Assembly (NCBI GenBank): GCA_951812755.1 | Contig: OX638329.1 | Location: forward strand, 1,349,339-1,413,338 | Length of the DNA: 64,000 bases | Reading direction: 5' to 3' | From: an uncultured Latescibacterota bacterium | GTDB lineage: Bacteria; Latescibacterota; UBA2968 | Shown: piece after piece, positions 1 through 64,000 of the stretch | How the letters are laid out: each line of letters opens with the position of its first letter | Position numbering within the stretch: the stretch's first letter is position 1 | Notes under the pieces: model-generated | The model's database searches: none | Told to the model about the DNA's origin: nothing | What the model saw: the letters and a program-made list of their open reading frames with translations, nothing else | Translations under genes and position numbers: made by a program

Positions 1-1373
1 ATGGGTATGGCATGAAACCACCGGGCGTAGAGAGGGCATACGCAAACGGGGCACAACTCATTGTAACCGCGGACAATGGTATTTCAGCTTTTGAAGCTGT
101 TGAAACTGCCAATGATGCTGGAATTGATGTGGTAGTCATTGACCATCACCATCCACAGGACAAATTGCCAGACGCTCTGGCACTGGTAAATCCCAATCGC
201 GCAGATTGCGAATATCCCTTCAAGGGGCTGGCTGCGGTGGGGGTGGCATTCAAGGTGGTACAGGCTCTGGCACCGGAGTTTCTGTCCGATTCAGAACGCC
301 GCCGGTATTTGAACTCGCTTTTGGATCTGGTCGCTTTGGGCACCGTGGCTGATATGGCCCCCATGGTTGCAGAAAATCGCCTGCTTACGCGAAAGGGGAT
401 GCAGGTACTCAATACCACCGAGCGCCCGGGCTTGCAGGCACTCAAAGCCGTCGCGGGTACGACCAACCGCCCCGTTGACACGATCTCTATTGGATTCTTT
501 CTGGGACCGCGCATCAACAGTGCTGGCCGCCTATCATCGGCTGATCTGGCACTCGATTTGTTGCGCTGTCAAAACCGGGTACAGGCGGCAAAACTCGCCG
601 AAGAATTAAACGGTCTAAATGGCGAAAGACAGACGCTGCAAAACGACGGCATAGCCGAAGCAGAACGCATGGTAGAAGATAACTGGTTGGATCAACATCG
701 CATTCTGGTCGTGCGCGGCGAAGATTGGCATCTGGGTGTGGTCGGACTGATCGCCGGGCGATTGGTCGAAAAATTTTCGCGCCCAGCGCTGGTATGTACC
801 AACTTTCGAAAAAATGGCATCTACACGGGTTCTGCACGCACTGCGGGTGGATACAATATCGTCGAGGCGATTTTCCGCGTCTCGGATTTGCTCACCGAAT
901 TTGGTGGGCACGCCGATGCCGCGGGTTTTTCAGTCCCCGCTGAAAATTATCTCGAATTTCAAGACCGGTTGATCGCAGATGCTCAAGCGCGGCTATCAGA
1001 GGACGCACTGACGCCACAATTAGAGGTCGATGTCGCACTCAAACCATCCGATATTTCGCTCGCGACCGTTGACACCCTGGACACATTGGCACCTTTTGGT
1101 TCTAAAAACGAATTGCCGCGCTTTATAACCCGCAATTGCCGAATTGCAGATGCGCGCGCCATAGGCCGCGGGGCGCATTTGAAACTCAGCGTGGATACAG
1201 GTGCTGATCTGTGCGATGCAATCTGGTTTCGCCAGGGCGAGCGGGTTTACGAATTATCAGTGGGCGATCGCGTCGATCTCGCCTTTGCACTACAGGCCAA
1301 TACCTGGCAGGGAAGAACCAACGTGCAAATGCTGGTAGAAGACATGCGCCTGTCGAGTTCTGGTAAGGGATGA
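1..1373 (+). CDS. recJ: RecJ, single-stranded-DNA-specific exonuclease (5' end outside window)
   Basis: RecJ degrades single-stranded DNA 5' to 3' in mismatch repair and RecF-type recombination. The frame is open from base 3 to the window edge, and the residues before the first in-window ATG (position 12) read GYGM-KPPGVERA, which matches the interior of RecJ. The true start therefore lies upstream; roughly the first 100-150 residues of a family of about 570 are missing. Visible are the ADNGIS segment, the DHH metal-binding motif (IDHHHPQ, near nt 140) and the DHHA1 motif GGHADAAG near nt 900. The C-terminal OB-like region follows. The next gene begins about 100 bp downstream on the same strand. 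RecJ identity is clear; the N-terminal extent cannot be seen. Confidence 0.95.
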   Translation, partial: GYGMKPPGVERAYANGAQLIVTADNGISAFEAVETANDAGIDVVVIDHHHPQDKLPDALALVNPNRADCEYPFKGLAAVGVAFKVVQALAPEFLSDSERRRYLNSLLDLVALGTVADMAPMVAENRLLTRKGMQVLNTTERPGLQALKAVAGTTNRPVDTISIGFFLGPRINSAGRLSSADLALDLLRCQNRVQAAKLAEELNGLNGERQTLQNDGIAEAERMVEDNWLDQHRILVVRGEDWHLGVVGLIAGRLVEKFSRPALVCTNFRKNGIYTGSARTAGGYNIVEAIFRVSDLLTEFGGHADAAGFSVPAENYLEFQDRLIADAQARLSEDALTPQLEVDVALKPSDISLATVDTLDTLAPFGSKNELPRFITRNCRIADARAIGRGAHLKLSVDTGADLCDAIWFRQGERVYELSVGDRVDLAFALQANTWQGRTNVQMLVEDMRLSSSGKG

Positions 1374-1476
1374 AATTATAGTGGTTAGCAGTCAGCAAAG
1401 CAAAGGATCTGAAAACGTTGCTCCAAAAAGGTACACTTGCCCAATAAGCCATCCAGGATATTCAGAGGAGGCAACA

Positions 1477-3003
1477 ATGGCGACATCAGAAAACAGAAAT
1501 CTGACGCTATCGGTCAAGGATTTTGGACCAATTTATAGTGCAGAAGTTGAACTGCGCCCACTCACTGTGTTCGTCGGACCGAGCAATACGGGAAAGTCTT
1601 ATTTGGCGATTTTGATCTACGCGCTGCATAAATTTTTTAATAGCCGCAGTAGAAAGAGACCTCCTTATTTTTATTCTAGTAACACGAATTTATTAGACGC
1701 GTTTGCATTATCCGAGGATCTGCCAATCGGGATATCTGAGGAAAATATCAGGCGTTTGGTTGGCGAAGCGAACGAAATCGTTTCGCAAGTAAACGATAAG
1801 ACGTCTGCTATTCTACCAAGCGAAATTGCGTCACTGATCCGAGCTCTGTTCAGTCATCTTCTCCCCGGCGATGATCTCGCTTACGAAATAATGCGGTGTT
1901 TTGGTATTGACGAGACCAGAAGGCTCATTCGCCACGGAAGCAAGGAAAGCGCCAAGATCGCTATCTCACCAGAAGCTGGGTATAACCACGGTTCATTGTA
2001 TAAATTCAATATTCAAAAAAAGATTTTCACCGCTTCAATTCCCGACACAGCACCTTTGCAGATCGAAAAAGATGTTATTGAAAAGTATGTCCAATTCATA
2101 ACCAAAATCCAACAGTTTGAACCAGACTATCCAAGCAGTGACGACCCAATATTTTTTCAAAAACGATGGATAGATAGCCTTTTTTCCGGGGACATCATTT
2201 CTTACTTCTTTGCCCCAGTAAGTCAACCCGCCTATTATCTTCCAGCGGACCGCACGGGCATCATGCATGCGAACAAAGTCGTCGTGGGATCTTTGATCCA
2301 GAGAGCATCGCGTGCGGGCCTTCAGCCCGAACAGGCGTTACTCTCTGGTGTTATCACCGACTTCCTTGAACAGCTTATTGGATTGGGCGATTTGTCAAGC
2401 AGAGGGAAAAGGCTGAATGAGAATCTCACCCAACGCCTTGAAAAAGAAATCCTGAGTGGTTCAATTCGCAACGAAAAATCAGAAACGGGGTATCCCGTAT
2501 TTTCTTACCATCCAACAGGGTGGAAAGAAGACATGCCACTAATGAACACTTCGTCAATGGTATCTGAACTCGCGCCTGTCGTATTGTACCTGCGCCATGT
2601 CGTTTCACCTGGAGAAGTCCTGATCATTGAAGAACCCGAATCCCACCTGCACCCTGGAATGCAAGTCGAATTCATCCGGCATCTCGCTGCGGCGGTGCGT
2701 TCTGGCATACGGATTATTATTACCACACATAGCGAATGGGTACTGGAAGAACTCGCCAATCTGGTGCGCCTCTCGGAACTTTCGGAATCTGACAGAAAAG
2801 GGATCGGTGGAGCGGACTACGCGCTCAGTCCAGACCAGGTAGGCACATGGCTATTCGAGCCTAAAAAACGCCCCAAAGGTTCGATTGTAAAGGAGATACC
2901 CCTTGATGTGGATTATGGTGGATTCCGATCTGACTACGACGATGTTGCGATCGGTACCCACAACGATTGGGCAACAATCTCCAATCGAATTGAGGAAAGT
3001 TGA
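1477..3003 (+). CDS. AAA/ABC-type ATPase of the AAA15/OLD-like class, first gene of a coupled pair
   Basis: A 508-aa SMC/OLD-like ATPase. Walker A is GPSNTGKS (residues 34-41). A long middle region of low recognisability follows, then Walker B LIIEEPESHLHP near residue 382 and a switch segment TTHSEWVLEEL near residue 418. The ATG at 1477 is preferred over an upstream in-frame GTG (1381) because AGAGGAGG lies just before it. The next gene starts inside its stop codon (TTGA overlap at 3000-3003), so the two are translationally coupled. In known defence systems, ATPases of this class (e.g. PARIS AriA, Gabija GajA, retron effectors) act with a nuclease. That role here is inferred. No TOPRIM domain is visible in this protein. 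Confidence 0.85.
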   Translation: MATSENRNLTLSVKDFGPIYSAEVELRPLTVFVGPSNTGKSYLAILIYALHKFFNSRSRKRPPYFYSSNTNLLDAFALSEDLPIGISEENIRRLVGEANEIVSQVNDKTSAILPSEIASLIRALFSHLLPGDDLAYEIMRCFGIDETRRLIRHGSKESAKIAISPEAGYNHGSLYKFNIQKKIFTASIPDTAPLQIEKDVIEKYVQFITKIQQFEPDYPSSDDPIFFQKRWIDSLFSGDIISYFFAPVSQPAYYLPADRTGIMHANKVVVGSLIQRASRAGLQPEQALLSGVITDFLEQLIGLGDLSSRGKRLNENLTQRLEKEILSGSIRNEKSETGYPVFSYHPTGWKEDMPLMNTSSMVSELAPVVLYLRHVVSPGEVLIIEEPESHLHPGMQVEFIRHLAAAVRSGIRIIITTHSEWVLEELANLVRLSELSESDRKGIGGADYALSPDQVGTWLFEPKKRPKGSIVKEIPLDVDYGGFRSDYDDVAIGTHNDWATISNRIEES

Positions 3004-3491
3004 ACCTGATGACGATGATGGAATCGGTAAGAGGGAAATTGAATGCTCGGTGCCTGAGAAAGCAGTGTAGGGCAGGAAAGTGTTCGATTTCGCTCAAGGG
3101 GGTTTCGCGTCAATTCGTCCTGATCCACATGGATTCTCCCGGTACACCTCCAAGCCAACATGAAACGCGATGCCACTACCTGTACATCGGATATTTAGAC
3201 GATATAGATGGAAGTCCGTGGACCGTACCCATAGAGCTGAAATCGGGTGGAATCAGTGCCAGTGAGATTGCAAAGCAACTTCAGGCTGGTGCTGATGTCG
3301 CTGATCAGATTGTTCCAGATAACGCGAGTACGAAGTTTACCCCGGTTGTTGCATCGGGCAGGATTTCGAAAATTGAGCAAAGACGTCTGAGACACAAGTC
3401 CAACAAAGTCCGATTTCGCGGGAGATCGGTAATCGTTCAGAGAACCAGATGTGGAACTTCTCTGACACAAGTGCTGAGAGACGCGGGATGA
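3000..3491 (+). CDS. small protein with PD-(D/E)XK-like motif, partner of the upstream ATPase
   Basis: 163 aa from a TTG codon that overlaps the ATPase stop by 4 bp; an ATG at 3009 (residue 4) is an alternative. The central block resembles a PD-(D/E)XK nuclease core: YLDDIDG (residues 65-71), then VPIELKSG with E79-x-K81, followed by a helix carrying two glutamines (KQLQAGADVAD). The C-terminal third is very basic (RISKIEQRRLRHKSNKVRFR, residues 121-140). My recollection is that uncharacterised proteins with an IELK...QLQAG core occur beside AAA ATPases, but no database was consulted. Nuclease activity is an inference from motif spacing. Coupling to the ATPase is directly visible. The first 40 residues look poorly conserved. 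Confidence 0.7.
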   Translation: MNLMTMMESVRGKLNARCLRKQCRAGKCSISLKGVSRQFVLIHMDSPGTPPSQHETRCHYLYIGYLDDIDGSPWTVPIELKSGGISASEIAKQLQAGADVADQIVPDNASTKFTPVVASGRISKIEQRRLRHKSNKVRFRGRSVIVQRTRCGTSLTQVLRDAG

Positions 3492-3539
3492 CCAAAAATA
3501 AACCGATAGACTTTAAAAACAACACCTGGGAGTAAAACC

Positions 3540-4664
3540 ATGAGCATCGCTGAAAAATTAAACGTGGGCATTGTGGGAGCTGCTGGGCGTGGGGGCAGTT
3601 TTCGAGTCGCTTTTGAAGCGCAGAAAACGGCTCGCATTCACGCGGTATGCGATGTGCGCGAAGAGGAACTCGACGCGGCTGCTGAGAGATTGGGAGCATC
3701 TGAAAAATATGCGGATTACGAAACCATGCTGGCGCATTCTGAACTCGATGCGGTCGTCATCGGCACGCCCATGCATTTTCACGCTCAGCAAGCAATTGAG
3801 GCACTACATCGCAATATCCACGTCTTAAGCGAAGTCACAGCCGGGGTCTCCGTAGCGGAATGTCGCGGACTGGTACACGCCGCTACGTCGTCAAAAGCAA
3901 TCTATATGATGGCAGAAAATTACACCTATACCCGCCCCAATGTACTGGTGAAAGAACTCGTGCGGCGGGGTTTGTTCGGCGATGTATATTACGGAGAAGG
4001 AGAGTATTTGCACGAATTGAAAGCCCTGAATGAAATCACAAAATGGCGGCGCAAGTGGCAAACGGGCATTGATGGTATAACCTATTGCACACACAGCCTG
4101 GGACCTCTTTTGCAATGGATGCCGGGCGACCGCGTGGTGCGCGTGTGTTGTGCGGGCAGCGGACACCATTACACAGACCCCCGGGGAGATCAGTATGAAA
4201 ATCAAGATTCGTGCGTCATGTTGTGCCAGATGGCGCGTGGCGGGCTGGTAAAAATCCGGGTAGATATGCTATCGGAACGCCCCCATGCAACCGGCAATTT
4301 TCAACTACAAGGGACAAAAGGGTGTTATGAATCGGCGCGCGAGCGCGGCGGTGTCAATCGCGTATGGCTCGCAGATATCTGCGACAAAAAAAATGAATGG
4401 ATGGATTTGACAGATCTGGAAGAAGATTATTTGCCCGACATGTGGCGCAACCCCTCTGAAGCGGCACTAAAAGCCGGACACGGCGGGGGCGACTTTTTCG
4501 AAATCATGGATTTTATTCAAAGCATTAACGGCGAAATCGCCTGTCCGATTGGCATTCACGAGGCCATGGACATGACTTTGCCGGGATTAATCAGTCAACA
4601 ATCAATTGTGCAAGATGGCGCGTGGTTAGACGTGCCCGACTCGCGCACATGGGTAGAGGAGTAA
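3540..4664 (+). CDS. Gfo/Idh/MocA family NAD(P)-dependent oxidoreductase
   Basis: A 374-aa cytoplasmic sugar or cyclitol dehydrogenase-like protein. The N-terminal Rossmann fold starts with GIVGAAGRGGSFR (residues 10-22), and the GFO_IDH_MocA C-terminal alpha/beta domain follows. The usual catalytic EKP motif reads EVT (HVLSEVTAGVS, about residue 100), so the canonical lysine is missing. GGAGT about 8 bases before the ATG serves as ribosome binding site. The stop is 2 bp from the next start, so it is probably co-transcribed with the polyphosphate kinase. The substrate cannot be told. Family members of this kind are abundant in polysaccharide-degrading bacteria, which fits the sulfatases elsewhere in the window. 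Confidence 0.88.
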   Translation: MSIAEKLNVGIVGAAGRGGSFRVAFEAQKTARIHAVCDVREEELDAAAERLGASEKYADYETMLAHSELDAVVIGTPMHFHAQQAIEALHRNIHVLSEVTAGVSVAECRGLVHAATSSKAIYMMAENYTYTRPNVLVKELVRRGLFGDVYYGEGEYLHELKALNEITKWRRKWQTGIDGITYCTHSLGPLLQWMPGDRVVRVCCAGSGHHYTDPRGDQYENQDSCVMLCQMARGGLVKIRVDMLSERPHATGNFQLQGTKGCYESARERGGVNRVWLADICDKKNEWMDLTDLEEDYLPDMWRNPSEAALKAGHGGGDFFEIMDFIQSINGEIACPIGIHEAMDMTLPGLISQQSIVQDGAWLDVPDSRTWVEE

Positions 4665-4666
4665 AT

Positions 4667-6148
4667 ATGGGAATCCTAAATGCTATTGATCTAAAACAAA
4701 AAATAAAAAAATCGGACTACAACGCCCGCATGGAAAAGCTGGAAATAAAACTGGGGCAACTCGAGCGAAAGGCACTGGAAAACAAAGTGCCCATCACGAT
4801 TGTGTTCGAAGGCTGGGGTGCTTCTGGTAAAGGACGACAGATCAATGAGTTATTGCAGGTACTCGATCCCCGCGGCGTCAAGGTATATTCGACTCAGGTT
4901 TCCAATGAAGAAGAGACTTACCGACCGTTTATGTGGCGGTTCTGGACCAAAATACCCGAACGCGGGCGCCTGGCGATTTACGGGCGAAGTTGGTACAGTC
5001 GATTCATCGTGGAAAAATTAGACCCAATGATGAGCAAGCTGCCGGTTGATAAGGCGTATCAAGAAGTGAATAGTTTCGAGCGACAACTCGTAGATGACGG
5101 CCACGTAATCATCAAGTTTTTCCTGCACATCTCGCGCAAAGAACAAAAAAAGCGTTTTAAGCAACTCGAGAAAAACCCCCTGACATCCTGGCGCGTGACA
5201 GATTACGACTGGAAAAAGAATAAGCAATACGAATCGTATGGAGAAGTCATCGAAGAAATGATCGCACGTACGGACAATGAATACGCGCCCTGGCATATTG
5301 TGTCTGCTCAAAATTGGCGTTTTGCAACAGTTTCAGTATTTGAAAAAGTGATTGAAGTCCTCGAAAAAAAACTGGCATCTCTGAACAAAAAGACGCGGAC
5401 CAAAGCGGTTGCCCTGCCCCCAATCCCGCACTCTATGCTCGAGACTTCTGATTTATCCAGAGAACTCACGCGCAAAGAATACGATCGCCTGCGCCGCGTT
5501 TATCAAAAAAAGATATGGGAAATCGAACACGAAGTGTATTTGAAAAGGCAGTCAGTCGTCATTGTGTACGAAGGCTGGGATGCTGCGGGCAAGGGCGGCA
5601 ATATCAAACGCCTGGTGCGCCGCATGGACCCGCGGGGATACGACGTGTTCCCCATCGCCGCGCCAAATGATATTGAATTGGCACATCACTATTTGTGGCG
5701 ATTTTGGATCAAAATGCCCAAAGCCGGCCATTTTGCCATCTTTGATCGATCGTGGTACGGACGCGTTCTGGTCGAGCGCGTAGAGGGATTCGCGACAATA
5801 CAGGAATGGCAACGCGCGTACCGCGAAATCAACGAAATGGAAGAACAGATGGCAAATTACGGCACCTTATTATTCAAATTCTGGATCGATATCGACAAAG
5901 ACGAACAATTGAAGCGCTTTCGAGACCGCGAAGAAGTCCCGTCCAAACAGTGGAAAATTACAGATGAAGATTGGCGCAATCGAGAGAAATGGAATCAGTA
6001 TCGCGACGCAGTGGATGAAATGTTGTACCGCACAAATACAGATTACGCACCATGGACCATTGTAGAGTCCAACTGCAAGCTATATGCGCGCATTAAAACG
6101 CTGAGAACTGTGGTCAAGACCCTGGAAAAGCACTTGATTAAGCATTGA
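4667..6148 (+). CDS. two-domain polyphosphate kinase 2 family phosphotransferase (PAP type)
   Basis: A 493-aa tandem PPK2 protein, the length of polyphosphate:AMP phosphotransferases, which make ADP from AMP and polyphosphate. Domain 1 has a P-loop GWGASGKG at residues 49-56 and YGRSWYSR. Domain 2 has the canonical GWDAAGKGGN near residue 303 and FDRSWYGR. Domain 1 has lost the Asp of both the DxAGK and DRSWY motifs, so catalysis is probably confined to domain 2. The start at 4667 follows GAGGAG and lies 2 bp after the previous stop; a longer in-frame start at 4622 would overlap the upstream gene. AMP as acceptor is inferred from the two-domain architecture. Confidence 0.92.
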   Translation: MGILNAIDLKQKIKKSDYNARMEKLEIKLGQLERKALENKVPITIVFEGWGASGKGRQINELLQVLDPRGVKVYSTQVSNEEETYRPFMWRFWTKIPERGRLAIYGRSWYSRFIVEKLDPMMSKLPVDKAYQEVNSFERQLVDDGHVIIKFFLHISRKEQKKRFKQLEKNPLTSWRVTDYDWKKNKQYESYGEVIEEMIARTDNEYAPWHIVSAQNWRFATVSVFEKVIEVLEKKLASLNKKTRTKAVALPPIPHSMLETSDLSRELTRKEYDRLRRVYQKKIWEIEHEVYLKRQSVVIVYEGWDAAGKGGNIKRLVRRMDPRGYDVFPIAAPNDIELAHHYLWRFWIKMPKAGHFAIFDRSWYGRVLVERVEGFATIQEWQRAYREINEMEEQMANYGTLLFKFWIDIDKDEQLKRFRDREEVPSKQWKITDEDWRNREKWNQYRDAVDEMLYRTNTDYAPWTIVESNCKLYARIKTLRTVVKTLEKHLIKH

Positions 6149-6256
6149 ATGAAGTGAGAAGTGAGAGGTGAGAAGTAAGAAGGATGGGATCCACGAAGAA
6201 CACAAAGGGACACGAAGGGGCTGGCAGGCGGTTGGGCGGACTGACTACTGACTACT
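6149..6256. repeat. short degenerate heptad repeat tract
   Basis: The gap holds imperfect 7-8 bp units: AAGTGAGAAGTGAGAGGTGAG, followed by a CACGAAGAACACAAAGGGACACGAAGG-like stretch and a CTGACTACTGACTACT tract just before the next gene. Similar tracts occur at 24407-24540, 28265-28326, 28930-28978 and 56887-57040. They look like dispersed simple repeats, not regulatory sites. No gene is seen here. Confidence 0.6.
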
Positions 6257-7015
6257 ATGAACGAATTAGCCATTGAATTGCGGGATATTCACAAAGTTTT
6301 TGTGACCGACAGCAACCGCGTAGAGGCACTCGCACAAATTTCGCTGCAGATAGCACAGGGCGAATTTGTCAGTATGATTGGTCCTTCGGGATGTGGCAAA
6401 ACGAGCTTAATGCGGATTGTCGGCGATCTGGAAACACCGACGAAAGGCATGGTTCGCGTACTGGGAAAAATACCCGAAGCCGCGCGGCGCGAACGGTTGG
6501 TGGGCTTTGTGTTTCAACAGCCCTCGCTTCTCGCCTGGCGCACGGTAGAAGAAAATGTGCGCCTACCCGCAGAGGTTTTTGGAGACGCAGAAATTTTAAG
6601 CCGGGTCTCTGAGATGATCGACATTGTCGGACTGGCTGGATTTGAGCATGCGTATCCGCGCGAACTATCCGGTGGCATGCAATCGCGAGTCGCCATAGCC
6701 AGAGTCTTGACCTTCCGACCATCCGTTTTGCTCATGGACGAACCTTTTGGAGCATTGGATGAAATGACGCGGGAAAAGATGCAAATTGAACTATTGCGAA
6801 TCTGGCAGGCAACCGGTGCTGCTGTCTTATTTATTACCCACAGCATTTCTGAGGCATTGCTCCTCTCCGACCGCGTTGTGGTGATGTCTGCCAGACCCGG
6901 CAGAATCGCGGAAGACCTGAAAGTCAATTTTCCCCATCCCCGAGAAAACACCTTGCGCGCCGACCCCCAATTTGTAGCAATGGAAACCCATTTGCGCGAG
7001 CAACTGGAAGGATAA
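6257..7015 (+). CDS. ABC transporter ATP-binding protein, SsuB/TauB (nitrate/sulfonate/taurine) type, orphan
   Basis: A 252-aa ABC ATPase energising import of nitrate-, sulfonate- or taurine-like solutes across the inner membrane. Walker A GPSGCGKTS (residues 43-51), Q-loop VFQQPSLLAWRTV, signature LSGGMQSR, Walker B VLLMDEPFGALDE and switch histidine FITHS are all present. The LLAWRTVEENV segment is typical of the SsuB/TauB/NrtD group. No matching permease or binding protein is adjacent: upstream is a polyphosphate kinase and downstream a convergent hydrolase, so it must work with components encoded elsewhere. No clear ribosome binding site precedes the ATG; the upstream sequence is a repeat tract. 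The substrate is unknown. Confidence 0.9.
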   Translation: MNELAIELRDIHKVFVTDSNRVEALAQISLQIAQGEFVSMIGPSGCGKTSLMRIVGDLETPTKGMVRVLGKIPEAARRERLVGFVFQQPSLLAWRTVEENVRLPAEVFGDAEILSRVSEMIDIVGLAGFEHAYPRELSGGMQSRVAIARVLTFRPSVLLMDEPFGALDEMTREKMQIELLRIWQATGAAVLFITHSISEALLLSDRVVVMSARPGRIAEDLKVNFPHPRENTLRADPQFVAMETHLREQLEG

Positions 7016-7106
7016 ACCAGCCAGTCTCCAGCTCCACCAACTCTCAGCAGTCAGCTATCAGTCCACCCAGCCCCCCTCTTTTATCTGCGCTGCGTCCATC
7101 TGCGGA

Positions 7107-9029
7107 TCACACCTCTCCCATATCCGCCCCCCAGGGCTGTATGAGCGCGAGTTTTTTGCTCAGGGCATCCATCAAATCGGGCAGATCATAAGATATGAGA
7201 ACGCCCCGAGGGATATTGGCAGCAGGCCAACTGACCAGGGGCGTTTGTGTCCAGGCGTGATAGGACAGCGGATAGTTTTTCAGGGTAACAGTCGTTACTG
7301 AGGAATGGAGAAATCCGGCAAATAGTGCGTGAATCGCACCCTGCCCGCGACCGTAAAGATGGATTTTTTCCGCGCCTTCATAAGCCAGCAGATCAAGTGT
7401 GGATAACACATCGTGTACCCGCCGTCCGAGAAAACTTTGACCGAGCATCAGACCATAACCATTGCACATATAGTCATTGCCATAAGGATGAAAAAAGTCG
7501 CGTTCATCATCGGCAAGCGACTCCCCCAGGCCGCGCACATCGAGTGCATAGAGCGGGTGTTGTTCTTTGAGTTTTTTCGCCAAAGAATCTTCGATCAGAT
7601 CCACTTCGGCAGAAACATGCGGCAAATAAAGGTGGACTTCGCGCTCGACATCAAGCGTATGTGCATAAGACGGATTGGCCAGGCGTTTCCGCATAATAGC
7701 GCGAATATTGCCCTCAGTTTCAACCGCGTACCGCGCCAGGCGAACGCCGTCTTCCGTCGTCCCACGCAGACAGCGGTGGTGGGGCAGGTCGCGATTGTCA
7801 GACAAGTTGAGCGTGCTCTGAACACGACGGGTGAGTTCGTCTTTCCCCAACTTTTTGCGTTTTGATGCAAGAACATCTGCTTTTTGGGCAATCAAATCGT
7901 AAATAGGAGTAGCACCTTCGGGCACAACCTCGCCTTTGGGGGTGACATTTAAGACATCGCCCAGATCTTCGGTCTCTTCCAAATGGGCAACCTGCTGAAT
8001 GCCGGCATGTGTTGCAAAAAATTGCACCATAGCTTCCTGGTTATCGCGGAAAAAGCCGTGGCCTTCTGACCCGATGAAAATATCTGTCGCATTGGCTGGT
8101 GCGCCAATGATATCGTAAAAACGACGGACTTCAGAATAGGCTTGTCTGAGACCGCGTCGGTCAAAAAAGCAATAGGCTTGACCGAGCAAGATAACGGGAG
8201 CCGGTGCTCGAGCAATAAAAAAATCGGCCATGTCCAGGCCCGTGCCAATCACACCCGGCGGATACTGTTCCGAATCAGCGGGCAGTTCATTTTCGAGATT
8301 GGCGGCAAAAGTGGTGACAAAGCAACTGGGGGCAGCCATAGTAAAACGATCTTCCACCGGCCATATCCAACTGGTCATAGTACCGCCGCCCGAATTGCCC
8401 GTAAGCCCGATACACATAGGATCGACTTCGGGACGGGTAAGCAGATAATCGAGTGCGCGGATGCCATCCCAGGCGCGCCACGCGCCAAACCATTCGCCCA
8501 CGAGTTCGAGTTGTTTGCCCATCATATTGTGGGCATGTGTTGATGACCGCACACTCTCGCGACTGTGCAGGGCATAATATTGATCGCGCTCGCCCTGATT
8601 GAAGGGATCATAGATCAAGACGACAAAGCCATTGCGCGCCAAACGCTGACAAAATGCCTGATAAAGCGATGCATTTTTGCCTTCGGCAGCATGACCACAA
8701 GAGCCAATAATACCGGGTGCTGGCCCATCGAGGTTGTTGGGCACGTAAAGGTGGGCGGTGACCAAACAACCCGGCCGGCTCTCAAAGATGATTTTTTCAA
8801 TGCGGTAATTGCGGTGTTCAATTGTACCGACGACGCGCGCACAAAGAGGTGTTTTGCTCGGCCATGGACGATAGGCGTTGTCAATGGCCTCGCGCACCGT
8901 ATCCTGGTATGCGAAAGCTTCTTTTTTTGTGCGGATGGACGAGAGGCGTTTTGCGCGGTCGGCATTTACAGCCCGCACGCGCGCAACATAATCATCCAGC
9001 ACCATGTGTCCATAACCATTTAGCGGCAT
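7107..9029 (-). CDS. double alpha/beta-hydrolase, acetylxylan-esterase/dienelactone-hydrolase-like
   Basis: A 640-aa protein on the minus strand with AGGAG 8 bases before its ATG. Residues about 75-350 form an alpha/beta hydrolase with nucleophile GNSGGG (Ser213) and a likely catalytic histidine in GSEGHGFFRD (about residue 335). Residues about 480-640 look like a second hydrolase domain, but the nucleophile-elbow position reads GRGQGA, with Gln where Ser would be, so this half is probably inactive. No signal peptide is visible. The family includes carbohydrate acetyl and glucuronoyl esterases; the substrate here is not determinable. It stands alone, convergent with the ABC ATPase. Confidence 0.8.
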   Translation of the reverse strand: MPLNGYGHMVLDDYVARVRAVNADRAKRLSSIRTKKEAFAYQDTVREAIDNAYRPWPSKTPLCARVVGTIEHRNYRIEKIIFESRPGCLVTAHLYVPNNLDGPAPGIIGSCGHAAEGKNASLYQAFCQRLARNGFVVLIYDPFNQGERDQYYALHSRESVRSSTHAHNMMGKQLELVGEWFGAWRAWDGIRALDYLLTRPEVDPMCIGLTGNSGGGTMTSWIWPVEDRFTMAAPSCFVTTFAANLENELPADSEQYPPGVIGTGLDMADFFIARAPAPVILLGQAYCFFDRRGLRQAYSEVRRFYDIIGAPANATDIFIGSEGHGFFRDNQEAMVQFFATHAGIQQVAHLEETEDLGDVLNVTPKGEVVPEGATPIYDLIAQKADVLASKRKKLGKDELTRRVQSTLNLSDNRDLPHHRCLRGTTEDGVRLARYAVETEGNIRAIMRKRLANPSYAHTLDVEREVHLYLPHVSAEVDLIEDSLAKKLKEQHPLYALDVRGLGESLADDERDFFHPYGNDYMCNGYGLMLGQSFLGRRVHDVLSTLDLLAYEGAEKIHLYGRGQGAIHALFAGFLHSSVTTVTLKNYPLSYHAWTQTPLVSWPAANIPRGVLISYDLPDLMDALSKKLALIQPWGADMGEV

Positions 9030-9237
9030 AAGAATAACTCCTGATTAGAAGGATAAGACAGAATATAAAAGGACCTGTACAATACATATATCTCCCGTGT
9101 GGGGTCAACGTTTTTTTAGCCCACAAAGCTAAAAATCTCACGCGGTTTGCCTCAGTATTCCAGGCCGTTTTTGTTGCCATTACACTGGTTTTTACCTAAA
9201 TTATGAAATCTATATTTTAATTTTGAGACCGAAACCT

Positions 9238-9921
9238 ATGTCGGCAATTGCTGAGAACTTAAAACGCCTTCAAGACCGCATTGATAGGGCTGCCCATCGG
9301 TCCGGGCGGTCCGAAGATGCGGTTAAATTAATTGTTGTAACAAAGACCTGGCCTGCCGATATCGTGCAACAGGTCGTAGATGCGGGGACACGGATTTTAG
9401 GTGAAAGTCGCGTGCAAGAGGCACAGCACAAGGTCGCAGAAGTAACGAACGCGGTATCCTGGCATTTGGTTGGGCACTTACAGCGCAACAAAGTCAAAAT
9501 TGCATTGCCGTTATTCGACCTGATTCATTCGGTTGACACATTGCGTCTGGCGAAAGAGATCAGCCGGTGGGCCGTGCGGAGAAACACCCCAGCTCGCGTA
9601 TTGGTACAGGTAAACACATCGGGCGAAGCATCCAAATTCGGTATATCGCCCAACGCGGCATTGGACCTGGTCGAGCAGGTCGATGACCTGCAGGGCGTTT
9701 CGGTGGCAGGATTGATGACCATTGGCACCTTTGATCCAGACCCCGAAACAGCGCGACCAAATTTTGTCCTGTTGCGACAAATCAGGGACCGCATCGCAAT
9801 TCACAAGCCTCAGGTGTCTGATCTGTCTATGGGGATGACCAACGACTTTGAAGTTGCAATTGAAGAAGGCGCGACAATGGTTCGCGTGGGCACGGCGATT
9901 TTTGGTCAGCGGACGGTATAA
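9238..9921 (+). CDS. yggS: YggS/PLPBP family pyridoxal-phosphate homeostasis protein
   Basis: A 227-aa alanine-racemase-fold protein that binds pyridoxal phosphate and buffers B6 and amino-acid pools without known catalysis. The PLP lysine is in VVTKTW (K36 from this start). The conserved [11 protein letters not shown] and [23 protein letters not shown] blocks are present. The ATG at 9238 gives the usual MS-IAENL-type N-terminus; an in-frame TTG 15 bases upstream is an alternative. It opens a same-strand run with the YggT, DivIVA and MTAP genes. yggS-yggT-divIVA linkage is known from many bacteria and cyanobacteria, where it sits near division genes. Confidence 0.93.
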
Positions 9922-9924
9922 ACT

Positions 9925-10512
9925 ATGGTTGATGTGGTTGCTCAGGCGATTATTTTAATCCAACAAGCCATTGACTGGATGCTTGTTGCATTGGTAATCG
10001 GCATGGTGGCGTTGTTGCTATTACGCGCTGTTTTGGTGCGTATGAATTCTTTTGGCTGGTCTCAATATTATGTTCGGCGCATAACCGACCCGCTCGTGTG
10101 GCCCATTGCGCAACACATGCCCGGAAATGCCGCCGCGGCACCATTGATTCTGATAATTGCGACATTGATTGGAGCATTTTTTTTTAAATGGTTAACCAAC
10201 GATGTGCTGCTTGCACTCATTGGATTGTTGCACGGAATTTCTTCTGGCAAAATCCTGCACATCATCGGGTGGTTGCTCTATGGGGCCGTTGCGATCTTGC
10301 TGGTTTTAATTATCGCGCGTATCGTATTTTCCTGGTTGCCCTTTGTGCGCGGAGGCAGATTTATGTGGACGCTTTACAGCTTGACTGAGCCTATTATGGG
10401 GCCTTTTCGGCAAATCGTTCCGCCACTGGGCATGTTCGATTTGTCACCTATTTTGTTAATTTTGCTACTGCAAGTTGTTCAGAGTGCCATTCAAAGTGTA
10501 TTTGAGTTATAA
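9925..10512 (+). CDS. YggT family integral membrane protein
   Basis: A 195-aa membrane protein with two copies of the YGGT module. Each has hydrophobic helices followed by a RxxxPLxxPI-like element: RRITDPLVWPIAQHMP near residue 52 and SLTEPIMGPFRQIVPP near residue 153. It is a few bases from yggS and 23 bp from the DivIVA gene. YggT proteins are linked to envelope or division processes and osmotic shock in other bacteria, but the molecular role is not settled. Four or more transmembrane segments are evident, with a cytoplasmic-side loop in each repeat. Confidence 0.88.
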   Translation: MVDVVAQAIILIQQAIDWMLVALVIGMVALLLLRAVLVRMNSFGWSQYYVRRITDPLVWPIAQHMPGNAAAAPLILIIATLIGAFFFKWLTNDVLLALIGLLHGISSGKILHIIGWLLYGAVAILLVLIIARIVFSWLPFVRGGRFMWTLYSLTEPIMGPFRQIVPPLGMFDLSPILLILLLQVVQSAIQSVFEL

Positions 10513-10535
10513 ATAGCCCCTGGGGGAGGGAAATT

Positions 10536-11057
10536 GTGAACATCACACCGCTGGATATTCGCAAGCAGATTTTTAAAAAATCTTTTCGCGGTTATGATCA
10601 AGAGGAGGTGCAGACATTTCTCGAAATGCTGGCGACAGAAGTCGAACATCTCAACGGCGAAAATATCGAATTCAGAGAACATCTCCATGCATTGCAATCA
10701 GAAGTGCATCACTATCAATCAATAGAGCAAACCCTCCAGGAGATGCTCAGAACTGCCCAACAAACGGCTGAAGATGTAAAGGAAAATGGGCATAAAGAAG
10801 CACGGCTGATTGTGAAAGAAGCAGAGATCCGCAGCAATCGGGCCATTGAAAAAGCACGCACGCAGGTACACGAGATCCGCACAGAGCTTGTGGAGTTACA
10901 AAATCAACGCGATATGTTCTTGTCCAAGTTTAAGGCTCTGGTACAGGTTCAGACTGATTTTTTGAACCAGTTGGAAGTGACCACCTTCGATGCGGTAAAA
11001 GAGGATATCCCCAAAATAGACGATAACGCCACAGAGCAGGATAACGAAGATGCCTGA
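10536..11057 (+). CDS. DivIVA-domain coiled-coil protein
   Basis: 173 aa from a GTG start preceded by GGGGGAGGG. The N-terminus (ITPLDIRKQIFKKSFRGYD, residues 3-21) is the DivIVA membrane-binding domain, followed by a long coiled coil to about residue 145 and an acidic tail. DivIVA proteins bind curved membrane at poles or septa and recruit partners. Here it lies directly after YggT, as in Gram-positive and other division clusters. Its stop overlaps the start of the MTAP gene by 8 bp. The exact function in this organism is inferred from domain and context. Confidence 0.88.
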   Translation: MNITPLDIRKQIFKKSFRGYDQEEVQTFLEMLATEVEHLNGENIEFREHLHALQSEVHHYQSIEQTLQEMLRTAQQTAEDVKENGHKEARLIVKEAEIRSNRAIEKARTQVHEIRTELVELQNQRDMFLSKFKALVQVQTDFLNQLEVTTFDAVKEDIPKIDDNATEQDNEDA

Positions 11058-11925
11058 ACAGATTGTTCGACTGGGTGTTATAGGCGGATCGGGTGTTTAT
11101 CACATGGAAGGTGTGGAAATCATAGCCGAACATCGTCTTGCCACACCTTTTGGCGAGCCCTCAGGTGCAGTTGTCGAAACGCGTATAGGCGACCAATCGG
11201 TATATTTTTTGCCCCGTCATGGACGCGGGCATGTGCTGCTGCCTTCTGAAGTGCCCTATCGCGCCAATGTATATGCCATGAAACAGATGGGCGTGACGCA
11301 TCTGCTGGCGATAAGTGCTGTGGGAATTATGCGGGAAACCATAAAACCGGGTGATATGGTGGTGCCCGACCAGATTTTTGATCGCACCCGCGGCAGCCGT
11401 ACAAGCACATTTTTTGGTGAGGGCATTGCCGGACATGTCGCCTTTGCCGATCCTTTTTGCGGCGAATTGCGCGACTTACTGCTGGCCGCTGCAAAAAATT
11501 CCGGAGTGACCACCCACGATGGAGGAACGTATATTTGTATGGAAGGGCCGCAGTTCTCCACGCGCGCAGAGTCTCATTTTTATCGCCGAGAAGTCAATGC
11601 GACCGTGATCGGAATGACGGCTTTGCCCGAAGCCAAGCTCGCACGCGAGGCTGAAATGTGTTATGCGATGCTGGCTATGGGCACCGATTACGATTGCTGG
11701 CATGAAGCCGAAGAAGATGTGTCCGTAGAAGCTGTGGTCTCTGTGTTAAAAACCAATGCCGAACACGCAAATCAAATTGTATGCTCATTGGCTGCACTGT
11801 TGCCCAGAACATCGGATTGCGATTGTCTCAATGCCGCACAATTTGCGATTATTACATCGCCAGATGCAATTTCCAGCGCGGCAAAAGAACGACTCAGTCT
11901 TTTATACGATAAGTACTGGGCGTGA
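11050..11925 (+). CDS. mtnP: S-methyl-5'-thioadenosine phosphorylase
   Basis: A 291-aa member of the PNP/MTAP phosphorylase class 2 family, cleaving methylthioadenosine (from polyamine and SAM metabolism) to adenine and methylthioribose-1-phosphate. Visible are IGGSGVY at the N-terminus, the phosphate-site FLPRHGRGH, EVPYRANVYAMK, the base/ribose-site GGTYICMEGPQFSTRAES and GMTALPEAKLAREAEMCY. The C-terminal 35 residues are less conserved. It overlaps the DivIVA gene by 8 bp and is followed by a hairpin. MTA versus inosine/guanosine specificity is assigned by overall similarity. Confidence 0.9.
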   Translation: MPEQIVRLGVIGGSGVYHMEGVEIIAEHRLATPFGEPSGAVVETRIGDQSVYFLPRHGRGHVLLPSEVPYRANVYAMKQMGVTHLLAISAVGIMRETIKPGDMVVPDQIFDRTRGSRTSTFFGEGIAGHVAFADPFCGELRDLLLAAAKNSGVTTHDGGTYICMEGPQFSTRAESHFYRREVNATVIGMTALPEAKLAREAEMCYAMLAMGTDYDCWHEAEEDVSVEAVVSVLKTNAEHANQIVCSLAALLPRTSDCDCLNAAQFAIITSPDAISSAAKERLSLLYDKYWA

Positions 11926-11926
11926 C

Positions 11927-11955
11927 GTAGATGTGGGTTTGAAACCCACATCTAC
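11927..11955. repeat. REP-like perfect palindrome with GTAG feet
   Basis: A 14-base arm GTAGATGTGGGTTT is followed after one G by its exact reverse complement, ending CTAC. It lies 2 bp after the mtnP stop and is followed by AATAATTTTT, so it may also act as a terminator. The GTAG foot is the hallmark of REP palindromes moved by RAYT-type Y1 transposases. A second hairpin with this foot is at 24440-24464 and a degenerate one is at 56940-56969. Confidence 0.65.
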
Positions 11956-11965
11956 AATAATTTTT

Positions 11966-12430
11966 ATGATCGACAATAGCTGGTACATACGCCCCAAAGG
12001 GTTGCGAGAACGTCATGCTGCAGGCGGTGTGGTCGTGCGTCGGGATGGCAATCAGGTATTGCTGGCTCTGGCTCGCGAGAAAGGGTATACCGACTATGTG
12101 TTGCCCAAAGGACACGTTGAAGCGGGCGAAAAAATCGAATGTGCTGCCAGACGAGAGATCGAAGAAGAAGTGGGAATATCAAAACTGCAACTCATAGAAA
12201 AACTCGGCACAAAAGAACGGCTTGATTTTCGCAAGAAAGAGTGGAAGATAACACATTATTTTTTATTTTTGACCGATCAGATTGAAGCTATACCAACCGA
12301 CACAACACATCATGGAAGCATGTCCTGGGTACCATTTGATCCACTGCCTGCTTTTTTTTGGCCGGAACAACGCGCGCTAATAAAAGAAAATATATGTCAA
12401 ATTTGGGAAGCTGTGAATAGAAAGGAATAA
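11966..12430 (+). CDS. NUDIX hydrolase
   Basis: 154 aa with a perfect Nudix box: GHVEAGEKIECAARREIEEE followed by VG (G-x5-E-x7-REU-x-EE-x-G), which binds metal and hydrolyses a nucleoside-diphosphate-linked substrate. The N-terminal RHAAGGVVVRRDGNQVLLA and a C-terminal SMSWVPFD segment resemble diadenosine polyphosphate hydrolase-like members. The ATG at 11966 was chosen because the frame upstream overlaps mtnP and the palindrome. The stop is 1 bp from the DksA-like gene. The substrate cannot be read from sequence. Confidence 0.87.
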   Translation: MIDNSWYIRPKGLRERHAAGGVVVRRDGNQVLLALAREKGYTDYVLPKGHVEAGEKIECAARREIEEEVGISKLQLIEKLGTKERLDFRKKEWKITHYFLFLTDQIEAIPTDTTHHGSMSWVPFDPLPAFFWPEQRALIKENICQIWEAVNRKE

Positions 12431-12431
12431 A

Positions 12432-12803
12432 ATGACAGACAAAGACCTGAAGTATTTCGAAAAACTTTTAGAGACCAAACGCACCTCTATCGTTAAAGAC
12501 CTGGGCACGTTGCAGAGCCATTCCATGCAAATTACCTCGGCAGAATCGTCGGGCGACCTGATGTATTCAGATCACATGCCCGATTTGGGCAATTCGACCA
12601 TGGAGCGCGAAAAGGCTTTTCTATTTGCAGCACGCGATGGTGCTTATCTGGACCAAATTGAAGCCGCTTTAATGCGCATCAAAAATCACAAATTTGGCGT
12701 GTGTCGAACGTGTAAAACTCCCATCCCCAGAGCAAGACTGGAAGCGGTGCCAACCACGGAAGTTTGCGTCCCGTGTAAAGAAAAACAAAACAAATCGGCA
12801 TGA
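12432..12803 (+). CDS. DksA/TraR-type zinc-finger protein
   Basis: 123 aa: an N-terminal helical hairpin (residues about 1-80) and a C-terminal four-cysteine zinc finger, CRTC...CVPC. DksA binds in the RNA polymerase secondary channel and modulates initiation with ppGpp. The usual acidic DxxDxA tip is not evident: the middle reads SDHMPDLGNS. Small DksA-like proteins upstream of lspA are common in several phyla, and here it is 9 bp before lspA. It is probably co-transcribed with the Nudix, lspA and rluA genes. Confidence 0.85.
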   Translation: MTDKDLKYFEKLLETKRTSIVKDLGTLQSHSMQITSAESSGDLMYSDHMPDLGNSTMEREKAFLFAARDGAYLDQIEAALMRIKNHKFGVCRTCKTPIPRARLEAVPTTEVCVPCKEKQNKSA

Positions 12804-12812
12804 GGTGTACTT

Positions 12813-13310
12813 GTGAGATTTTTGTGGATTACAGGTGTAGCACTGGTACTGGATCAACTCACCAAATGGTGGATATTGCAAACCATGACCCTGGGCGAAT
12901 CCGTACCGGTGTTGGGATCTTTTTTTAAACTGACCTACATTCACAATCCAGGTGCAGTATTCGGCATCCAATTGGGCAACCCATACCTGCATCTGTTATT
13001 GGCCTGTGTGGCACTTCTCGTGGTTGGCGGGTTACTGTGGCGCATCTCTCCCGAAGACCGCCTCGCAGCCATTGGTTTGACTCTGGTGCTGGGAGGTGCA
13101 ATTGGCAATATCATCGACCGCGTGCGATTTGGTGTCGTAATTGATTTCCTCGATTTTGGTATTGGAACTACGCGGTGGTGGGTTTTTAATCTCGCGGATA
13201 CCTGCGTCAGTGTGGGAACCGCCCTCTTAATTTTTGCTTTTGGCATCACATCTAAACGCCGTGAGACGGTGTATAACCGTGATTCATCTAAAAATTCTGC
13301 CCGAACATGA
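12813..13310 (+). CDS. lspA: lipoprotein signal peptidase (signal peptidase II)
   Basis: A 165-aa four-helix inner-membrane aspartyl protease that removes signal peptides from diacylated prolipoproteins. Family motifs are in order: DQLTKWW, HNPGAVFGIQ, GGAIGNIIDRVRFG with the first catalytic Asp, and WWVFNLADTCVSVG with the second. It starts at a GTG, 9 bp after the DksA-like gene. Its 3' end overlaps the GTG start proposed for the pseudouridine synthase by 32 bp. lspA-rluD adjacency is conserved in many bacteria. Confidence 0.95.
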   Translation: MRFLWITGVALVLDQLTKWWILQTMTLGESVPVLGSFFKLTYIHNPGAVFGIQLGNPYLHLLLACVALLVVGGLLWRISPEDRLAAIGLTLVLGGAIGNIIDRVRFGVVIDFLDFGIGTTRWWVFNLADTCVSVGTALLIFAFGITSKRRETVYNRDSSKNSART

Positions 13311-14259
13311 AGGCCAGCGTCTGGACCGCTATTTGGCCGATCAACGCCCCGAACTTTCGCGTTCACGCCTTCAAAAACTGATTGTCGAGGGTGCTGTTTG
13401 CATTGATGGGAAGACAACGCGGTCGAGCTATCGGGTGGTGGCTGGCGATAGCATCACAATAAATATACCCCCTCCAATAGATAGTGCAATTAATCCAGAG
13501 GATATTCCTCTGGATATTTTTTTTGAAGATGATCATGTGCTGGTGCTCGACAAACCTGCGGGTATGATTGTGCATCCAGCGGGGAGAATAACCTCGGGAA
13601 CACTCGTCAATGCCCTCCTGTCACATTGCACGCATTTGTCGGGTATCAACGGGGTTTTGCGACCGGGTATTGTACATCGGCTGGACAAAGACACATCGGG
13701 GCTGATGGTCGTCGCCAAAAGTGATGCCGGGCATCGCGGATTGGCTGCCCAGTTGGAGGTCCGAGCGATGGAGCGGCGTTATCTCGCGCTGATATGGGGG
13801 GGCTTTGAAGCAGATGAAGGGCGCATAGAAGCACCTGTGGGAAGGCATCCAAAAGATCGAAAACGAATGGCTGTTTCTCAGAATGGTAGATTTGCGGTAA
13901 CGCGCTGGAAAATAAAGGCGCGTTACGACTTTCTCTCTTTGCTATCTCTCGCACTGGAGACGGGTCGTACGCACCAGATCAGAGTGCATCTGGCGCATCT
14001 CAATCGTCCTGTATTTGGCGATCCGCTATACAGCGGACGCGAGGAGCGGCTGTCTGGGATTGCCCCCCTGTTTCGGAGAGAGGCAACCCATCTGCTCGCG
14101 CAAACTAATCGACAGATGCTCCACGCAACCCAATTGACATTTGTGCATCCCGTAACAAAAGAAGAAATGATGTTTGAAGCACATCCACCAGAAGATATGC
14201 AGAAGATTCTTGCTTATTCCTCATCATCTTCTTCTGGCATAAGCACAAATTCAGGATAG
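13279..14259 (+). CDS. RluA/RluD family pseudouridine synthase
   Basis: About 326 aa, isomerising uridines in 23S rRNA or tRNA. It has an S4 RNA-binding domain (LDRYLADQRPELSRSRLQKL, about residues 16-35), then the catalytic motif GIVHRLDKDTSGLM with the active Asp, and the RTHQIRVHLAHL block. The GTG at 13279 gives a standard N-terminus (IHLKILPEHEGQRLDRYL). It overlaps lspA by 32 bp, and a longer start at 13234 is possible. The 3' end runs 46 bp into the convergent ammonium transporter gene and encodes a serine-rich tail. RluC versus RluD target is not assigned. Confidence 0.9.
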   Translation: MIHLKILPEHEGQRLDRYLADQRPELSRSRLQKLIVEGAVCIDGKTTRSSYRVVAGDSITINIPPPIDSAINPEDIPLDIFFEDDHVLVLDKPAGMIVHPAGRITSGTLVNALLSHCTHLSGINGVLRPGIVHRLDKDTSGLMVVAKSDAGHRGLAAQLEVRAMERRYLALIWGGFEADEGRIEAPVGRHPKDRKRMAVSQNGRFAVTRWKIKARYDFLSLLSLALETGRTHQIRVHLAHLNRPVFGDPLYSGREERLSGIAPLFRREATHLLAQTNRQMLHATQLTFVHPVTKEEMMFEAHPPEDMQKILAYSSSSSSGISTNSG

Positions 14260-15596
14260 GCGTCAATTCCCAATTCCCCAACATCCTGCCCCAATTGTTC
14301 GACCTGGCGCGACACGCGCACACTCAACGTCATCGCAATCACGCGCCACGACACCCACGAGGTCACAAACACGAATGCACCAATCGCCACGATGCCGATC
14401 AATTGTACGCCCAAGTTGCCACCACCAGCGATGCAGACCGCTATGGTGCCCCAGATACCGGCGAACAGGTGAGCCGGTATCGCCCCCACCACATCGTCCA
14501 ACTTGATTTTTTCCAGGAGCTTGATCCCGGCAGTACACACAACTGCGCCAATAGCACCAATAATGACCGACCAGTAGTGATCGACAATATCAGGTCCCGC
14601 AGTAATCGACACCAGCCCAGCAATTGCGCCATTCAGCCCTGCAAACAGATCTAGGCGTCCCAGGATGGGTCGAGAAACGGCGAGGGCTGCCATAACACCG
14701 GCTGCGGCTGCCAGATTGGTATTGACCAGTACATGACTCATCGCGACCACATCCGCCGCGCTTCCCAATGCCAGTTGCGATCCGCCGTTGAAGCCAAACC
14801 AGCCGAACCACAGGATGAAGACGCCCAATGTTACTATCAAAATGTTTGAGGGCGGCGTGGATTTGATCGTGCCATCGCGGCGGAATTTGCCGAACCGCGG
14901 CCCAACGACCATTGCGCCAGCAAGAGCCGCCCAGCCACCGGTGCTATGCACGATGGTCGAACCAGCAAAATCCTTGAAACCCATCGCACTTAGCCATCCC
15001 TCGCCCCATGTCCATGCACCGACGATGGGATAGATAATCGCTGTCAGCACCGCAATAAAAACGAAAAAGGACCACATCCTGACTCGTTCGGCCAGGGCTC
15101 CAGAGACAATGGACGCAGTGGTCGCGACGAAGACCATCTGGAAAAACCAGTCGGACATGGTGGAATAGCCGTTCTTAACCACAGCCGCCTTCGCGGCCTC
15201 ATTTCCCGCCAGCAAAGCAACTTCATCACCTGACGGTCCGTATAAGAATTTGAATGAACCAATCACACTCTCCACATCGACGTACATGAGATTATAGCCG
15301 ATGAAATAGTAGGCAAGCCCGGCAATAGAATAGAGGCCTATATTCTTCAGGCAGATCATGGAGGCATTCTTGGTGCGTACAGAACCGGACTCGAGCATGG
15401 TAAATCCCGCGCACATCCACATCACCAGCACGCCCCAAATGAGAAAGGAAAAAGTGTTGAAGACAAACAGGGTTTCCTCGTCAACCGCTGCATGCACGGC
15501 GGTTGTAGCACACGCAAGGAACCCGAACACCGCAAGTGTTTTCCCCACCAGGGTAGTGAACCGATGATGAATAAGGGCTTTAGAAAACGTTCGCAT
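14214..15596 (-). CDS. amt: ammonium transporter (Amt family)
   Basis: A 460-aa inner-membrane ammonium channel, about 11 transmembrane helices after an N-terminal signal-like segment ending near AVHA. The pore signature regions WTWGEGWLSAMGFKDFAGSTIVHSTGG are present as adjacent blocks. A polar acidic C-terminal tail (about residues 420-460) ends PEEDDEE. A perfect GGAGGAG precedes the ATG. No glnK/PII gene is adjacent, unlike most amt loci. It lies 45 bp downstream of the histidine kinase gene on the same strand, so it is likely the last gene of the signalling operon. Confidence 0.94.
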   Translation of the reverse strand: MRTFSKALIHHRFTTLVGKTLAVFGFLACATTAVHAAVDEETLFVFNTFSFLIWGVLVMWMCAGFTMLESGSVRTKNASMICLKNIGLYSIAGLAYYFIGYNLMYVDVESVIGSFKFLYGPSGDEVALLAGNEAAKAAVVKNGYSTMSDWFFQMVFVATTASIVSGALAERVRMWSFFVFIAVLTAIIYPIVGAWTWGEGWLSAMGFKDFAGSTIVHSTGGWAALAGAMVVGPRFGKFRRDGTIKSTPPSNILIVTLGVFILWFGWFGFNGGSQLALGSAADVVAMSHVLVNTNLAAAAGVMAALAVSRPILGRLDLFAGLNGAIAGLVSITAGPDIVDHYWSVIIGAIGAVVCTAGIKLLEKIKLDDVVGAIPAHLFAGIWGTIAVCIAGGGNLGVQLIGIVAIGAFVFVTSWVSWRVIAMTLSVRVSRQVEQLGQDVGELGIDAYPEFVLMPEEDDEE

Positions 15597-15641
15597 ATCT
15601 TATCTCCTCCCATAGTGATGAGACAGTGCCTCCACTCCCTT

Positions 15642-17804
15642 CTATCTCTCTACCTCTTCAGTCGTCACCGCGGACGGCACCAAAGGCAATTCTACTATCA
15701 TCTCGGTGAATTCACCGGGTTCGGATACGACCCGGATGGTTCCCCCGTGTTCGCGCACAATATCATTGGAAAGGGCAAGGCCGAGGCCGGTCCCCTTGTC
15801 TGTCGGTTTGGTGGTAAAGAAAGGATTGAAAATTTTATCGACAACCTCGGGCGGGATCCCATTCCCATTATCTCCTATGCTTATCTCTATCCGATCATCC
15901 AGGCGCCTGGTGCTCAGCGACAGGGTCGGGAAATAGGTCACACCATCATCTGCTTCGATAGCACGCCGTTTCTCGTCGGTAGCATAACAGGCATTGCCTA
16001 CCATATTGAGAAAGACGCGCCCCAGGTCCTGCGGCACTGCCTCGATTTGCCCCGCATCTGGGTCGAAATCCGTCTCGATGGTCAAGTTAAAATCCGCGTC
16101 AGTCGCCCGTGCGCTGTGGTAGGCAAGGCGGGCGTGTTCATCGAGCAGATTGTTAATTTCAATGGGCAGTCTCTCACCAGAGCCGCGCCCCATCATGAGC
16201 ATATCGTGAACAATGCGGTCGGCGCGGGTGCCGTGTTGGAGGATACGACCCATGTTGTCGGTGAGGTCTTGGCATATCTCGTCAACCAATTCGCGCTGCT
16301 CCTCGCTCAATGCTTCGGGATTTTCGTCCAGGACCTCCACCAACTCCTCCATGAGTTCTTCCGAAGCTTCCGAGAAGTTTTTCACAAAATTCAGCGGATT
16401 CTTGATCTCGTGCGCCACACCTGCAGTGAGTTCGCCGAGCGCGGCCAATTTCTCGCGCATGACAATCTGGTCCTGCGCCACCTGCAAATCCTCCAGCACT
16501 TTTTCGAGCTCTGCATTCTTAGATTGCAACTCTTCTGCCAGTTTTTCCACCAGATTCAGGCGCTGCACCTCCAGAGCGTGGCGGCGAAAGACTTCAAGGG
16601 CTGCGGCCATGTCTGCCACTTCGTCGTGCCCACCGATCTCGACCTTGCCCTCCAGGTCGCCATCAGCCATGCGGCGCATCCGTTCGGATAGTCGCTCGAG
16701 ACGGGGCAACAGCATTCGTCCCACGAATAAATAGGCGATCAACAACGCGCCAGTAATGCTGATCACATTCAAAACCAACAGAAGACTGCGCCCGGTGCCG
16801 ATGGCCAGCGTAGAAGCGCGGGTAGCTTCCTTCGCACTTATGCGGGCAGCATTTACCAGCCCTTCGGCTTCGGCGACCAGATCGAGGGCAAGAGACTGAT
16901 TGCGCGCGAGCAGGTCCCGCTGGTGCGTGGCGTGTTCGAGTTCTCGTGTTCGCAGGTCGAAGCCCCCTTGCTCTTCCAGCCCCAACTGGTACAGGCGGGC
17001 ACATATCGGAGCGATCTGACTGCGTGCGCTGGCCGTTCCAAGTGCCGACAGACTCCATTCAATCCTGTCTTTAGCAGCCTCAAATCGCTCCCGCAATGGC
17101 TCAATCAAGGGCGCATCTGAAAGATTGAAAGCACTCGACAGAAGCTGGATTGCTGTGGTGGCGTCTGCTTGCAATGCAGTCAGATGGCGATAGTGGTCGA
17201 ACTCTTTTCTCGACAAGTGCTGTGCAGGCGACGCGGGTGCTTCGCCGAGATTGCGATACCCCGTCATAGCGTAGAATAACTGATCGTCAATAAGCGGACC
17301 CATGACACCAACCAGTTCGTTGCGCACTTTGGTCAGTTCTGCACGCAGGGCTTCACTCTGTTTTTGCAGCACAAAAAACTCGGCCAAGGAGCATTCAATT
17401 TCTTCGATATTTGAGATCAGAGTATTACCCTGGTCGCGAATGCGACTAAAGCGTTCTTCTTCTCCATTTTGCTGCGTCAGAGCCGCCAACTGCGCTTCAA
17501 AAGTGTTTCGCTCTGTGGCGATCTCGGCAATAACCTGATCAAATGTCTCTGGCGTTGCAGCAGCGATGAGACGCGGTGCTGCGGCTACAATGGCACCGCT
17601 TTGTTGAGCGACTCCAAATGCGGCTGCCATTCCGGGCACACTGCCTTCATTCACGCGACTTTGCGCGTCACCCACGCTGTTGAAGGAAAACCAGCCAACC
17701 AGACTCGCCCCCATAGTGAGAACAACAGCACCACCAATACCCAAATAGAGTTGCGTCGAGATTCGGTAGCGGCCTTCAAGCAGGTGTTTTAGTATGTCAA
17801 TCAT
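15642..17804 (-). CDS. membrane sensor histidine kinase with large extracytoplasmic domain
   Basis: 720 aa: transmembrane helix 1 (residues about 19-39), an alpha-helical extracytoplasmic region (about 40-338), transmembrane helix 2 (about 339-361), HAMP (about 361-413), and a coiled coil (415-455). HisKA follows with GVAHEIKNPLNF (H465), then HATPase_c with N-box FLNMVGNACYA, G1 IGDNGNGIPP, F-box FNPFFTTKP and G2 GTGLGLALS. The periplasmic helical bundle resembles four-helix MCP-type sensors. Its ATG overlaps the stop of the binding-protein gene by 4 bp, so the binding protein may present ligand to it. The likely phospho-acceptor is the REC-PP2C protein encoded upstream. Confidence 0.92.
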   Translation of the reverse strand: MIDILKHLLEGRYRISTQLYLGIGGAVVLTMGASLVGWFSFNSVGDAQSRVNEGSVPGMAAAFGVAQQSGAIVAAAPRLIAAATPETFDQVIAEIATERNTFEAQLAALTQQNGEEERFSRIRDQGNTLISNIEEIECSLAEFFVLQKQSEALRAELTKVRNELVGVMGPLIDDQLFYAMTGYRNLGEAPASPAQHLSRKEFDHYRHLTALQADATTAIQLLSSAFNLSDAPLIEPLRERFEAAKDRIEWSLSALGTASARSQIAPICARLYQLGLEEQGGFDLRTRELEHATHQRDLLARNQSLALDLVAEAEGLVNAARISAKEATRASTLAIGTGRSLLLVLNVISITGALLIAYLFVGRMLLPRLERLSERMRRMADGDLEGKVEIGGHDEVADMAAALEVFRRHALEVQRLNLVEKLAEELQSKNAELEKVLEDLQVAQDQIVMREKLAALGELTAGVAHEIKNPLNFVKNFSEASEELMEELVEVLDENPEALSEEQRELVDEICQDLTDNMGRILQHGTRADRIVHDMLMMGRGSGERLPIEINNLLDEHARLAYHSARATDADFNLTIETDFDPDAGQIEAVPQDLGRVFLNMVGNACYATDEKRRAIEADDGVTYFPTLSLSTRRLDDRIEISIGDNGNGIPPEVVDKIFNPFFTTKPTDKGTGLGLALSNDIVREHGGTIRVVSEPGEFTEMIVELPLVPSAVTTEEVER

Positions 17805-18973
17805 GGCTTTATTGCGTCTCGTAAAGTTTGGATCGAGCGATAACTGCCATCTGTGCCAATCACGGTGAGAAAAACAGCGTCTGAACCCTGATTGTCATTT
17901 GCGCCATAGCGAAGTACAAAGCCACCCAGATCAATAGTATCGGCATGGTGCAAACTGTTGAGAAACCGGGTGCGGTTAACCTCTCTCCCACAACGATCGA
18001 GAGCGGCGATAGCCAATCGACCCGCCAGATAGCCTTCGTAGGAGACAAAACCGGGAGTCGCTTCGGGCGCGTAGGTCGCAAGGGCACGGCGGTAGGCAAT
18101 ACCAACGCGGAGGATCTCATCTGTTGGAAAAGGTACGACCTGAGTGACAAAGACCCCAGCACCAGCGCGACCGAGTTCCCTGGCCAACGCATTGCTGCCC
18201 ACAAAGGAGATGGTCATGAATACGGGATCCAGCCCCGTGTGTCGCGCCCAGGCAATCAGCGTTGCTACCGGCTGGTAGGCCCCGATCAGGATGACTGCAT
18301 CGGGATTTGCACTATGCAGGTTGAGCAGACCCGTCTTCACCGCCGTGGTATTGCGCGGGTACACGCCTATCGTCACAGGTTCCATGCTACGCCGCTCAAG
18401 TGCCTGCCGCACGCCGCGATAGCCCGCCCGACCAAAAGAGTCATCCTGGTACATAACGGCAATGCGTTTAATACCCAGGTCTGTAGTCAAACGAGCGACC
18501 ATAGCCTCGGTCTCCTGGTTATAAGACGCCCGCAGGTTAATCACGTTTTGCCACCTATCTTCACGCAGGAAGGCAGCACCGGTAAAGGGGGCGATGTAGG
18601 GGACACCCGCAGCGGCGGCCACAGGGGTAGCGGAGAGCGAAGTAGGTGTACCGACAGCACCGATCAGCGCAAAAATACCTTCCTGTTCAATCAGACGACG
18701 GGTATTGGCGATAGCAGCTTCGGGTTCGTATGCGTCATCGAGAGACGTCAATATTAGCTGCCGACCATGCACGCCGCCCCGCGCATTAGCCTCCTGAAAA
18801 GCTGCCTCAATACCAATCCGCATGTTCTTGCCCAGTTCCTGAGCGGGACCACTAAAGGCGGCGGACTGACCGAACAGAATGCGCTCGTCAGAGATTCCCG
18901 ATTCTTCCGCATGGATTTCTGCAATTAGCAAGACGAGTAGTAAAACCACACAACTGTAGCGCGTGCTGCTCAT
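17801..18973 (-). CDS. periplasmic branched-chain amino-acid-type (LivK-like) binding protein without transporter
   Basis: 390 aa with a signal peptide (about 22 residues, cut near IHA-EES; no lipobox). A type I periplasmic binding protein follows: LFGQSAAFSGPAQELGKNMR at the start and IALIGAVGTPTSLS-like and MYQDDSFGRAGYRG blocks later. Such proteins bind amino acids, amides or urea-type ligands. No ABC permease or ATPase is near. Instead the gene overlaps the anti-sigma kinase upstream (4 bp) and the histidine kinase downstream (4 bp). A sensory co-receptor role is therefore more likely than import. This is inference from context. Confidence 0.88.
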   Translation of the reverse strand: MSSTRYSCVVLLLVLLIAEIHAEESGISDERILFGQSAAFSGPAQELGKNMRIGIEAAFQEANARGGVHGRQLILTSLDDAYEPEAAIANTRRLIEQEGIFALIGAVGTPTSLSATPVAAAAGVPYIAPFTGAAFLREDRWQNVINLRASYNQETEAMVARLTTDLGIKRIAVMYQDDSFGRAGYRGVRQALERRSMEPVTIGVYPRNTTAVKTGLLNLHSANPDAVILIGAYQPVATLIAWARHTGLDPVFMTISFVGSNALARELGRAGAGVFVTQVVPFPTDEILRVGIAYRRALATYAPEATPGFVSYEGYLAGRLAIAALDRCGREVNRTRFLNSLHHADTIDLGGFVLRYGANDNQGSDAVFLTVIGTDGSYRSIQTLRDAIKP

Positions 18974-19392
18974 CCATTCCTCCGTTTAATCAGAGTAAGA
19001 TGGTTCTTATTCTGCTCGCGGCGATAGTGTACATCGTCCATCATAACGCGCATCAGATGGATGCCAAGCCCCCCTATCGGTCGATCTTCTATCTCTGCGT
19101 CCAGATCTGGTTCGGGGGCATCATCCAGTGGATTGAAGGCATGCCCGTCGTCTATAATCTCAACGGTGAAGACATCCTCATCCGAAGTCAGCGTGACCTC
19201 AATCTCGTGGCGTGCATCGTCATCGTAACCGTAGTTCACTGTGTTGACGATCAGTTCTTCGAGAACGAGATCAACCTGGTACACGAGATCGGGAGACCAA
19301 TCCCCCACTTCGCCGAGTTCTGCCACGGCATCGTGAAGCCGTTCCAACTCGCTGAGATCCGACTCAATACATAGAGAACGTTTCACCTTCAT
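18970..19392 (-). CDS. RsbW-like serine kinase/anti-sigma factor (HATPase_c_2)
   Basis: 140 aa with a GHKL ATPase fold: N-box VLEELIVNTVNYGY, G1 IIDDGHAFNPL and G2 GGLGIHLMRVMMDD. RsbW-type proteins bind either a sigma factor or a STAS antagonist and phosphorylate the latter. The ATG at 19392 makes a 4-bp ATGA overlap with the upstream phosphatase gene; an ATG at 19410 is possible but would give a longer overlap. Its own stop overlaps the next gene by 4 bp. No sigma factor is encoded nearby, so the target of the switch is unknown. Confidence 0.9.
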   Translation of the reverse strand: MKVKRSLCIESDLSELERLHDAVAELGEVGDWSPDLVYQVDLVLEELIVNTVNYGYDDDARHEIEVTLTSDEDVFTVEIIDDGHAFNPLDDAPEPDLDAEIEDRPIGGLGIHLMRVMMDDVHYRREQNKNHLTLIKRRNG

Positions 19393-20558
19393 GTGTCTAA
19401 CTCTCTGCAAAAAAGTGTCATACAGGTCATATCGTCGAACTGGGGCATATCACCCGCAAATGCCTGCACAGCTTGAAAAATCGCCTGATTAATTTCGCGG
19501 ACATCACACGAACAATGCTCGGACAATACTGCACACAAGCGTCCCATCTCAAACTCCTCATTCTGGGCATTCATGGCTTCGGTGACACCATCTGTGTAGA
19601 GCACGAGGGCATCGCCAGGCGACAGAGTGACTGAGTTTTGTTCGTATTCGATGTCTGGCATGATACCCAGAGCAATTCCGTTGGTCTGGGGGAGCACCGT
19701 CGAGCTACCATCTGCGTGGACGACAATCGGGGGATTGTGTCCCCCATTGGCGTACGACAGCACCCTATTCGCCGGATTGAATTCGGCATAAAATACGGTG
19801 ACAAACATCGCAGCGTCGTTGTCTTCCTGCAGGAGATTATTGACCTCACTCAACACCTCGGCCGGATTCGATCTGCCAATTGCAGCTCCTTTCATCAACG
19901 TGCGACTGGACATCATGAATAGAGCAGCCGGTACACCCTTATCGGAAACATCGGCAATTGCCAGACCGACACAGTTATTTTCCAGATTGATAATATCAAA
20001 AAAATCACCCCCCACTTCGCGTGCAGGCTCCATGTTTCCAAACACCTGGTATTCAGGTTTGTCGGGAAAGGTCTTCGGCAGGATCGACTGCTGCATCTCA
20101 TGGGCAACGCGAAGCTCGTTTTGCAGCGCCACCAACTTATCCCGCGAAGCCACAGCCTCGCGCCACATTTTCAGGTGTTCCAAAGTGCGCTCAATCGTGA
20201 CCCTCAGATCCTGAAAATCAATGGGCTTGGTAACAAAGTCGAACGCCCCCCGATTCATGGCCGTACGGATGTTTTTCATATCGCCATAAGCCGAGACAAT
20301 GACAGCCCGGAGGTCTGGATCGACTTGGGGCATCTGTTCGAGCAACGTGAGACCATCCATCCGCGGCATATTGATGTCCGAAAGCACCATATCGATATCC
20401 GGATCCGCGTTCAGCACCTCGAGAGCCTCAACGCCGTTGTAGGCAAAGACGAATTCGTAGTGTCCGGCGCGAACATCGCGCCGCATGCGCTGCCTCACGA
20501 GATGTTCGAGATCGGGTTCATCATCAACCACGAGTATTTTGTATTGCGCCTTTTTCAT
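19389..20558 (-). CDS. response regulator fused to PP2C/SpoIIE-type phosphatase (RsbU-like)
   Basis: 389 aa. The REC domain (residues 5-125) has VDDE, phospho-acceptor D61 in LSDINMPRMDG and K111 in VTKPID. A helical linker (126-160) follows, then a PPM/SpoIIE phosphatase domain with EVGGDFFDI (D185) and IADVSDKGVPAAL (D203), NGGHNPP and LYTDGVTEA, ending DDMTCMTLF. Phosphorylation by the downstream histidine kinase probably switches on the phosphatase, which would dephosphorylate the STAS protein encoded at 21008. It is the first gene of the ATGA-coupled run. Confidence 0.93.
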   Translation of the reverse strand: MKKAQYKILVVDDEPDLEHLVRQRMRRDVRAGHYEFVFAYNGVEALEVLNADPDIDMVLSDINMPRMDGLTLLEQMPQVDPDLRAVIVSAYGDMKNIRTAMNRGAFDFVTKPIDFQDLRVTIERTLEHLKMWREAVASRDKLVALQNELRVAHEMQQSILPKTFPDKPEYQVFGNMEPAREVGGDFFDIINLENNCVGLAIADVSDKGVPAALFMMSSRTLMKGAAIGRSNPAEVLSEVNNLLQEDNDAAMFVTVFYAEFNPANRVLSYANGGHNPPIVVHADGSSTVLPQTNGIALGIMPDIEYEQNSVTLSPGDALVLYTDGVTEAMNAQNEEFEMGRLCAVLSEHCSCDVREINQAIFQAVQAFAGDMPQFDDMTCMTLFCRELDT

Positions 20559-21007
20559 ATACGCGCCTCTTATATTAATGGTGTCTTACTTATACTGATG
20601 TTAAGCACTCTTTGATCGGAGCACAATCATTGCGATAGGTTTCAGAGACCTATCTTTTTTCTCACTTGTGTGGAAAGGGTCCCGGGGAGAGTCACTAAAG
20701 TGGACAAATGCCAGACCGGTCATTTTGTAATGACAAACTGCGCGACACGAGATAGAAGGTTGGCTGTTATTCGGGAGGTTTTGAAAGCGGATATACAGGG
20801 CATGAGAGATACCCTGGAACAGTGATCTATGGACAAGATACACAGGGAAATCGGATCGGCGTGCGAGTTCGATAATATGGCCTCGCCTGCAACCCGATTG
20901 TGGAACGTACATAACCGGCGAGTCTAACCTGGTCTGTGCAATAAGTTAAAACACGCCAGTCCTCCATCTATGGCTTGAGAGCACACGCGATAAAGCTAAA
21001 GGTCAGG
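20559..21007. other. 450-bp gap with a plus-strand hairpin/T-tract
   Basis: No convincing gene was found; a 103-codon minus-strand frame (20601-20912) has no recognisable family. At 20634-20654 a perfect 7-bp stem (GATAGGT / ACCTATC) with loop TTCAGAG is followed by six Ts (20655-20660). This is an intrinsic-terminator shape, but only for plus-strand transcription, while all neighbours are on the minus strand. The gap separates the STAS gene from the phosphatase gene, so a separate minus-strand promoter for the operon may lie here. Confidence 0.45.
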
Positions 21008-21346
21008 TTATCCGCCCAGTGCGGCGCAAGCCTCTGCCTGTGAGTCGTAGATCGAAATGATCTTGTCAAATCCGCTGATTTTGAAGACCTCTCCGATGGG
21101 ACCAGAAAGCGAGCAAAGCGCGAATTCCGCATTGCGATTCCGGAGTGACTTGGCAACCAGCAAAATGACCCGCAGGCCCGAACTACTAATGTAAGAAAGC
21201 CCCCCAAAATCTACGATCACGCAGGTATCGTCGTCACTGATTGCAGAGCTTAATACATTTTCGAACTCGCGGGCATTGGCACTATCAACCCGGCCATTTA
21301 CGTTCGCGATTAAAATTCCATTTTCTCGTTGGGTCTTAATCTCCAT
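21008..21346 (-). CDS. STAS-domain anti-sigma factor antagonist (RsbV-like)
   Basis: A 112-aa single STAS domain: NGRVDSANAREFENVL, then VIVDFGGLSYISSSGLRVIL with the probable phospho-serine (Ser55 in ISSSGL), and the ISGFDKII C-terminal motif. RsbV-like proteins release a target from the anti-sigma kinase when unphosphorylated. AGGA lies 8 bases before the ATG. It is separated by a 450-bp gap from the phosphatase/kinase genes but on the same strand, and it completes the partner-switching set. A TATAAT-like minus-strand sequence lies about 25 bp upstream of the start, without a good -35. Confidence 0.9.
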   Translation of the reverse strand: MEIKTQRENGILIANVNGRVDSANAREFENVLSSAISDDDTCVIVDFGGLSYISSSGLRVILLVAKSLRNRNAEFALCSLSGPIGEVFKISGFDKIISIYDSQAEACAALGG

Positions 21347-21659
21347 TGAACTTTATCCTGATGTGTGAAATTATATACGGAAATTCTTGCCGCACGTCGC
21401 GTGCAGAAAATTCGACTTTTGCATAAATCGAAACCCGATCAAGCTATTCGCTCAATAGGGACTTGAGAAGTTCAGCTAAAATATTACTTGTCTATGCGAA
21501 AGTCAAATCTTTTTTTTGGACAGAATTTGTACCGCCTGGCTTTACTAAAAGTTGTAATTTGCGCACAGCGGTCAATATTTGCTAATACCTCATCACGCAA
21601 CTGTGGTTCCTTCTTTTCAATCGCTTGACAACACAGCATCCCCGCAATACTTTCATCTT
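21347..21659. other. divergent intergenic region
   Basis: This 313-bp region lies between the minus-strand STAS gene and the plus-strand TrpD-like gene. A minus-strand TATAAT (21370-21375) could serve the STAS gene. The rest is AT-rich with no gene seen. In-frame codons of the TrpD-like frame extend back to 21579 (TTG), so part of this region could be coding if that start is used. Confidence 0.35.
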
Positions 21660-23069
21660 ATGCCATTATTCGATCCCAATCCCCTCGTCCTCGAAGCCCA
21701 GGCGCGCGTGTGTACAGGCCCCACGCAATCTCGTCCTCTGGGAAAAAAATCCAGCGATCCACAGCCACAACCCGTACTGGACGCCATCCTCAACACGCTG
21801 CAAAACAAAGCGCGTCATCCGGTCTCCGATATCCAGATGGGAGCCTTTTTTGCCGCGATGCGTCTGCGGCGCAATTACCCGCCCAAAACAGCCTGGAGCC
21901 AGGCTGAAATCAATGCCTTTGAACAATATACTCCCCTTCTACAAACCCACCTCCCACCAGACCTGCAATATATCTTCGGCCTTAAAGATCACTGTCCCAC
22001 AGAATCGCCTGATGAGCAAACCGTCATTACCGCACTAAAAACTATTCTCGCCGGGGGGCATCTCGCCTACGACCAAACGCGCCTTATGTGCGAAGCCATT
22101 CTCACCGACAGCGTTCGCGGCAGCCTCAAAGGTGCCGCGCTGATAGGCCAGCGCATGAACCTCGAATCCTATGACGAGGTACGCGGATACCTCCACTCGA
22201 CCTTTGCACCCGAACGCATCCACACAGTACAGGTGAATAACCTCACCCACTTTGGTCAACCCTACAATGGCTCAACTCGCTACTTCAAACCCACCCTTTT
22301 TGTCGCGGCACTGCGCGCGGCCCTTGGTCGTCCCACCGTAATTCACGGTGTAGATGCCATGCCACCCAAATGGGGTGTAACCGACGAACAGATCCTCAAC
22401 GCGCTCAACGCCCGCACCAATTTGTCGCTTTCAGAAGCAGCAGAACGACTCGAAAATCCCGGGATTGGCTTTGCCTACATCAGCCAGCGCGAATATGCGC
22501 CATTAGCTTACGCAGCCCGCGACCTTCGCGCCCACATTGGCAAACGCCCCCCGTGGTCTGCCACAGAAAAAGCGCAGCAACTCTTCACCTGTGCCGGCAG
22601 CAATCACATTGTCATCGGTTATTACCATTCGGGATACGAAATCCCCCTTCTGAAAATCGCACGCGAGACCGGATTTACATCTGCAGTCGCAATCAAGGGG
22701 GAAGAAGGCACCAGCCACTTTTCCCTTCGCCTGGGAAAACCCACCGATAAAACGCGCAACGCCATCAATTTTTCACAGGGCTTTCGCGCCGATCAAACTT
22801 ACGCCTGCGACATCAATCCCGCCACTTACGGCTTTCACTACGCACAAAATCCACGTCCCAAAGCCGTCGATGCACAGACCTTTGCCGAACTCGGCCTTGC
22901 AGCTCTCTCTGGGGAAAAAGGCCATATTTACGACCGCATCGTACTCAATGCCGCCCTCACAGATTATCTGCTCGGTTTCACCGCCGATCCCCACGATGCA
23001 ATTCAACAGGCCCGAGAAGCAATAGACAATGGCCGTGCCCTCAAACACCTTCGAGCGTACTATAAATAA
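21660..23069 (+). CDS. anthranilate phosphoribosyltransferase-like (TrpD2/YbiB-type) protein
   Basis: About 469 aa. The N-terminal helical bundle typical of the glycosyltransferase family 3/nucleoside phosphorylase II fold is seen in VSDIQMGAFFAAMRLRRNYP. A phosphoribosyl-transferase-like core follows: RAALGRPTVIHGVDAMPPKW, LENPGIGFAYISQREYAP, then AIKGEEGTSH. The canonical TrpD glycine-rich KHGNR motif is not present, so it is probably not the biosynthetic TrpD; no other trp gene is near. The start is uncertain: no ribosome binding site is evident before ATG 21660, and TTG 21579 is in frame. The sulfatase follows 15 bp downstream, suggesting one transcript. Its role is not known. Confidence 0.72.
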   Translation: MPLFDPNPLVLEAQARVCTGPTQSRPLGKKSSDPQPQPVLDAILNTLQNKARHPVSDIQMGAFFAAMRLRRNYPPKTAWSQAEINAFEQYTPLLQTHLPPDLQYIFGLKDHCPTESPDEQTVITALKTILAGGHLAYDQTRLMCEAILTDSVRGSLKGAALIGQRMNLESYDEVRGYLHSTFAPERIHTVQVNNLTHFGQPYNGSTRYFKPTLFVAALRAALGRPTVIHGVDAMPPKWGVTDEQILNALNARTNLSLSEAAERLENPGIGFAYISQREYAPLAYAARDLRAHIGKRPPWSATEKAQQLFTCAGSNHIVIGYYHSGYEIPLLKIARETGFTSAVAIKGEEGTSHFSLRLGKPTDKTRNAINFSQGFRADQTYACDINPATYGFHYAQNPRPKAVDAQTFAELGLAALSGEKGHIYDRIVLNAALTDYLLGFTADPHDAIQQAREAIDNGRALKHLRAYYK

Positions 23070-23084
23070 TCACAGGAGAATGCA

Positions 23085-24368
23085 ATGTCCCATCCAAACA
23101 TCCTCTACATCCACTCTCACGACACGGGTCGCTACATTCAGCCCTTTGGGCATGCCATGCCCACCCCGAATTTTCAGCGCCTCGCCGAACAGGGCATTTT
23201 ATTCCGCCAGGCATTTTGCGCCAATCCGACCTGCTCGCCGAGCCGAGCCGCACTCCTGACCGGACAATGGCCCCATAGTTGCGGCATGCTGGGGTTGGCA
23301 CACCGCGGTTTTCGACTCAACGATTATAGCCATCACCTCGTTCACACACTCAAAAAAGCGGGTTACACAACCGCTCTATCGGGTTTTCAGCACGTTGGTC
23401 GCCCCCCCGCAGCCGATCCCTCGGAAATCGGTTATGACGAAATATTCGACACGGCCAAAAATCAACGGGCGACCTCAGATGCTGCCATTGAATTTCTCAA
23501 CAGATCTCACGACAAGCCCTTCTTTCTCGACGTCGGATATACCGTCACCCATCGCAGCTTTCCCGAACCGGGTCCCGGAGACGATCCGCGCTATTGCATA
23601 CCCCCTGCGCCTTTGCCCGACACTCCCGAAACCCGATACGATACCGCCGCTTACAAAACCTGCGTTCGCATCCTCGATACTGAAGTCGGGCGCGTCCTCA
23701 ACGCCATAGATCGTGCCGGACTTGCCGAAAACACCATCGTCATCAGCACCACCGATCACGGCATCGCATTCCCCATGATGAAATGCAACCTCACCGATCA
23801 CGGCATCGGCGTCTTGCTCATCATGCGAGGACCGGGTTTTTCTGGCGGCAAAGTCATCGATGGCATGGTCTCTCAAATTGATCTCTTCCCCACCTTGTGC
23901 GATGTGATCGGCATAGACCATCCCCACTGGCTGCAAGGCAAATCCATACTACCACTCGTCCGCGAAGAAACAGATGAAATCCACGATGAAATTTTCGCAG
24001 AAGTCAACTATCACAGCTATTACGACCCACAACGCGCCATTCGCACAAAAAAATGGAAATACATCCGCCACTGGTACCCCACACAGCGCCCTGGCGACAT
24101 CAACTGTGACGGCAGCCCGAGCAAGTCCTACTTTCTCGGCCAGGGATGGCGGCAGAAAAACCAACCCCCTGAACAGCTCTACGACCTCATTTTTGACCCA
24201 TATGAGACCAATAATCTCGCCTCGGACCCCAACCATCAGGACGCGTTAAACGACCTGCGCCATCGCCTCCAAACCTGGATGGAAACAACCGACGATCCAC
24301 TGCTCGCAGGCGCAGTTTCTGCCCCTGAAGGCGCACGCATCAACGACCCAGCAGACCTTCAGGCTTAA
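23085..24368 (+). CDS. sulfatase, N-sulfoglucosamine-sulfohydrolase-like
   Basis: A 427-aa arylsulfatase-fold hydrolase. The formylglycine motif is CSPSRAALLTG (Cys50), the canonical C-x-P-S-R, requiring maturation by a formylglycine-generating enzyme not encoded here. The N-terminal metal site reads HSHDTGRY in place of the more usual TDDQ, as in heparan N-sulfatase-like members. The second metal site TTDHGIAFP is near residue 225. No signal peptide is visible at this ATG, which follows a good AGGAG. The substrate is likely a sulfated sugar, but unknown. A weak hairpin terminator follows. Confidence 0.92.
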   Translation: MSHPNILYIHSHDTGRYIQPFGHAMPTPNFQRLAEQGILFRQAFCANPTCSPSRAALLTGQWPHSCGMLGLAHRGFRLNDYSHHLVHTLKKAGYTTALSGFQHVGRPPAADPSEIGYDEIFDTAKNQRATSDAAIEFLNRSHDKPFFLDVGYTVTHRSFPEPGPGDDPRYCIPPAPLPDTPETRYDTAAYKTCVRILDTEVGRVLNAIDRAGLAENTIVISTTDHGIAFPMMKCNLTDHGIGVLLIMRGPGFSGGKVIDGMVSQIDLFPTLCDVIGIDHPHWLQGKSILPLVREETDEIHDEIFAEVNYHSYYDPQRAIRTKKWKYIRHWYPTQRPGDINCDGSPSKSYFLGQGWRQKNQPPEQLYDLIFDPYETNNLASDPNHQDALNDLRHRLQTWMETTDDPLLAGAVSAPEGARINDPADLQA

Positions 24369-24380
24369 AAAGCAACGCCA

Positions 24381-24413
24381 AAAAAATCCGCCCTTCAGCA
24401 AGGCGGCTTTTCA
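24381..24413 (+). terminator. probable terminator after sulfatase
   Basis: CCGCC (24388-24392) pairs with GGCGG (24402-24406) around a CTTCAGCAA loop, preceded by six As and followed by CTTTTC. It lies 20 bp after the sulfatase stop. The stem is short, so it may be weak. Confidence 0.5.
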
Positions 24414-24439
24414 CTTCACACTTCTTATATCTTGAGCAA

Positions 24440-24464
24440 GGGCGACCACAAGAGTCGCCCCTAC
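24440..24464 (-). repeat. REP-like hairpin with GTAG foot
   Basis: On the minus strand GTAG (24464-24461) is followed directly by GGGCGAC, a 7-base loop, and GTCGCCC. This is a GTAG-footed hairpin like the one at 11927. It lies in the convergent gap between the sulfatase and the GOLPH3-like gene, next to CTTCGTGCTCTTTCGTG and TTCACACTTC simple repeats. Confidence 0.6.
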
Positions 24465-24534
24465 GATCCCTTCGTGCTCTTTCGTGTACCTTAGTGGATT
24501 TCAATCTTCCTTCACACTTCTTCCTTTACACTTC

Positions 24535-25185
24535 TCACGGCATCATCTGCACGGCGAGGGCGAGCGATAGCTCGATATCTGTGATCGCCTGCGACATAGC
24601 CTGACCGATCAAATCCAGCTTTCGCACCTGATCGATACGATCGGCAACACGCGCCAGTTCGCGTGGGGACAGAATTTCCTTAAATATATCGCACGCATGC
24701 GCCAGACCAATAATCACAACATCGCGCGGATCTGGAATCTGGTCGCTAAACAACACCTCCATAATCCTCAGCTTGACCTCGCGCTCGGCTGTATTGTCGA
24801 TAATGGGATAGCGCCGCCCCTGAATCACCCATAAGAATCGGTCCTCTTCTCGATTGAGAATGCCCCGTTCTACGAGCCGATTGAGAGCCTCTTCTCGAAT
24901 CGTATCTGCGCGAAGCGCAGTGCGTTCCACCCAAAAGCGCGCATCCTTGGTCTCGTTCAGCTGGGCAATATCTGCAAGCGTGGGATCGAGCAAACTATCC
25001 CCAACTCGGGTCGAATCGACGAGGATCAGTTTTTCGAGGTCTGTGTCAATTCGATTTTCCAGTGCCAAATCCATCAACACACCGCCTGCCAGCGCATACC
25101 GCATCAGCCGGTCTGGCACGCGAGCAAATCTCCCATTCTCGTCGTCGAGTATCAGTAGCATGAGTTCTTCGGCAAATCTAAGCAT
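24535..25185 (-). CDS. GOLPH3/VPS74 (GPP34) domain protein
   Basis: 216 aa, matching the GPP34 fold: FAEELMLLILDDENGRF at the N-terminus, ALAGGVLMDLALENRI, and the typical RLVERGIL and RRYPIIDN elements, followed by a helical C-terminus. Eukaryotic GOLPH3 binds PI4P and Golgi enzymes; the bacterial homologues have no established function. The ATG at 25185 shares a base with the ThuA stop (TAATG) and has GGAGGG 8 bases upstream. The alternative ATG at 25206 overlaps more. Translational coupling to the ThuA gene is evident. Confidence 0.8.
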   Translation of the reverse strand: MLRFAEELMLLILDDENGRFARVPDRLMRYALAGGVLMDLALENRIDTDLEKLILVDSTRVGDSLLDPTLADIAQLNETKDARFWVERTALRADTIREEALNRLVERGILNREEDRFLWVIQGRRYPIIDNTAEREVKLRIMEVLFSDQIPDPRDVVIIGLAHACDIFKEILSPRELARVADRIDQVRKLDLIGQAMSQAITDIELSLALAVQMMP

Positions 25186-25832
25186 TACGAGTTCCCTCCA
25201 GTCCACCTCACGCCCTGCGTCACCAATTGCTGCATCCCCGCCCGCTCAAATGTACCTGGCCCGTGTCCCAGAGTCGTGTAAAATACCCGTCCTTCGCCAT
25301 AATCCTTTACCCAGGCCATGGGATGCTGCTTATCGCTCCAATCCGCGGTTGCCAAAATGTGAACAGCGGGATCCCAGGCCGACATATAAATCTCGTCCTC
25401 CACTTCAAAATCATCCACACCCTGTGTAATGGGGTGCGCGTCATCCGCAATATTCACGGTGAACGTCAATCCCGGCGGATGCCAGTTTGCGTGTCCGCCA
25501 ATCAAATCCACCGCTTTCCCACCAATCCACCAGGCCGTACCGTGAATACCCACCAGACCTTTGCCACCTGCCACAAAATCGAATAGCCCCTCTTCTTGCT
25601 CGGGCGTCAAATCCGGCAAGCGATTTACCGTCCCATCCGCATCCCGCTCTGTGCGCGTGAATCCCGTACCGTGTACCAGCACGTCAAAATCGTCCAAAGC
25701 GTCTGACGTCAGCACATCCTTATCGTCTTCAAGCGTCACAGACAAATCGTCCTGTGCGCCCAAAAACCCATTGATAACCTCGGCACTTGCATCAAACCGA
25801 TGGTTCGGCCCCGACAAAACCAGCACTTTCAT
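25185..25832 (-). CDS. ThuA-like trehalose-utilisation domain protein
   Basis: A 215-aa class I glutamine-amidotransferase-like fold of the ThuA family: VLVLSGPNHRFD at the N-terminus, GKGLVGIHGTAWW in the middle, DEIYMSAWDP, and GRVFYTTLGHG near the end. ThuA proteins accompany sugar dehydrogenases and disaccharide catabolism; the reaction is not established. AAAGGAG precedes the ATG at 25832; an upstream in-frame start at 25931 lacks one. It is followed by the GOLPH3-like gene with a 1-bp overlap. Confidence 0.86.
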   Translation of the reverse strand: MKVLVLSGPNHRFDASAEVINGFLGAQDDLSVTLEDDKDVLTSDALDDFDVLVHGTGFTRTERDADGTVNRLPDLTPEQEEGLFDFVAGGKGLVGIHGTAWWIGGKAVDLIGGHANWHPPGLTFTVNIADDAHPITQGVDDFEVEDEIYMSAWDPAVHILATADWSDKQHPMAWVKDYGEGRVFYTTLGHGPGTFERAGMQQLVTQGVRWTGGNS

Positions 25833-26003
25833 TTTTTTCTCCTTTGTAGTGGTAAATTCCAAACTCGTATGAGTGTGTTGAAGACGACCTCGCTGTGTCC
25901 CATTCTCGTTGCGACAAAGGCGTAGCACCAATATACAATGTCATCTTTGAGTGCAAGATTAGCCCTGTAAACCTCTGATACTCATTGCCTGATGTCGAGC
26001 CTA

Positions 26004-26387
26004 TCAATACACTGGCACAGGATAAGCCCGAATCATTTCGTCAACAGTCACAATAGTTAGGTGATGCTCAAGTGCTTGGCAGATAAGCATACGATCAAAT
26101 GGATCCCGATGTGTTGAAGGCAGTTTGGCGAGTTGAGACACGCTAGCTTCATCAAGAGGCAAACTTGCAATCATGTGTCTTTCGCGTTGTACAGACAGAT
26201 AATTCTCCGGTGATTCTGGCAAGGGTAGCTTGCCCAGTTGGTATTTTACGGAGATTTCCCATAGTGAAATGACACTTAGATACACTGCGTTCTCAAGATT
26301 GAGAATATCCCTCTGCATGACTTCTGGCAGGCGTTGATCGCCGGTTATGAGCCAGAGGAAGATGTGAGTATCTAGCAGAAGCCTCAT
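26004..26387 (-). CDS. PIN-domain toxin (VapC-like)
   Basis: A 127-aa PIN-fold ribonuclease toxin. The acidic residues that coordinate Mg2+ are seen at D6 (LLLDTHIFLWL), E44 (LWEISVK), D95/D98 (HRDPFDRML) and D116 (TVDEM). PIN toxins of this type cut tRNA, rRNA or mRNA. The ATG follows the antitoxin stop with no gap (TAA-ATG), the usual toxin-second order. Confidence 0.92.
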   Translation of the reverse strand: MRLLLDTHIFLWLITGDQRLPEVMQRDILNLENAVYLSVISLWEISVKYQLGKLPLPESPENYLSVQRERHMIASLPLDEASVSQLAKLPSTHRDPFDRMLICQALEHHLTIVTVDEMIRAYPVPVY

Positions 26388-26705
26388 TTATCTTTTACCT
26401 TCAAATTCTTCAATCACATACTCAGGCAATGGATCGTCGAAATCATCAGGCACTGAGAACTCCCCAGCGCACAACCCAAAAGGGCGCGATGGTTCGTCAT
26501 TCAATCTCAGCTCCGCTTTTGCCTGTTTCCAAGCAATCACTTTTTCATCTGGGTCGCGAAGATGGCGCATATCTTCTATATCTTCCAAGTCATCCAATAA
26601 GGTCAGTAAAGCCTCCCAAGCCGCGTAGTCAAGCAGCACCGATTTTTTTTTGCCGCTGGCATCTACGACAAATTGGGCTTTTTCGAGTAGTTCAGGTACA
26701 CTCAT
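26388..26705 (-). CDS. antitoxin partner of the PIN toxin
   Basis: 105 aa. SVPELLEKAQFVVDASGKKK then SVLLDYAAWEALLTLLDDLE at the N-terminus resembles Phd/YefM-like antitoxins; an acidic C-terminal tail would bind the toxin. The ATG at 26705 follows AAGGAGA; a longer frame from 26765 would run over the promoter. A palindrome overlapping its -10 box (26734-26750) is a likely autoregulatory operator. A truncated relative lies at 26773-26940. Family assignment is moderate; the antitoxin role rests mainly on position. Confidence 0.78.
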   Translation of the reverse strand: MSVPELLEKAQFVVDASGKKKSVLLDYAAWEALLTLLDDLEDIEDMRHLRDPDEKVIAWKQAKAELRLNDEPSRPFGLCAGEFSVPDDFDDPLPEYVIEEFEGKR

Positions 26706-26733
26706 AATCAGTCTCCTTTTCAAACTTACATTG

Positions 26734-26765
26734 GCGTATATAATACACGCTTGAAATTCGGTCAA
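26734..26765 (-). promoter_or_regulatory. promoter with palindromic operator for the PIN toxin-antitoxin genes
   Basis: On the minus strand TTGACC (26765-26760) and TATATA (26742-26737) are spaced by exactly 17 bp. The -10 lies within a 17-bp near-palindrome, GCGTGTATTATATACGC (26750-26734, 7 of 8 arm positions symmetric), about 30 bp before the antitoxin ATG. The site suits binding by an antitoxin dimer. Confidence 0.6.
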
Positions 26766-26772
26766 GTTCTTT

Positions 26773-26940
26773 TCAAAATGAGCGATCTACTCGCAGTTCT
26801 ACTTTGGCCTGTTCCCAGGGAATTACTTCTTCACCTGTGTCGCGAAGATAGCGAATCTCCTCTGCATCTTCCAGATCTTTCAGTAAGGCCAGTAAAGCCT
26901 CATAGACCGCGCAATAGCCTTTCAAAAGATCAGGATCCAT
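26773..26940 (-). CDS. 55-aa antitoxin-like protein overlapping the fic 3' end
   Basis: A short minus-strand gene from ATG 26940 to TGA 26773. Its residues 9-52 align with the middle of the PIN-toxin antitoxin: YEALLALLKDLEDAEEIRYL and VIPWEQAKVELR against WEALLTLLDDLEDIEDMRHL and VIAWKQAKAELR, about 60% identical by eye. It lacks the N-terminal part and acidic tail of that antitoxin. The start lies 11 bp inside the fic gene, so translation is probably coupled to Fic. It may be a relic of antitoxin duplication or a Fic-associated antitoxin. Which of these holds is not decidable here. Confidence 0.65.
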   Translation of the reverse strand: MDPDLLKGYCAVYEALLALLKDLEDAEEIRYLRDTGEEVIPWEQAKVELRVDRSF

Positions 26941-28264
26941 TTTCAGATTGCTCCGATAGCTTGTTCATCATGAACCGTATCATTTCGTTAAACATCTTCT
27001 TGAGTTCCTCTAAATCTTGCCCTGTATATTCTTTTTTGTACTCATCCATATAACCTTTAGCATACTCATACCGAGAGTCGAATTTCCAGATGCAGCCACT
27101 TGAGTCTGCTTCATTTTCAATTATAAAATAAAAATTGGCGCTCCGTGTTCCTTGAAAACTGTATAACCTAAATCTGATACCGGTAAAAATAGAAAGCGCA
27201 AGTTCCGGCCATGCCTCATTCTGATCTTCTAAATAAAAAGAAACGTTTTTATTGTTGGCCCTTCTCACCTCAGAAAGAGCATCATCTGTACGAATACGCC
27301 CAAACATATAGGAGAACTGCTCTACCTTCTCTTTGCAATAGAAAAAAAATGGATACACTACCTTATTCGCATATTCTCTTGCCCCGATTGTCTCGCCTGT
27401 AACCTTTTCCAAAGAACGTTTGAAGAGCGCGATCTCTTTATCTATATCCTCCACATCTTCAATATCCTCTCCACGGGCGGCTTTTAGATGGAGATTAAGG
27501 GCATATTTGCAACAGTCTGCAATATAGGTAATAAACTCTGCCAAATCTTCGGTCTTATCGGCTTGCGCCAACGAGTTAATGTATTGACCTCTCTCCTTGG
27601 TGGGTATGATAGCCACCGTGTACCCGTGCTTAATCAAAATCATATTCATCAAAAGCCGCGCCATGCGGCCATTACCATCGTCAAAAGGATGAATACGGAT
27701 AAATTGATAGTGAAACGTAGCGGCTATAACAATCGGATGCTCACCCTCGTCCTCTTGTTTTCTGTACCAATCTATGAGATCTCCCATCGCCGGTTTCACC
27801 TGATCCGGTGGCGTAAAATAATAAATTTCTCCCGTAGAGGTCCGCACGTTGTTTGGCTGTGTCTTATATTCTCCAATGGCAATGCGTCGTTTGATGGGCT
27901 GTCCATCTGGCGTTATCGCGTCGTTTTCATACGGCTCCTTCAGCAACACTTTATGGAGATTGCGGATAAAAACCTCGTTGAGTAATTCGTTTCTTTTTAC
28001 CGCACCCTCCATCGCCTTTACCGCCTCATCATGTCCCTTAATATCCAGATGATCGCGCATCGGTTTCCCGCGAGCAGTAAGCCCATGGAGAATCAGACTT
28101 CTCGTTTCTCCGAGCGTCAGGCTATTGCCTTCTACGGCATTGGAGTGATAGTTTGACTCAATTCGGAGCTTTTGTTCTATCTGGCCGAGGACATCAGGAG
28201 GCAATGGGCGCAATGCGTCCAACTCCTCTTTCAGCCGATCAATTTCTTTAATGACATTGCTCAT
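26930..28264 (-). CDS. Fic family protein (AMPylase/adenylyltransferase) with inhibitory motif
   Basis: 444 aa. The Fic core motif HPFDDGNGRMAR is intact (H192 catalytic, R200/R203 for phosphate binding), so transfer of AMP from ATP to a hydroxyl side chain is expected. An N-terminal inhibitory helix SNAVEG (S41-xxx-E45-G46) fits class II self-inhibited Fic proteins. The C-terminal 200 residues are a long extension without a recognised HTH. The 55-aa antitoxin-like gene starts within its last codons. The upstream region carries a simple repeat and a MITE-like element, so its promoter is unclear. Confidence 0.92.
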   Translation of the reverse strand: MSNVIKEIDRLKEELDALRPLPPDVLGQIEQKLRIESNYHSNAVEGNSLTLGETRSLILHGLTARGKPMRDHLDIKGHDEAVKAMEGAVKRNELLNEVFIRNLHKVLLKEPYENDAITPDGQPIKRRIAIGEYKTQPNNVRTSTGEIYYFTPPDQVKPAMGDLIDWYRKQEDEGEHPIVIAATFHYQFIRIHPFDDGNGRMARLLMNMILIKHGYTVAIIPTKERGQYINSLAQADKTEDLAEFITYIADCCKYALNLHLKAARGEDIEDVEDIDKEIALFKRSLEKVTGETIGAREYANKVVYPFFFYCKEKVEQFSYMFGRIRTDDALSEVRRANNKNVSFYLEDQNEAWPELALSIFTGIRFRLYSFQGTRSANFYFIIENEADSSGCIWKFDSRYEYAKGYMDEYKKEYTGQDLEELKKMFNEMIRFMMNKLSEQSENGS

Positions 28265-28339
28265 GGTATATTCTCACACAAAGACACAAAGACACAAAGA
28301 TACTAAGACACTGACACAAAGATAGAAAAATAAAAAAAT
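28265..28339. repeat. ACACAAAG simple-repeat tract
   Basis: Directly upstream of the fic start lie several imperfect copies of GACACAAA units, then an A-rich stretch. Such CACGAAG/CACAAAG tracts recur at 6190-6220 and 28930-28975. No promoter is recognised. Confidence 0.5.
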
Positions 28340-28523
28340 AACGCGATGTATGACTTTAAAAATAAATGTGCTATACACCAAGTCATGCTGAGGAAGCCGA
28401 TAGGCTGACGAAGCATCTGTTACCCCTGCACACTGTTGAGGCAGTAGATTCTTCGACTCCGCTGCGCTCTGCTCAGAATGACAGTGCTCATTTGACCTCT
28501 GATCTTGAAGTCACACATGACGT
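28340..28523. mobile_element. MITE-like element, copy 1
   Basis: A roughly 184-bp non-coding element, over 90% identical by eye to 43164-43344. The ends are imperfect inverted repeats: CGCGATGTATGACTT on the left and AAGTCACACATGACG on the right. It is bounded by a perfect 14-bp direct repeat AAAAATAAAAAAAT (28326-28339 and 28524-28537), as expected for a target-site duplication, although the A-rich sequence makes chance partly possible. It contains the GATTCTTCGACTCCGCTGCG block also found at 35110. No transposase is inside; mobilisation in trans is inferred. Confidence 0.7.
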
Positions 28524-28540
28524 AAAAATAAAAAAATTGT

Positions 28541-28924
28541 TCACGTAATTATCCCATTGATAATGCGGGAAATTCCTTCTTTCATCGTCGCCGCACCAAA
28601 ATTCAGAAGGTAGCCGAGCTTCATATCGGTTAATCTCAGATATGTCAGGACTTGTTTCTTGTGCGCTTTAGTGACATTCTCGACTGATTTCAGTTCCAAA
28701 ATAACGCTATTTTCTACAATTATGTCCGCTCTAAAACCTTCAGAGAAGTGGATGCCTTGAAACTTGATCGGTATTGGCACCTGACGTTCAACCTTCAAGC
28801 CTGCCTTCTGAAGTTGATGTGCAAGAATCACCTCGTAAACCGTCTCAAGAAGCCCTGGACCAAGTGCGATATGAAGGCGAACTGCACAATCCACAACCAC
28901 TGCACCAATCTCATTCTCATTCAT
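28541..28924 (-). CDS. GxxExxY family protein
   Basis: A 127-aa small protein of the GxxExxY family (PD-(D/E)XK nuclease superfamily fold). The name motif is GPGLLETVYE (residues 22-31), followed by VERQVPIPIKFQGIHF, a probable core FRADIIVENSVILELKS, and KKQVLTYLRL. The D...E-L-K spacing suits a nuclease active site. No function is proven for the family. It lies alone between a MITE-like element and the nitroreductase gene. Confidence 0.9.
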   Translation of the reverse strand: MNENEIGAVVVDCAVRLHIALGPGLLETVYEVILAHQLQKAGLKVERQVPIPIKFQGIHFSEGFRADIIVENSVILELKSVENVTKAHKKQVLTYLRLTDMKLGYLLNFGAATMKEGISRIINGIIT

Positions 28925-28978
28925 TCGTGTATCCCTTTTTTTCTCCCTTTGTGCCTTTGTGCCTTCGTGTGAGTTTAC

Positions 28979-29731
28979 CTATCTCCTCAACTTAAACCCC
29001 TGCGCCGTCAGAAACTCGTCCAGTTCCTCTCTCACATGAAATTGCCCGGTGCGTCCTCCCACCACCGTAGTCCATCGCTGATCTCCTTCGTGCATCCCCT
29101 GTGACGCATAAAATTCCACCATCTTCTGATCGTAATCCTTCATAATCGCGCAATGTGTCTCATCGTCCAGATAACGCTCCCGGTGCAACACCGCATCAAG
29201 CGGCAACCGCGGTTTCACCTCTGGCTCTTGCGCGGGATATCCAATACAAAAACCAGACACAGCCACAACATAAGGCGGCAAACCGAGCAATTCACCCACA
29301 CCCTTTGGATTATTCCGCATTGCCCCAATCATACAAATGCCCAACCCCATAGACTCCGCCGCAATCGCCACATTTTGCATCATCAGCGCGACATCCACCG
29401 TCGCAATCATCAACGCCTCGACATAATCCCCATCAAACCGCTCGACCCCGTGCATCTGATTCGCCATCCAATCCCGATGCAAATCCGCACAAAAAGCCAA
29501 AAATGCCGCACTCTGATGAATCTGCACCTGATCTGCACACAACTCGGCCAGCTTCTTTTTTCGCTCTGAATCAGCCACATGAATCACCGTATAAGCCTGT
29601 AAATTGCTCGACGTACTCGCCTGTTGCCCGCACTGAATCAGAGACTCCAACACGCCATCTGGCAACGGCCGATCTTCAAACCTCCGAATACTCCTGTGCG
29701 ACATCAACAAATCAATCGTGGAATTCGACAT
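28979..29731 (-). CDS. nitroreductase family flavoprotein (NfsA/FRP-like)
   Basis: A 250-aa FMN-dependent NADPH oxidoreductase. SHRSIRRFEDRPLP at the N-terminus is the FMN-phosphate site, and QASTSSNLQAYTVI follows. AIAAESMGLGICMIGAMRNN and LPPYVVAVSGFCIGYP are family blocks. The C-terminal extension (about residues 185-250) is as in NfsA/Frp types. AAAGGA precedes the ATG at 29731; a longer frame from 29785 lacks one. The physiological substrate is unknown; quinones, flavins or nitroaromatics are usual in vitro. Confidence 0.9.
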   Translation of the reverse strand: MSNSTIDLLMSHRSIRRFEDRPLPDGVLESLIQCGQQASTSSNLQAYTVIHVADSERKKKLAELCADQVQIHQSAAFLAFCADLHRDWMANQMHGVERFDGDYVEALMIATVDVALMMQNVAIAAESMGLGICMIGAMRNNPKGVGELLGLPPYVVAVSGFCIGYPAQEPEVKPRLPLDAVLHRERYLDDETHCAIMKDYDQKMVEFYASQGMHEGDQRWTTVVGGRTGQFHVREELDEFLTAQGFKLRR

Positions 29732-29889
29732 AATAATCCTTTCTAAGAGCGGGCAGGCACGGGGACACCACCCTCCATGGCACATTATTTTTCAATGAAG
29801 TCATGAAACCAAACTTTGTCAAGAAACTTGACGCGAGTTTCCTTTTCCCTTTTTTTACCATCTACCAATATTCTTCCAAAGGAGAAAAC

Positions 29890-31299
29890 ATGACCCTCAC
29901 CTTAAACCAAAAAGACACGGGCTACCGGGGGATATGGTATTACAACCAGCCATCCGGCGATGAATACGTGTACAAATACAGCGGCGGATTGGGCACCTAC
30001 TGTGCCAAACATCGCCCCTTTGCCGTGTACCGTCCCGAAGTCGAAAAAACCTTCTTCTGTTACGGCGGCACACCCCTTGACGCCCATCTCAAACACAGCA
30101 AAGAAGACCTCAATGGCGACCGCGCATTCTCGCGCAATCGCAGCGGTTTTCTCCTGCACATGATCTCCTACTTCGACCACAAAACCCGACAGGTTCCCCG
30201 GCCGACCATCCTCCTCGACAAAAACACAGCCGACGCCCACGACAACCCCGTCATTTCCATAGACGACAACGGCTATATCTGGATCTTCTCAACCGCACAC
30301 GGCTTATCGCGCCCTTCATATATCCACCGAAGCACAGAACCCTACGCCATCGACGCATTTGAACAAATTGACGCAACCTATCGCCTCAATGGCGCAGAAC
30401 AGCCCATGGACAACTTTTCCTACATGCAAACCTGGCACTTACCGAATCGCGGCTTCATCAACTTTGTCACCCGCTACAAAGACCCGGCCGACCGCACCCT
30501 CTTCTTCACGACCAGCCCCAACGGCGTCAAATGGTCCGAATGGACGCGCCTGGCCGCCATTGAAAAAGGCCATTATCAAATCAGTATATGCTCCAGCCAC
30601 AAAGCCGTCACAGCCTTTAACTACCACCCCGCCCCACAAGGTCTCAACTGGCGCACAAACCTCTACTATCTCGAAACCCCTGACTTTGGACAAACCTGGC
30701 AAAACGCAGCCGGTGACCCCGTCGAAATTCCGCTTACAACCCCACACAACAACGCCCTCGTGCGCGATTACGAAGCCGAAGGATTGAAAGTCTATCTCAA
30801 AGACATTCGCCTCGACCCACAGGGCAATCCCGTCATCCTCGTCATCACCAGCAAAGGTTATGAATCGGGCCCGGAAAACAGTCCGCGCACCTGGACCCTA
30901 TTGCAATGGAATGGGAGCGACTGGCACACCCACCCCATCACCATATCCGACAGCAACTACGACATGGGATCCCTCTACCTCGAAGCAGACGGCACATGGC
31001 GCGTCATCGCCCCCACAGAAACCGGACCACAACCCTACAACCCCGGCGGAGAAATGGCGATGTGGGAACGCAGTGAACAAACGTGGAAGCGCGTCAAACA
31101 ACTCACGCAAAACAGCACCCGCAACCACACCTACGCCCGAAGCCCCGTCAATGCACACCCCGACTTCTACGCCCTGTGGGCTGACGGCAATGCGCGACAA
31201 GCATCCAAGTCATGTCTGTATTTTTGCGACAAAAAAGGCAACGTCTATCAACTCCCCGAAACAATGGAAAGCGATTTCGAGCATCCGATCTCTCTTTGA
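29890..31299 (+). CDS. BNR-repeat beta-propeller protein (BNR_4 type; polysaccharide-lyase-like)
   Basis: 469 aa. The N-terminal GYRGIWYYNQPSGDEYVYKY and GGLGTYCAKHRPFAVY blocks, followed by repeated aspartate-box-like strands such as SPNGVKWSEW and TPDFGQTW, indicate a seven-bladed propeller of the BNR_4 group. Relatives include PL24/PL25 ulvan lyases and uncharacterised sialidase-like proteins. No signal peptide is seen at ATG 29890 (preceded by AAAGGAG) or at the upstream ATG 29803. Sulfatases nearby make a sulfated polysaccharide substrate plausible, but lyase activity is not shown by sequence alone. Confidence 0.78.
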   Translation: MTLTLNQKDTGYRGIWYYNQPSGDEYVYKYSGGLGTYCAKHRPFAVYRPEVEKTFFCYGGTPLDAHLKHSKEDLNGDRAFSRNRSGFLLHMISYFDHKTRQVPRPTILLDKNTADAHDNPVISIDDNGYIWIFSTAHGLSRPSYIHRSTEPYAIDAFEQIDATYRLNGAEQPMDNFSYMQTWHLPNRGFINFVTRYKDPADRTLFFTTSPNGVKWSEWTRLAAIEKGHYQISICSSHKAVTAFNYHPAPQGLNWRTNLYYLETPDFGQTWQNAAGDPVEIPLTTPHNNALVRDYEAEGLKVYLKDIRLDPQGNPVILVITSKGYESGPENSPRTWTLLQWNGSDWHTHPITISDSNYDMGSLYLEADGTWRVIAPTETGPQPYNPGGEMAMWERSEQTWKRVKQLTQNSTRNHTYARSPVNAHPDFYALWADGNARQASKSCLYFCDKKGNVYQLPETMESDFEHPISL

Positions 31300-31510
31300 A
31301 AAAATGCGGGTTGGTAAAACTCAGAAAAAAATTTGGATTGTCTGCCCAAATCCCTTAAATTTACAGAAATCTCCAGTGTAACTGGCGGAAACGTGGAAAT
31401 AACCACGAGGAAGCACTGGACTATAAACACACGCCGACCGCCTGGGCTAAAAACAATCACATCGCCCGGGCGTATTTTTATTTTGGGCATTCACATGGGA
31501 GAAAGCGACC

Positions 31511-32392
31511 ATGGCAAAAATCATAAGCGGCACAGACCTGTCCCAAACCATGCGCGCTGAAATGGCCGAAGAAGTCAGGAACCTCAAAACAAATCACAAC
31601 CTCATCCCCGGCCTCGCGGTCGTACTCGTCGGCGACGATCCGGCATCCATATCCTACATCAAGGGCAAACGCAAAGCATGTGCAGACATCGGCATATATT
31701 CTATTGAACACACCCTGACAGCCGACCAGCCCGAATCCGACCTTCTCGACACCATTGAACAACTCAACAACGACCCCACCATTCACGGCATCCTCGTTCA
31801 ACTCCCCCTGCCCGAAGGCCTTGACGAACAAACCGTCCTCAACAGCATATCGCCCGACAAAGATGTAGATGGCCTCCACCCGGTCAACCTCGGTCGCCTC
31901 ATGCGCGGCGAAGAAGGCTTTTTGCCATGCACGCCGCACGGCGTTCAACAAATCCTCAAACGCGGCAACTTTGAAGTTGCGGGCAAACACGTCGTCATCG
32001 TAGGGCGCAGCACCCTGGTGGGTCGTCCACTCGCCAACATCCTTTCGCAAAAAGCCACAAATGCCACCGTCACCTTATGCCATACCGGCACGCGCGATCT
32101 CGGCTACTTCACCCGTCAGGCAGATATCCTCATCGTTGTGACAGGGCATCCCAACACCATTACTGCCGATATGGTTCAAGACGGCGCAGTAGTAATCGAC
32201 ATTGGCGTCAACCGCGTACCCGACGAATCCAAAAAAGCGGGTTATCGCCTCGTTGGCGATGTCGATTACACCGCCATCAGCAAAAAAGTGCGCGCCATCA
32301 CACCTGTCCCGGGCGGCGTTGGTCCCATGACCATCACCATGCTCCTGTACAACACCATAACATCGGCCAAACGCATGCACCATCTCGCGTAA
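31511..32392 (+). CDS. folD: bifunctional methylenetetrahydrofolate dehydrogenase/cyclohydrolase
   Basis: A 293-aa enzyme of one-carbon metabolism: NADP-dependent oxidation of methylene-THF, then hydrolysis of methenyl-THF to 10-formyl-THF. Seen are the YIKGKRKACADIGI block with the catalytic lysine, GILVQLPLPEGLD, DKDVDGLHPVNLG, the Rossmann VIVGRSTLVGRP, and the C-terminal PVPGGVGPMTITMLL. The size and layout are standard. It is followed by a strong bidirectional terminator. The 211 bp upstream contains no recognisable gene. Confidence 0.96.
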   Translation: MAKIISGTDLSQTMRAEMAEEVRNLKTNHNLIPGLAVVLVGDDPASISYIKGKRKACADIGIYSIEHTLTADQPESDLLDTIEQLNNDPTIHGILVQLPLPEGLDEQTVLNSISPDKDVDGLHPVNLGRLMRGEEGFLPCTPHGVQQILKRGNFEVAGKHVVIVGRSTLVGRPLANILSQKATNATVTLCHTGTRDLGYFTRQADILIVVTGHPNTITADMVQDGAVVIDIGVNRVPDESKKAGYRLVGDVDYTAISKKVRAITPVPGGVGPMTITMLLYNTITSAKRMHHLA

Positions 32393-32413
32393 AGCCGTCG
32401 CATTCAGACACAA

Positions 32414-32447
32414 AAAAACCGCCGATTGTTCAAAATCGGCGGTTTTT
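32414..32447. terminator. bidirectional terminator between folD and epimerase gene
   Basis: A perfect 14-bp stem AAAAACCGCCGATT / AATCGGCGGTTTTT with a 6-base loop. It carries T-runs on both strands and sits between convergent genes. Confidence 0.9.
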
Positions 32448-32458
32448 CGCGTTTCCCG

Positions 32459-33190
32459 CTAAACATAATCCTCAGCATTATCTACAGGATCATATCCGAT
32501 CTCTTCGCGCGCATTCTGAATATCCCAATACGCCCGCGTATTGCCCGAAATACCGTAATAAATCGCAAAATCAATTTTCTCCGACGCCTCAATGCTTCGC
32601 CAGGTCAATTGCACCGTATCTTTATAACTCAGCCAGGACGATAAAATGCGGTCACTACCTCGATTGCGAACAGAAGAAACAGGCTGAAAAGACCCAATGC
32701 GATGGCAAATCACAGACAGTTCATATTCATCGACATAATACCGTCCCAACGCTTCGCCATAAGCTTTGCTCGCACCGTAATAACTATCGGGACGCACGGG
32801 CATTTCCCAGGTCGTATAAATCGGACCCTTCTTCTCGTACATGCCCGTAACGTGATTCGTACTGGCAAAAATCACCCGCTTCACCCCCCTGCGCTTGCAC
32901 GCCTCATAGATATTGTAGGTGCCGATAATATTTGCCTCAACTGTTTCTTGAAACGTCGCACCGCCCGACGGATTCCCCGCCATGTGAACCACCGCATCCA
33001 TTCCATCCACCGCCTCTTCCATCTTCTCCAAATCCGTGATATTTGCCACCATCACTTCCTCGTCGTACTTCTGATCTAAAATCGTGCGATTGTACAGCAC
33101 TCTCAGTTGATACCGCTCGTACAAACCATCTGTGAGAACCACGCCAATTCGCCCTGCTGCACCTGTAATCAACACCTTCTTTCGCGACAC
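32459..33190 (-). CDS. NAD-dependent epimerase/dehydratase (uronate-dehydrogenase-like SDR)
   Basis: 243 aa, an extended short-chain dehydrogenase. The NAD-binding GAAGRIGVVL is at residues 10-19, HMAGNP follows, and the active-site YYGASK (Tyr-xxx-Lys) is near residue 138. The C-terminal third, including WRSIEA and IYYGISGN, resembles uronate dehydrogenases and related sugar epimerases. It is convergent with folD and 29 bp downstream of the NFACT gene on the same strand. Substrate assignment is tentative. Confidence 0.87.
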   Translation of the reverse strand: MSRKKVLITGAAGRIGVVLTDGLYERYQLRVLYNRTILDQKYDEEVMVANITDLEKMEEAVDGMDAVVHMAGNPSGGATFQETVEANIIGTYNIYEACKRRGVKRVIFASTNHVTGMYEKKGPIYTTWEMPVRPDSYYGASKAYGEALGRYYVDEYELSVICHRIGSFQPVSSVRNRGSDRILSSWLSYKDTVQLTWRSIEASEKIDFAIYYGISGNTRAYWDIQNAREEIGYDPVDNAEDYV

Positions 33191-33219
33191 AATATCTCCC
33201 TTGAAAAAATAAAAAATCT

Positions 33220-34944
33220 TTACGAATACTCCCCATCCTCGCGCTTGAGTTCACGAGGCGAGACCATCACGGTTTTTTCATTGCGAATCGTGACCAGGCC
33301 CGGCGGTGCCCCGCGCGGTTTTCGCACATAGCGCACCTCCGTATAGTTGACCGACACACTTTTGGCACCCCGCGCTTTGCTCCAATAAGCCGCCAGACTG
33401 GCCGCTTCTTCAAGCGTTTTTCGAGAAGGGCGGTCCGCTCTGCCATCGCGTTTGAGAATCACATGGGATCCCGGACATCCGTGAACATGCAAAAAAAGAT
33501 CGTCGCGGCCTGAACTTTTGGTAAGCCTATCGTTTTCCGCATTATTCCGCCCCACCAGCACGCGCCAACCATCTTGTGTGCGATACCGCCTGGGATGAAT
33601 ATCGCCAGGCTGGCGTTTAGACCTGACTTGCGGTCTCTTTTTGGGTGCTTTGATCAGACGTGCGTCTTCCAGTTCCCGCCGTATTACACCGAGATCAGCC
33701 TCTGAACGAACAGCGTTGAGGCGATCTATGTACTGCTGGATTTTGTCCTTCTCGCCTTGCGCGGCCTCAAGGCGTTTGGCGAGAATGGGTGCGCCCCTTC
33801 GCGCTTTTCGCGCCCGTTTGAGATATTCGCTGGCATTTTCCGACGCTGTGCGTCTCGGATTGAGGGGAATGACCATATCCCCACCGGATGGATTAAACAG
33901 ATCGGGCAGCGTGATAGTATCGACATTCGGCGGGATTTGCGCGATGTGACACATCAGCACATTGCCCATGTTTTCATACAAATCTGCATTGCTCGCATCG
34001 TCGATATCTGTGCGGATACGCCCCATTTTCCGTTCGCAGATGGTCAGGCGATTTTTCAGATCTTTCTCGATATTTTTTTCCCGCCCTTTAAGTGCTTCAG
34101 CCTGGACTTCGCACGCTGCAACATCCAATATGGCTTCGCTGAGCGTACCATACGTCTGTTCTATCTGTGTATGTCGAATATCAAGGGCACAAACCGCGTT
34201 GTGATTATCCCCATCGCGCACGCGCAAGCCCCCGTCATAAAATGGTGGATTCGCAAAAAAGGCGCGAATAATCTCTGCAAAATTTGCGAGATCGCTGGTG
34301 GAAAGCTGGCGTTTTTCCACAAAACCAGCAATATGAAGCAATTCGCGTGCAGATATAAAATCAAGCCCCGCAATATTTTGTACAAGCGCGTTTGCGCGCG
34401 CATCTTCGGGAATATCGATCAAAAAGGAAAGCTTCGCGTTTTCCGGCGGTGTGCGGTCAAGTGCCGGCGGCGGCTGATAGAATTTTCCCGGGGATATTTC
34501 TCGCACGCGGTTCTGACGCGCGCGAACAGACCTGAGCGCCCCCAAAATTTTTTCCGTTCTGATATCGACCAGAATGACATTGGCATACCTGTTGATCAAC
34601 TCGCAGATAATGCGGCAGTCGGTAGCTGTGCCAATGCGATCGCGCTTGCGAACTATGATATGCACGATGCGTTCGTGAGGAACATGCTCAATGCCAATAA
34701 TACCCGCACCGCGCAAATAGCGATCTGCCCAGGGGATGCGTACACGCTGGGCCTCGATGGGTGGTCGGGTCAGCATCAGACAACTTCGACTCGGATGTGC
34801 AGAAAGCAAAAGATACCCGGCATCGCCCAGATGCAAAAAGAGATCGCGTTGACCAACGAGGTACACATCGCGGATCAGGCGATGGTCAATCTGAGGCCGC
34901 AATTCATCGCATAGCCTGCGAAGTGTTAGTGGACTGAGATTCAT
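33220..34944 (-). CDS. NFACT/RqcH family protein (FbpA, Rqc2 homologue)
   Basis: 574 aa: an NFACT-N domain starts MNLSPLTLRRLCDELRP, followed by an HhH-like segment and a coiled coil around residues 290-440. An NFACT-R domain near the C-terminus has WRVLVGRNNAENDRL and DLFLHVHGCPGSHVIL. Homologues (RqcH) bind 50S ribosomes carrying stalled peptidyl-tRNA and add C-terminal alanine tails for degradation. The ClpX-like ATPase encoded divergently downstream could be a protease partner, but that is only suggestive. Confidence 0.92.
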   Translation of the reverse strand: MNLSPLTLRRLCDELRPQIDHRLIRDVYLVGQRDLFLHLGDAGYLLLSAHPSRSCLMLTRPPIEAQRVRIPWADRYLRGAGIIGIEHVPHERIVHIIVRKRDRIGTATDCRIICELINRYANVILVDIRTEKILGALRSVRARQNRVREISPGKFYQPPPALDRTPPENAKLSFLIDIPEDARANALVQNIAGLDFISARELLHIAGFVEKRQLSTSDLANFAEIIRAFFANPPFYDGGLRVRDGDNHNAVCALDIRHTQIEQTYGTLSEAILDVAACEVQAEALKGREKNIEKDLKNRLTICERKMGRIRTDIDDASNADLYENMGNVLMCHIAQIPPNVDTITLPDLFNPSGGDMVIPLNPRRTASENASEYLKRARKARRGAPILAKRLEAAQGEKDKIQQYIDRLNAVRSEADLGVIRRELEDARLIKAPKKRPQVRSKRQPGDIHPRRYRTQDGWRVLVGRNNAENDRLTKSSGRDDLFLHVHGCPGSHVILKRDGRADRPSRKTLEEAASLAAYWSKARGAKSVSVNYTEVRYVRKPRGAPPGLVTIRNEKTVMVSPRELKREDGEYS

Positions 34945-35278
34945 ACCTGTGTCTCATCTCCGTAGTATGCTCTGATGATAACTTGACAGTCAGAAGCAGT
35001 ATTGGTATCGTTTAGAAGCTGTTTTAAAATTAATACCTGATGTTACGCATGTCCGGCGTTTTGTCATGCTGAGCGTAGCCGAAGCATCTTTTCCACCTGA
35101 GTTGGTAAGAGATTCTTCGACTCCGCTGCGCTCCGCTCAGAATGACAGGGCAATAGCGCATCGCTGAGAAGGGGCAAAATGAGTTTTAAAACAGTCTCTT
35201 AGGTGCTTTCAGTTATTACTACTCTGGATGGACTGAGACCTGTCCCAGTCCCAAGCCTCTTGACCCTGGAGCTTTTTT
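34945..35278. other. divergent intergenic region containing a MITE-like element
   Basis: The 334-bp gap between the NFACT gene and the ClpX-like gene is mostly occupied by a repeat-like element (35019-35194). No additional gene is seen. GGAG at about 35268 serves the ClpX-like gene. Confidence 0.5.
35019..35194. mobile_element. MITE-like element related to the 184-bp copies
   Basis: The ends carry inverted CTGTTTTAAAA (35019-35029) and TTTTAAAACAG (35184-35194). Inside are TCATGCTGAGCGTAGCCGAA and GATTCTTCGACTCCGCTGCG blocks, which form a long imperfect palindrome and match the core of the elements at 28340 and 43164. The outer parts are different, so it is a related family and not a third copy. 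It has no coding capacity. Confidence 0.5.
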
Positions 35279-36808
35279 ATGTCTGAAAAACAACCTTTTT
35301 CTCCAGCAGAATTGCAAAAAGATCTCAAAAATTTCCTCGAACAAAAATACGGGAATCAGGTGGTCTTTCCCGAAGGGGAGACTGACGGGATGCAGGAAGG
35401 TCCCCGCGTGGAAGAACCCGCAGAACAAACCATAGACTTTGACCTCAAACCCGAAGAACTGGAGGCTTATTTAAACGAGTATGTGGTGCAGCAAGCCGAA
35501 GCAAAAGAAGTATTAGCCACCAAGATATGTACGCATTACAACCGCATGAAACTCGACCACGAAGACCCGGAATTTTCGCACAAAAATGTGGGGCAAATCA
35601 AAAACAATATACTCCTGATTGGTCCTACGGGCGTGGGCAAAACGTATTTGATCAAGTTAATTGCACAACGCATTGGCGTTCCATTTGTCAAGGGCGATGC
35701 GACAAAATTCAGCGAAACGGGATATGTGGGTGGCGATGTCGAAGACCTGATTCGAGAACTCGTGCACGAAGCCGATGGCAGTATTGAAATGGCACAATAC
35801 GGCATCGTGTACATTGACGAAATAGACAAAATCGCATCGAGCTCAAATCAGGTCGGTCCAGATGTATCGCGCACTGGCGTTCAGCGCAACTTGCTCAAGC
35901 TCATGGAAGAAACCGATGTCGATCTCAAAGCACCGCACGACCTCACATCGCAGATGGAATCCATGATGCAGTTTCAGCGCAGTGGCAAAGTAGAGCGTCA
36001 AAAAATTAACACGCGCAATATCCTGTTTATCGTAAGTGGTGCCTTCAGCGGACTCGACGACATCGTGCGCAAGCGTCTCAATCTGGGTAAAGTCGGGTTT
36101 CAATCGGGACGCGACATTGCCCACGAACAGGACCACACAGAACTTTTGCAATACGCCAAAACAGAAGACCTGATCGAATACGGTTTTGAATCTGAGTTTG
36201 TGGGGCGGTTGCCCGTAACAGCAATTTTAACGCCCTTGAGTGTTGACGATCTCTACGCGATCTTGCAGAGCCCGACCAGTTCAGTGATTTTGGGCAAGAA
36301 ACGCGACTTCAAAGCCTATGGCATTGATCTGACTTTTGATGGCGACGCCCTCAGATTATTGGCCGAACAAGCCGCCCTGGAACAAACCGGCGCCCGAAGT
36401 CTGGTCAGCGTATGTGAACGCACATTGCTAAAATTTGAAAAATCATTGCCATCGACAGACATCGATTCGTTTCACGTCACGAAAAATGTGATTGAAAATC
36501 CCGAACACGCACTTCAGCAATTGCTGGTCTTGCGGGGCACGAGCGCATTTGTCAAGCGATTCCAGAGCGCTTATGGCATCGCACTCATCTTTGACGATGA
36601 AGCACTGGCCGCGCTTGCCGAAAAGGCAGCAAAAGAAAATCGCACAGTTGACGAAGTGTGTCCGGATTTATTTGACGATTACGGGCACGGGCTAAAACTG
36701 TTGGGACACCAGTCTTTTGTCATTACCGCAGAAGCCGTGCGTCAGCCCAAAGACTTTCTCAACGGCCTGGTAAAAGCATTCTACCAGGGGGAGCATAGTA
36801 AGTCTTAA
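35279..36808 (+). CDS. ClpX/HslU-like AAA+ unfoldase lacking the zinc-binding domain
   Basis: 509 aa. Residues 1-75 are an acidic N-terminus with no Cys4 zinc finger. The AAA+ core has Walker A GPTGVGKT (about 116), pore loop GYVGGDVEDLI, Walker B IVYIDEIDKIA, and a ClpX-type segment RLNLGKVGFQSGRD. There a VGF tripeptide sits where ClpX has IGF for ClpP docking. The C-terminal domain is extended by about 100 residues beyond ClpX. GGAG lies 8 bases before the ATG. The 3' end overlaps the convergent murQ by 4 bp. The partner protease and substrates are unknown. Confidence 0.85.
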   Translation: MSEKQPFSPAELQKDLKNFLEQKYGNQVVFPEGETDGMQEGPRVEEPAEQTIDFDLKPEELEAYLNEYVVQQAEAKEVLATKICTHYNRMKLDHEDPEFSHKNVGQIKNNILLIGPTGVGKTYLIKLIAQRIGVPFVKGDATKFSETGYVGGDVEDLIRELVHEADGSIEMAQYGIVYIDEIDKIASSSNQVGPDVSRTGVQRNLLKLMEETDVDLKAPHDLTSQMESMMQFQRSGKVERQKINTRNILFIVSGAFSGLDDIVRKRLNLGKVGFQSGRDIAHEQDHTELLQYAKTEDLIEYGFESEFVGRLPVTAILTPLSVDDLYAILQSPTSSVILGKKRDFKAYGIDLTFDGDALRLLAEQAALEQTGARSLVSVCERTLLKFEKSLPSTDIDSFHVTKNVIENPEHALQQLLVLRGTSAFVKRFQSAYGIALIFDDEALAALAEKAAKENRTVDEVCPDLFDDYGHGLKLLGHQSFVITAEAVRQPKDFLNGLVKAFYQGEHSKS

Positions 36809-37719
36809 TCCGCCAGGACCTTGTTGATAACGCCATCGTTTTGCCGCAGCAACTCGCGGGCTGTTTCTATGGAGACAGCCCGCTTTGTCATGACAATAGC
36901 CGTTTTGAGATCGCCCACTGCATCGTCAAGTGCCCGACGACTCTCCTCAGGCGTCAGATCAGATACGATCCCCAAAATGCGTTCGGCGCGGTCTATGAGT
37001 TTGTCACAGGTCGGCGCGAGGTCAACCATCAAATTTTCATAGACCTTGCCCACGCGGATCATGGCCGTTGTCGTTATCATATTGAGCACGAGCTTGGTAG
37101 CCGTACCCGCTTTCATGCGCGTCGAGCCCGCAATGACTTCTGGCCCTACAACAGGGACAATTGCAATATCTGCGCGTGCTTTTTCTACGACAACGGGATT
37201 GCAAGTAAAAAACACGGCCTTCGCGCCAATGCGTTGTGCGTATTCGAGCGCACCGAGCACAAAAGGCGTAACCCCACTCGCCGCAATACCCATAACGACA
37301 TCATCGGATGTGCAGCCGCGATCTTTGAGTGCTGCTTCTCCGTCTTTGGGATGGTCTTCCGCACCTTCTTGTGAATGCGTCAAAGCGGGAATACCACCGG
37401 CGATAATACCCTGCACGAAATCGGGTGACACGCCATAGGTCGGAGGACATTCAGACGCATCGAGAACGCCGAGGCGACCACTGGTTCCCGCGCCAATATA
37501 AAAAAGGCGGCCGCCCTTTTGAAACGCCGATACCACGAGATCGACAGCACAGGCAATATCATCTATCACATCTTCAACAGCACGCGCTACTTTTTGATCT
37601 TCGGCATTGATAAGACGCAACGCATCCACCGTTGAACACCGGTCAATATGGGTGCTATTGGAATTGCGCTGTTCAGTGAGCAAATCGGCCCACTTTGAGA
37701 CCTGTCTATTCATTTTCAT
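36805..37719 (-). CDS. murQ: N-acetylmuramic acid 6-phosphate etherase
   Basis: A 304-aa SIS-domain enzyme cleaving the lactyl ether of MurNAc-6-P to give GlcNAc-6-P in cell-wall recycling. YIGAGTSGRLGVLDASECPP is the signature, and GIIAGG and EVIAGSTRMKAGTATKLVLN follow with the catalytic glutamate region. An ATG six bases downstream (37713) is an alternative start. The start overlaps the end of the UPF0182 gene by 14 bp on the same strand. No murP or PTS gene is near. Confidence 0.95.
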   Translation of the reverse strand: MKMNRQVSKWADLLTEQRNSNSTHIDRCSTVDALRLINAEDQKVARAVEDVIDDIACAVDLVVSAFQKGGRLFYIGAGTSGRLGVLDASECPPTYGVSPDFVQGIIAGGIPALTHSQEGAEDHPKDGEAALKDRGCTSDDVVMGIAASGVTPFVLGALEYAQRIGAKAVFFTCNPVVVEKARADIAIVPVVGPEVIAGSTRMKAGTATKLVLNMITTTAMIRVGKVYENLMVDLAPTCDKLIDRAERILGIVSDLTPEESRRALDDAVGDLKTAIVMTKRAVSIETARELLRQNDGVINKVLAD

Positions 37720-40447
37720 TCATGCGCCGAAGGGTTTCGCGCAATGCCTCAACGCTTTGTCCATAATCGGAAAACGCGCCCGCCTGCAAGTGCTTTTGCG
37801 CCGTTTCAAATTGGCGATAGGCCTGACGCGCAAGTGCTTTGAGATCTTCTGGCAAAATTTCAGTATCCCGAACTCGCGTACCCGTTTTTTTGGCAAAAAC
37901 TCTGTTGAGAGCATCGTTGAGATCTTCGCCCATAGCGAGGCGGTCACCGTGAATAGCGAGCACGCGCTTGAGCTCTGGCATGCCGTGTTGGGACGCGCGC
38001 AGATAAAGCGGCTCGACATAAATAAACGAATTGCGAATGGGAATAACCAGCAAATTGCCCCGTATGACATCTGACCCACGCTGGTCCCACAGGGTAATTT
38101 CTCGAGAAATATCAGTATCCTGATTGATGCGTTGTTCGATGAGCATCGGCCCGTAAATGAGCTTTTCCTTGGGCAATTTATAGACCACGAGTCGTCCGTA
38201 ATTTTCTCCGTCACAGCGCGCAAATATCCAGCCGATCATATTGGGTTTGTTGGAAGGTGTGGCCGGCAACATGAGGATATATTCCTCATGGTCCTCATCC
38301 GGCAAGCGCGCCATCACATAATACGGGCGCATGCGAATGGGGCGATCAACCGTGCCGTAGTATTCGGTGGGAATTTCCCACACATCCTCGCGGTTGTAAA
38401 ACACAATCGGGGTGGTCATGTGATACGTATTGTAAAGCGACGCCTGAATATCAAAAAGATCTATCGGATACCGCAAGTGCACGCGAAGTGCGGGACTGAT
38501 TTCATCGGCTGACTTGAACAGATGTGGGAAAATCGCCATATAGGTCTTGAGAAGGGGATCGCTCGTATCCCAGGCGTAAAAGGTGACACTGCCATTGTAC
38601 GCGTCGAGCACCACTTTGACAGAATTTCGGATATAATTCATCTCTCGCACATAAGGCCGCCCATAAGGCATCGAATAGGGAAACATATTGGACACGGTAT
38701 AGGCATCCTGTATCCAGACCAGGCGGCCTTCAATCAGGGCGAGATAGGGATCGTCGTCAAAACGGAGAAACGGAGCAATTTTGTCAAACCGCCGCGGGGC
38801 ATCTTCGCCAAAGCGGGTGCCGATGTGCCGGTCAAACACAATGCGACTTTGAGGCGTTATCGCATCGGTAAAAAGAATAAATGGATCGACAAAGCGAATG
38901 GCAAATGCAAGGCGCGTCAAAAATCCGCCCAATGGTACGCCACCGCGCCCCTTGTAGGTCGTGTATATATTCTCATCGCCTTTGGGATAGTCAAATTCGG
39001 GTGTGTTGGTCTGAACGATGACATAATCGCGCATGTCTTCCCCATAGTAGAGTTCGGGGCGGACAACTTCCAGGCCATTTGATGTAACCGGTGGAATATC
39101 TTTGAGCAAAAACCCCGGCAGCCCCTCGGCTGCAATCTCATTGGCCGGACTCATGACCAGACCGTATCCATGCGTGTACACAAGATGCCGATTAACCCAT
39201 GTATCCCCTGGCAAATCGCGCGGATTTCTCGCCAGTTCGCGGGCGGCCAGCATAACCTGCCGATACGTGCCATCAATGCGATACCGATCCACATCGACAC
39301 TTCGAAATTTGTAATAGGACCGAATTTCCTGAATCTGCGCATACGTGTCCATAAGCGGGCGGCGATCCCACAGCGGAATACTTTGTATGGTAGCCTGATT
39401 ATTTGCGATATCATCCGCAGTCAGATCAGATTCGCCGGGAAAAGGCACCTCCTCGATCTTGTCCAGACTATATGCTTTGCGCGTGTAATTAATAGCATGT
39501 TGAATATAGGGCTTTTCTCTGTCAAACTCATTGGCCCGCACAATCACCAATTCAAAGACAATAGGGATAAACCAACTCACGACAATGAGCGAACCGAGAT
39601 AGCCCGCCGCGCCAAATCCGGGAATCGTCCATGTGCGAACACGCACGTTGTAAAAGAGCAAACCCGCGAGAACAATAAGCCCCAAAAGCATCAGATAGTA
39701 GGCCCAAATCTGGATATTGAGATCTGTATAACCCGCGCCAAAAAAAGCATCTTTGCGAAAAGAATAGAGCAGTTCGTATCTTTTTAACCAATACCCCCAT
39801 GCGAGCAAAAGAGCGAGAACAGCGCCGAGACTCGAGACGTGTGCCCGCACATACGGGGTCGTAATCCAGCGCTTGTCATCGAATCGAATCGCCCTATCCT
39901 GATGATAGGAAACAACCGTAGCAATCCCCGTCACAATAATTGCAGAAATCAACCAACCTTGCAGAAAATTGTACAGCGGCAGGCTAAAAACATAAAATCC
40001 TATGTCGTGCCCAAATATGGGATCGGCCAGGTCAAAAGAAGTGGGATTGGCGTATTTGAGAACAACTGACCAGGCCGAGGTGCCCGCAATACCCATAAAA
40101 AAGGACAACAGCGCAACAATCCCGATCCAGGCGTAGCGCTGTCGGAGGGAGTGATCAGGCGGTATGGGAATATCGCCATCGATAATAACCTCAAGCGCCA
40201 TGATGCGCGTGGGCTGTCCATAGCGCCGGGCAGCGACAATACTAATACCGCAAATCAGTGCAAAAACACTTCCAAATGCGAAAAGGGCGAGGGTTTTGGT
40301 GCGTATAATGGTGACAAATGCGTTTTGAAAGCCGAGCTCTGAAAACCAGAGATAATCGGTATAAATCACCGAGAGCAGCCTCAGCCCAACAAAAGCTGCA
40401 AAAACAGTAAAACCCAGAATGAGGACAATAAACGCGCGTTTTGGCAT
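37706..40447 (-). CDS. UPF0182 (COG1615) large membrane protein
   Basis: 913 aa. Residues 1-330 contain about seven transmembrane helices (e.g. AFIVLILGFTVFAAFVGLRL). The rest is a large extracytoplasmic domain with conserved blocks such as NRHLVYTHGYGLVMSPAN and YGEDMRDYVIV. The family is widespread in actinobacteria, cyanobacteria and others; its function is unknown. It is followed with a 14-bp overlap by murQ, hinting at an envelope connection. Its upstream gap is shared with the divergent lysine aminomutase gene. Confidence 0.93.
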   Translation of the reverse strand: MPKRAFIVLILGFTVFAAFVGLRLLSVIYTDYLWFSELGFQNAFVTIIRTKTLALFAFGSVFALICGISIVAARRYGQPTRIMALEVIIDGDIPIPPDHSLRQRYAWIGIVALLSFFMGIAGTSAWSVVLKYANPTSFDLADPIFGHDIGFYVFSLPLYNFLQGWLISAIIVTGIATVVSYHQDRAIRFDDKRWITTPYVRAHVSSLGAVLALLLAWGYWLKRYELLYSFRKDAFFGAGYTDLNIQIWAYYLMLLGLIVLAGLLFYNVRVRTWTIPGFGAAGYLGSLIVVSWFIPIVFELVIVRANEFDREKPYIQHAINYTRKAYSLDKIEEVPFPGESDLTADDIANNQATIQSIPLWDRRPLMDTYAQIQEIRSYYKFRSVDVDRYRIDGTYRQVMLAARELARNPRDLPGDTWVNRHLVYTHGYGLVMSPANEIAAEGLPGFLLKDIPPVTSNGLEVVRPELYYGEDMRDYVIVQTNTPEFDYPKGDENIYTTYKGRGGVPLGGFLTRLAFAIRFVDPFILFTDAITPQSRIVFDRHIGTRFGEDAPRRFDKIAPFLRFDDDPYLALIEGRLVWIQDAYTVSNMFPYSMPYGRPYVREMNYIRNSVKVVLDAYNGSVTFYAWDTSDPLLKTYMAIFPHLFKSADEISPALRVHLRYPIDLFDIQASLYNTYHMTTPIVFYNREDVWEIPTEYYGTVDRPIRMRPYYVMARLPDEDHEEYILMLPATPSNKPNMIGWIFARCDGENYGRLVVYKLPKEKLIYGPMLIEQRINQDTDISREITLWDQRGSDVIRGNLLVIPIRNSFIYVEPLYLRASQHGMPELKRVLAIHGDRLAMGEDLNDALNRVFAKKTGTRVRDTEILPEDLKALARQAYRQFETAQKHLQAGAFSDYGQSVEALRETLRRMNENE

Positions 40448-40534
40448 GGAAAATTCCGTTCAGAATGATGGCAATGGATTTCCTAAAGTAAAATAAACAA
40501 ACAGGTTGAACAAGGCTTTTGTCCGCGCCCAGAC

Positions 40535-40563
40535 TTGACAGACATATACTGTGGGTGTATTAT
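40535..40563 (+). promoter_or_regulatory. sigma-70-type promoter of kamA
   Basis: TTGACA (40535-40540) and TATTAT (40558-40563) are separated by 17 bp, giving a near-consensus promoter 57 bp before the kamA ATG. Confidence 0.7.
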
Positions 40564-40619
40564 AGATAGCCTGCACACAGGCGTAACCACACCTTGCATC
40601 TCAATAAAAAGGCAGAAAG

Positions 40620-41981
40620 ATGGCCATTACCGAAGAAGTTTATGCCCCCCGCACAAAACCGCCCGTCGATCCCGAAGATCTCGCACATCGCGAGTTGCGC
40701 CGGGACGAATTTTGGCGACATATTCCCGCATTTGCAGACATAGACGCGCACACCTTTCACTCGCACATCTTTCAGATGCGCCATTCAATAACCAGCGTGG
40801 GTAAATTGATGCGAGTCCTTGAAAATCGGGTATCCAATGACTTTTATCAGGAAGTTGCAGCGGGCCTGCAACACGCGCCCATGAGCGTGCGAATTTCGCC
40901 GTATATCACGAGCTTGATCAATTGGGATGACCCGTATCGCGATCCGCTTCGCAAACAATTTTTGTCTCTCAGATGCGAGCAAGAGCGCGATCATCCCGAA
41001 CTGCACCTCGATTCGCTCAACGAATTGGGGGATGCCCCCGTTGCTGGCTTGACACATCGCTATCCAGACCGCGTGTTATTCCTCGTACTCGACACCTGTC
41101 CCGTATATTGCCGATTTTGCACCCGCAGCTATGCCGTGGGGCTGAATACAGAAGATGTGGAAAAAGTTAATCTGCGAGTCAATCGCGAACGATGGGACAA
41201 TGCGATTGAGTATATTCAATCGCGTCCCGAAATCGAAGACGTAGTGGTCAGCGGCGGCGACATGTATCAACTCAAAGCCGATCAGCTCGAAGAACTGGGC
41301 AATCGCCTGCTGAATATTGACCACATTCGGCGATTTCGCTTTGCGACCAAAGGCCCGGCGGTCCTGCCGCAAAAACTCGTCACAGATGATGCCTGGGTAG
41401 ATGCGCTGACGCGCGTGGTGGATCGCGGGCGCAAAATGCACAAAGAAGTGGTTCTGCACACCCATTTTAATCACCCTGCCGAAATCACTGGCATTACACA
41501 GGACGGGCTTAATCGGCTACAATCGCGCGGAATAACAATACGCAACCAGGCAGTACTTCAAAGCGGTGTGAATAACAGCATCGAGACGATGAGACTCCTG
41601 ATCAAGCGGTTGAGCTACTTAAACGTACAACCCTATTATGTGTATTTTCACGACCTCGTGCGCGGCGTTGAAGACCTGCGCACAACCCTCGACGATGGCC
41701 TCGCCATTGAAAAAGCTATACGCGGCACCACATCCGGATTTAACATGCCCACATTTATCGTAGATACATTGGGCGGCGGCGGAAAACGAGACGCGCACTC
41801 CTATGAATACTACAACAGGGAAACCGGGATCGCCGTTTATATCAGTCCCGTCGTAAAACCCGATACATTTTTCTTTTATTTTGATCCACTCTGGCGTTTG
41901 CGCGAAGATATACAAGCGCGATGGCAGGATGATGTGGAGAGGGAAAAAATGAAAGCCGAGGCCATAGAGGCTGCGCGGTAA
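40620..41981 (+). CDS. kamA: lysine 2,3-aminomutase (KamA family radical SAM enzyme)
   Basis: 453 aa. The radical SAM cluster motif is CPVYCRFC (C160, C164, C167), and the PLP lysine lies in DTLGGGGK. PLP and SAM together interconvert alpha- and beta-lysine. The two aspartates that in clostridial KamA hold the lysine epsilon-amino group are both present (YFHDLVRG and IVDTLGGGGK), favouring lysine over glutamate as substrate; this is inference from the family. The length and the C-terminal extension match full aminomutases and not the shorter EpmB. A strong promoter precedes and a terminator follows, so it is monocistronic. Beta-lysine could be an osmolyte or a catabolic intermediate. Confidence 0.88.
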   Translation: MAITEEVYAPRTKPPVDPEDLAHRELRRDEFWRHIPAFADIDAHTFHSHIFQMRHSITSVGKLMRVLENRVSNDFYQEVAAGLQHAPMSVRISPYITSLINWDDPYRDPLRKQFLSLRCEQERDHPELHLDSLNELGDAPVAGLTHRYPDRVLFLVLDTCPVYCRFCTRSYAVGLNTEDVEKVNLRVNRERWDNAIEYIQSRPEIEDVVVSGGDMYQLKADQLEELGNRLLNIDHIRRFRFATKGPAVLPQKLVTDDAWVDALTRVVDRGRKMHKEVVLHTHFNHPAEITGITQDGLNRLQSRGITIRNQAVLQSGVNNSIETMRLLIKRLSYLNVQPYYVYFHDLVRGVEDLRTTLDDGLAIEKAIRGTTSGFNMPTFIVDTLGGGGKRDAHSYEYYNRETGIAVYISPVVKPDTFFFYFDPLWRLREDIQARWQDDVEREKMKAEAIEAAR

Positions 41982-41998
41982 GACACAGCAAATACAAC

Positions 41999-42033
41999 AA
42001 AAAGGGGCAACCGGAAAAGGTCGCCCCTTTTTT
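41999..42033. terminator. bidirectional terminator after kamA
   Basis: AAAAAGGGGC and GCCCCTTTTTT form the stem, extended by ACC/GGT across one mismatch, with a GGAAAA loop. It overlaps the stop codon of the convergent Uma2 gene. Confidence 0.85.
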
Positions 42034-42580
42034 AGAACACATCTGCAAGTGGCAATTTCCACCCGGGCACGACATCGCCACCGTCAATTGTATCGCCCTC
42101 TGTGAGAACGCGAACATCATCGAACCCGCGATAGACGGTTGCTATACGCGTTTTGGGATCGAGTACAATAACCATCTTCGCACCTGCCCGCAACCAATCA
42201 AAAGCTTTCTCCGTCACTTCGGATGCGCGGTCATTTGGCGAGACGACTTCAACGGCGAGGTCGGGCGCGCCAGGGAAGAACCCTTCTTCATCTATGGCTT
42301 CCGCACGTTCTTTCGACACAAAACTCGCATCGGGTGCGCGCACCGTATCGGGGGCAGTGTCGATAATAAATCCGGTTTCGGCGGCATACGTTGTACCAAG
42401 GTCATTGTTTTCGACAAATAATCCAAGGCGGATGCCAATTGTTGCTGCAATTCGTCCGTGCTGACTTCCCGCTGGAGCCATCTGGCGCAATTCTCCCTTT
42501 ATGAGTTCATAGCGATAGCCATTGTGCGGCATCACCAGAAGCTCATCGGCTGTCATGGTGGCAACGGTTTGTAGGGCCAT
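42032..42580 (-). CDS. Uma2 family protein (PD-(D/E)XK-fold, DUF820)
   Basis: A 182-aa Uma2-type restriction-endonuclease-fold protein. MTADELLVMPHNGYRYELIK is the typical N-terminus, followed by GSQHGRIAATIGIRL, VRAPDASFVS, and the core GAPDLAVEVVSPNDRASEV. Uma2 proteins are numerous in cyanobacteria and Planctomycetes; their function is unproven. The ATG at 42580 follows AGG. It lies about 70 bp downstream of the deoxyribosyltransferase gene on the same strand. Confidence 0.9.
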   Translation of the reverse strand: MALQTVATMTADELLVMPHNGYRYELIKGELRQMAPAGSQHGRIAATIGIRLGLFVENNDLGTTYAAETGFIIDTAPDTVRAPDASFVSKERAEAIDEEGFFPGAPDLAVEVVSPNDRASEVTEKAFDWLRAGAKMVIVLDPKTRIATVYRGFDDVRVLTEGDTIDGGDVVPGWKLPLADVF

Positions 42581-42651
42581 ACCTGAACCTGTTTTGTTTG
42601 GATGAAATGATGGTTGTTGATAAAATATAATACTCAGGAATAACAGATCTG

Positions 42652-43122
42652 TCAATCTACTGCGCTATTCAGCCAGCGCACCAGAGCCTTATCGGGATCG
42701 GCAATTTCATTCAGAGACGTAAAATAATAATCTTCCCAGCCGTGTTCTGGCAGGCCTGTAAAAAGCATAAGGTTAAGCGCATAGTCTTCAGAATCGGTGC
42801 AACGGCGAAAATCGTCTCGAAAGAGAAAGGTCTTTTTGTTCAAAGCAATAGCAATCCCGAGTTCAACCATCACACCTTCATCGGGCGGCGTACCATTGAC
42901 AATGGCAAATATCGCGTCTGATTCTTTGACATCACGCACATCTGCCTGCCCAATTTGATACGCCCATCCAGGCTGTGCCTTATCAATCTGGTTATTGCGT
43001 TCAAAGGGTTCCCACACCTCTGCGCCGATAGATTCGAGCACCTGAACAAACTCGGGCAAAAGCTGCTGTTTCTGTTGAGACGAAAAACCGTAGGGACTGG
43101 CGAGATAAATAATTTTGGACAT
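42652..43122 (-). CDS. nucleoside 2-deoxyribosyltransferase
   Basis: 156 aa, exchanging the base of 2'-deoxyribonucleosides in salvage. IYLASPYGFS is at the N-terminus. The family core SDAIFAIVNGTPPDEGVMVE contains the catalytic Glu region (DEGVMVELGIAIAL), and LNLMLF follows. AGGAG is 7 bases before the ATG. A MITE-like element lies directly upstream (43164-43344). Confidence 0.9.
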   Translation of the reverse strand: MSKIIYLASPYGFSSQQKQQLLPEFVQVLESIGAEVWEPFERNNQIDKAQPGWAYQIGQADVRDVKESDAIFAIVNGTPPDEGVMVELGIAIALNKKTFLFRDDFRRCTDSEDYALNLMLFTGLPEHGWEDYYFTSLNEIADPDKALVRWLNSAVD

Positions 43123-43476
43123 AGGATTCTCCTCATACTGAATTGTGATCTATAACCAAGATACGCGATGTGTGACTTTAAAAATAAATACGCTATACAC
43201 CCTGTCATGCTGAGGAAGCCGCTAGGCTGACGAAGCATCTGTTACCCATGCACACTGTTGAGGCAGCAGATTCTTCGACTCCGCTGCGCTCCGCTCAGAA
43301 TGACAGTGCTCATTTGACCTTTGACCTTGAAGTCACACATGACGTAACCAAGATATAGAAATGAGTTTTCCGATTGTCAAGAAGCTTTATATTGTGGAAC
43401 AGCGTATAATTATTTAGCAGTTCATTGGGTGTGGGGACAATTCCTAATTCTCAATTTTTAATTCTTAATTCATTAA
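43123..43476. other. divergent intergenic region containing MITE copy 2
   Basis: Of 354 bp, 181 bp are the MITE-like element. The remaining 130 bp before the MFS gene is AT-rich and includes a TATAAT (43405-43410) without a properly spaced -35. No gene was found. Confidence 0.5.
43164..43344. mobile_element. MITE-like element, copy 2
   Basis: A roughly 181-bp element, nearly identical to 28340-28523, with the same imperfect terminal inverted repeats (CGCGATGTGTGACTT and AAGTCACACATGACG). It is flanked by an 11-bp direct repeat TAACCAAGATA (43153-43163 and 43345-43355). Since this flanking sequence differs from that of copy 1, both look like independent insertions with target duplication. Confidence 0.72.
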
Positions 43477-44757
43477 ATGAGCTTCTTACCTGAAAAGGGC
43501 AATGCGCGGTTCAACTTTATTGTGGGGACATTAAATGGTGGCATCTTCGCATTTGGCACGGCGTTCTTAGACCCTACCACAGTCTTACCCGTTTTTATTC
43601 GGCACTTCACAACCTCAGATACGCTGGTCGGTTTGGCCTCTTCTCTGCATCGCGCCGGTTGGCATTTGCCCCAATTGCTCGTAGCGGGATATCTGGAGCG
43701 GCGTACGCGTCGGCTACCTGTTTACAGACAGGCCAACCTCATGCGAATGTCGCTGATCTGGACAATAGTGCCACTGCTGGCGTGGTACGGACTCGAGCAC
43801 CCCAGTCTGGTATTGAGCAGCTTTCTCATTCTATATGGCATCGCCTCTCTTTTTGGCGGCCCCGCGGGCAATGCCTATACAGATATCGTGGGCAGATCTC
43901 TGCCGAGATCGCACACGGGACTATTTTACGCATCCCGTTCATTTCTCGGCGGCGTATTGAGCATTCTCGCGGGCATATTGGTCAAATATTTTCTCGACTC
44001 AAATAGCGGTTATGACTTTCCTATCAATTATGTCATGATCTTCGCGATGGGCGCCGGAATGATGAGCCTGGGCATCGGGTGTTTCTGTCTGGTTCGAGAG
44101 CCAGAAGACGAGATGAGCACGACCCGTCGAAATGCTCTTCAGGTGATTCGCGGTATTCCTCAATTATTGCGCCGCGATCGCAATTTTGCTCGGTTTCTCC
44201 TGGTTCAAATGCTGGCATCGGGCATCGGTTTTTCTCTCCCTTTTTACGTGGTACTCGCCCGAGAGGAATTTTACATCTCGGAAAGCACAGTCGGCCTGTT
44301 TTTAGCCATACAAACCATAGGCGCAGCTATTTTTAACGTGATATGGGGAAGACTCTCTCTCAATTACGGAAACCACCGCGTGGTCTTATTCGCCGTGCTG
44401 GGCGTGGCTTTAATTCCGTGTATGGCATTGATCTTGAGCAACCAGACGAGTTTCTTAAGACAGGCTTCTGAGTGGATAATCGCCGCGTCTTTTTCGCCGA
44501 TTTTTTTCTTAATAGGCGGAACGACAACAGGTATTTTTATCGGATTCAAAAGTTATCTTTTGGACATTGCGCCAGCAGAGCGCCGCCCAACCTATATCGG
44601 CATCACCAACACCGTGCTGGGCATTGGTTCGCTCTATCCCATATTGGGCGGCGTACTCGCAGACCTCGTACACCTTCAAGGTGTGTTTGCCCTATCTGCC
44701 ATAACCGTTCTGGTGGGATTTTGGCTGTGTTTTTACATGAAAGCGTCGAGTTATTAA
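43477..44757 (+). CDS. MFS-type transporter
   Basis: A 426-aa protein with about 12 transmembrane segments, e.g. the runs starting GTLNGGIFAFGTAFL and ALIPCMALIL. MFS-like loop elements include YLERRTRRLPVYRQ. No substrate-specific motif was recognised. The stop lies 47 bp before the second sulfatase gene on the same strand, so it may import a desulfated sugar product; this is inference. The upstream region carries a MITE-like insertion and no clear ribosome binding site. Confidence 0.82.
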   Translation: MSFLPEKGNARFNFIVGTLNGGIFAFGTAFLDPTTVLPVFIRHFTTSDTLVGLASSLHRAGWHLPQLLVAGYLERRTRRLPVYRQANLMRMSLIWTIVPLLAWYGLEHPSLVLSSFLILYGIASLFGGPAGNAYTDIVGRSLPRSHTGLFYASRSFLGGVLSILAGILVKYFLDSNSGYDFPINYVMIFAMGAGMMSLGIGCFCLVREPEDEMSTTRRNALQVIRGIPQLLRRDRNFARFLLVQMLASGIGFSLPFYVVLAREEFYISESTVGLFLAIQTIGAAIFNVIWGRLSLNYGNHRVVLFAVLGVALIPCMALILSNQTSFLRQASEWIIAASFSPIFFLIGGTTTGIFIGFKSYLLDIAPAERRPTYIGITNTVLGIGSLYPILGGVLADLVHLQGVFALSAITVLVGFWLCFYMKASSY

Positions 44758-44804
44758 AACATGTGCTGACGTGGGTTAAGTCAGTATTCTACAAGGAGTG
44801 AAGA

Positions 44805-46295
44805 ATGCCCAAACAACCCAATATTCTATTCGTATTTACCGACCAGCAACGCTGGGACACCATTCACGCGGCAGGCAATCCGCATATTCGCACACCAGTG
44901 ATGGATCGATTGTGTCACGAAGGGGTGAATTTTGTCAAGGGATACACCCCATCACCCGTTTGTGTATCAGCCCGTGCATCCCTTATTACCGGGCAGTACC
45001 CGCACAAAAATGGGTGCTTTGACAATGGATTTCCACAACCGACGGACCGCCCATCGCTGATGGATCTCCTCGCACAGGGCGGGTACCTCTGTCACGGAGT
45101 GGGCAAAATGCACTTTACCGGTGATCGTGGAGGACTGCGGGGATTTCACGCACGAGATGTACAGGAAGAAATTTCGGGAACGATTGATACAAACGATTAT
45201 CTAAAATATCTTCATGCACACGGCTATGACTATGTACACGATCCAATGGGCGCAAGAGGAGAAATGTATTATATTCCGCAAATCTCTCAACTTCCCGCAC
45301 GCCACCATCCAACAGCCTGGGTCGCAGATCGCAGCATTGACTTTCTGAAAGATCGCGATACATCCAAACCATTTTTCCTCTGGTCGAGTTTTATCCATCC
45401 GCATCCGCCCTTTTCACCGCCAACGCCCTGGAATAAACTCTATCGCGGTTCCCTGATGCCCTTTCCCAAACGCCCCGATAACATGGAAGATCTGTGGACG
45501 CATTTCAATCGCCATCAGAATCGATACAAGTACCGCGATGCGGGATTGGATAATCGCATGTTGCAGGTCATGCGCGGGTATTACTGGGCGTGCATATCGT
45601 TTATTGACTACAGCGTGGGCCGGATCATTGACGAACTAGAACAACAGGGCGAACTGGACAATACCCTCATCGTCTGGTCATCGGATCACGGTGAACTACT
45701 GGGGGATTACAACTGTTTTGGCAAGCGCAGCTTTCTCGATGCAGCAGCCCGAGTGCCCATGCTGGTGCGCTATCCCGAGCGCTTCCCACGCGGTGTTGAA
45801 GAAGAAACGCCGTGTGGATTGATGGACCTGATCCCGACATTTTTGGGCGCAGCAGATATTTCCGATCACAACGCAGATTTAGACGGTCTGGACATGGCAG
45901 ATCTCGTCGGCAATGGGCGAGAACGAATGATTTACGGTCAGATACAGCACGGACAACGCGGTATGTACATGGCCTATAACGGCAATTTGAAATACATCTA
46001 TTCGGCGGGCGACCAAAAGGAATATCTCCTTGATCACCGCACAGATGCAGAGGAAACGCGCAACTGTGCGTACAATATTTTGTACGCCTCGGAGATAAAA
46101 ACAATGCGCGAAAAACTAATTGGCTTTTTCCAAAACGAAAGCTATGCCGACCCCCTGGATGGCAACCAGTGGAAAGACTTTGGCGCGATTGCCGAACCCA
46201 AAAGCGTGGATGCAAATTTGTTAATTCAGGATGCGGGATGGGCGGTTCCTCTCTACGATATCCCCGGGTATTCAGTGGAGAGAGGCGAGAAATGA
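44805..46295 (+). CDS. sulfatase family hydrolase with atypical formylglycine motif
   Basis: 496 aa. ILFVFTDQQRWDTIHAAGNP is the N-terminal metal-binding region. The activation site reads CVSARASLITGQYP (Cys53): position 3 of C-x-(P/A)-S/x-R is Ser, while Cys and Arg are kept. The second metal site WSSDHGELLGDYN is near residue 288, and the C-terminus has YLLDHRTDAEETRNCAYN. The family also includes phosphonate monoester hydrolases. AAGGAG precedes the ATG. It is followed by a strong terminator. No signal peptide is visible. Confidence 0.9.
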   Translation: MPKQPNILFVFTDQQRWDTIHAAGNPHIRTPVMDRLCHEGVNFVKGYTPSPVCVSARASLITGQYPHKNGCFDNGFPQPTDRPSLMDLLAQGGYLCHGVGKMHFTGDRGGLRGFHARDVQEEISGTIDTNDYLKYLHAHGYDYVHDPMGARGEMYYIPQISQLPARHHPTAWVADRSIDFLKDRDTSKPFFLWSSFIHPHPPFSPPTPWNKLYRGSLMPFPKRPDNMEDLWTHFNRHQNRYKYRDAGLDNRMLQVMRGYYWACISFIDYSVGRIIDELEQQGELDNTLIVWSSDHGELLGDYNCFGKRSFLDAAARVPMLVRYPERFPRGVEEETPCGLMDLIPTFLGAADISDHNADLDGLDMADLVGNGRERMIYGQIQHGQRGMYMAYNGNLKYIYSAGDQKEYLLDHRTDAEETRNCAYNILYASEIKTMREKLIGFFQNESYADPLDGNQWKDFGAIAEPKSVDANLLIQDAGWAVPLYDIPGYSVERGEK

Positions 46296-46364
46296 AAGGC
46301 TGTCCCGCTTTCAAATATTTCAACCCATCATCCGCATTGTGAACAAAAATTTCACATCAAACAG

Positions 46365-46395
46365 AAAAAAAGCCCATTTTACGGGCTTTTTTTTT
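46365..46395. terminator. terminator after sulfatase
   Basis: AAAAAAAGCCC pairs with GGGCTTTTTTT around a 7-base loop, ending in nine Ts. It lies about 70 bp after the sulfatase stop and 55 bp before dprA. Confidence 0.9.
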
Positions 46396-46449
46396 GGCAT
46401 AAACATTGCTTTATGTATTTCTAAAAACGCTCATCTCAAACGAGGCATT

Positions 46450-47547
46450 ATGTGCGATCATGCTCTACCCTGGCTGGTACTCTACGCCGTACCGGGCCTG
46501 GGTCCCGCTGCCTATTGCGCTCTTCTCGAGCACTTTGAAACGCCGGAAAATATTCTTTCTCAATCTCCCAGAGCACTGTGCGAGATCCCTGGCATTGGTC
46601 CCAGCACCGCGCACTCTATCTCTACCAATCGGGACTGGGCATGGGCGCGGGATCAAGTCGCACGCGCAAAAGACCTCGACATCCAAATCTGCACGCTCAC
46701 CGATCCCCTCTACCCCGAAATACTAAATCAAATCTACGCCCCGCCACCTCTGCTCTTTGCAAAAGGCGACATAAGCCTGTGTCACAGCCCTACCATAAGC
46801 ATTGTCGGCTCGCGCTCTTTCACGGCTTATGGACGGGAAACCGCGCATCGCCTGGGAAGTGATCTCGCCAGAGCGGGCATAACAGTAGTCAGCGGAATGG
46901 CCGTTGGCATTGATACCCATGCACACCGGGGGGCACTCGAACACGGCGCAACAGCAGCAGTGCTTGGCAGCAGCCTGGATTGTCCCTATCCACCTGAAAA
47001 TCGCACCCTATTTCAACAAATATGTGAACGCGGTGTGGTCTTCTCAGAATTCCCACTGGGCACCAGCCCTGAAGCCCACAACTTTCCAAGACGCAACCGC
47101 ATTATCAGTGGCTTGAGCCTCGGCACAGTCGTTGTTGAAGCGGGCAAACAGAGCGGCGCACTCATCACTGCCCAGTTTGCACTTGACCAGAACCGCGATG
47201 TCTTTGCCGTACCCGGCCCAATTTACTCGGGCAAAAGTCAGGGCACAAATGGCCTTCTCAGCCAGGGAGCCATTCTCGTGCAGACGACGCAAGACATCTT
47301 GAATGAAATTGAACATCGGTCAGCACTCCCCGCTCAACCTTCTGAGGAACCTGCGCTATCCGACCGAGAACAACGCGTATGGGACGCTCTTGCCAACCTG
47401 TCTGCCGATGCGAACCCGGTACATATTGACACCCTCGCCAAAACCGCGGGATTCTCTTCTGGAGAAACCCTCAACATCCTCTTGAGCCTTGAAATCAAGG
47501 GCAGTGTCGAACAACTGCCGGGCATGCATTTCAGGATCCACACATAA
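46450..47547 (+). CDS. dprA: DNA-processing protein DprA
   Basis: 365 aa, loading RecA on incoming single-stranded DNA during natural transformation. An N-terminal SAM/HhH-like region (PGLGPAAYCALL and IPGIGPSTAHSIS) is followed by the Rossmann-like DprA core. It has VGSRSFTAYGRETA, SGMAVGIDTHAHRGAL, VLGSSLDCPYPPENR, FPRRNRIISGLS and the AGKQSGALITAQ block. A C-terminal winged-helix (DprA_WH) runs from about 300. The ATG at 46450 follows CGAGG; the frame upstream runs into the terminator and sulfatase. It ends in a terminator shared with lexA. Confidence 0.95.
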   Translation: MCDHALPWLVLYAVPGLGPAAYCALLEHFETPENILSQSPRALCEIPGIGPSTAHSISTNRDWAWARDQVARAKDLDIQICTLTDPLYPEILNQIYAPPPLLFAKGDISLCHSPTISIVGSRSFTAYGRETAHRLGSDLARAGITVVSGMAVGIDTHAHRGALEHGATAAVLGSSLDCPYPPENRTLFQQICERGVVFSEFPLGTSPEAHNFPRRNRIISGLSLGTVVVEAGKQSGALITAQFALDQNRDVFAVPGPIYSGKSQGTNGLLSQGAILVQTTQDILNEIEHRSALPAQPSEEPALSDREQRVWDALANLSADANPVHIDTLAKTAGFSSGETLNILLSLEIKGSVEQLPGMHFRIHT

Positions 47548-47580
47548 AAAAGAGAGACCTGTTAAGGCCTCTCTTTTGTT
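47546..47580. terminator. bidirectional terminator between dprA and lexA
   Basis: AAAAGAGAG-A-CC and GG-C-CTCTCTTTT pair across a TGTTAA loop, overlapping the last base pairs of dprA and lying before the convergent lexA end. Confidence 0.85.
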
Positions 47581-47616
47581 CTATTAAACATTCTACCCCG
47601 ATACATCCCACATCGT

Positions 47617-48246
47617 CTAAAAAGACCGCATCAAACCCACAATTTTACCGGCAATTCGGAATGACTCGTGGTTTTCACCCACCACAATGGGTTGATAGGC
47701 TTCATTTTCGGGCATCAGCTTGACTTGCGCTCCCTCTCGATAGTAGCGCTTAACCGTCGCTTCTTCGCCAATCACAGCCACTACAATCTCACCTTGATGG
47801 GCGGATTCTTGATGGCGCGCGAGCACAAAATCGCCGTCTAATATCCCTGCATCGCGCATGCTATCACCTTCAACCTCAAGGGCAAAAACATCGCCTCGCG
47901 GCACAAACCCGGAATCAACCGCAAGCGTACTCTCGATATTTTCCGTCGCCAGGATCGGTTCACCGGCAGCAACGCGCCCAATGACCGGCACTTCGCGCAC
48001 ATCGCCGGAAAGCGATGCATCGCGTGCCTGATAATCCGTCAACTCAATGCTGCGCGACAACATGGCAGTTCGCCGAATATACCCTTTTTTTTCCAATGCA
48101 GACAGCGTGGTTCGCACACCATTGGTTGAAGCAATACCAAAAGCCTCCATAATTTCTCGGATCGTAGGCGGATATCCCTGATTGCGAATCACCCGGGCGA
48201 TAAAATCGTATATCTCCTGTTGGCGCGCAGTTAATTTTTTTCGCAT
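47617..48246 (-). CDS. lexA: SOS-response repressor LexA
   Basis: 209 aa. The N-terminal winged helix (LTARQQEIYDFIARVI; TIREIMEAFGI) binds SOS boxes. The C-terminal S24 peptidase domain has cleavage site A94-G95 (RVAAGEP), catalytic Ser129 (GDSM) and Lys166 (TVKRYY), so RecA-stimulated self-cleavage is expected. GGAGGTG precedes the ATG. The only palindrome nearby is GAACGTTC (48309-48316), which does not match the known Gram-positive or enterobacterial LexA box, so the operator is not assigned. Confidence 0.96.
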   Translation of the reverse strand: MRKKLTARQQEIYDFIARVIRNQGYPPTIREIMEAFGIASTNGVRTTLSALEKKGYIRRTAMLSRSIELTDYQARDASLSGDVREVPVIGRVAAGEPILATENIESTLAVDSGFVPRGDVFALEVEGDSMRDAGILDGDFVLARHQESAHQGEIVVAVIGEEATVKRYYREGAQVKLMPENEAYQPIVVGENHESFRIAGKIVGLMRSF

Positions 48247-48418
48247 AACACACCTCCTTATTTATTTTTAAAATGCGTACATCCATAACCTGCACATTTG
48301 AATATAGTGAACGTTCGTGCATCCGTCAAGTTTTCATCTCAAATAATTCTCTAAAAATGTATTATTTTTCGCTTTCTCACCCATTCTAAACACCGTAAAT
48401 ACATCTATATATCTCTGC

Positions 48419-48447
48419 TTGACACCGCAAATACCCCCTTGTATCTT
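48419..48447 (+). promoter_or_regulatory. sigma-70-type promoter upstream of the 313-aa unknown gene
   Basis: TTGACA (48419-48424) and TATCTT (48442-48447) with 17-bp spacing, about 70 bp before the ATG at 48516. Confidence 0.6.
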
Positions 48448-48515
48448 ATCTTTAGTGATCACAGACACGCGGTGTATCACCAACCTTCGCACGAACTCTG
48501 AATGGAAAGCACACC

Positions 48516-49457
48516 ATGAAAAATCTCATATTTGACGAATACGTGCCCTTTGCCTGGCATGGCGTTGGTCTCACCATTCCATCAGAATGGAATCCGGGCA
48601 AAATATCGGGAGAGGCGAACTCGGGCGAAGTGCGCCTCGACGATTCTCAAATTGCACGCCTTGAACTCGAATGGAAAGAAGCGCGGGGGGATGACCGCGT
48701 GGAACAAATCGTGGATCGCTACATCGAAGGTCTGGCAAAAAATGCCAAAAAACAAAAAAGCCGCCTGCGCGTTGAACGCAGCCCCAAAGCCATTGACCTC
48801 GACCTTCCCGCCATGCAAAACACGCAGTATTTTGTGTGGGAATCGCGTTACACAGTACATACGATTGCGACGTATAGTCCCGCCTCGGACCGTCTCATTT
48901 TTATTCGAATTATGGGACGCACAGATGAAAATCTCGATGCCGTTCTGCCGCCCATCCTCAACACCCTTCGGGACACTCCGCCCGGCGGTCCCCTGACCTG
49001 GGCACTCTACGACATGATCTGCCAATCTCCCCCAGAATACGAACTCGAAAATTTTGAACTCAAATCCGGGCATATAGGCTTGAGATTTCAAAAAGACAGC
49101 ACGCGACTCAATATCGACCGCTTCAGCTTGGCGCGCACAATCCTCAATAGCAAAGATCTCGATGAATGGTACGTTGAATTTTTTACAAAAGACCTTCGAC
49201 ATATTCACGTTGAAACCGATATCCAAACCCGGGACACCAACACCGTGCTCTCGGTCAATGGATACCCCAAAAGTCGATGGCAGGGCCTTCTTCAACCCTT
49301 GCCCTTTTGGAATATGCGCCCCCGTCAGAATCTTTCGGGACGGGTATGGACCGATATGGAGACCAATAAAATTTTTGTTGTACAGACCTTCTGGAAAAAA
49401 TCCGAAGGTGCCCCAAACCTCGATGCCTATTGCAAGGATGTAACAGCCATTTCCTGA
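48516..49457 (+). CDS. uncharacterised protein paired with PqqD-like protein
   Basis: 313 aa, not recognised. No signal peptide or transmembrane segment is seen. The sequence is rich in Trp/Arg and looks like two similar halves: an N-terminal VPFAWHGVGLTIPSEW with WNPGKISGE, and later ESRYTVHTIATYSPASDRLI against YELENFELKSGHIGLRFQKD (an internal repeat by eye, not confirmed). The first residues (IPSEW..P..SG) recall small proteins that assess cell-envelope or sorted substrates, but no family is claimed. It is 47 bp upstream of the PqqD-like gene and behind a good promoter, so they probably form one operon. Confidence 0.6.
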   Translation: MKNLIFDEYVPFAWHGVGLTIPSEWNPGKISGEANSGEVRLDDSQIARLELEWKEARGDDRVEQIVDRYIEGLAKNAKKQKSRLRVERSPKAIDLDLPAMQNTQYFVWESRYTVHTIATYSPASDRLIFIRIMGRTDENLDAVLPPILNTLRDTPPGGPLTWALYDMICQSPPEYELENFELKSGHIGLRFQKDSTRLNIDRFSLARTILNSKDLDEWYVEFFTKDLRHIHVETDIQTRDTNTVLSVNGYPKSRWQGLLQPLPFWNMRPRQNLSGRVWTDMETNKIFVVQTFWKKSEGAPNLDAYCKDVTAIS

Positions 49458-49504
49458 CAGAATATTATCCATCCTGTCTATTCGCCCACAAGCGGAGTCC
49501 TGTT

Positions 49505-49927
49505 ATGCTATTCAAAAAACAACCCAAAATTGGCCGCGAAGCCATGTTCAAATCCAAACCCGTTCGCAACAATCAGGTCGAATGGGAAAAAAATGACGAT
49601 GGCGAGATCCACGTCACACTCACCCGCGGCGATTCGTGGAAAGTGCGCACTCTATCTAAAATTTTTTGGATTCCCCAACAAAAAACACTGGTGCTCGACG
49701 AAATTGGCGCACAGGTCTGGGATATGTGCGATGGACGCACAACCGTCGAAGCCATCATCAAACGCCTGAGCAAAACCCACCAACTCAATGTGAAAGAAGC
49801 CGAAATTTCACTCCTCGCCTATCTCAAAAAACTCGGGCAAAAAGGACTGCTCGGCTTTGCCGTTGCAAAAAAAGACCTGCCCGGCAGTAAGCGTCGCAGG
49901 CGCGCCAGCGGCAAGGCATGGGGATAG
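49505..49927 (+). CDS. PqqD-like peptide-binding (RRE) protein
   Basis: 140 aa with a PqqD/RRE winged-helix domain at about residues 50-115: LVLDEIGAQVWDMCDGRTTV then IIKRLSKTHQLNVKEAEISL and a lysine-rich end. RRE domains bind leader peptides for radical SAM or other RiPP enzymes. No radical SAM enzyme, precursor peptide or transporter is adjacent. The ATG at 49505 follows GGAG. The last 20 residues are Arg/Lys-rich. Co-transcription with the 313-aa protein is likely; the function is unknown. Confidence 0.75.
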   Translation: MLFKKQPKIGREAMFKSKPVRNNQVEWEKNDDGEIHVTLTRGDSWKVRTLSKIFWIPQQKTLVLDEIGAQVWDMCDGRTTVEAIIKRLSKTHQLNVKEAEISLLAYLKKLGQKGLLGFAVAKKDLPGSKRRRRASGKAWG

Positions 49928-50022
49928 TGATGTCGAGAAAGTCGCATTCTAAATCGACTTTACAGCCTCTAATATGTTACTTTACAATAAATTATTTCTT
50001 GATTTTTTTTATACTTTTAATC

Positions 50023-50051
50023 TTGACATTTTTGTATGCTTTGGGTAAATT
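50023..50051 (+). promoter_or_regulatory. promoter of the SUF operon
   Basis: TTGACA (50023-50028) and TAAATT (50046-50051), 17-bp spacing, in an AT-rich region 46 bp before the sufB ATG. The operon-encoded Rrf2 regulator may act here; no clear Rrf2 site was identified. Confidence 0.6.
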
Positions 50052-50096
50052 TTGCCATTGCGCGACTACTTTTTAGACCTCAAAAGGAGTGCTACA

Positions 50097-51566
50097 ATGA
50101 GTTCACAAGCCCAGGAGCTTGAAACGCTCGCAACGAGCGACTACAAATTTGGATGGGTGACAGATATCGAGCAGGAGTCTGCCCCCCCAGGTCTGAATGA
50201 AGACATTATTCGATTTATTTCTGAGAAAAAGAATGAACCCGACTGGCTGCTCGAATGGCGCTTCAAAGCCTATCGTCACTGGCTGACCATGACAGACCCG
50301 CTCAAACGCAAAAAAAGCGAACAGTGGGCCATGGTTACCTATCCCGATATCGACTATCAAAGCATGGTGTATTACGCAGCACCAAAAAACGCAGGCGATG
50401 GCCCCGAAAGTCTGGACGAAGTCGATCCCGAACTGCTCGCCACCTATGAAAAACTCGGCATACCTCTCGAAGAGCAAAAAATGCTGGCCGGCGTGGCTGT
50501 CGATGCGGTCTTTGACAGCGTCTCCGTTGCGACCACCTTTAAGGAAACACTGGCCGAAGCAGGTGTTATCTTTTGCTCTTTTTCAGAAGCCGTGCAAGAT
50601 CACCCCGACCTCGTGCGCCAGTATCTCGGTTCTGTCGTCCCACACACCGACAATTATTTTGCCGCTCTCAACTCGGCTGTCTTTAGCGATGGATCCTTCT
50701 GCTATATTCCCAAAGGCGTGCGCTGTCCAATGGAATTATCGACGTATTTCCGCATCAACGCCGCCAACACCGGACAGTTTGAGCGCACGCTCGTCATCGC
50801 TGAAGAAGGTGCTTATGTGTCGTATTTGGAAGGTTGCACAGCGCCCATGCGCGACGAAAATCAGCTCCACGCAGCCGTGGTCGAACTCGTCGCACTCGAC
50901 AATGCACAGATCAAATACTCCACCGTCCAAAACTGGTATCCCGGCGACATAGACGGCAAGGGAGGCATCTACAACTTTGTCACCAAACGCGGCGCTTGCC
51001 GGGGCGCAAATTCCAAAATCTCATGGACACAGGTCGAAACCGGATCGGCCATCACCTGGAAATATCCCAGTTGCATTCTTCAAGGTGACAACTCTGTCGG
51101 CGAATTTTACTCTGTCGCCGTCACCTCCCTCAAACAGCAGGCCGACACCGGCACCAAAATGATTCACATTGGAAAAAACACCCGAAGTACCATCATCTCC
51201 AAAGGCATATCCGCCCTGCTCGGACAAAACACCTATCGCGGCGCCGTACAAGTCCTCAAAGGCGCGCACAACGCCAGAAATTTTACCCAGTGCGACTCCA
51301 TGCTCATCGGCGACCAGTGCGGTGCACACACCTTTCCCTATATCGATGTACGCAACCCATCCGCGCACGTCGAACACGAAGCCACCACATCCAAAATTGG
51401 CGAAGACCAGATCTTCTATTGCAACCAGCGCGGCATCTCCACAGAAGACGCCGTCTCAATGATCGTCAACGGCTTCTGCAAAGAGGTCCTCGCAGAACTG
51501 CCCATGGAATTTGCAGTCGAAGCCCAAAAACTCCTCGGCATCAGTCTCGAAGGCAGCGTCGGGTAA
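50097..51566 (+). CDS. sufB: Fe-S cluster assembly protein SufB
   Basis: 489 aa, the scaffold subunit of the SufBCD complex that builds Fe-S clusters. [48 protein letters not shown] and the C-terminal [21 protein letters not shown], placed as in family members, are visible. AAAGGAG precedes the ATG at 50097; an upstream in-frame start at 50052 lacks support. It is the first gene of the SUF operon, followed 18 bp later by a toxin-antitoxin pair. Confidence 0.96.
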
Positions 51567-51584
51567 TTAGCTAAGGAGACACAG

Positions 51585-51887
51585 ATGGCGCGGATTTACA
51601 CAGCCAAAATCCAGGAACGGGATGGCGTAGAAACCTATACTGCCCAAATTCAAAAAAACGGCGAAGGGTGGATTGGAAGAATACGGGAAATCCCCGAAGT
51701 AAATGGTCAAAAAAGAACGAAAAAAGAATTGCTGGACACTTTGGAAATTGAGCTTCACGAAATTTTGGAAGCCAAAGCAGATGCCTGGGATAAGCAATTT
51801 GAGGAAGATGTGAAAACGGGCAGGCTCGATCATCTCGGCAAAAAAGCTCGTGAGGATTTTCGGGCAGACAGGTGTACCGATCTATAA
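51585..51887 (+). CDS. antitoxin-like protein with HicB-like N-terminus, inside the SUF operon
   Basis: 100 aa. Residues 16-60 (TYTAQIQKNGEGWIGRIREI then KRTKKELLDTLEIELHEILE) resemble the HicB antitoxin fold. Residues 66-100 (WDKQFEEDVKTGRLDHLGKK, ending DRCTDL) match the tail typical of antitoxins that partner RelE/ParE toxins (consensus-like WDRQIEADAKAGKLDALAEE). The protein thus looks like a fusion of two antitoxin parts. AAGGAGA precedes the ATG. Its 3' end overlaps the toxin gene by 38 bp, and its tail probably binds that toxin. Confidence 0.75.
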   Translation: MARIYTAKIQERDGVETYTAQIQKNGEGWIGRIREIPEVNGQKRTKKELLDTLEIELHEILEAKADAWDKQFEEDVKTGRLDHLGKKAREDFRADRCTDL

Positions 51888-52137
51888 AGCGACCCCTGAT
51901 TTTTGGACGTGTTATCAAAACCTCCCGCGGAAGATACAACAACTCGCAGATAAAAATTTTGAACTGCTGAAGCAAGATTCAGAACATCCGTCCCTGCATT
52001 TGAAGAAGGTTGGTGCGTACTGGTCTGTAAGAGTTGGCACTCATTATCGAACGCTGGCATTTGAAGATGAGGGCGTTTTGGTCTGGTTTTGGATTGGAAA
52101 ACACGATGAATACATGAGGCTGCTACGATCACCCTAA
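51850..52137 (+). CDS. RelE/ParE-fold toxin
   Basis: 95 aa from a GTG. The RelE/ParE family core is plain: ATPDFWTCYQNLPRKIQQLA, then LLKQDSEHPSLHLKKVGAYW and SVRVGTHYRTLAFE, ending VLVWFWIGKHDEYMRLL. It overlaps the antitoxin-like gene by 38 bp. RelE toxins cut ribosomal mRNA and ParE toxins target gyrase; this subgroup is uncharacterised as to target. It lies between sufB and sufC with only 18 bp to the next gene, so it is expressed with the SUF genes. Confidence 0.82.
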   Translation: MRIFGQTGVPIYKATPDFWTCYQNLPRKIQQLADKNFELLKQDSEHPSLHLKKVGAYWSVRVGTHYRTLAFEDEGVLVWFWIGKHDEYMRLLRSP

Positions 52138-52155
52138 CTCAAGGAACCAAATAAT

Positions 52156-52917
52156 ATGCTCGAGATTCGAAATCTGCACGCAGGTGTGGAAGGCGCGGAA
52201 ATTCTTCACGGTATCGACCTCGCGGTCAACGCGGGAGAAATCCACGCCATTATGGGACCCAACGGGTCGGGTAAGAGTACATTGGCCCAGGTGCTCGCAG
52301 GTCACGAAGCCTATAGTGTTACAGCGGGCGAAGTCATCTACGAGGGCCAGGACCTGCTCGATATGGACCCGGATGAACGCGCAGTACAGGGCGTCTTTCT
52401 CGCCTTTCAGTACCCGGTAGAAATACCCGGTGTCAACAGCGCGTACTTCTTGCGCACGGCTCTCAACGCCCTTCGAACGGCCAGAGATGAAGAAGAAGTC
52501 GATGCCATAGACTTCCTCTCGCTGATTCGCGACAAACTCAAACTGGTTGAAATGGACGAAAAATTCCTCAAACGTTCGGTCAACGAAGGCTTTTCTGGCG
52601 GAGAAAAAAAACGCCATGAAATTTTGCAAATGGCCGTTCTGGAACCCCGCCTCGCCATACTCGACGAAACCGATTCTGGACTCGATATCGACGCTCTGCG
52701 CGTTGTTGCCAACGGCGTCAATACACTTCACAGCGCGGACAAAGCGACCATTGTGGTCACGCACTATCAGCGCTTGCTCAACAATATCGTGCCCGACGTA
52801 GTCCACGTTATGCTCGACGGACGCATCGTCCAATCGGGCGACAAAACACTCGCCATGGAACTGGAAGAAAAAGGCTATGACTGGATCAAAGAAGAACACG
52901 CGACACACAGCGTCTAA
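52156..52917 (+). CDS. sufC: Fe-S cluster assembly ATPase SufC
   Basis: A 253-aa ABC-type ATPase of the SufBCD scaffold complex. [18 protein letters not shown] is Walker [21 protein letters not shown] the signature, [17 protein letters not shown] Walker B, and [10 protein letters not shown] the switch. It overlaps sufD by 41 bp if the first in-frame ATG is used there. AAGGAA precedes the ATG. Confidence 0.97.
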
Positions 52918-54202
52918 TCACGCATCCTGGGTTCAAAAATTTGAATCCAGCCTCAATGGCCAGTCATTGCGCGCATTGCGTCAACAAGCAATAGCCGACT
53001 TTGACCGCCTGGGATATCCCACCACCGCAGATGAAGCCTGGAAAAGCGTGAATCCATCCGCGCTTATCAGACCCGATTTTGAGCCTGCAATCCCTGCCAC
53101 CCTTGCAGATGCAGAACTGGAACCTTTTATCTATCCCGACCTGCAAGGCATCCGTCTCGTATTCGTCAATGGGCATTACGCGCCAGAACGCGCATCTGAC
53201 ATACCAGAAGGCATAACCATCGCCAACCTCGGCGACGTTTACGACCATCCACTCGTCAAAGCGCACCTGGGAAAGCTCGCACAAACCACAGATTTGGCAT
53301 TCACCGCCCTCAATACGGCATTCATGCGCGACGGTGTATTCATCCATGTTCAGCCAAATATCATCGTCGAAGCCCCCGTGCATATCCTCTTTATCACAAC
53401 GGCATCTGAAACCCCCACAATATCTCATCCGCGCAACCTGATCATCGCAGATGAGAACAGTCAGCTCTCAATTGTTGAAACCTATGCTGGAACGGGTACA
53501 GAGACTTATCTTACCAATGCGGTCACAGAAATCATCGCCCGCGACAATGCCAGCGTGAATTGTATCCGCCTCGAATTGCAAAACACAAAGGGTTTGCACG
53601 TCGCCAATTTTCAAGCCCAACTCGGGCGCAGCAGCAGGATGACCTTTCACGATTTTACATTCGGCGGGGCATTTGTTCGCAACGACGTAAGCGCGTACCT
53701 GCGCGGCGAAGGCAGCGAAGCCACCGTCAATGGATTTTATGCCCTCGAAGGATCGCAACAAGTCGATAATTATACCCTGCTGGAGCACGCAGAACCCCAT
53801 TGCCCCAGCCATGAACTCTACAAAGGGATTCTGGGAGGGTCATCTCGCGCAATTTTTCGGGGAAAAATTCACGTACACCAAAAAGCACAACACACAGATG
53901 CCTACCAGCAAAACGAAAATATCCTGCTTTCGGACAATGCGCGCGTCAATACCAAACCCCAACTCGAAATCTACGCCGATGAAGTCAAGTGCTCGCATGG
54001 CGCAACAATAGGCCAGCTCGATGAAAACGCGCTCTTTTACCTGCAAACGCGCGGCATTCCCAAAGCCGAGGCAAGACGGATATTGCTCCGCGCTTTTGCC
54101 GATGACATTATCGGGCGCGTGACCCTCGCCCCCGTGCGGTCGCACCTCAGCGATTTAATCGACACGCGCCTCGAACACATCTATGCAAAGGACATGGCAT
54201 GA
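52877..54202 (+). CDS. sufD: Fe-S cluster assembly protein SufD
   Basis: 441 aa, the second SufB-like subunit of the scaffold. [20 protein letters not shown], the middle beta-helix, and the C-terminal [20 protein letters not shown] and [13 protein letters not shown], as in family members, are visible. The ATG at 52877 overlaps sufC by 41 bp; a later non-ATG start cannot be excluded. The stop overlaps sufS by 4 bp (ATGA). Confidence 0.95.
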
Positions 54203-55479
54203 GTTCGCCCCTGGACATATTAACACTTCAACCACCCGAGCCAGCCGCGCGCCCGGCACCGCCCTTTGACGTGCGCCGCATCCGCGCGGACTTCCCCATC
54301 TTGGGCCAACAAGTGCAGGGGCAACCTCTCGTGTACCTCGACAATGGTGCCACAGCCCAAAAACCCCGCGCGGTCATCGATGCCCTCTCGCATTATTACA
54401 CCGACCAAAACGCCAATGTACACAGAGGCGTACACCACCTCTCGCAAATAGCGACCGATGCTTATGAAGCCGCCAGAAGAAAAGTGGCGACCTTTATCAA
54501 CGCGGCCTCAGACAGAGAAATCATCTTTGTGCGCGGAACCACCGAGGGCATCAATCTCATTGCTCAGACCTTTGGACGCGAACAAATTGGCGAAGGCGAC
54601 GAAATCATCATCACCGAAATGGAGCACCATTCCAACATCGTTCCCTGGTGGATGCTCTGTCGGGAAAAGGGAGCCAAACTGCGCGTCATCCCCATGAACG
54701 ACCGGGGCGAACTCTGTTTGGACACATATCAAACTCTTTTTACCTCGCGCACAAAACTCGTCTCCATCATACACATCTCCAATGTGCTCGGCACAGTTAA
54801 TCCCGTGCGAGAAATCGTACAAATCGCGCACGCACACGGCGTACCCGTACATATCGACGGTGCCCAGGCCGTGCCCCATCAGCGCGTGGATGTTCGCGCC
54901 CTGGGCTGCGAGTTCTACACCTTTTCGGGACACAAAATGTTCGCGCCCACAGGCATTGGCGTCCTGTATGGCAGCGAAACATACCTCGATACCATGCCGC
55001 CCTACCAGGGCGGAGGCAGCATGATCCAGAGCGTTGACTTTGACAATATTACGTACGGAAACCTGCCCAACAAATTTGAAGCGGGAACGCCCAATATCGC
55101 GGGCAGTATTGGCCTGGGTGCCGCCATTGATTACCTCAACAGCATCGACTTTGATGGCGCGGCAAAATACGAAGCCAATTTGCTGGAATACGCACACGAT
55201 GTCCTGCGCGGTGTGCCGGACCTGAAAATGCTCGGCACAGCCGAGTGTAAAGTAGGCGTGCTCTCATTTACCCTCTCCGATATTCACCCCCACGATGTGG
55301 GCACCATTCTCGACCAGGCCGGTGTTGCCGTTCGCGCCGGGCACCACTGCGCGCAACCCGTTATGAAACACTACGACATACCCGCAGCAACGCGCGCTTC
55401 CCTATCATTTTACAACACGCGTGAAGACATTGACGCGCTGGTCTCTGGCCTTCACACCGTGCGAAAGATTTTTGGCTGA
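54199..55479 (+). CDS. sufS: cysteine desulfurase SufS
   Basis: A 426-aa class V aminotransferase that transfers sulfur from cysteine to SufU/SufBCD. The first 30 residues extend beyond the family core. YLDNGATAQKP, NVHRGVHHLSQIATDAYE, the PLP lysine region FYTFSGHKMFAPTGIGVLYG and the sulfur-carrying Cys in VRAGHHCAQP are present. The ATGA overlap with sufD and the 1-bp overlap with sufU show tight coupling. Confidence 0.96.
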   Translation: MSSPLDILTLQPPEPAARPAPPFDVRRIRADFPILGQQVQGQPLVYLDNGATAQKPRAVIDALSHYYTDQNANVHRGVHHLSQIATDAYEAARRKVATFINAASDREIIFVRGTTEGINLIAQTFGREQIGEGDEIIITEMEHHSNIVPWWMLCREKGAKLRVIPMNDRGELCLDTYQTLFTSRTKLVSIIHISNVLGTVNPVREIVQIAHAHGVPVHIDGAQAVPHQRVDVRALGCEFYTFSGHKMFAPTGIGVLYGSETYLDTMPPYQGGGSMIQSVDFDNITYGNLPNKFEAGTPNIAGSIGLGAAIDYLNSIDFDGAAKYEANLLEYAHDVLRGVPDLKMLGTAECKVGVLSFTLSDIHPHDVGTILDQAGVAVRAGHHCAQPVMKHYDIPAATRASLSFYNTREDIDALVSGLHTVRKIFG

Positions 55480-55931
55480 TGTCAGATTTGCGCGAACTCT
55501 ACCAGCAACTCATTCTGGATCACAACAAAAACCCCAGAAATTTTCGCGTACTCGATCCAGCAGACCGCTTTGCCGAAGGCTACAATCCACTGTGCGGCGA
55601 TAAAGTGGAGGTTTATCTCCAACTCCACGGCGACCGCATAAAAGACATTGGCTTTCAGGGTTCGGGATGCGCCATTTCCAAAGCATCGGCTTCTCTAATG
55701 ACCGAGACCATCAAAGGCAAAACCCTCGGCGAATCGGAAACCTATTTCAAAGACTTCCAGGCAATGCTCACCGACCCATCCAGCAATCTCGGCCTCGACC
55801 AGATGGGCAAATTATTCGCTTTTTTCGGCGTGCGCGACTATCCCACCCGCATCAAATGCGCGACCCTATCGTGGCACGCGCTTCGGGCAGCTATGGACGA
55901 TGTCCAAACGCCTATAACCACAGAGAGATAA
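55479..55931 (+). CDS. sufU: SufU-type Fe-S assembly/sulfur-transfer protein
   Basis: 150 aa. The three conserved cysteines of SufU/IscU are in NPLCGDKVEV, GSGCAISKASASLM and IKCATLSWHAL, and the Asp of the first motif is kept. In SufU the cysteines bind zinc and accept persulfide from SufS. It is fused by a 1-bp overlap (TGATG) to sufS and followed 3 bp later by the MIP18-type gene. Confidence 0.95.
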   Translation: MSDLRELYQQLILDHNKNPRNFRVLDPADRFAEGYNPLCGDKVEVYLQLHGDRIKDIGFQGSGCAISKASASLMTETIKGKTLGESETYFKDFQAMLTDPSSNLGLDQMGKLFAFFGVRDYPTRIKCATLSWHALRAAMDDVQTPITTER

Positions 55932-55934
55932 CAC

Positions 55935-56375
55935 ATGAGCCTCCTGAACATCTTCCGCAAAGATACAAACGCACAGCCCAGCGATGACGCCAACCATGCT
56001 GAAGAAATTCACAATATTGAAACGCCAGAATCACCGCCCGAAAAATCCGCACCAGAAGGACCCATCGACCCCGAAGCCGTAAAAGAAGAAATCGTAAAAG
56101 CACTCAAGACAGTATATGATCCAGAAATCCCTGTTGACATTTACGAACTGGGCCTCATCTACGAAATCAAAGTAGAAGAAGATGGCAATACCTACGTTCA
56201 AATGACACTCACAGCACCCAATTGTCCCGCCGCGGGTATTTTGCCCGGACAGGTCGAATCCGCAGCCCGATCTGCCGAAGGCGTTTACGATGTCAAACTC
56301 GACCTCGTATTCGATCCCCCCTGGACGCCAGAACGCATGTCAGAAGCGGCCAAACTCGAATTGGGCATGTTTTAA
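55935..56375 (+). CDS. SufT/MIP18 (DUF59) family Fe-S maturation protein
   Basis: 146 aa. An unconserved, acidic N-terminal 45 residues is followed by the DUF59 core: EEIVKALKTVYDPEIPVDIY, the ELGLIYEI segment, then LTAPNCPAAGILPGQVES with the conserved Cys, and FDPPWTPERMSEAAKLELGMF. SufT proteins assist Fe-S transfer to targets in other bacteria. Its position directly after sufU supports that role. Confidence 0.92.
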   Translation: MSLLNIFRKDTNAQPSDDANHAEEIHNIETPESPPEKSAPEGPIDPEAVKEEIVKALKTVYDPEIPVDIYELGLIYEIKVEEDGNTYVQMTLTAPNCPAAGILPGQVESAARSAEGVYDVKLDLVFDPPWTPERMSEAAKLELGMF

Positions 56376-56403
56376 CAATGCCTCTTACTGAAAAGGTTTT
56401 GGT

Positions 56404-56886
56404 ATGAAATTGAGTACACAAGAAGAATACGGTCTGCGCTGTCTCATGCAGGTAGCACAGCGCGCATCTGAAACCGGTGGCAGCATTGCAATTCCCGAAA
56501 TCAGCCGCGCCGAAGGATTATCCACCGCTCATGTCGGCAAACTCGTCCGCCTCTTGCGCCTGGGCAACCTCGTCGAAAGTGTGCGCGGTCAAGCCGGTGG
56601 GTATAAATTGGCTCGGCCCGCCAGTGAAATCCTGATCTCCGATGTACTCGGCGCCCTCGGTGACCCATTCTTCAACGACGGCTTTTGCGACGAACACACC
56701 GGTTACGAAACCTGCTGCACACATTCTGTCGATTGCTCAATTCGCTCCCTATGGAACGCCATCCAATTTGTGGTTGACCAGATGCTCGACCGCATTACAT
56801 TGCAAGACCTGATGGGAGATGGACACCAACTCGAAAATCATCTCGCGCATAAAGCAGACGAACTCTTGCAAGTCACAATGCCATAA
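56404..56886 (+). CDS. Rrf2 family transcriptional regulator (IscR/SufR-like)
   Basis: 160 aa. The winged helix MKLSTQEEYGLRCLMQVAQR is followed by ISRAEGLSTAHVGKLVRLLR and the wing GGYKLAR. Three closely placed cysteines in FCDEHTGYETCCTHSVDCSI could bind an Fe-S cluster, as in IscR-type sensors. Autoregulation of the SUF operon is likely but the operator was not located. Unlike most suf operons the regulator gene is near the end. Confidence 0.92.
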   Translation: MKLSTQEEYGLRCLMQVAQRASETGGSIAIPEISRAEGLSTAHVGKLVRLLRLGNLVESVRGQAGGYKLARPASEILISDVLGALGDPFFNDGFCDEHTGYETCCTHSVDCSIRSLWNAIQFVVDQMLDRITLQDLMGDGHQLENHLAHKADELLQVTMP

Positions 56887-57041
56887 AGGCAAGTGTGAAG
56901 TGTGAAATGTGAAGTGTGAAATGTTATGAAGCACCAGCCGTAAACTGGCCTGAAAGTCGGCCAGTTGTACACCGCGGGGGCGGTTGGGGGCGGACTTCTT
57001 ACTTCACACCTCTAACTTCTAACTTCTACAGGAGAAACTTC
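56887..57041. repeat. heptad repeats and a REP-like hairpin
   Basis: 56890-56924 contains four AAGTGTGA/AAATGTGA units. A perfect 8-bp stem AACTGGCC / GGCCAGTT (56943-56966) with loop TGAAAGTC follows, with GTAC on its minus-strand foot. CTAACTTCTAACTTCTAC is near 57011, then AGGAGAAA as the nfuA ribosome binding site. The tract is non-coding. Confidence 0.55.
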
Positions 57042-57626
57042 ATGGAAATCACCGTCACAGACATTGCACAAACAGAAATCACCCGCTTGATACACGAACA
57101 AGAACAGGTGATTACAGGCGTGCGCATCTCTGCCGAAGCAACATCGCCCTTACAGGCCAACTACCGCCTCGCTTTTGTAGCCGAGGGACAGGACACCGAC
57201 CGCGATACCGCGATACCATACGATGGTTTCAATGTTTACATTGATGAAAACAGCGTGCCTTATGCCCAGGACATCACGCTCGATTTTGTCGATGGCCTGA
57301 TGGGACGCGGCTTCAAAATTGACAACCCGCACAAAGTTCCTCCGCACCTCAAAGGCAGTGTGGCAGAAAAAATCCAGATGGTAATTGACGAAAAAATCAA
57401 CCCGGGCATTGCCGCACACGGCGGTCATGTGTCATTAATCGATGTAAAAGAAGACACGGCCTATCTTCAATTTGGCGGTGGATGCCAGGGCTGTGGCATG
57501 GTCGATGTCACCCTCAAACAGGGGGTGGAAGTCATGATCAAAGAAGCCGTTCCCGAAATCGCAAATATCCGCGATATCACAGACCACGCCGAAGGCACCA
57601 ACCCGTATTACCAGACCACACAATAG
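57042..57626 (+). CDS. nfuA: NfuA-type Fe-S carrier protein
   Basis: 194 aa. The N-terminal half (residues 1-95) is an A-type carrier domain without its usual cysteines, as in NfuA. The C-terminal NifU-like domain has VIDEKINPGIAAHGGHVSLI and the cluster-binding CxxC in GGGCQGCGMVDVTLKQGVE. NfuA carries 4Fe-4S clusters to targets. AGGAG is 8 bases before the ATG at 57042; a longer frame from 56916 would run over the repeats. It is 155 bp after the rrf2 gene and followed by a strong terminator. Confidence 0.93.
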   Translation: MEITVTDIAQTEITRLIHEQEQVITGVRISAEATSPLQANYRLAFVAEGQDTDRDTAIPYDGFNVYIDENSVPYAQDITLDFVDGLMGRGFKIDNPHKVPPHLKGSVAEKIQMVIDEKINPGIAAHGGHVSLIDVKEDTAYLQFGGGCQGCGMVDVTLKQGVEVMIKEAVPEIANIRDITDHAEGTNPYYQTTQ

Positions 57627-57652
57627 AGCGTGGATTCCATCTCTACAAAAGC

Positions 57653-57695
57653 GAGTGCCCGATTCTCAAATACAAGAACCGGGCACTCTATTTTT
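57653..57695 (+). terminator. terminator after nfuA
   Basis: GAGTGCCCG (57653-57661) pairs with CGGGCACTC (57680-57688) around an 18-base loop, followed by TATTTTTA. Confidence 0.85.
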
Positions 57696-57812
57696 ATGCA
57701 AAATCACATCTTGCGTGATTCGTTCAGTAAAAAAAATCCCACAAACCAAAACACACCCGCCGGGATACCCGTCTAATAAACACAAAAAAATATAAACCCC
57801 GCACATTGCGCC

Positions 57813-58790
57813 ATGCCTCACATCATTGTCGAAAACCTCGTCAAAACCTTCCAAATCGCCCAACGCCAGCCCGGTGTGTGGGGTGCTCTGCGCGGTGTCA
57901 TGCACCGCAGCTACCGCCAGATAACTGCCCTCGACGGCATCTCCTTCACCATTGAACCCGGCGAACTCATCGGTTATATCGGCCCCAATGGCGCGGGCAA
58001 ATCCACCACCGTCAAAGTTTTGTCCGGCATCCTCGTGCCCGATTCTGGCCGCTGTGAAATCCTTGGGCGCGTGCCCTGGAAAGAACGCATCGCCCACGTC
58101 GCACACATCGGCGTGGTCTTTGGGCAACGCACGCAATTGTGGTGGGACCTGCCCGTCATCGAATCTTTCGATCTACTCCGCGACATCTATCGCGTCAACC
58201 ATCACCAATACGCGCAAATCCGCGATGAAATGATCGCCATTCTCGACCTCGAATCGCTACTCGACATACCCGTGCGCCAACTCAGCCTGGGCCAGCGCAT
58301 GCGCTGTGACCTCGCCGCTGCCCTCATTCATCGACCATCAATCCTCTTTTTAGACGAACCGACCATTGGCCTCGACGTCGTCTCCAAACTCGCCGTGCGC
58401 GACTTCATCAAACGCCTCAACCAGGAACGCGATGTCACCGTCATCCTCACCACCCACGACATGGACGACATCGAAGCCCTCTGCACGCGGGTAATGGTCA
58501 TAGGGCAGGGCCAGATACTATCCGACGGCCCACTCGAAAACCTTCGCGCCCGCGTCACAACAGAGCGCCGCCTCATCGTCGATCTCGAAGGCACAGAAGA
58601 CATCACCGACCCCGACGCATCTGTCGTATTGCGCGACGGCCACCGCGTACATCTCACATTTGACCCCGACCGCATTGCCACGGCAGACCTGATCGCCCGC
58701 ATCACGGCGCAGCACCCCGTGCGCGACCTCTTTGTCGAAAACACGCCCATCGAAGAAATCATCTCGCGCCTCTATGCCGAAAATCGCTAA
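57813..58790 (+). CDS. ABC-2 exporter ATP-binding protein (COG4586-like)
   Basis: A 325-aa ABC ATPase: Walker A GPNGAGKSTTVKVLSG, the Q-loop VFGQRTQLWWDLPV typical of the COG4586 group, signature LSLGQRMRCDL, Walker B LFLDEPTIGLDVV and switch TTHDMDD. A 70-residue C-terminal extension follows. It would power the ABC-2 permeases encoded at 60175 and 60995; three-gene sets of this kind export unknown molecules. Its stop shares a base with an ATG of the methyltransferase frame (TAATG). Confidence 0.93.
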   Translation: MPHIIVENLVKTFQIAQRQPGVWGALRGVMHRSYRQITALDGISFTIEPGELIGYIGPNGAGKSTTVKVLSGILVPDSGRCEILGRVPWKERIAHVAHIGVVFGQRTQLWWDLPVIESFDLLRDIYRVNHHQYAQIRDEMIAILDLESLLDIPVRQLSLGQRMRCDLAAALIHRPSILFLDEPTIGLDVVSKLAVRDFIKRLNQERDVTVILTTHDMDDIEALCTRVMVIGQGQILSDGPLENLRARVTTERRLIVDLEGTEDITDPDASVVLRDGHRVHLTFDPDRIATADLIARITAQHPVRDLFVENTPIEEIISRLYAENR

Positions 58791-58804
58791 TGGAGATTTT
58801 GACA

Positions 58805-59545
58805 ATGACCCTGGATATCTATGCTGATTTTGCTGAACGATACGAACTTTTCTACAAAAGTGACCCCAATATTGAAACCTTCTTTGCCGCGTTATTTGCC
58901 AAATATCAGATTAAAACCGTCCTGGACTGCGCTTGCGGAACAGGTCGAGAACTCATGCTTTTCGATAAACTCGGCTGCCGTGCTATTGGCTCTGACCTCT
59001 CTGACGCTATGTTGGCACAGGCTCGCTGCAATCTGACCGAAGCCAGCGTAGATATCCCGCTTCACAAAGCAGATTTCCGCGAACTGCCGCAGCATTTTTT
59101 TCAACACTTTGACGCTGTTGTCTGCTGGTCTGCTGCTATTATTCATGTGCCCAATGATGACGAAGCACTCCGCGCTTTTCGAAGTATGTACAGCGTATTG
59201 AACGCTGGCGGTATTCTCATTCTCGACCAAGGCATTACAGATAAACGTTGGAACGATAAAAATCGGTTCGTCCTTAATCGCAGCAGTGCGGACATCTCTC
59301 GGCTCTATGCCATCGACTATACTGGTAAAAGGAACTGTCGCTATCATGTGCTCGATATTTTTCATCAGGCAGATCGCAAGGAACTCAAAGTGTGGTCAAC
59401 TGATACCCACGTTCTTCTGAAGGATGACCAGGAGAAATTGCTCAAAACCGCTGGTTTCAAATCAATCGATTTCTTTGGCACCTACGATTTTGGTCCTTAT
59501 GAGAAGGCGACGAGCCTTCGACTCATAGCCATCGCGCAAAAATAG
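58805..59545 (+). CDS. SAM-dependent methyltransferase
   Basis: 246 aa, class I methyltransferase: YADFAERYELFY at the N-terminus, motif I VLDCACGTGRELMLF, SDLSDAMLAQAR, and VVCWSAAIIHV. The C-terminus carries a VWSTDTHVLLKDDQEKLLKT segment as in small-molecule methyltransferases. The ATG at 58805 has GGAG 9 bases upstream; the alternative at 58790 overlaps the ATPase stop. It is embedded within an ABC-2 exporter locus and its codon usage (GCT, GAT-rich) differs from the adjacent GC-rich genes, hinting at later insertion. The substrate is unknown. Confidence 0.85.
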   Translation: MTLDIYADFAERYELFYKSDPNIETFFAALFAKYQIKTVLDCACGTGRELMLFDKLGCRAIGSDLSDAMLAQARCNLTEASVDIPLHKADFRELPQHFFQHFDAVVCWSAAIIHVPNDDEALRAFRSMYSVLNAGGILILDQGITDKRWNDKNRFVLNRSSADISRLYAIDYTGKRNCRYHVLDIFHQADRKELKVWSTDTHVLLKDDQEKLLKTAGFKSIDFFGTYDFGPYEKATSLRLIAIAQK

Positions 59546-59570
59546 CAATTCATTCTCTGACTCGGCTCTC

Positions 59571-60141
59571 ATGGCACTTACGCGCTTACTCATCCCTTAC
59601 GTTGCCTTTTTCAGCGCGCAATTTCGCGTTCTGCTACAATACCGCGCTGGTGCCCTTGCCAATGTTAGGTCAAGAACTTCAACTCATGCGCATCGGCCAC
59701 TTTACGCAGGGCTTCCTCGTTCTCTGTTATGCCGCGTACATACTCGACATCACCTGGACCGTCCCTAAAATCACCCTTGTTATGGCATCCACACTGGCCT
59801 GTGCCTGCGTGTTCGGCGGCATCTTTATCCTTCGCGCCACCCTGTGCTTCTGGACTACAGAAAGCCTCGACCTCATCAATGCCGTCAGCTACGGCGGGCA
59901 GGAAACCGCCCGTTATCCCTTAAGCATCTACCGCAAATGGTTCCGTCGTTTCTTTACTTATGTCATTCCTCTGGCCTGTATCAGCTACTACCCCGCGCTG
60001 ATCATCTTAGACCGTCCCGACGCTCTCGGCAGTCCCATCTGGTTCCAATGGACGGCTCCAGCTATTGGTTTTCTTTTCTTTTTTTTGACTCTTCAATTCT
60101 GGCGTTTCGGCACCCGCCACTACCGATCAACTGGAAGTTGA
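59571..60141 (+). pseudogene. fusion relic of a duplicated ABC-2 permease pair (frame change)
   Basis: From ATG 59571 the first about 30 codons (VAFFSAQFRVLLQYRAGALA) match the N-terminus of the permease at 60175 (VLSARFRTLLQYRAAAFAGF). From about 59650 the sequence matches, in another frame, the C-terminal 155 residues of the permease at 60995. Examples are FWTTESLDLINAVSYGGQET against FWTTESLELMNTMTYGGVET, and an identical YRSTGS ending. The parts between are missing, so a deletion has joined an older copy of permease 1 to permease 2 out of frame. The 179-codon open frame at 59602 could still be translated from an internal start. Confidence 0.75.
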
Positions 60142-60174
60142 AGAATCGAACAGTCTCAGAACCCAGAGCTACTT

Positions 60175-60990
60175 ATGATCCTCAATTTATCTGTCATAAA
60201 ATCCTACATAGCCGTCCTCTCCGCCAGATTTCGCACGCTCTTGCAATACCGCGCCGCGGCATTCGCGGGATTCGGCACCCAACTCTTCTGGGGCCTCATC
60301 CGCGTCATGATCTTTGAAGCCTTCTACAGATCAACCACCGCGCCACAACCCATGACCGCCGATGAGGTTATTACCTATATATGGCTCGGCCAGGCATTTC
60401 TCGTTCTCATTCCCTACCAGGGTGCCGACCCCGATGTGCGCGCCATGGTGCGTTCGGGCAATGTCGTCTATGAACTCGTGCGCCCGACCAACCTGTATTT
60501 CTTCTGGTACAGCCGCGCCATAGCACAACGCACCGCGCCCGGTGTCTTTCGCGCCCTTCCCATGTTCATCACGGCCAGTCTTTTCTTCAACTTGCAAATG
60601 CCCCCCAGTTTTTCAGCTACCTGTGCCTGGCTCATATCGATGCTCTTTGCCATCCTCATCAGTGCAGCCATCACCAATCTCCTGAACATTTCCCTCTTGT
60701 GGACCATATCTGGCGAAGGCCTGGGCGTACTCCTGAGTAGTTTGACCTGGCTCTTCAGCGGCATCATAATCCCCTTGCTCTTTTTTCCCGACTGGGCACA
60801 GACAGCCATCAACATCCTCCCATTTCGATACCTCATGGACATCCCCTTCCGCTTCTACATGGGCCACATCTCACCAGAACAAATCTGGTATCACCTGCCG
60901 TTTCAAATCGCCTATCTGATTGCGCTGATCACAGCCGGGCACCTCATCCTCACCCGCGGTATTCGCCGCCTCGTCGCGCAAGGGGGATAA
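60175..60990 (+). CDS. ABC-2 type permease 1 (COG4587-like)
   Basis: A 271-aa protein with about six transmembrane segments. ARFRTLLQYRAAAFAGFGTQ at the N-terminus, TADEVITYIWLGQAF, VRSGNVVYELVRPTNLY and a C-terminal ILPFRYLMDIPFRFYMGHIS fit the COG4587 family. It forms with the ATPase (57813) and permease 2 an exporter of unknown substrate. Permease 2 follows after 4 bp. Confidence 0.88.
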   Translation: MILNLSVIKSYIAVLSARFRTLLQYRAAAFAGFGTQLFWGLIRVMIFEAFYRSTTAPQPMTADEVITYIWLGQAFLVLIPYQGADPDVRAMVRSGNVVYELVRPTNLYFFWYSRAIAQRTAPGVFRALPMFITASLFFNLQMPPSFSATCAWLISMLFAILISAAITNLLNISLLWTISGEGLGVLLSSLTWLFSGIIIPLLFFPDWAQTAINILPFRYLMDIPFRFYMGHISPEQIWYHLPFQIAYLIALITAGHLILTRGIRRLVAQGG

Positions 60991-60994
60991 TGCA

Positions 60995-61798
60995 ATGACC
61001 AACGCACTTCGCCTCTACATGCACTATCTCAGCCAATCTGTTCGCAGCCAAATGCAATATCGCGTATCATTCATCATGCTCTCTTTTGGGCATTTCCTCA
61101 CCACCGGCATCGAATTTCTCGCCATTGCCTCTCTCTTTGCGCGATTCAAACACATTCAGGGTTGGACGCTTCCCGAAGTAGCCCTTCTCTACGGCCTCAT
61201 CAACATCTCCTTCGCTTTTGCCGACGCTGCCTCGCGCGGCTTCGACATATTCGGCACCATGGTCAAAAGCGGCGACTTCGACCGCCTTCTGCTTCGTCCC
61301 CGCAGCACCGCCCTGCAACTCGCGGGCCATGAACTCACCCTCCGCCGCGTCGGCCGCCTGCTCCAGGGCCTCGCAGTCTTCTCCTGGGCAAGCTACACCC
61401 TCGACATTGCATGGTCCGTGCCCAAAATCTATCTCGTCTTCACCGCCATATTTGGCGGTGCTTGCCTCTTTATCGGCCTCATGGTCATTCAAGCTACCAT
61501 CGCGTTTTGGACCACCGAATCTCTCGAACTCATGAACACCATGACTTACGGCGGCGTGGAAACCGCACAGTACCCCTTACCCATCTACCGCATCTGGTTT
61601 CGCAAATTTTTTACTTACATCGTACCCCTCGCGTGTGTAAATTACCTGCCAGCACTGGCAATCCTCGAACGCGGCGACCCCATGGGATTTCCCATTGCTT
61701 TGCAGTGGGTCGCGCCCTTAATTTGCATTATATTTCTCATAGTCGCCCTCCAGATATGGAAAATCGGTGTGCGCTATTATCGCTCCACCGGAAGTTGA
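60995..61798 (+). CDS. ABC-2 type permease 2 (COG3694-like)
   Basis: 267 aa, about six transmembrane segments. MVKSGDFDRLLLRPRSTALQ is the typical intracellular loop (KSGDFDRLLLRP), and FWTTESLELMNTMTYGGVET and FRKFFTYIVPLACVNYLPA follow. It is paired with permease 1 after a 4-bp gap. A truncated, divergent relative of its C-terminal half lies upstream at 59650-60141. Confidence 0.88.
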   Translation: MTNALRLYMHYLSQSVRSQMQYRVSFIMLSFGHFLTTGIEFLAIASLFARFKHIQGWTLPEVALLYGLINISFAFADAASRGFDIFGTMVKSGDFDRLLLRPRSTALQLAGHELTLRRVGRLLQGLAVFSWASYTLDIAWSVPKIYLVFTAIFGGACLFIGLMVIQATIAFWTTESLELMNTMTYGGVETAQYPLPIYRIWFRKFFTYIVPLACVNYLPALAILERGDPMGFPIALQWVAPLICIIFLIVALQIWKIGVRYYRSTGS

Positions 61799-61825
61799 AC
61801 AAATAGAACCAAAAAGGAATTTTCT

Positions 61826-63097
61826 TTGAACAACACCACCTTATTTGACGCCGCGTATGCAAATCGCAAACGCCCGCTTCTCGAAAAAGTCGTCGATCAA
61901 ATTCGACCGATTTACACAGAGGAGGAACTGACCGCTCTGCGCATCGACCCCATCAATCGCGCGATTCTTTCACAGCGTTCAGGCCGCGGTTTTGTCAATC
62001 GCGATCTGCTCGAAACCGTCCTCGGCAACCTGCTCGAATGCGTCGCCCCCGGCTCCCACAATGCGTCTGAAGCCGCACAGGCGACCCTGACTGAAAATAT
62101 CGAAGAAATCGCCGACCAACTCTACGCCATGATCTACCAATCGCTTCAAGCCGCGCAGGGCGAAAACGGCCCGATAGAAGATGTGGCACTCCAATCGGCC
62201 TTCGCGCTCATTTCTCGACTGCCCCAACTCAAAACCCGCGCACTCTGGAACCGCTTTGCATCGCTCAAAGACCCCGCCGTGTGGGATGCGTATTTACGCA
62301 AAGTACACAATCTGGATAACAGCGACCTCGCCGCCCTCGCATTTGCGCCCGTCATTGACAAAGCTATTGAAGCGCGCACTTTTGATCTCTACGAAGCATT
62401 TCTCGCCGAAAAAGGCGTGCAATCTGCCTTTGCATATCAGATGCAACTCGTCGCCAGTGCGTATCCCGGATGGCGCGTCTTGTTTTATCACGACATCGCC
62501 AATGCCCTCACGCAAAGCGGCGAGGTTGAAAATTTCGACTGCACACCCATCCCCCTCCTGCCCCGTGCCATCTCAGAACTCGGTGGGCGTTATTATCAAG
62601 CCGATATTCACCCGGAAACCACCATCGCAGACGCCAACTTTCTCGAACACCCGCACCGCGGCCTCACAACCGGTCAAACAGGTATCATAGGCTATGGGTG
62701 CATCATCTATCCCTGCACACTCGGCGGATTGACAGAAAGAGCGCGGCAGCGACATCCCACCATTGGCAATTTTGTAAAAATTGGCACAGACGCCACCTTG
62801 CTCGGTCCCGTCGTCATTGGCAACCGCTCCACGATCGGCAGCGGCACAGACATATACGGCTATGTCGAAACGGGCACAGGCTGTCAAATCGCATCATCAG
62901 TCGTACTCGGCACCGTGCGCTCTGGTTCCCGAAATCCGGGAAAGATCATCCTTGGAGATCACGTGCGCGTGGGCGACGGCACAATCGTCGAAAACAGCAC
63001 CGAACTGGATCTCATCATCCCCGACAAATCCGAAATCCCCGCGCGCTCCCACATCGTCAACGACGGCTTTGGCAACCCCAAATACGATAGGGAATAA
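61826..63097 (+). CDS. serine O-acetyltransferase-like protein with long N-terminal domain
   Basis: 423 aa from a TTG with AAGGAA upstream. Residues about 1-250 are helical and larger than the usual 140-residue CysE N-terminus. The rest is a left-handed beta-helix: YYQADIHPETTI with H262, the LGGLTERARQRHPTIG block with H310, and the last coil IPDKSEIPAR. Both catalytic histidines of serine acetyltransferase are kept. This fits cysteine supply for the SUF system about 4 kb upstream, but no cysK is near and the substrate is not proven. Confidence 0.78.
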   Translation: MNNTTLFDAAYANRKRPLLEKVVDQIRPIYTEEELTALRIDPINRAILSQRSGRGFVNRDLLETVLGNLLECVAPGSHNASEAAQATLTENIEEIADQLYAMIYQSLQAAQGENGPIEDVALQSAFALISRLPQLKTRALWNRFASLKDPAVWDAYLRKVHNLDNSDLAALAFAPVIDKAIEARTFDLYEAFLAEKGVQSAFAYQMQLVASAYPGWRVLFYHDIANALTQSGEVENFDCTPIPLLPRAISELGGRYYQADIHPETTIADANFLEHPHRGLTTGQTGIIGYGCIIYPCTLGGLTERARQRHPTIGNFVKIGTDATLLGPVVIGNRSTIGSGTDIYGYVETGTGCQIASSVVLGTVRSGSRNPGKIILGDHVRVGDGTIVENSTELDLIIPDKSEIPARSHIVNDGFGNPKYDRE

Positions 63098-63104
63098 AAA
63101 ACAA

Positions 63105-64000
63105 TCATCCCGCATCCTCAAACGGCATCACCGCTGACGCTTCACCAGAAGCATCAAAAGAAAGCACCCTATCATACAGCGTTGGGCCGTACAACTCGCG
63201 ATAATACGCGAACAAATACTCATTGCAATAGCCCGCCCACTTGCCCCATCGCGCCTCGCCCCACCGGCATATCTTCGCATCTGAACCCGTTACGCCATAC
63301 CATTCCTGGGCAAATTTTCGCACCCAGGTATCAACGGGAACCGCATAGAGCCGATCCAGTGAGAACAGATCAATACACCGCGCCACCTTAATACCAACAC
63401 CACTACCGGACAGCGCGTGCAAATCATCCGAGATACACCGCCAATTATTCAAATCTGTCCCCCCATCGCATACTGCCTCGGCGATAAACCGCGCTGTTTC
63501 AGCCACCCGCTCCGAACGCCAGCCAAAACGGTGACGCCTGTAAAATTCGCCATCCAACTCAGAAAGTGCATCGGGTTCTGCGAATGTCCAGTACGTCTCG
63601 CCCTCAAAAATCCGTCTCTCGCCCAGGGTTCGCGCAAGAAATCCGATCCGCTTTTTGGTCAACGACATATGTGCTTGAACCGAGAGAACATAAGAAATAA
63701 TACACTCGAATGGATCTTGACGAACAAATTGTAGTCCCTTCAACAAATCCCGCGCCTTTCGCAAATAGGTATCCCCACGCGGCACTCTGATCCGGGGTAG
63801 GTGATCCAGCCTTAAATACCACCTTAAAAAATCATCAATCGCCATCTCGCCACAGTACGTAGCCACCCGCTCAGACGATGCGCGATACGCGATCTGGTCT
63901 CCCTTTTGTCTCAGATGCACAACCACGCCATAAGCAATACCCTTCCACCACCCATCGACATCTCGCCCCCACCGAAACACCTGCCCCGATCCCAGTGTCA
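63105..64000 (-). CDS. OGG1-type 8-oxoguanine DNA glycosylase (N-terminus outside window)
   Basis: At least 298 codons, with the frame open to the window edge. Before a possible GTG at 63980 the residues read TLGSGQVFRW, the family's conserved start region, so the gene begins beyond 64000. The HhH-GPD part is near the C-terminal end: LSGSGVGIKVARCIDLFSLD with the catalytic Lys, and AVPVDTWVRKFA with the catalytic Asp. It removes oxidised guanine by glycosylase/AP-lyase action. A few bp separate it from the convergent acetyltransferase-like gene. No upstream context is visible. Confidence 0.88.
   Translation of the reverse strand, partial: TLGSGQVFRWGRDVDGWWKGIAYGVVVHLRQKGDQIAYRASSERVATYCGEMAIDDFLRWYLRLDHLPRIRVPRGDTYLRKARDLLKGLQFVRQDPFECIISYVLSVQAHMSLTKKRIGFLARTLGERRIFEGETYWTFAEPDALSELDGEFYRRHRFGWRSERVAETARFIAEAVCDGGTDLNNWRCISDDLHALSGSGVGIKVARCIDLFSLDRLYAVPVDTWVRKFAQEWYGVTGSDAKICRWGEARWGKWAGYCNEYLFAYYRELYGPTLYDRVLSFDASGEASAVMPFEDAG

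Follow-up and report, generated by a model that had tools for sequence, protein, structure and literature searches.

Several described systems bear a likeness to the locus considered here. In RelBE/ParDE-type pairs, a RelB-like antitoxin (PF18506) accompanies a RelE/ParE-fold toxin (PF05016; for example Rv2866, PDB 3g5o chain B), and in VapBC-type pairs a small antitoxin precedes a PIN-domain toxin. Fic proteins are restrained by an inhibitory motif of the form [S/T]xxxE[G/N], which in class II enzymes (SoFic, FICD; PDB 3cuc) stands N-terminal to an HPFxDGNGR active site in the same chain. Inhibition through the SxxxE motif and its division into three classes are set out in passages of PMC3667792. 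Antitoxin families may also be paired with unrelated toxins, and the corresponding passages of PMC2701414 describe PHD antitoxins with Fic/Doc, PIN and RelE toxins.

We analyzed a locus within a 64,000-nucleotide stretch of an uncultured Latescibacterota genome (the window, whose numbering is used throughout). Along the minus strand, the order is a nitroreductase-like gene, a GxxExxY-family gene, fic, a 55-codon frame, an antitoxin gene, a PIN gene and a ThuA-like gene (thuA), where nitroreductase-like and ThuA-like are putative labels from reading the sequence. The interval from the nitroreductase-like gene to thuA was compared in eleven genomes of the genus: that of the window (G000) and G001 to G010. 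On this comparison, we concluded that the 55-codon frame is very probably a relic, now decaying, of the antitoxin from a RelBE-type pair that formerly lay between fic and thuA. The features of the locus are as follows.

26004-26387, minus strand: gene of a VapC-like PIN-domain toxin, 127 aa (PF01850, E 5.8e-14)
26388-26705, minus strand: intact PIN-linked antitoxin gene, 105 aa; RelB-like, Phd-like and VapB profile matches, all below cut-off
26734-26750, minus strand: promoter-like stretch with GCGTGTATTATATACGC, ahead of the antitoxin-PIN pair here and ahead of thuA in the empty-site genome G010
26773-26786, minus strand: end of the probable relic, ATCGCTCATTTTGA, which corresponds to the final codons and 3' flank, in G006, of the RelE-type toxin deleted here; putative toxin-deletion scar
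26773-26940, minus strand: 55-codon frame with ATG start, 55 aa; very probably what is left of a RelB-like antitoxin (residues ~28-68 of the 73), carrying a new end
26930-26943, minus strand: putative fic/relic deletion junction, which creates the 11-bp overlap and swaps out the last two or three fic codons
26930-28264, minus strand: fic, 444 aa, with SNAVEG, HPFDDGNGR and an extra C-terminal domain from residue ~290
28541-28924, minus strand: GxxExxY-family gene (TIGR04256)

The pair at 26004-26705 has the VapBC layout, a PIN-domain toxin preceded by a small antitoxin; the 105-aa antitoxin upstream of the PIN gene matched a VapB family below cut-off and resembled the RelE-linked antitoxin of the congeners over its first ~67 residues. 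No Pfam, NCBIfam or PADLOC family was matched by the 55-codon frame in profile searches. Among the loci compared, only the genome of the window has a GxxExxY-family gene 5' of fic.

At the position of the 55-codon frame, an intact 73-aa RelB-like antitoxin and an 83-aa RelE/ParE-like toxin were observed in three of the eleven genomes (G001, G003 and G006), in the order long fic, intergenic stretch, antitoxin, toxin and thuA, and in all three the antitoxin stop overlaps the toxin start via ATGTATAG. The intergenic stretch measures ~570 bp in G001 and G006, and ~5.2 kb with extra genes in G003, where the 5' part of fic fell outside the stretch compared. The G001 toxin matched PF05016 (ParE_toxin) at E 9.5e-10 and 39.4 bits, above the cut-off of 23, and TIGR02385 (RelE_StbE) at E 2.9e-4 and 21.3 bits, below the cut-off of 27.9; the match of the toxin to Rv2866 (3g5o chain B) reached E 1.7e-9, and the antitoxin scored 25.0 bits against RelB-like PF18506, just under the cut-off of 27. 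This ancestral pair is thus of the RelBE type, with a RelE/ParE-superfamily toxin and a small antitoxin directly upstream, whereas the window holds a remnant: no toxin match was found at its locus, and the antitoxin lacks its N-terminal third (residues 1 to ~27) and has a replaced C-terminus. The same pair was found in another genus (G040), with a toxin 76% identical. Both the intact RelE-linked antitoxins and their toxins are constrained, with dN/dS ranging from 0.07 to 0.16 (three pairs each). In another genus, the toxin that comes after this same antitoxin N-terminal part is either RelE-type (G040) or PIN-like (G044, labelled by eye).

Remnants of this antitoxin were present in six genomes (G000, G009, G007, G002, G005 and G004), all with the RelE-type toxin deleted. 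We attributed the missing toxin to deletion because the sequence at the stump end (ATCGCTCATTTTGAAAAG) corresponds to the final codons of the G006 toxin and its 3' flank, and this junction is identical in all six; the 25 nt before CTTGACC were identical at 20 of 25 positions between the window and G006, compared with 14 of 25 between the empty-site genome G010 and G006. In G007, a long fic and the same intergenic stretch are followed by an antitoxin frameshifted in a run of A, and then by the antitoxin-PIN pair; the window and G009 have the 55-codon stump between a long fic and the antitoxin-PIN pair. The fic gene of G002 is cut after approximately codon 285 and precedes a stump with an internal TAG and the antitoxin-PIN pair, and G005 and G004 have a cut fic and a stump without the PIN pair. 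G008 retains, after a cut fic, just the 3' part of the RelE-type toxin and no antitoxin at all, and in G010 the site is empty, the nitroreductase-like gene being separated from thuA by ~100 bp. Of the six remnants, four are therefore broken, by the frameshift in G007 and by 5' deletions running from fic into the antitoxin in G002, G005 and G004, whose truncated fic ends out of frame within antitoxin sequence; the open frame is kept only in the window and G009. Of the options listed in a preliminary description of the small gene (extra antitoxin, linking regulator or relic), the relic is the one that gained support, and the frame decay in close relatives that it had named, together with a lack of translation, as counting against its proposal is what these four copies display.

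The evolutionary rate of the stump was consistent with decay. The 55-codon products of the window and G009 are 93% identical, and the frames differ at seven nucleotides, five nonsynonymous and two synonymous (dN/dS 0.73). At each of the five nonsynonymous positions, G009 agrees with the three RelE-linked antitoxins, and the five amino-acid changes were therefore assigned to the branch of the window. Nonsynonymous changes affected 5 of 101 sites in the relic versus 2 of 539 in the adjacent antitoxin and PIN genes (p 0.0014), and the whole frame compared with the adjacent antitoxin alone gave p 0.047; a test of nonsynonymous against synonymous change gave p 0.65, seven changes being unable to separate neutrality from weak constraint. 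Judged from these substitutions, the relic does not appear to be visibly constrained between the window and G009. The fic-core and thuA-region trees had low support and did not group the genomes by locus state, so the number of separate losses is uncertain, and the shared toxin deletion may have been spread by recombination.

The ATG-initiated open frame in two of the six genomes and, in the window, a GGAG 10 nt upstream count against a relic, as does the 93% identity of the two products; the first two would suit a shortened working antitoxin that keeps two C-terminal helices, is co-translated with fic and neutralizes RelE-type toxins in trans as an anti-addiction peptide. Since a long C-terminal tail is lacking in the RelE-linked antitoxin, the stump would keep most of the part that probably contacts the toxin; other RelE-like toxins are encoded elsewhere in the genome (best 43% identity), and solo antitoxins are generally common according to passages of PMC2701414. 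However, four of the six counterparts are broken, the fast amino-acid change of the window copy lies entirely on one branch, and an N-terminal helix and beta-hairpin are predicted to be missing, as judged from a low-confidence AlphaFold model of the PIN-linked antitoxin (mean pLDDT 58). We therefore regard such a peptide as very unlikely, and it is equally improbable that the stump is translated as a minimal, N-terminally trimmed antitoxin that blocks RelE-type toxins and has been kept in two lineages and expressed with Fic.

A partial duplication of the adjacent PIN-linked antitoxin would account for the likeness between the two neighbors. The preliminary description had put this at ~60% identity over 44 residues, which is close to the 26 of 42 identical residues (62%) that we obtained by local alignment with antitoxin residues 28-69; the alignment score was 133, and the best of 2000 shuffles scored 55. 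In a search of the whole single-contig genome (6.53 Mb), the 55-codon frame and the PIN-linked antitoxin were the only two copies. Nevertheless, derivation from the PIN-linked gene, as first proposed, did not survive the congener comparison. We defined 11 diagnostic sites by consistent differences of the three RelE-linked antitoxins from those linked to PIN in G000, G009 and G007; the fourth PIN-linked antitoxin, from G002, was left out as a mosaic (9 RelE-type, 1 PIN-type). The six remnants were RelE-type at 8-11 of the 11 sites, with G004 gapped at 3, and PIN-type at none, on which partial duplication was rejected. The copy in the window shared 96, 92 and 98 of 110 identities with the RelE-linked antitoxins, compared with 86, 87 and 85 of 110 with the PIN-linked ones; for this purpose, the nucleotide copies of relic and antitoxin were compared as separate pieces, since direct alignment of their overlapping stretches returned only shared sequence. 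The RelE-type states are partly ancestral, because three sequences of another genus were also RelE-type at 7-8 of the 11 sites. The diagnostic sites thus exclude descent from the present PIN-linked antitoxin without by themselves proving membership in the RelE-linked clade, and what they leave unproved is supplied by the position and the toxin-end scar, which argue for a RelE-linked origin. In addition, the antitoxins linked to PIN in G000, G007 and G009 group separately (support 100), a positional counterpart with a RelE-type toxin exists in G001, G003 and G006, and the fuller G007 remnant has the same 5' flank as these three. Taken together, these observations make a duplicate highly improbable; the relic belongs to the RelE-linked antitoxin and not to that of the VapBC-type pair. 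In the mosaic PIN-linked antitoxin of G002 (L040, minus strand 2436-2753), the first two thirds look RelE-type (9 of 11 sites), in contrast to a PIN-type end facing the toxin, a pattern that would fit an N-terminal exchange with the neighboring remnant.

The contact of the stump with fic was addressed at its 5' end. The small gene starts 11 bp inside the fic 3' end, as had been noted before, and this overlap is best read, from the aligned sequences, as a deletion scar. In particular, fic ends in SEQSENGS* in the window, compared with SEQSDN*, SEQSNI* or SEQSDDQEAG* in other congeners. The first ~27 bases of the frame were best matched by the fic 3' flank of G007, with 9 of 1000 shuffles as good, compared with 67 of 1000 for the flank of G006 and 545 of 1000 for that of G001. 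A MAFFT placement in which the 5' end of the frame is the own start of the antitoxin followed by an internal deletion was rejected, at least 275 of 1000 shuffles being as good. The coupling of Fic to the small gene suggested previously was not borne out, as the intact antitoxin lies ~570 bp or more from fic.

By its sequence, the Fic protein resembles a typical class II (self-inhibited) enzyme. The internal inhibitory motif recognized earlier, SNAVEG, occupies residues 41-46, N-terminal to the active site in the same chain; S41, E45 and G46 are invariant in 10/10, and SNAVEG aligned to the AIEGN stretch of FICD. The active site HxFx[D/E]GNGRxxR is present as HPFDDGNGRMAR at residues 192-203 (HPFDDGNGR at 192-200), and the closest solved relative is PDB 3cuc (E 1.2e-63). 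The protein differs from SoFic and FICD in its extra C-terminal domain, which is missing in several relatives; residues ~290-442 matched no Pfam family, and AlphaFold predicted a helix-beta-helix (mean pLDDT 63, indicating only the rough order of elements). A Foldseek search with the Fic model returned mainly other Fic proteins. This domain (codons ~285-444) is highly variable among congeners, with a dN of 0.29 versus 0.05 for the core between G000 and G009, and in G002, G004, G005, G008 and G034 it is lacking from almost the same codon onward. Fic would thus function alone via its built-in motif and, on this evidence, requires no extra antitoxin. It is hardly credible that the small gene is a Fic-specific antitoxin or regulator in a FicTA arrangement resembling class I, as the overlapping reading frames might suggest, since the inhibitory motif SxxxE[G/N] is absent from the 55 aa while Fic has its own, the toxin-then-antitoxin order appears to arise from deletion, no antitoxin-like piece follows fic in three of three distant long-fic relatives (L066-L068, Binatia and Gemmatimonadota MAGs), and G008 has fic without any antitoxin. 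Downstream of the long fic, the Gemmatimonadota MAGs (L067 and L068) carry another, distantly related Fic gene (309 aa, ~25% identical) and a large gene resembling a helicase; in L068, a methyltransferase-like gene lies ahead of the long fic (labels by eye). These Fic genes are possibly inside a restriction-modification locus.

We thus proposed the following history for the relic. First, the RelE-type toxin would have been deleted, leaving an antitoxin that was no longer needed and whose 3' end was fused to the last codons of the toxin, at the junction common to the six congeners. Second, the useless antitoxin would have decayed by different routes, through the run-of-A frameshift in G007 and, in the other remnants, through deletions entering from the left. 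Third, a deletion in the lineage to which the window and G009 belong would have removed the intergenic gene and approximately the first 27 antitoxin codons, so that the stump now touches fic, and a chance ATG would have arisen in the last fic codons at the junction. Fourth, a separate antitoxin-PIN pair would have entered the space between stump and thuA, on the downstream side of the former thuA promoter. The first three steps come from the aligned congeners, and we infer their order and the direction of the fourth. The promoter-like stretch ahead of the pair precedes thuA in G010, so the pair seems to be an insertion that separates thuA from this promoter; in this promoter search, a first pattern gave no match and a shorter pattern was then used. 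The stump is probably without function.

The interval that separates thuA from the nitroreductase-like gene is a spot where toxin-antitoxin genes turn over. In G003 and G034, a gene labelled by eye as MNT-type nucleotidyltransferase-like lies downstream of fic, and G003 also has genes of 521, 435 and 382 aa; from this gene content, the locus behaves like a small defence or toxin-antitoxin island.

The relic resembles the solo antitoxins outlined in passages of Makarova et al. (2009; PMC2701414) in being an antitoxin homologue without a toxin, but it is a truncated, decaying piece and not a full solo gene. Among the titles and abstract openings returned by searches on relic or solitary antitoxins and on Latescibacterota toxin-antitoxin systems, none described this locus. 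We regard the finding as one more instance of a decayed type II pair, rather than a novel type of system. A false lead is thereby removed, since the overlap and the similarity to the neighboring antitoxin had suggested a link between Fic and PIN, while the comparison across eleven congeners favors loss of the toxin and subsequent decay of the antitoxin. The locus also shows related antitoxin N-terminal parts paired with unrelated toxins, RelE-type and PIN, and it offers a useful small case of the death of a toxin-antitoxin pair, in which the toxin goes first and the antitoxin later, by several routes.
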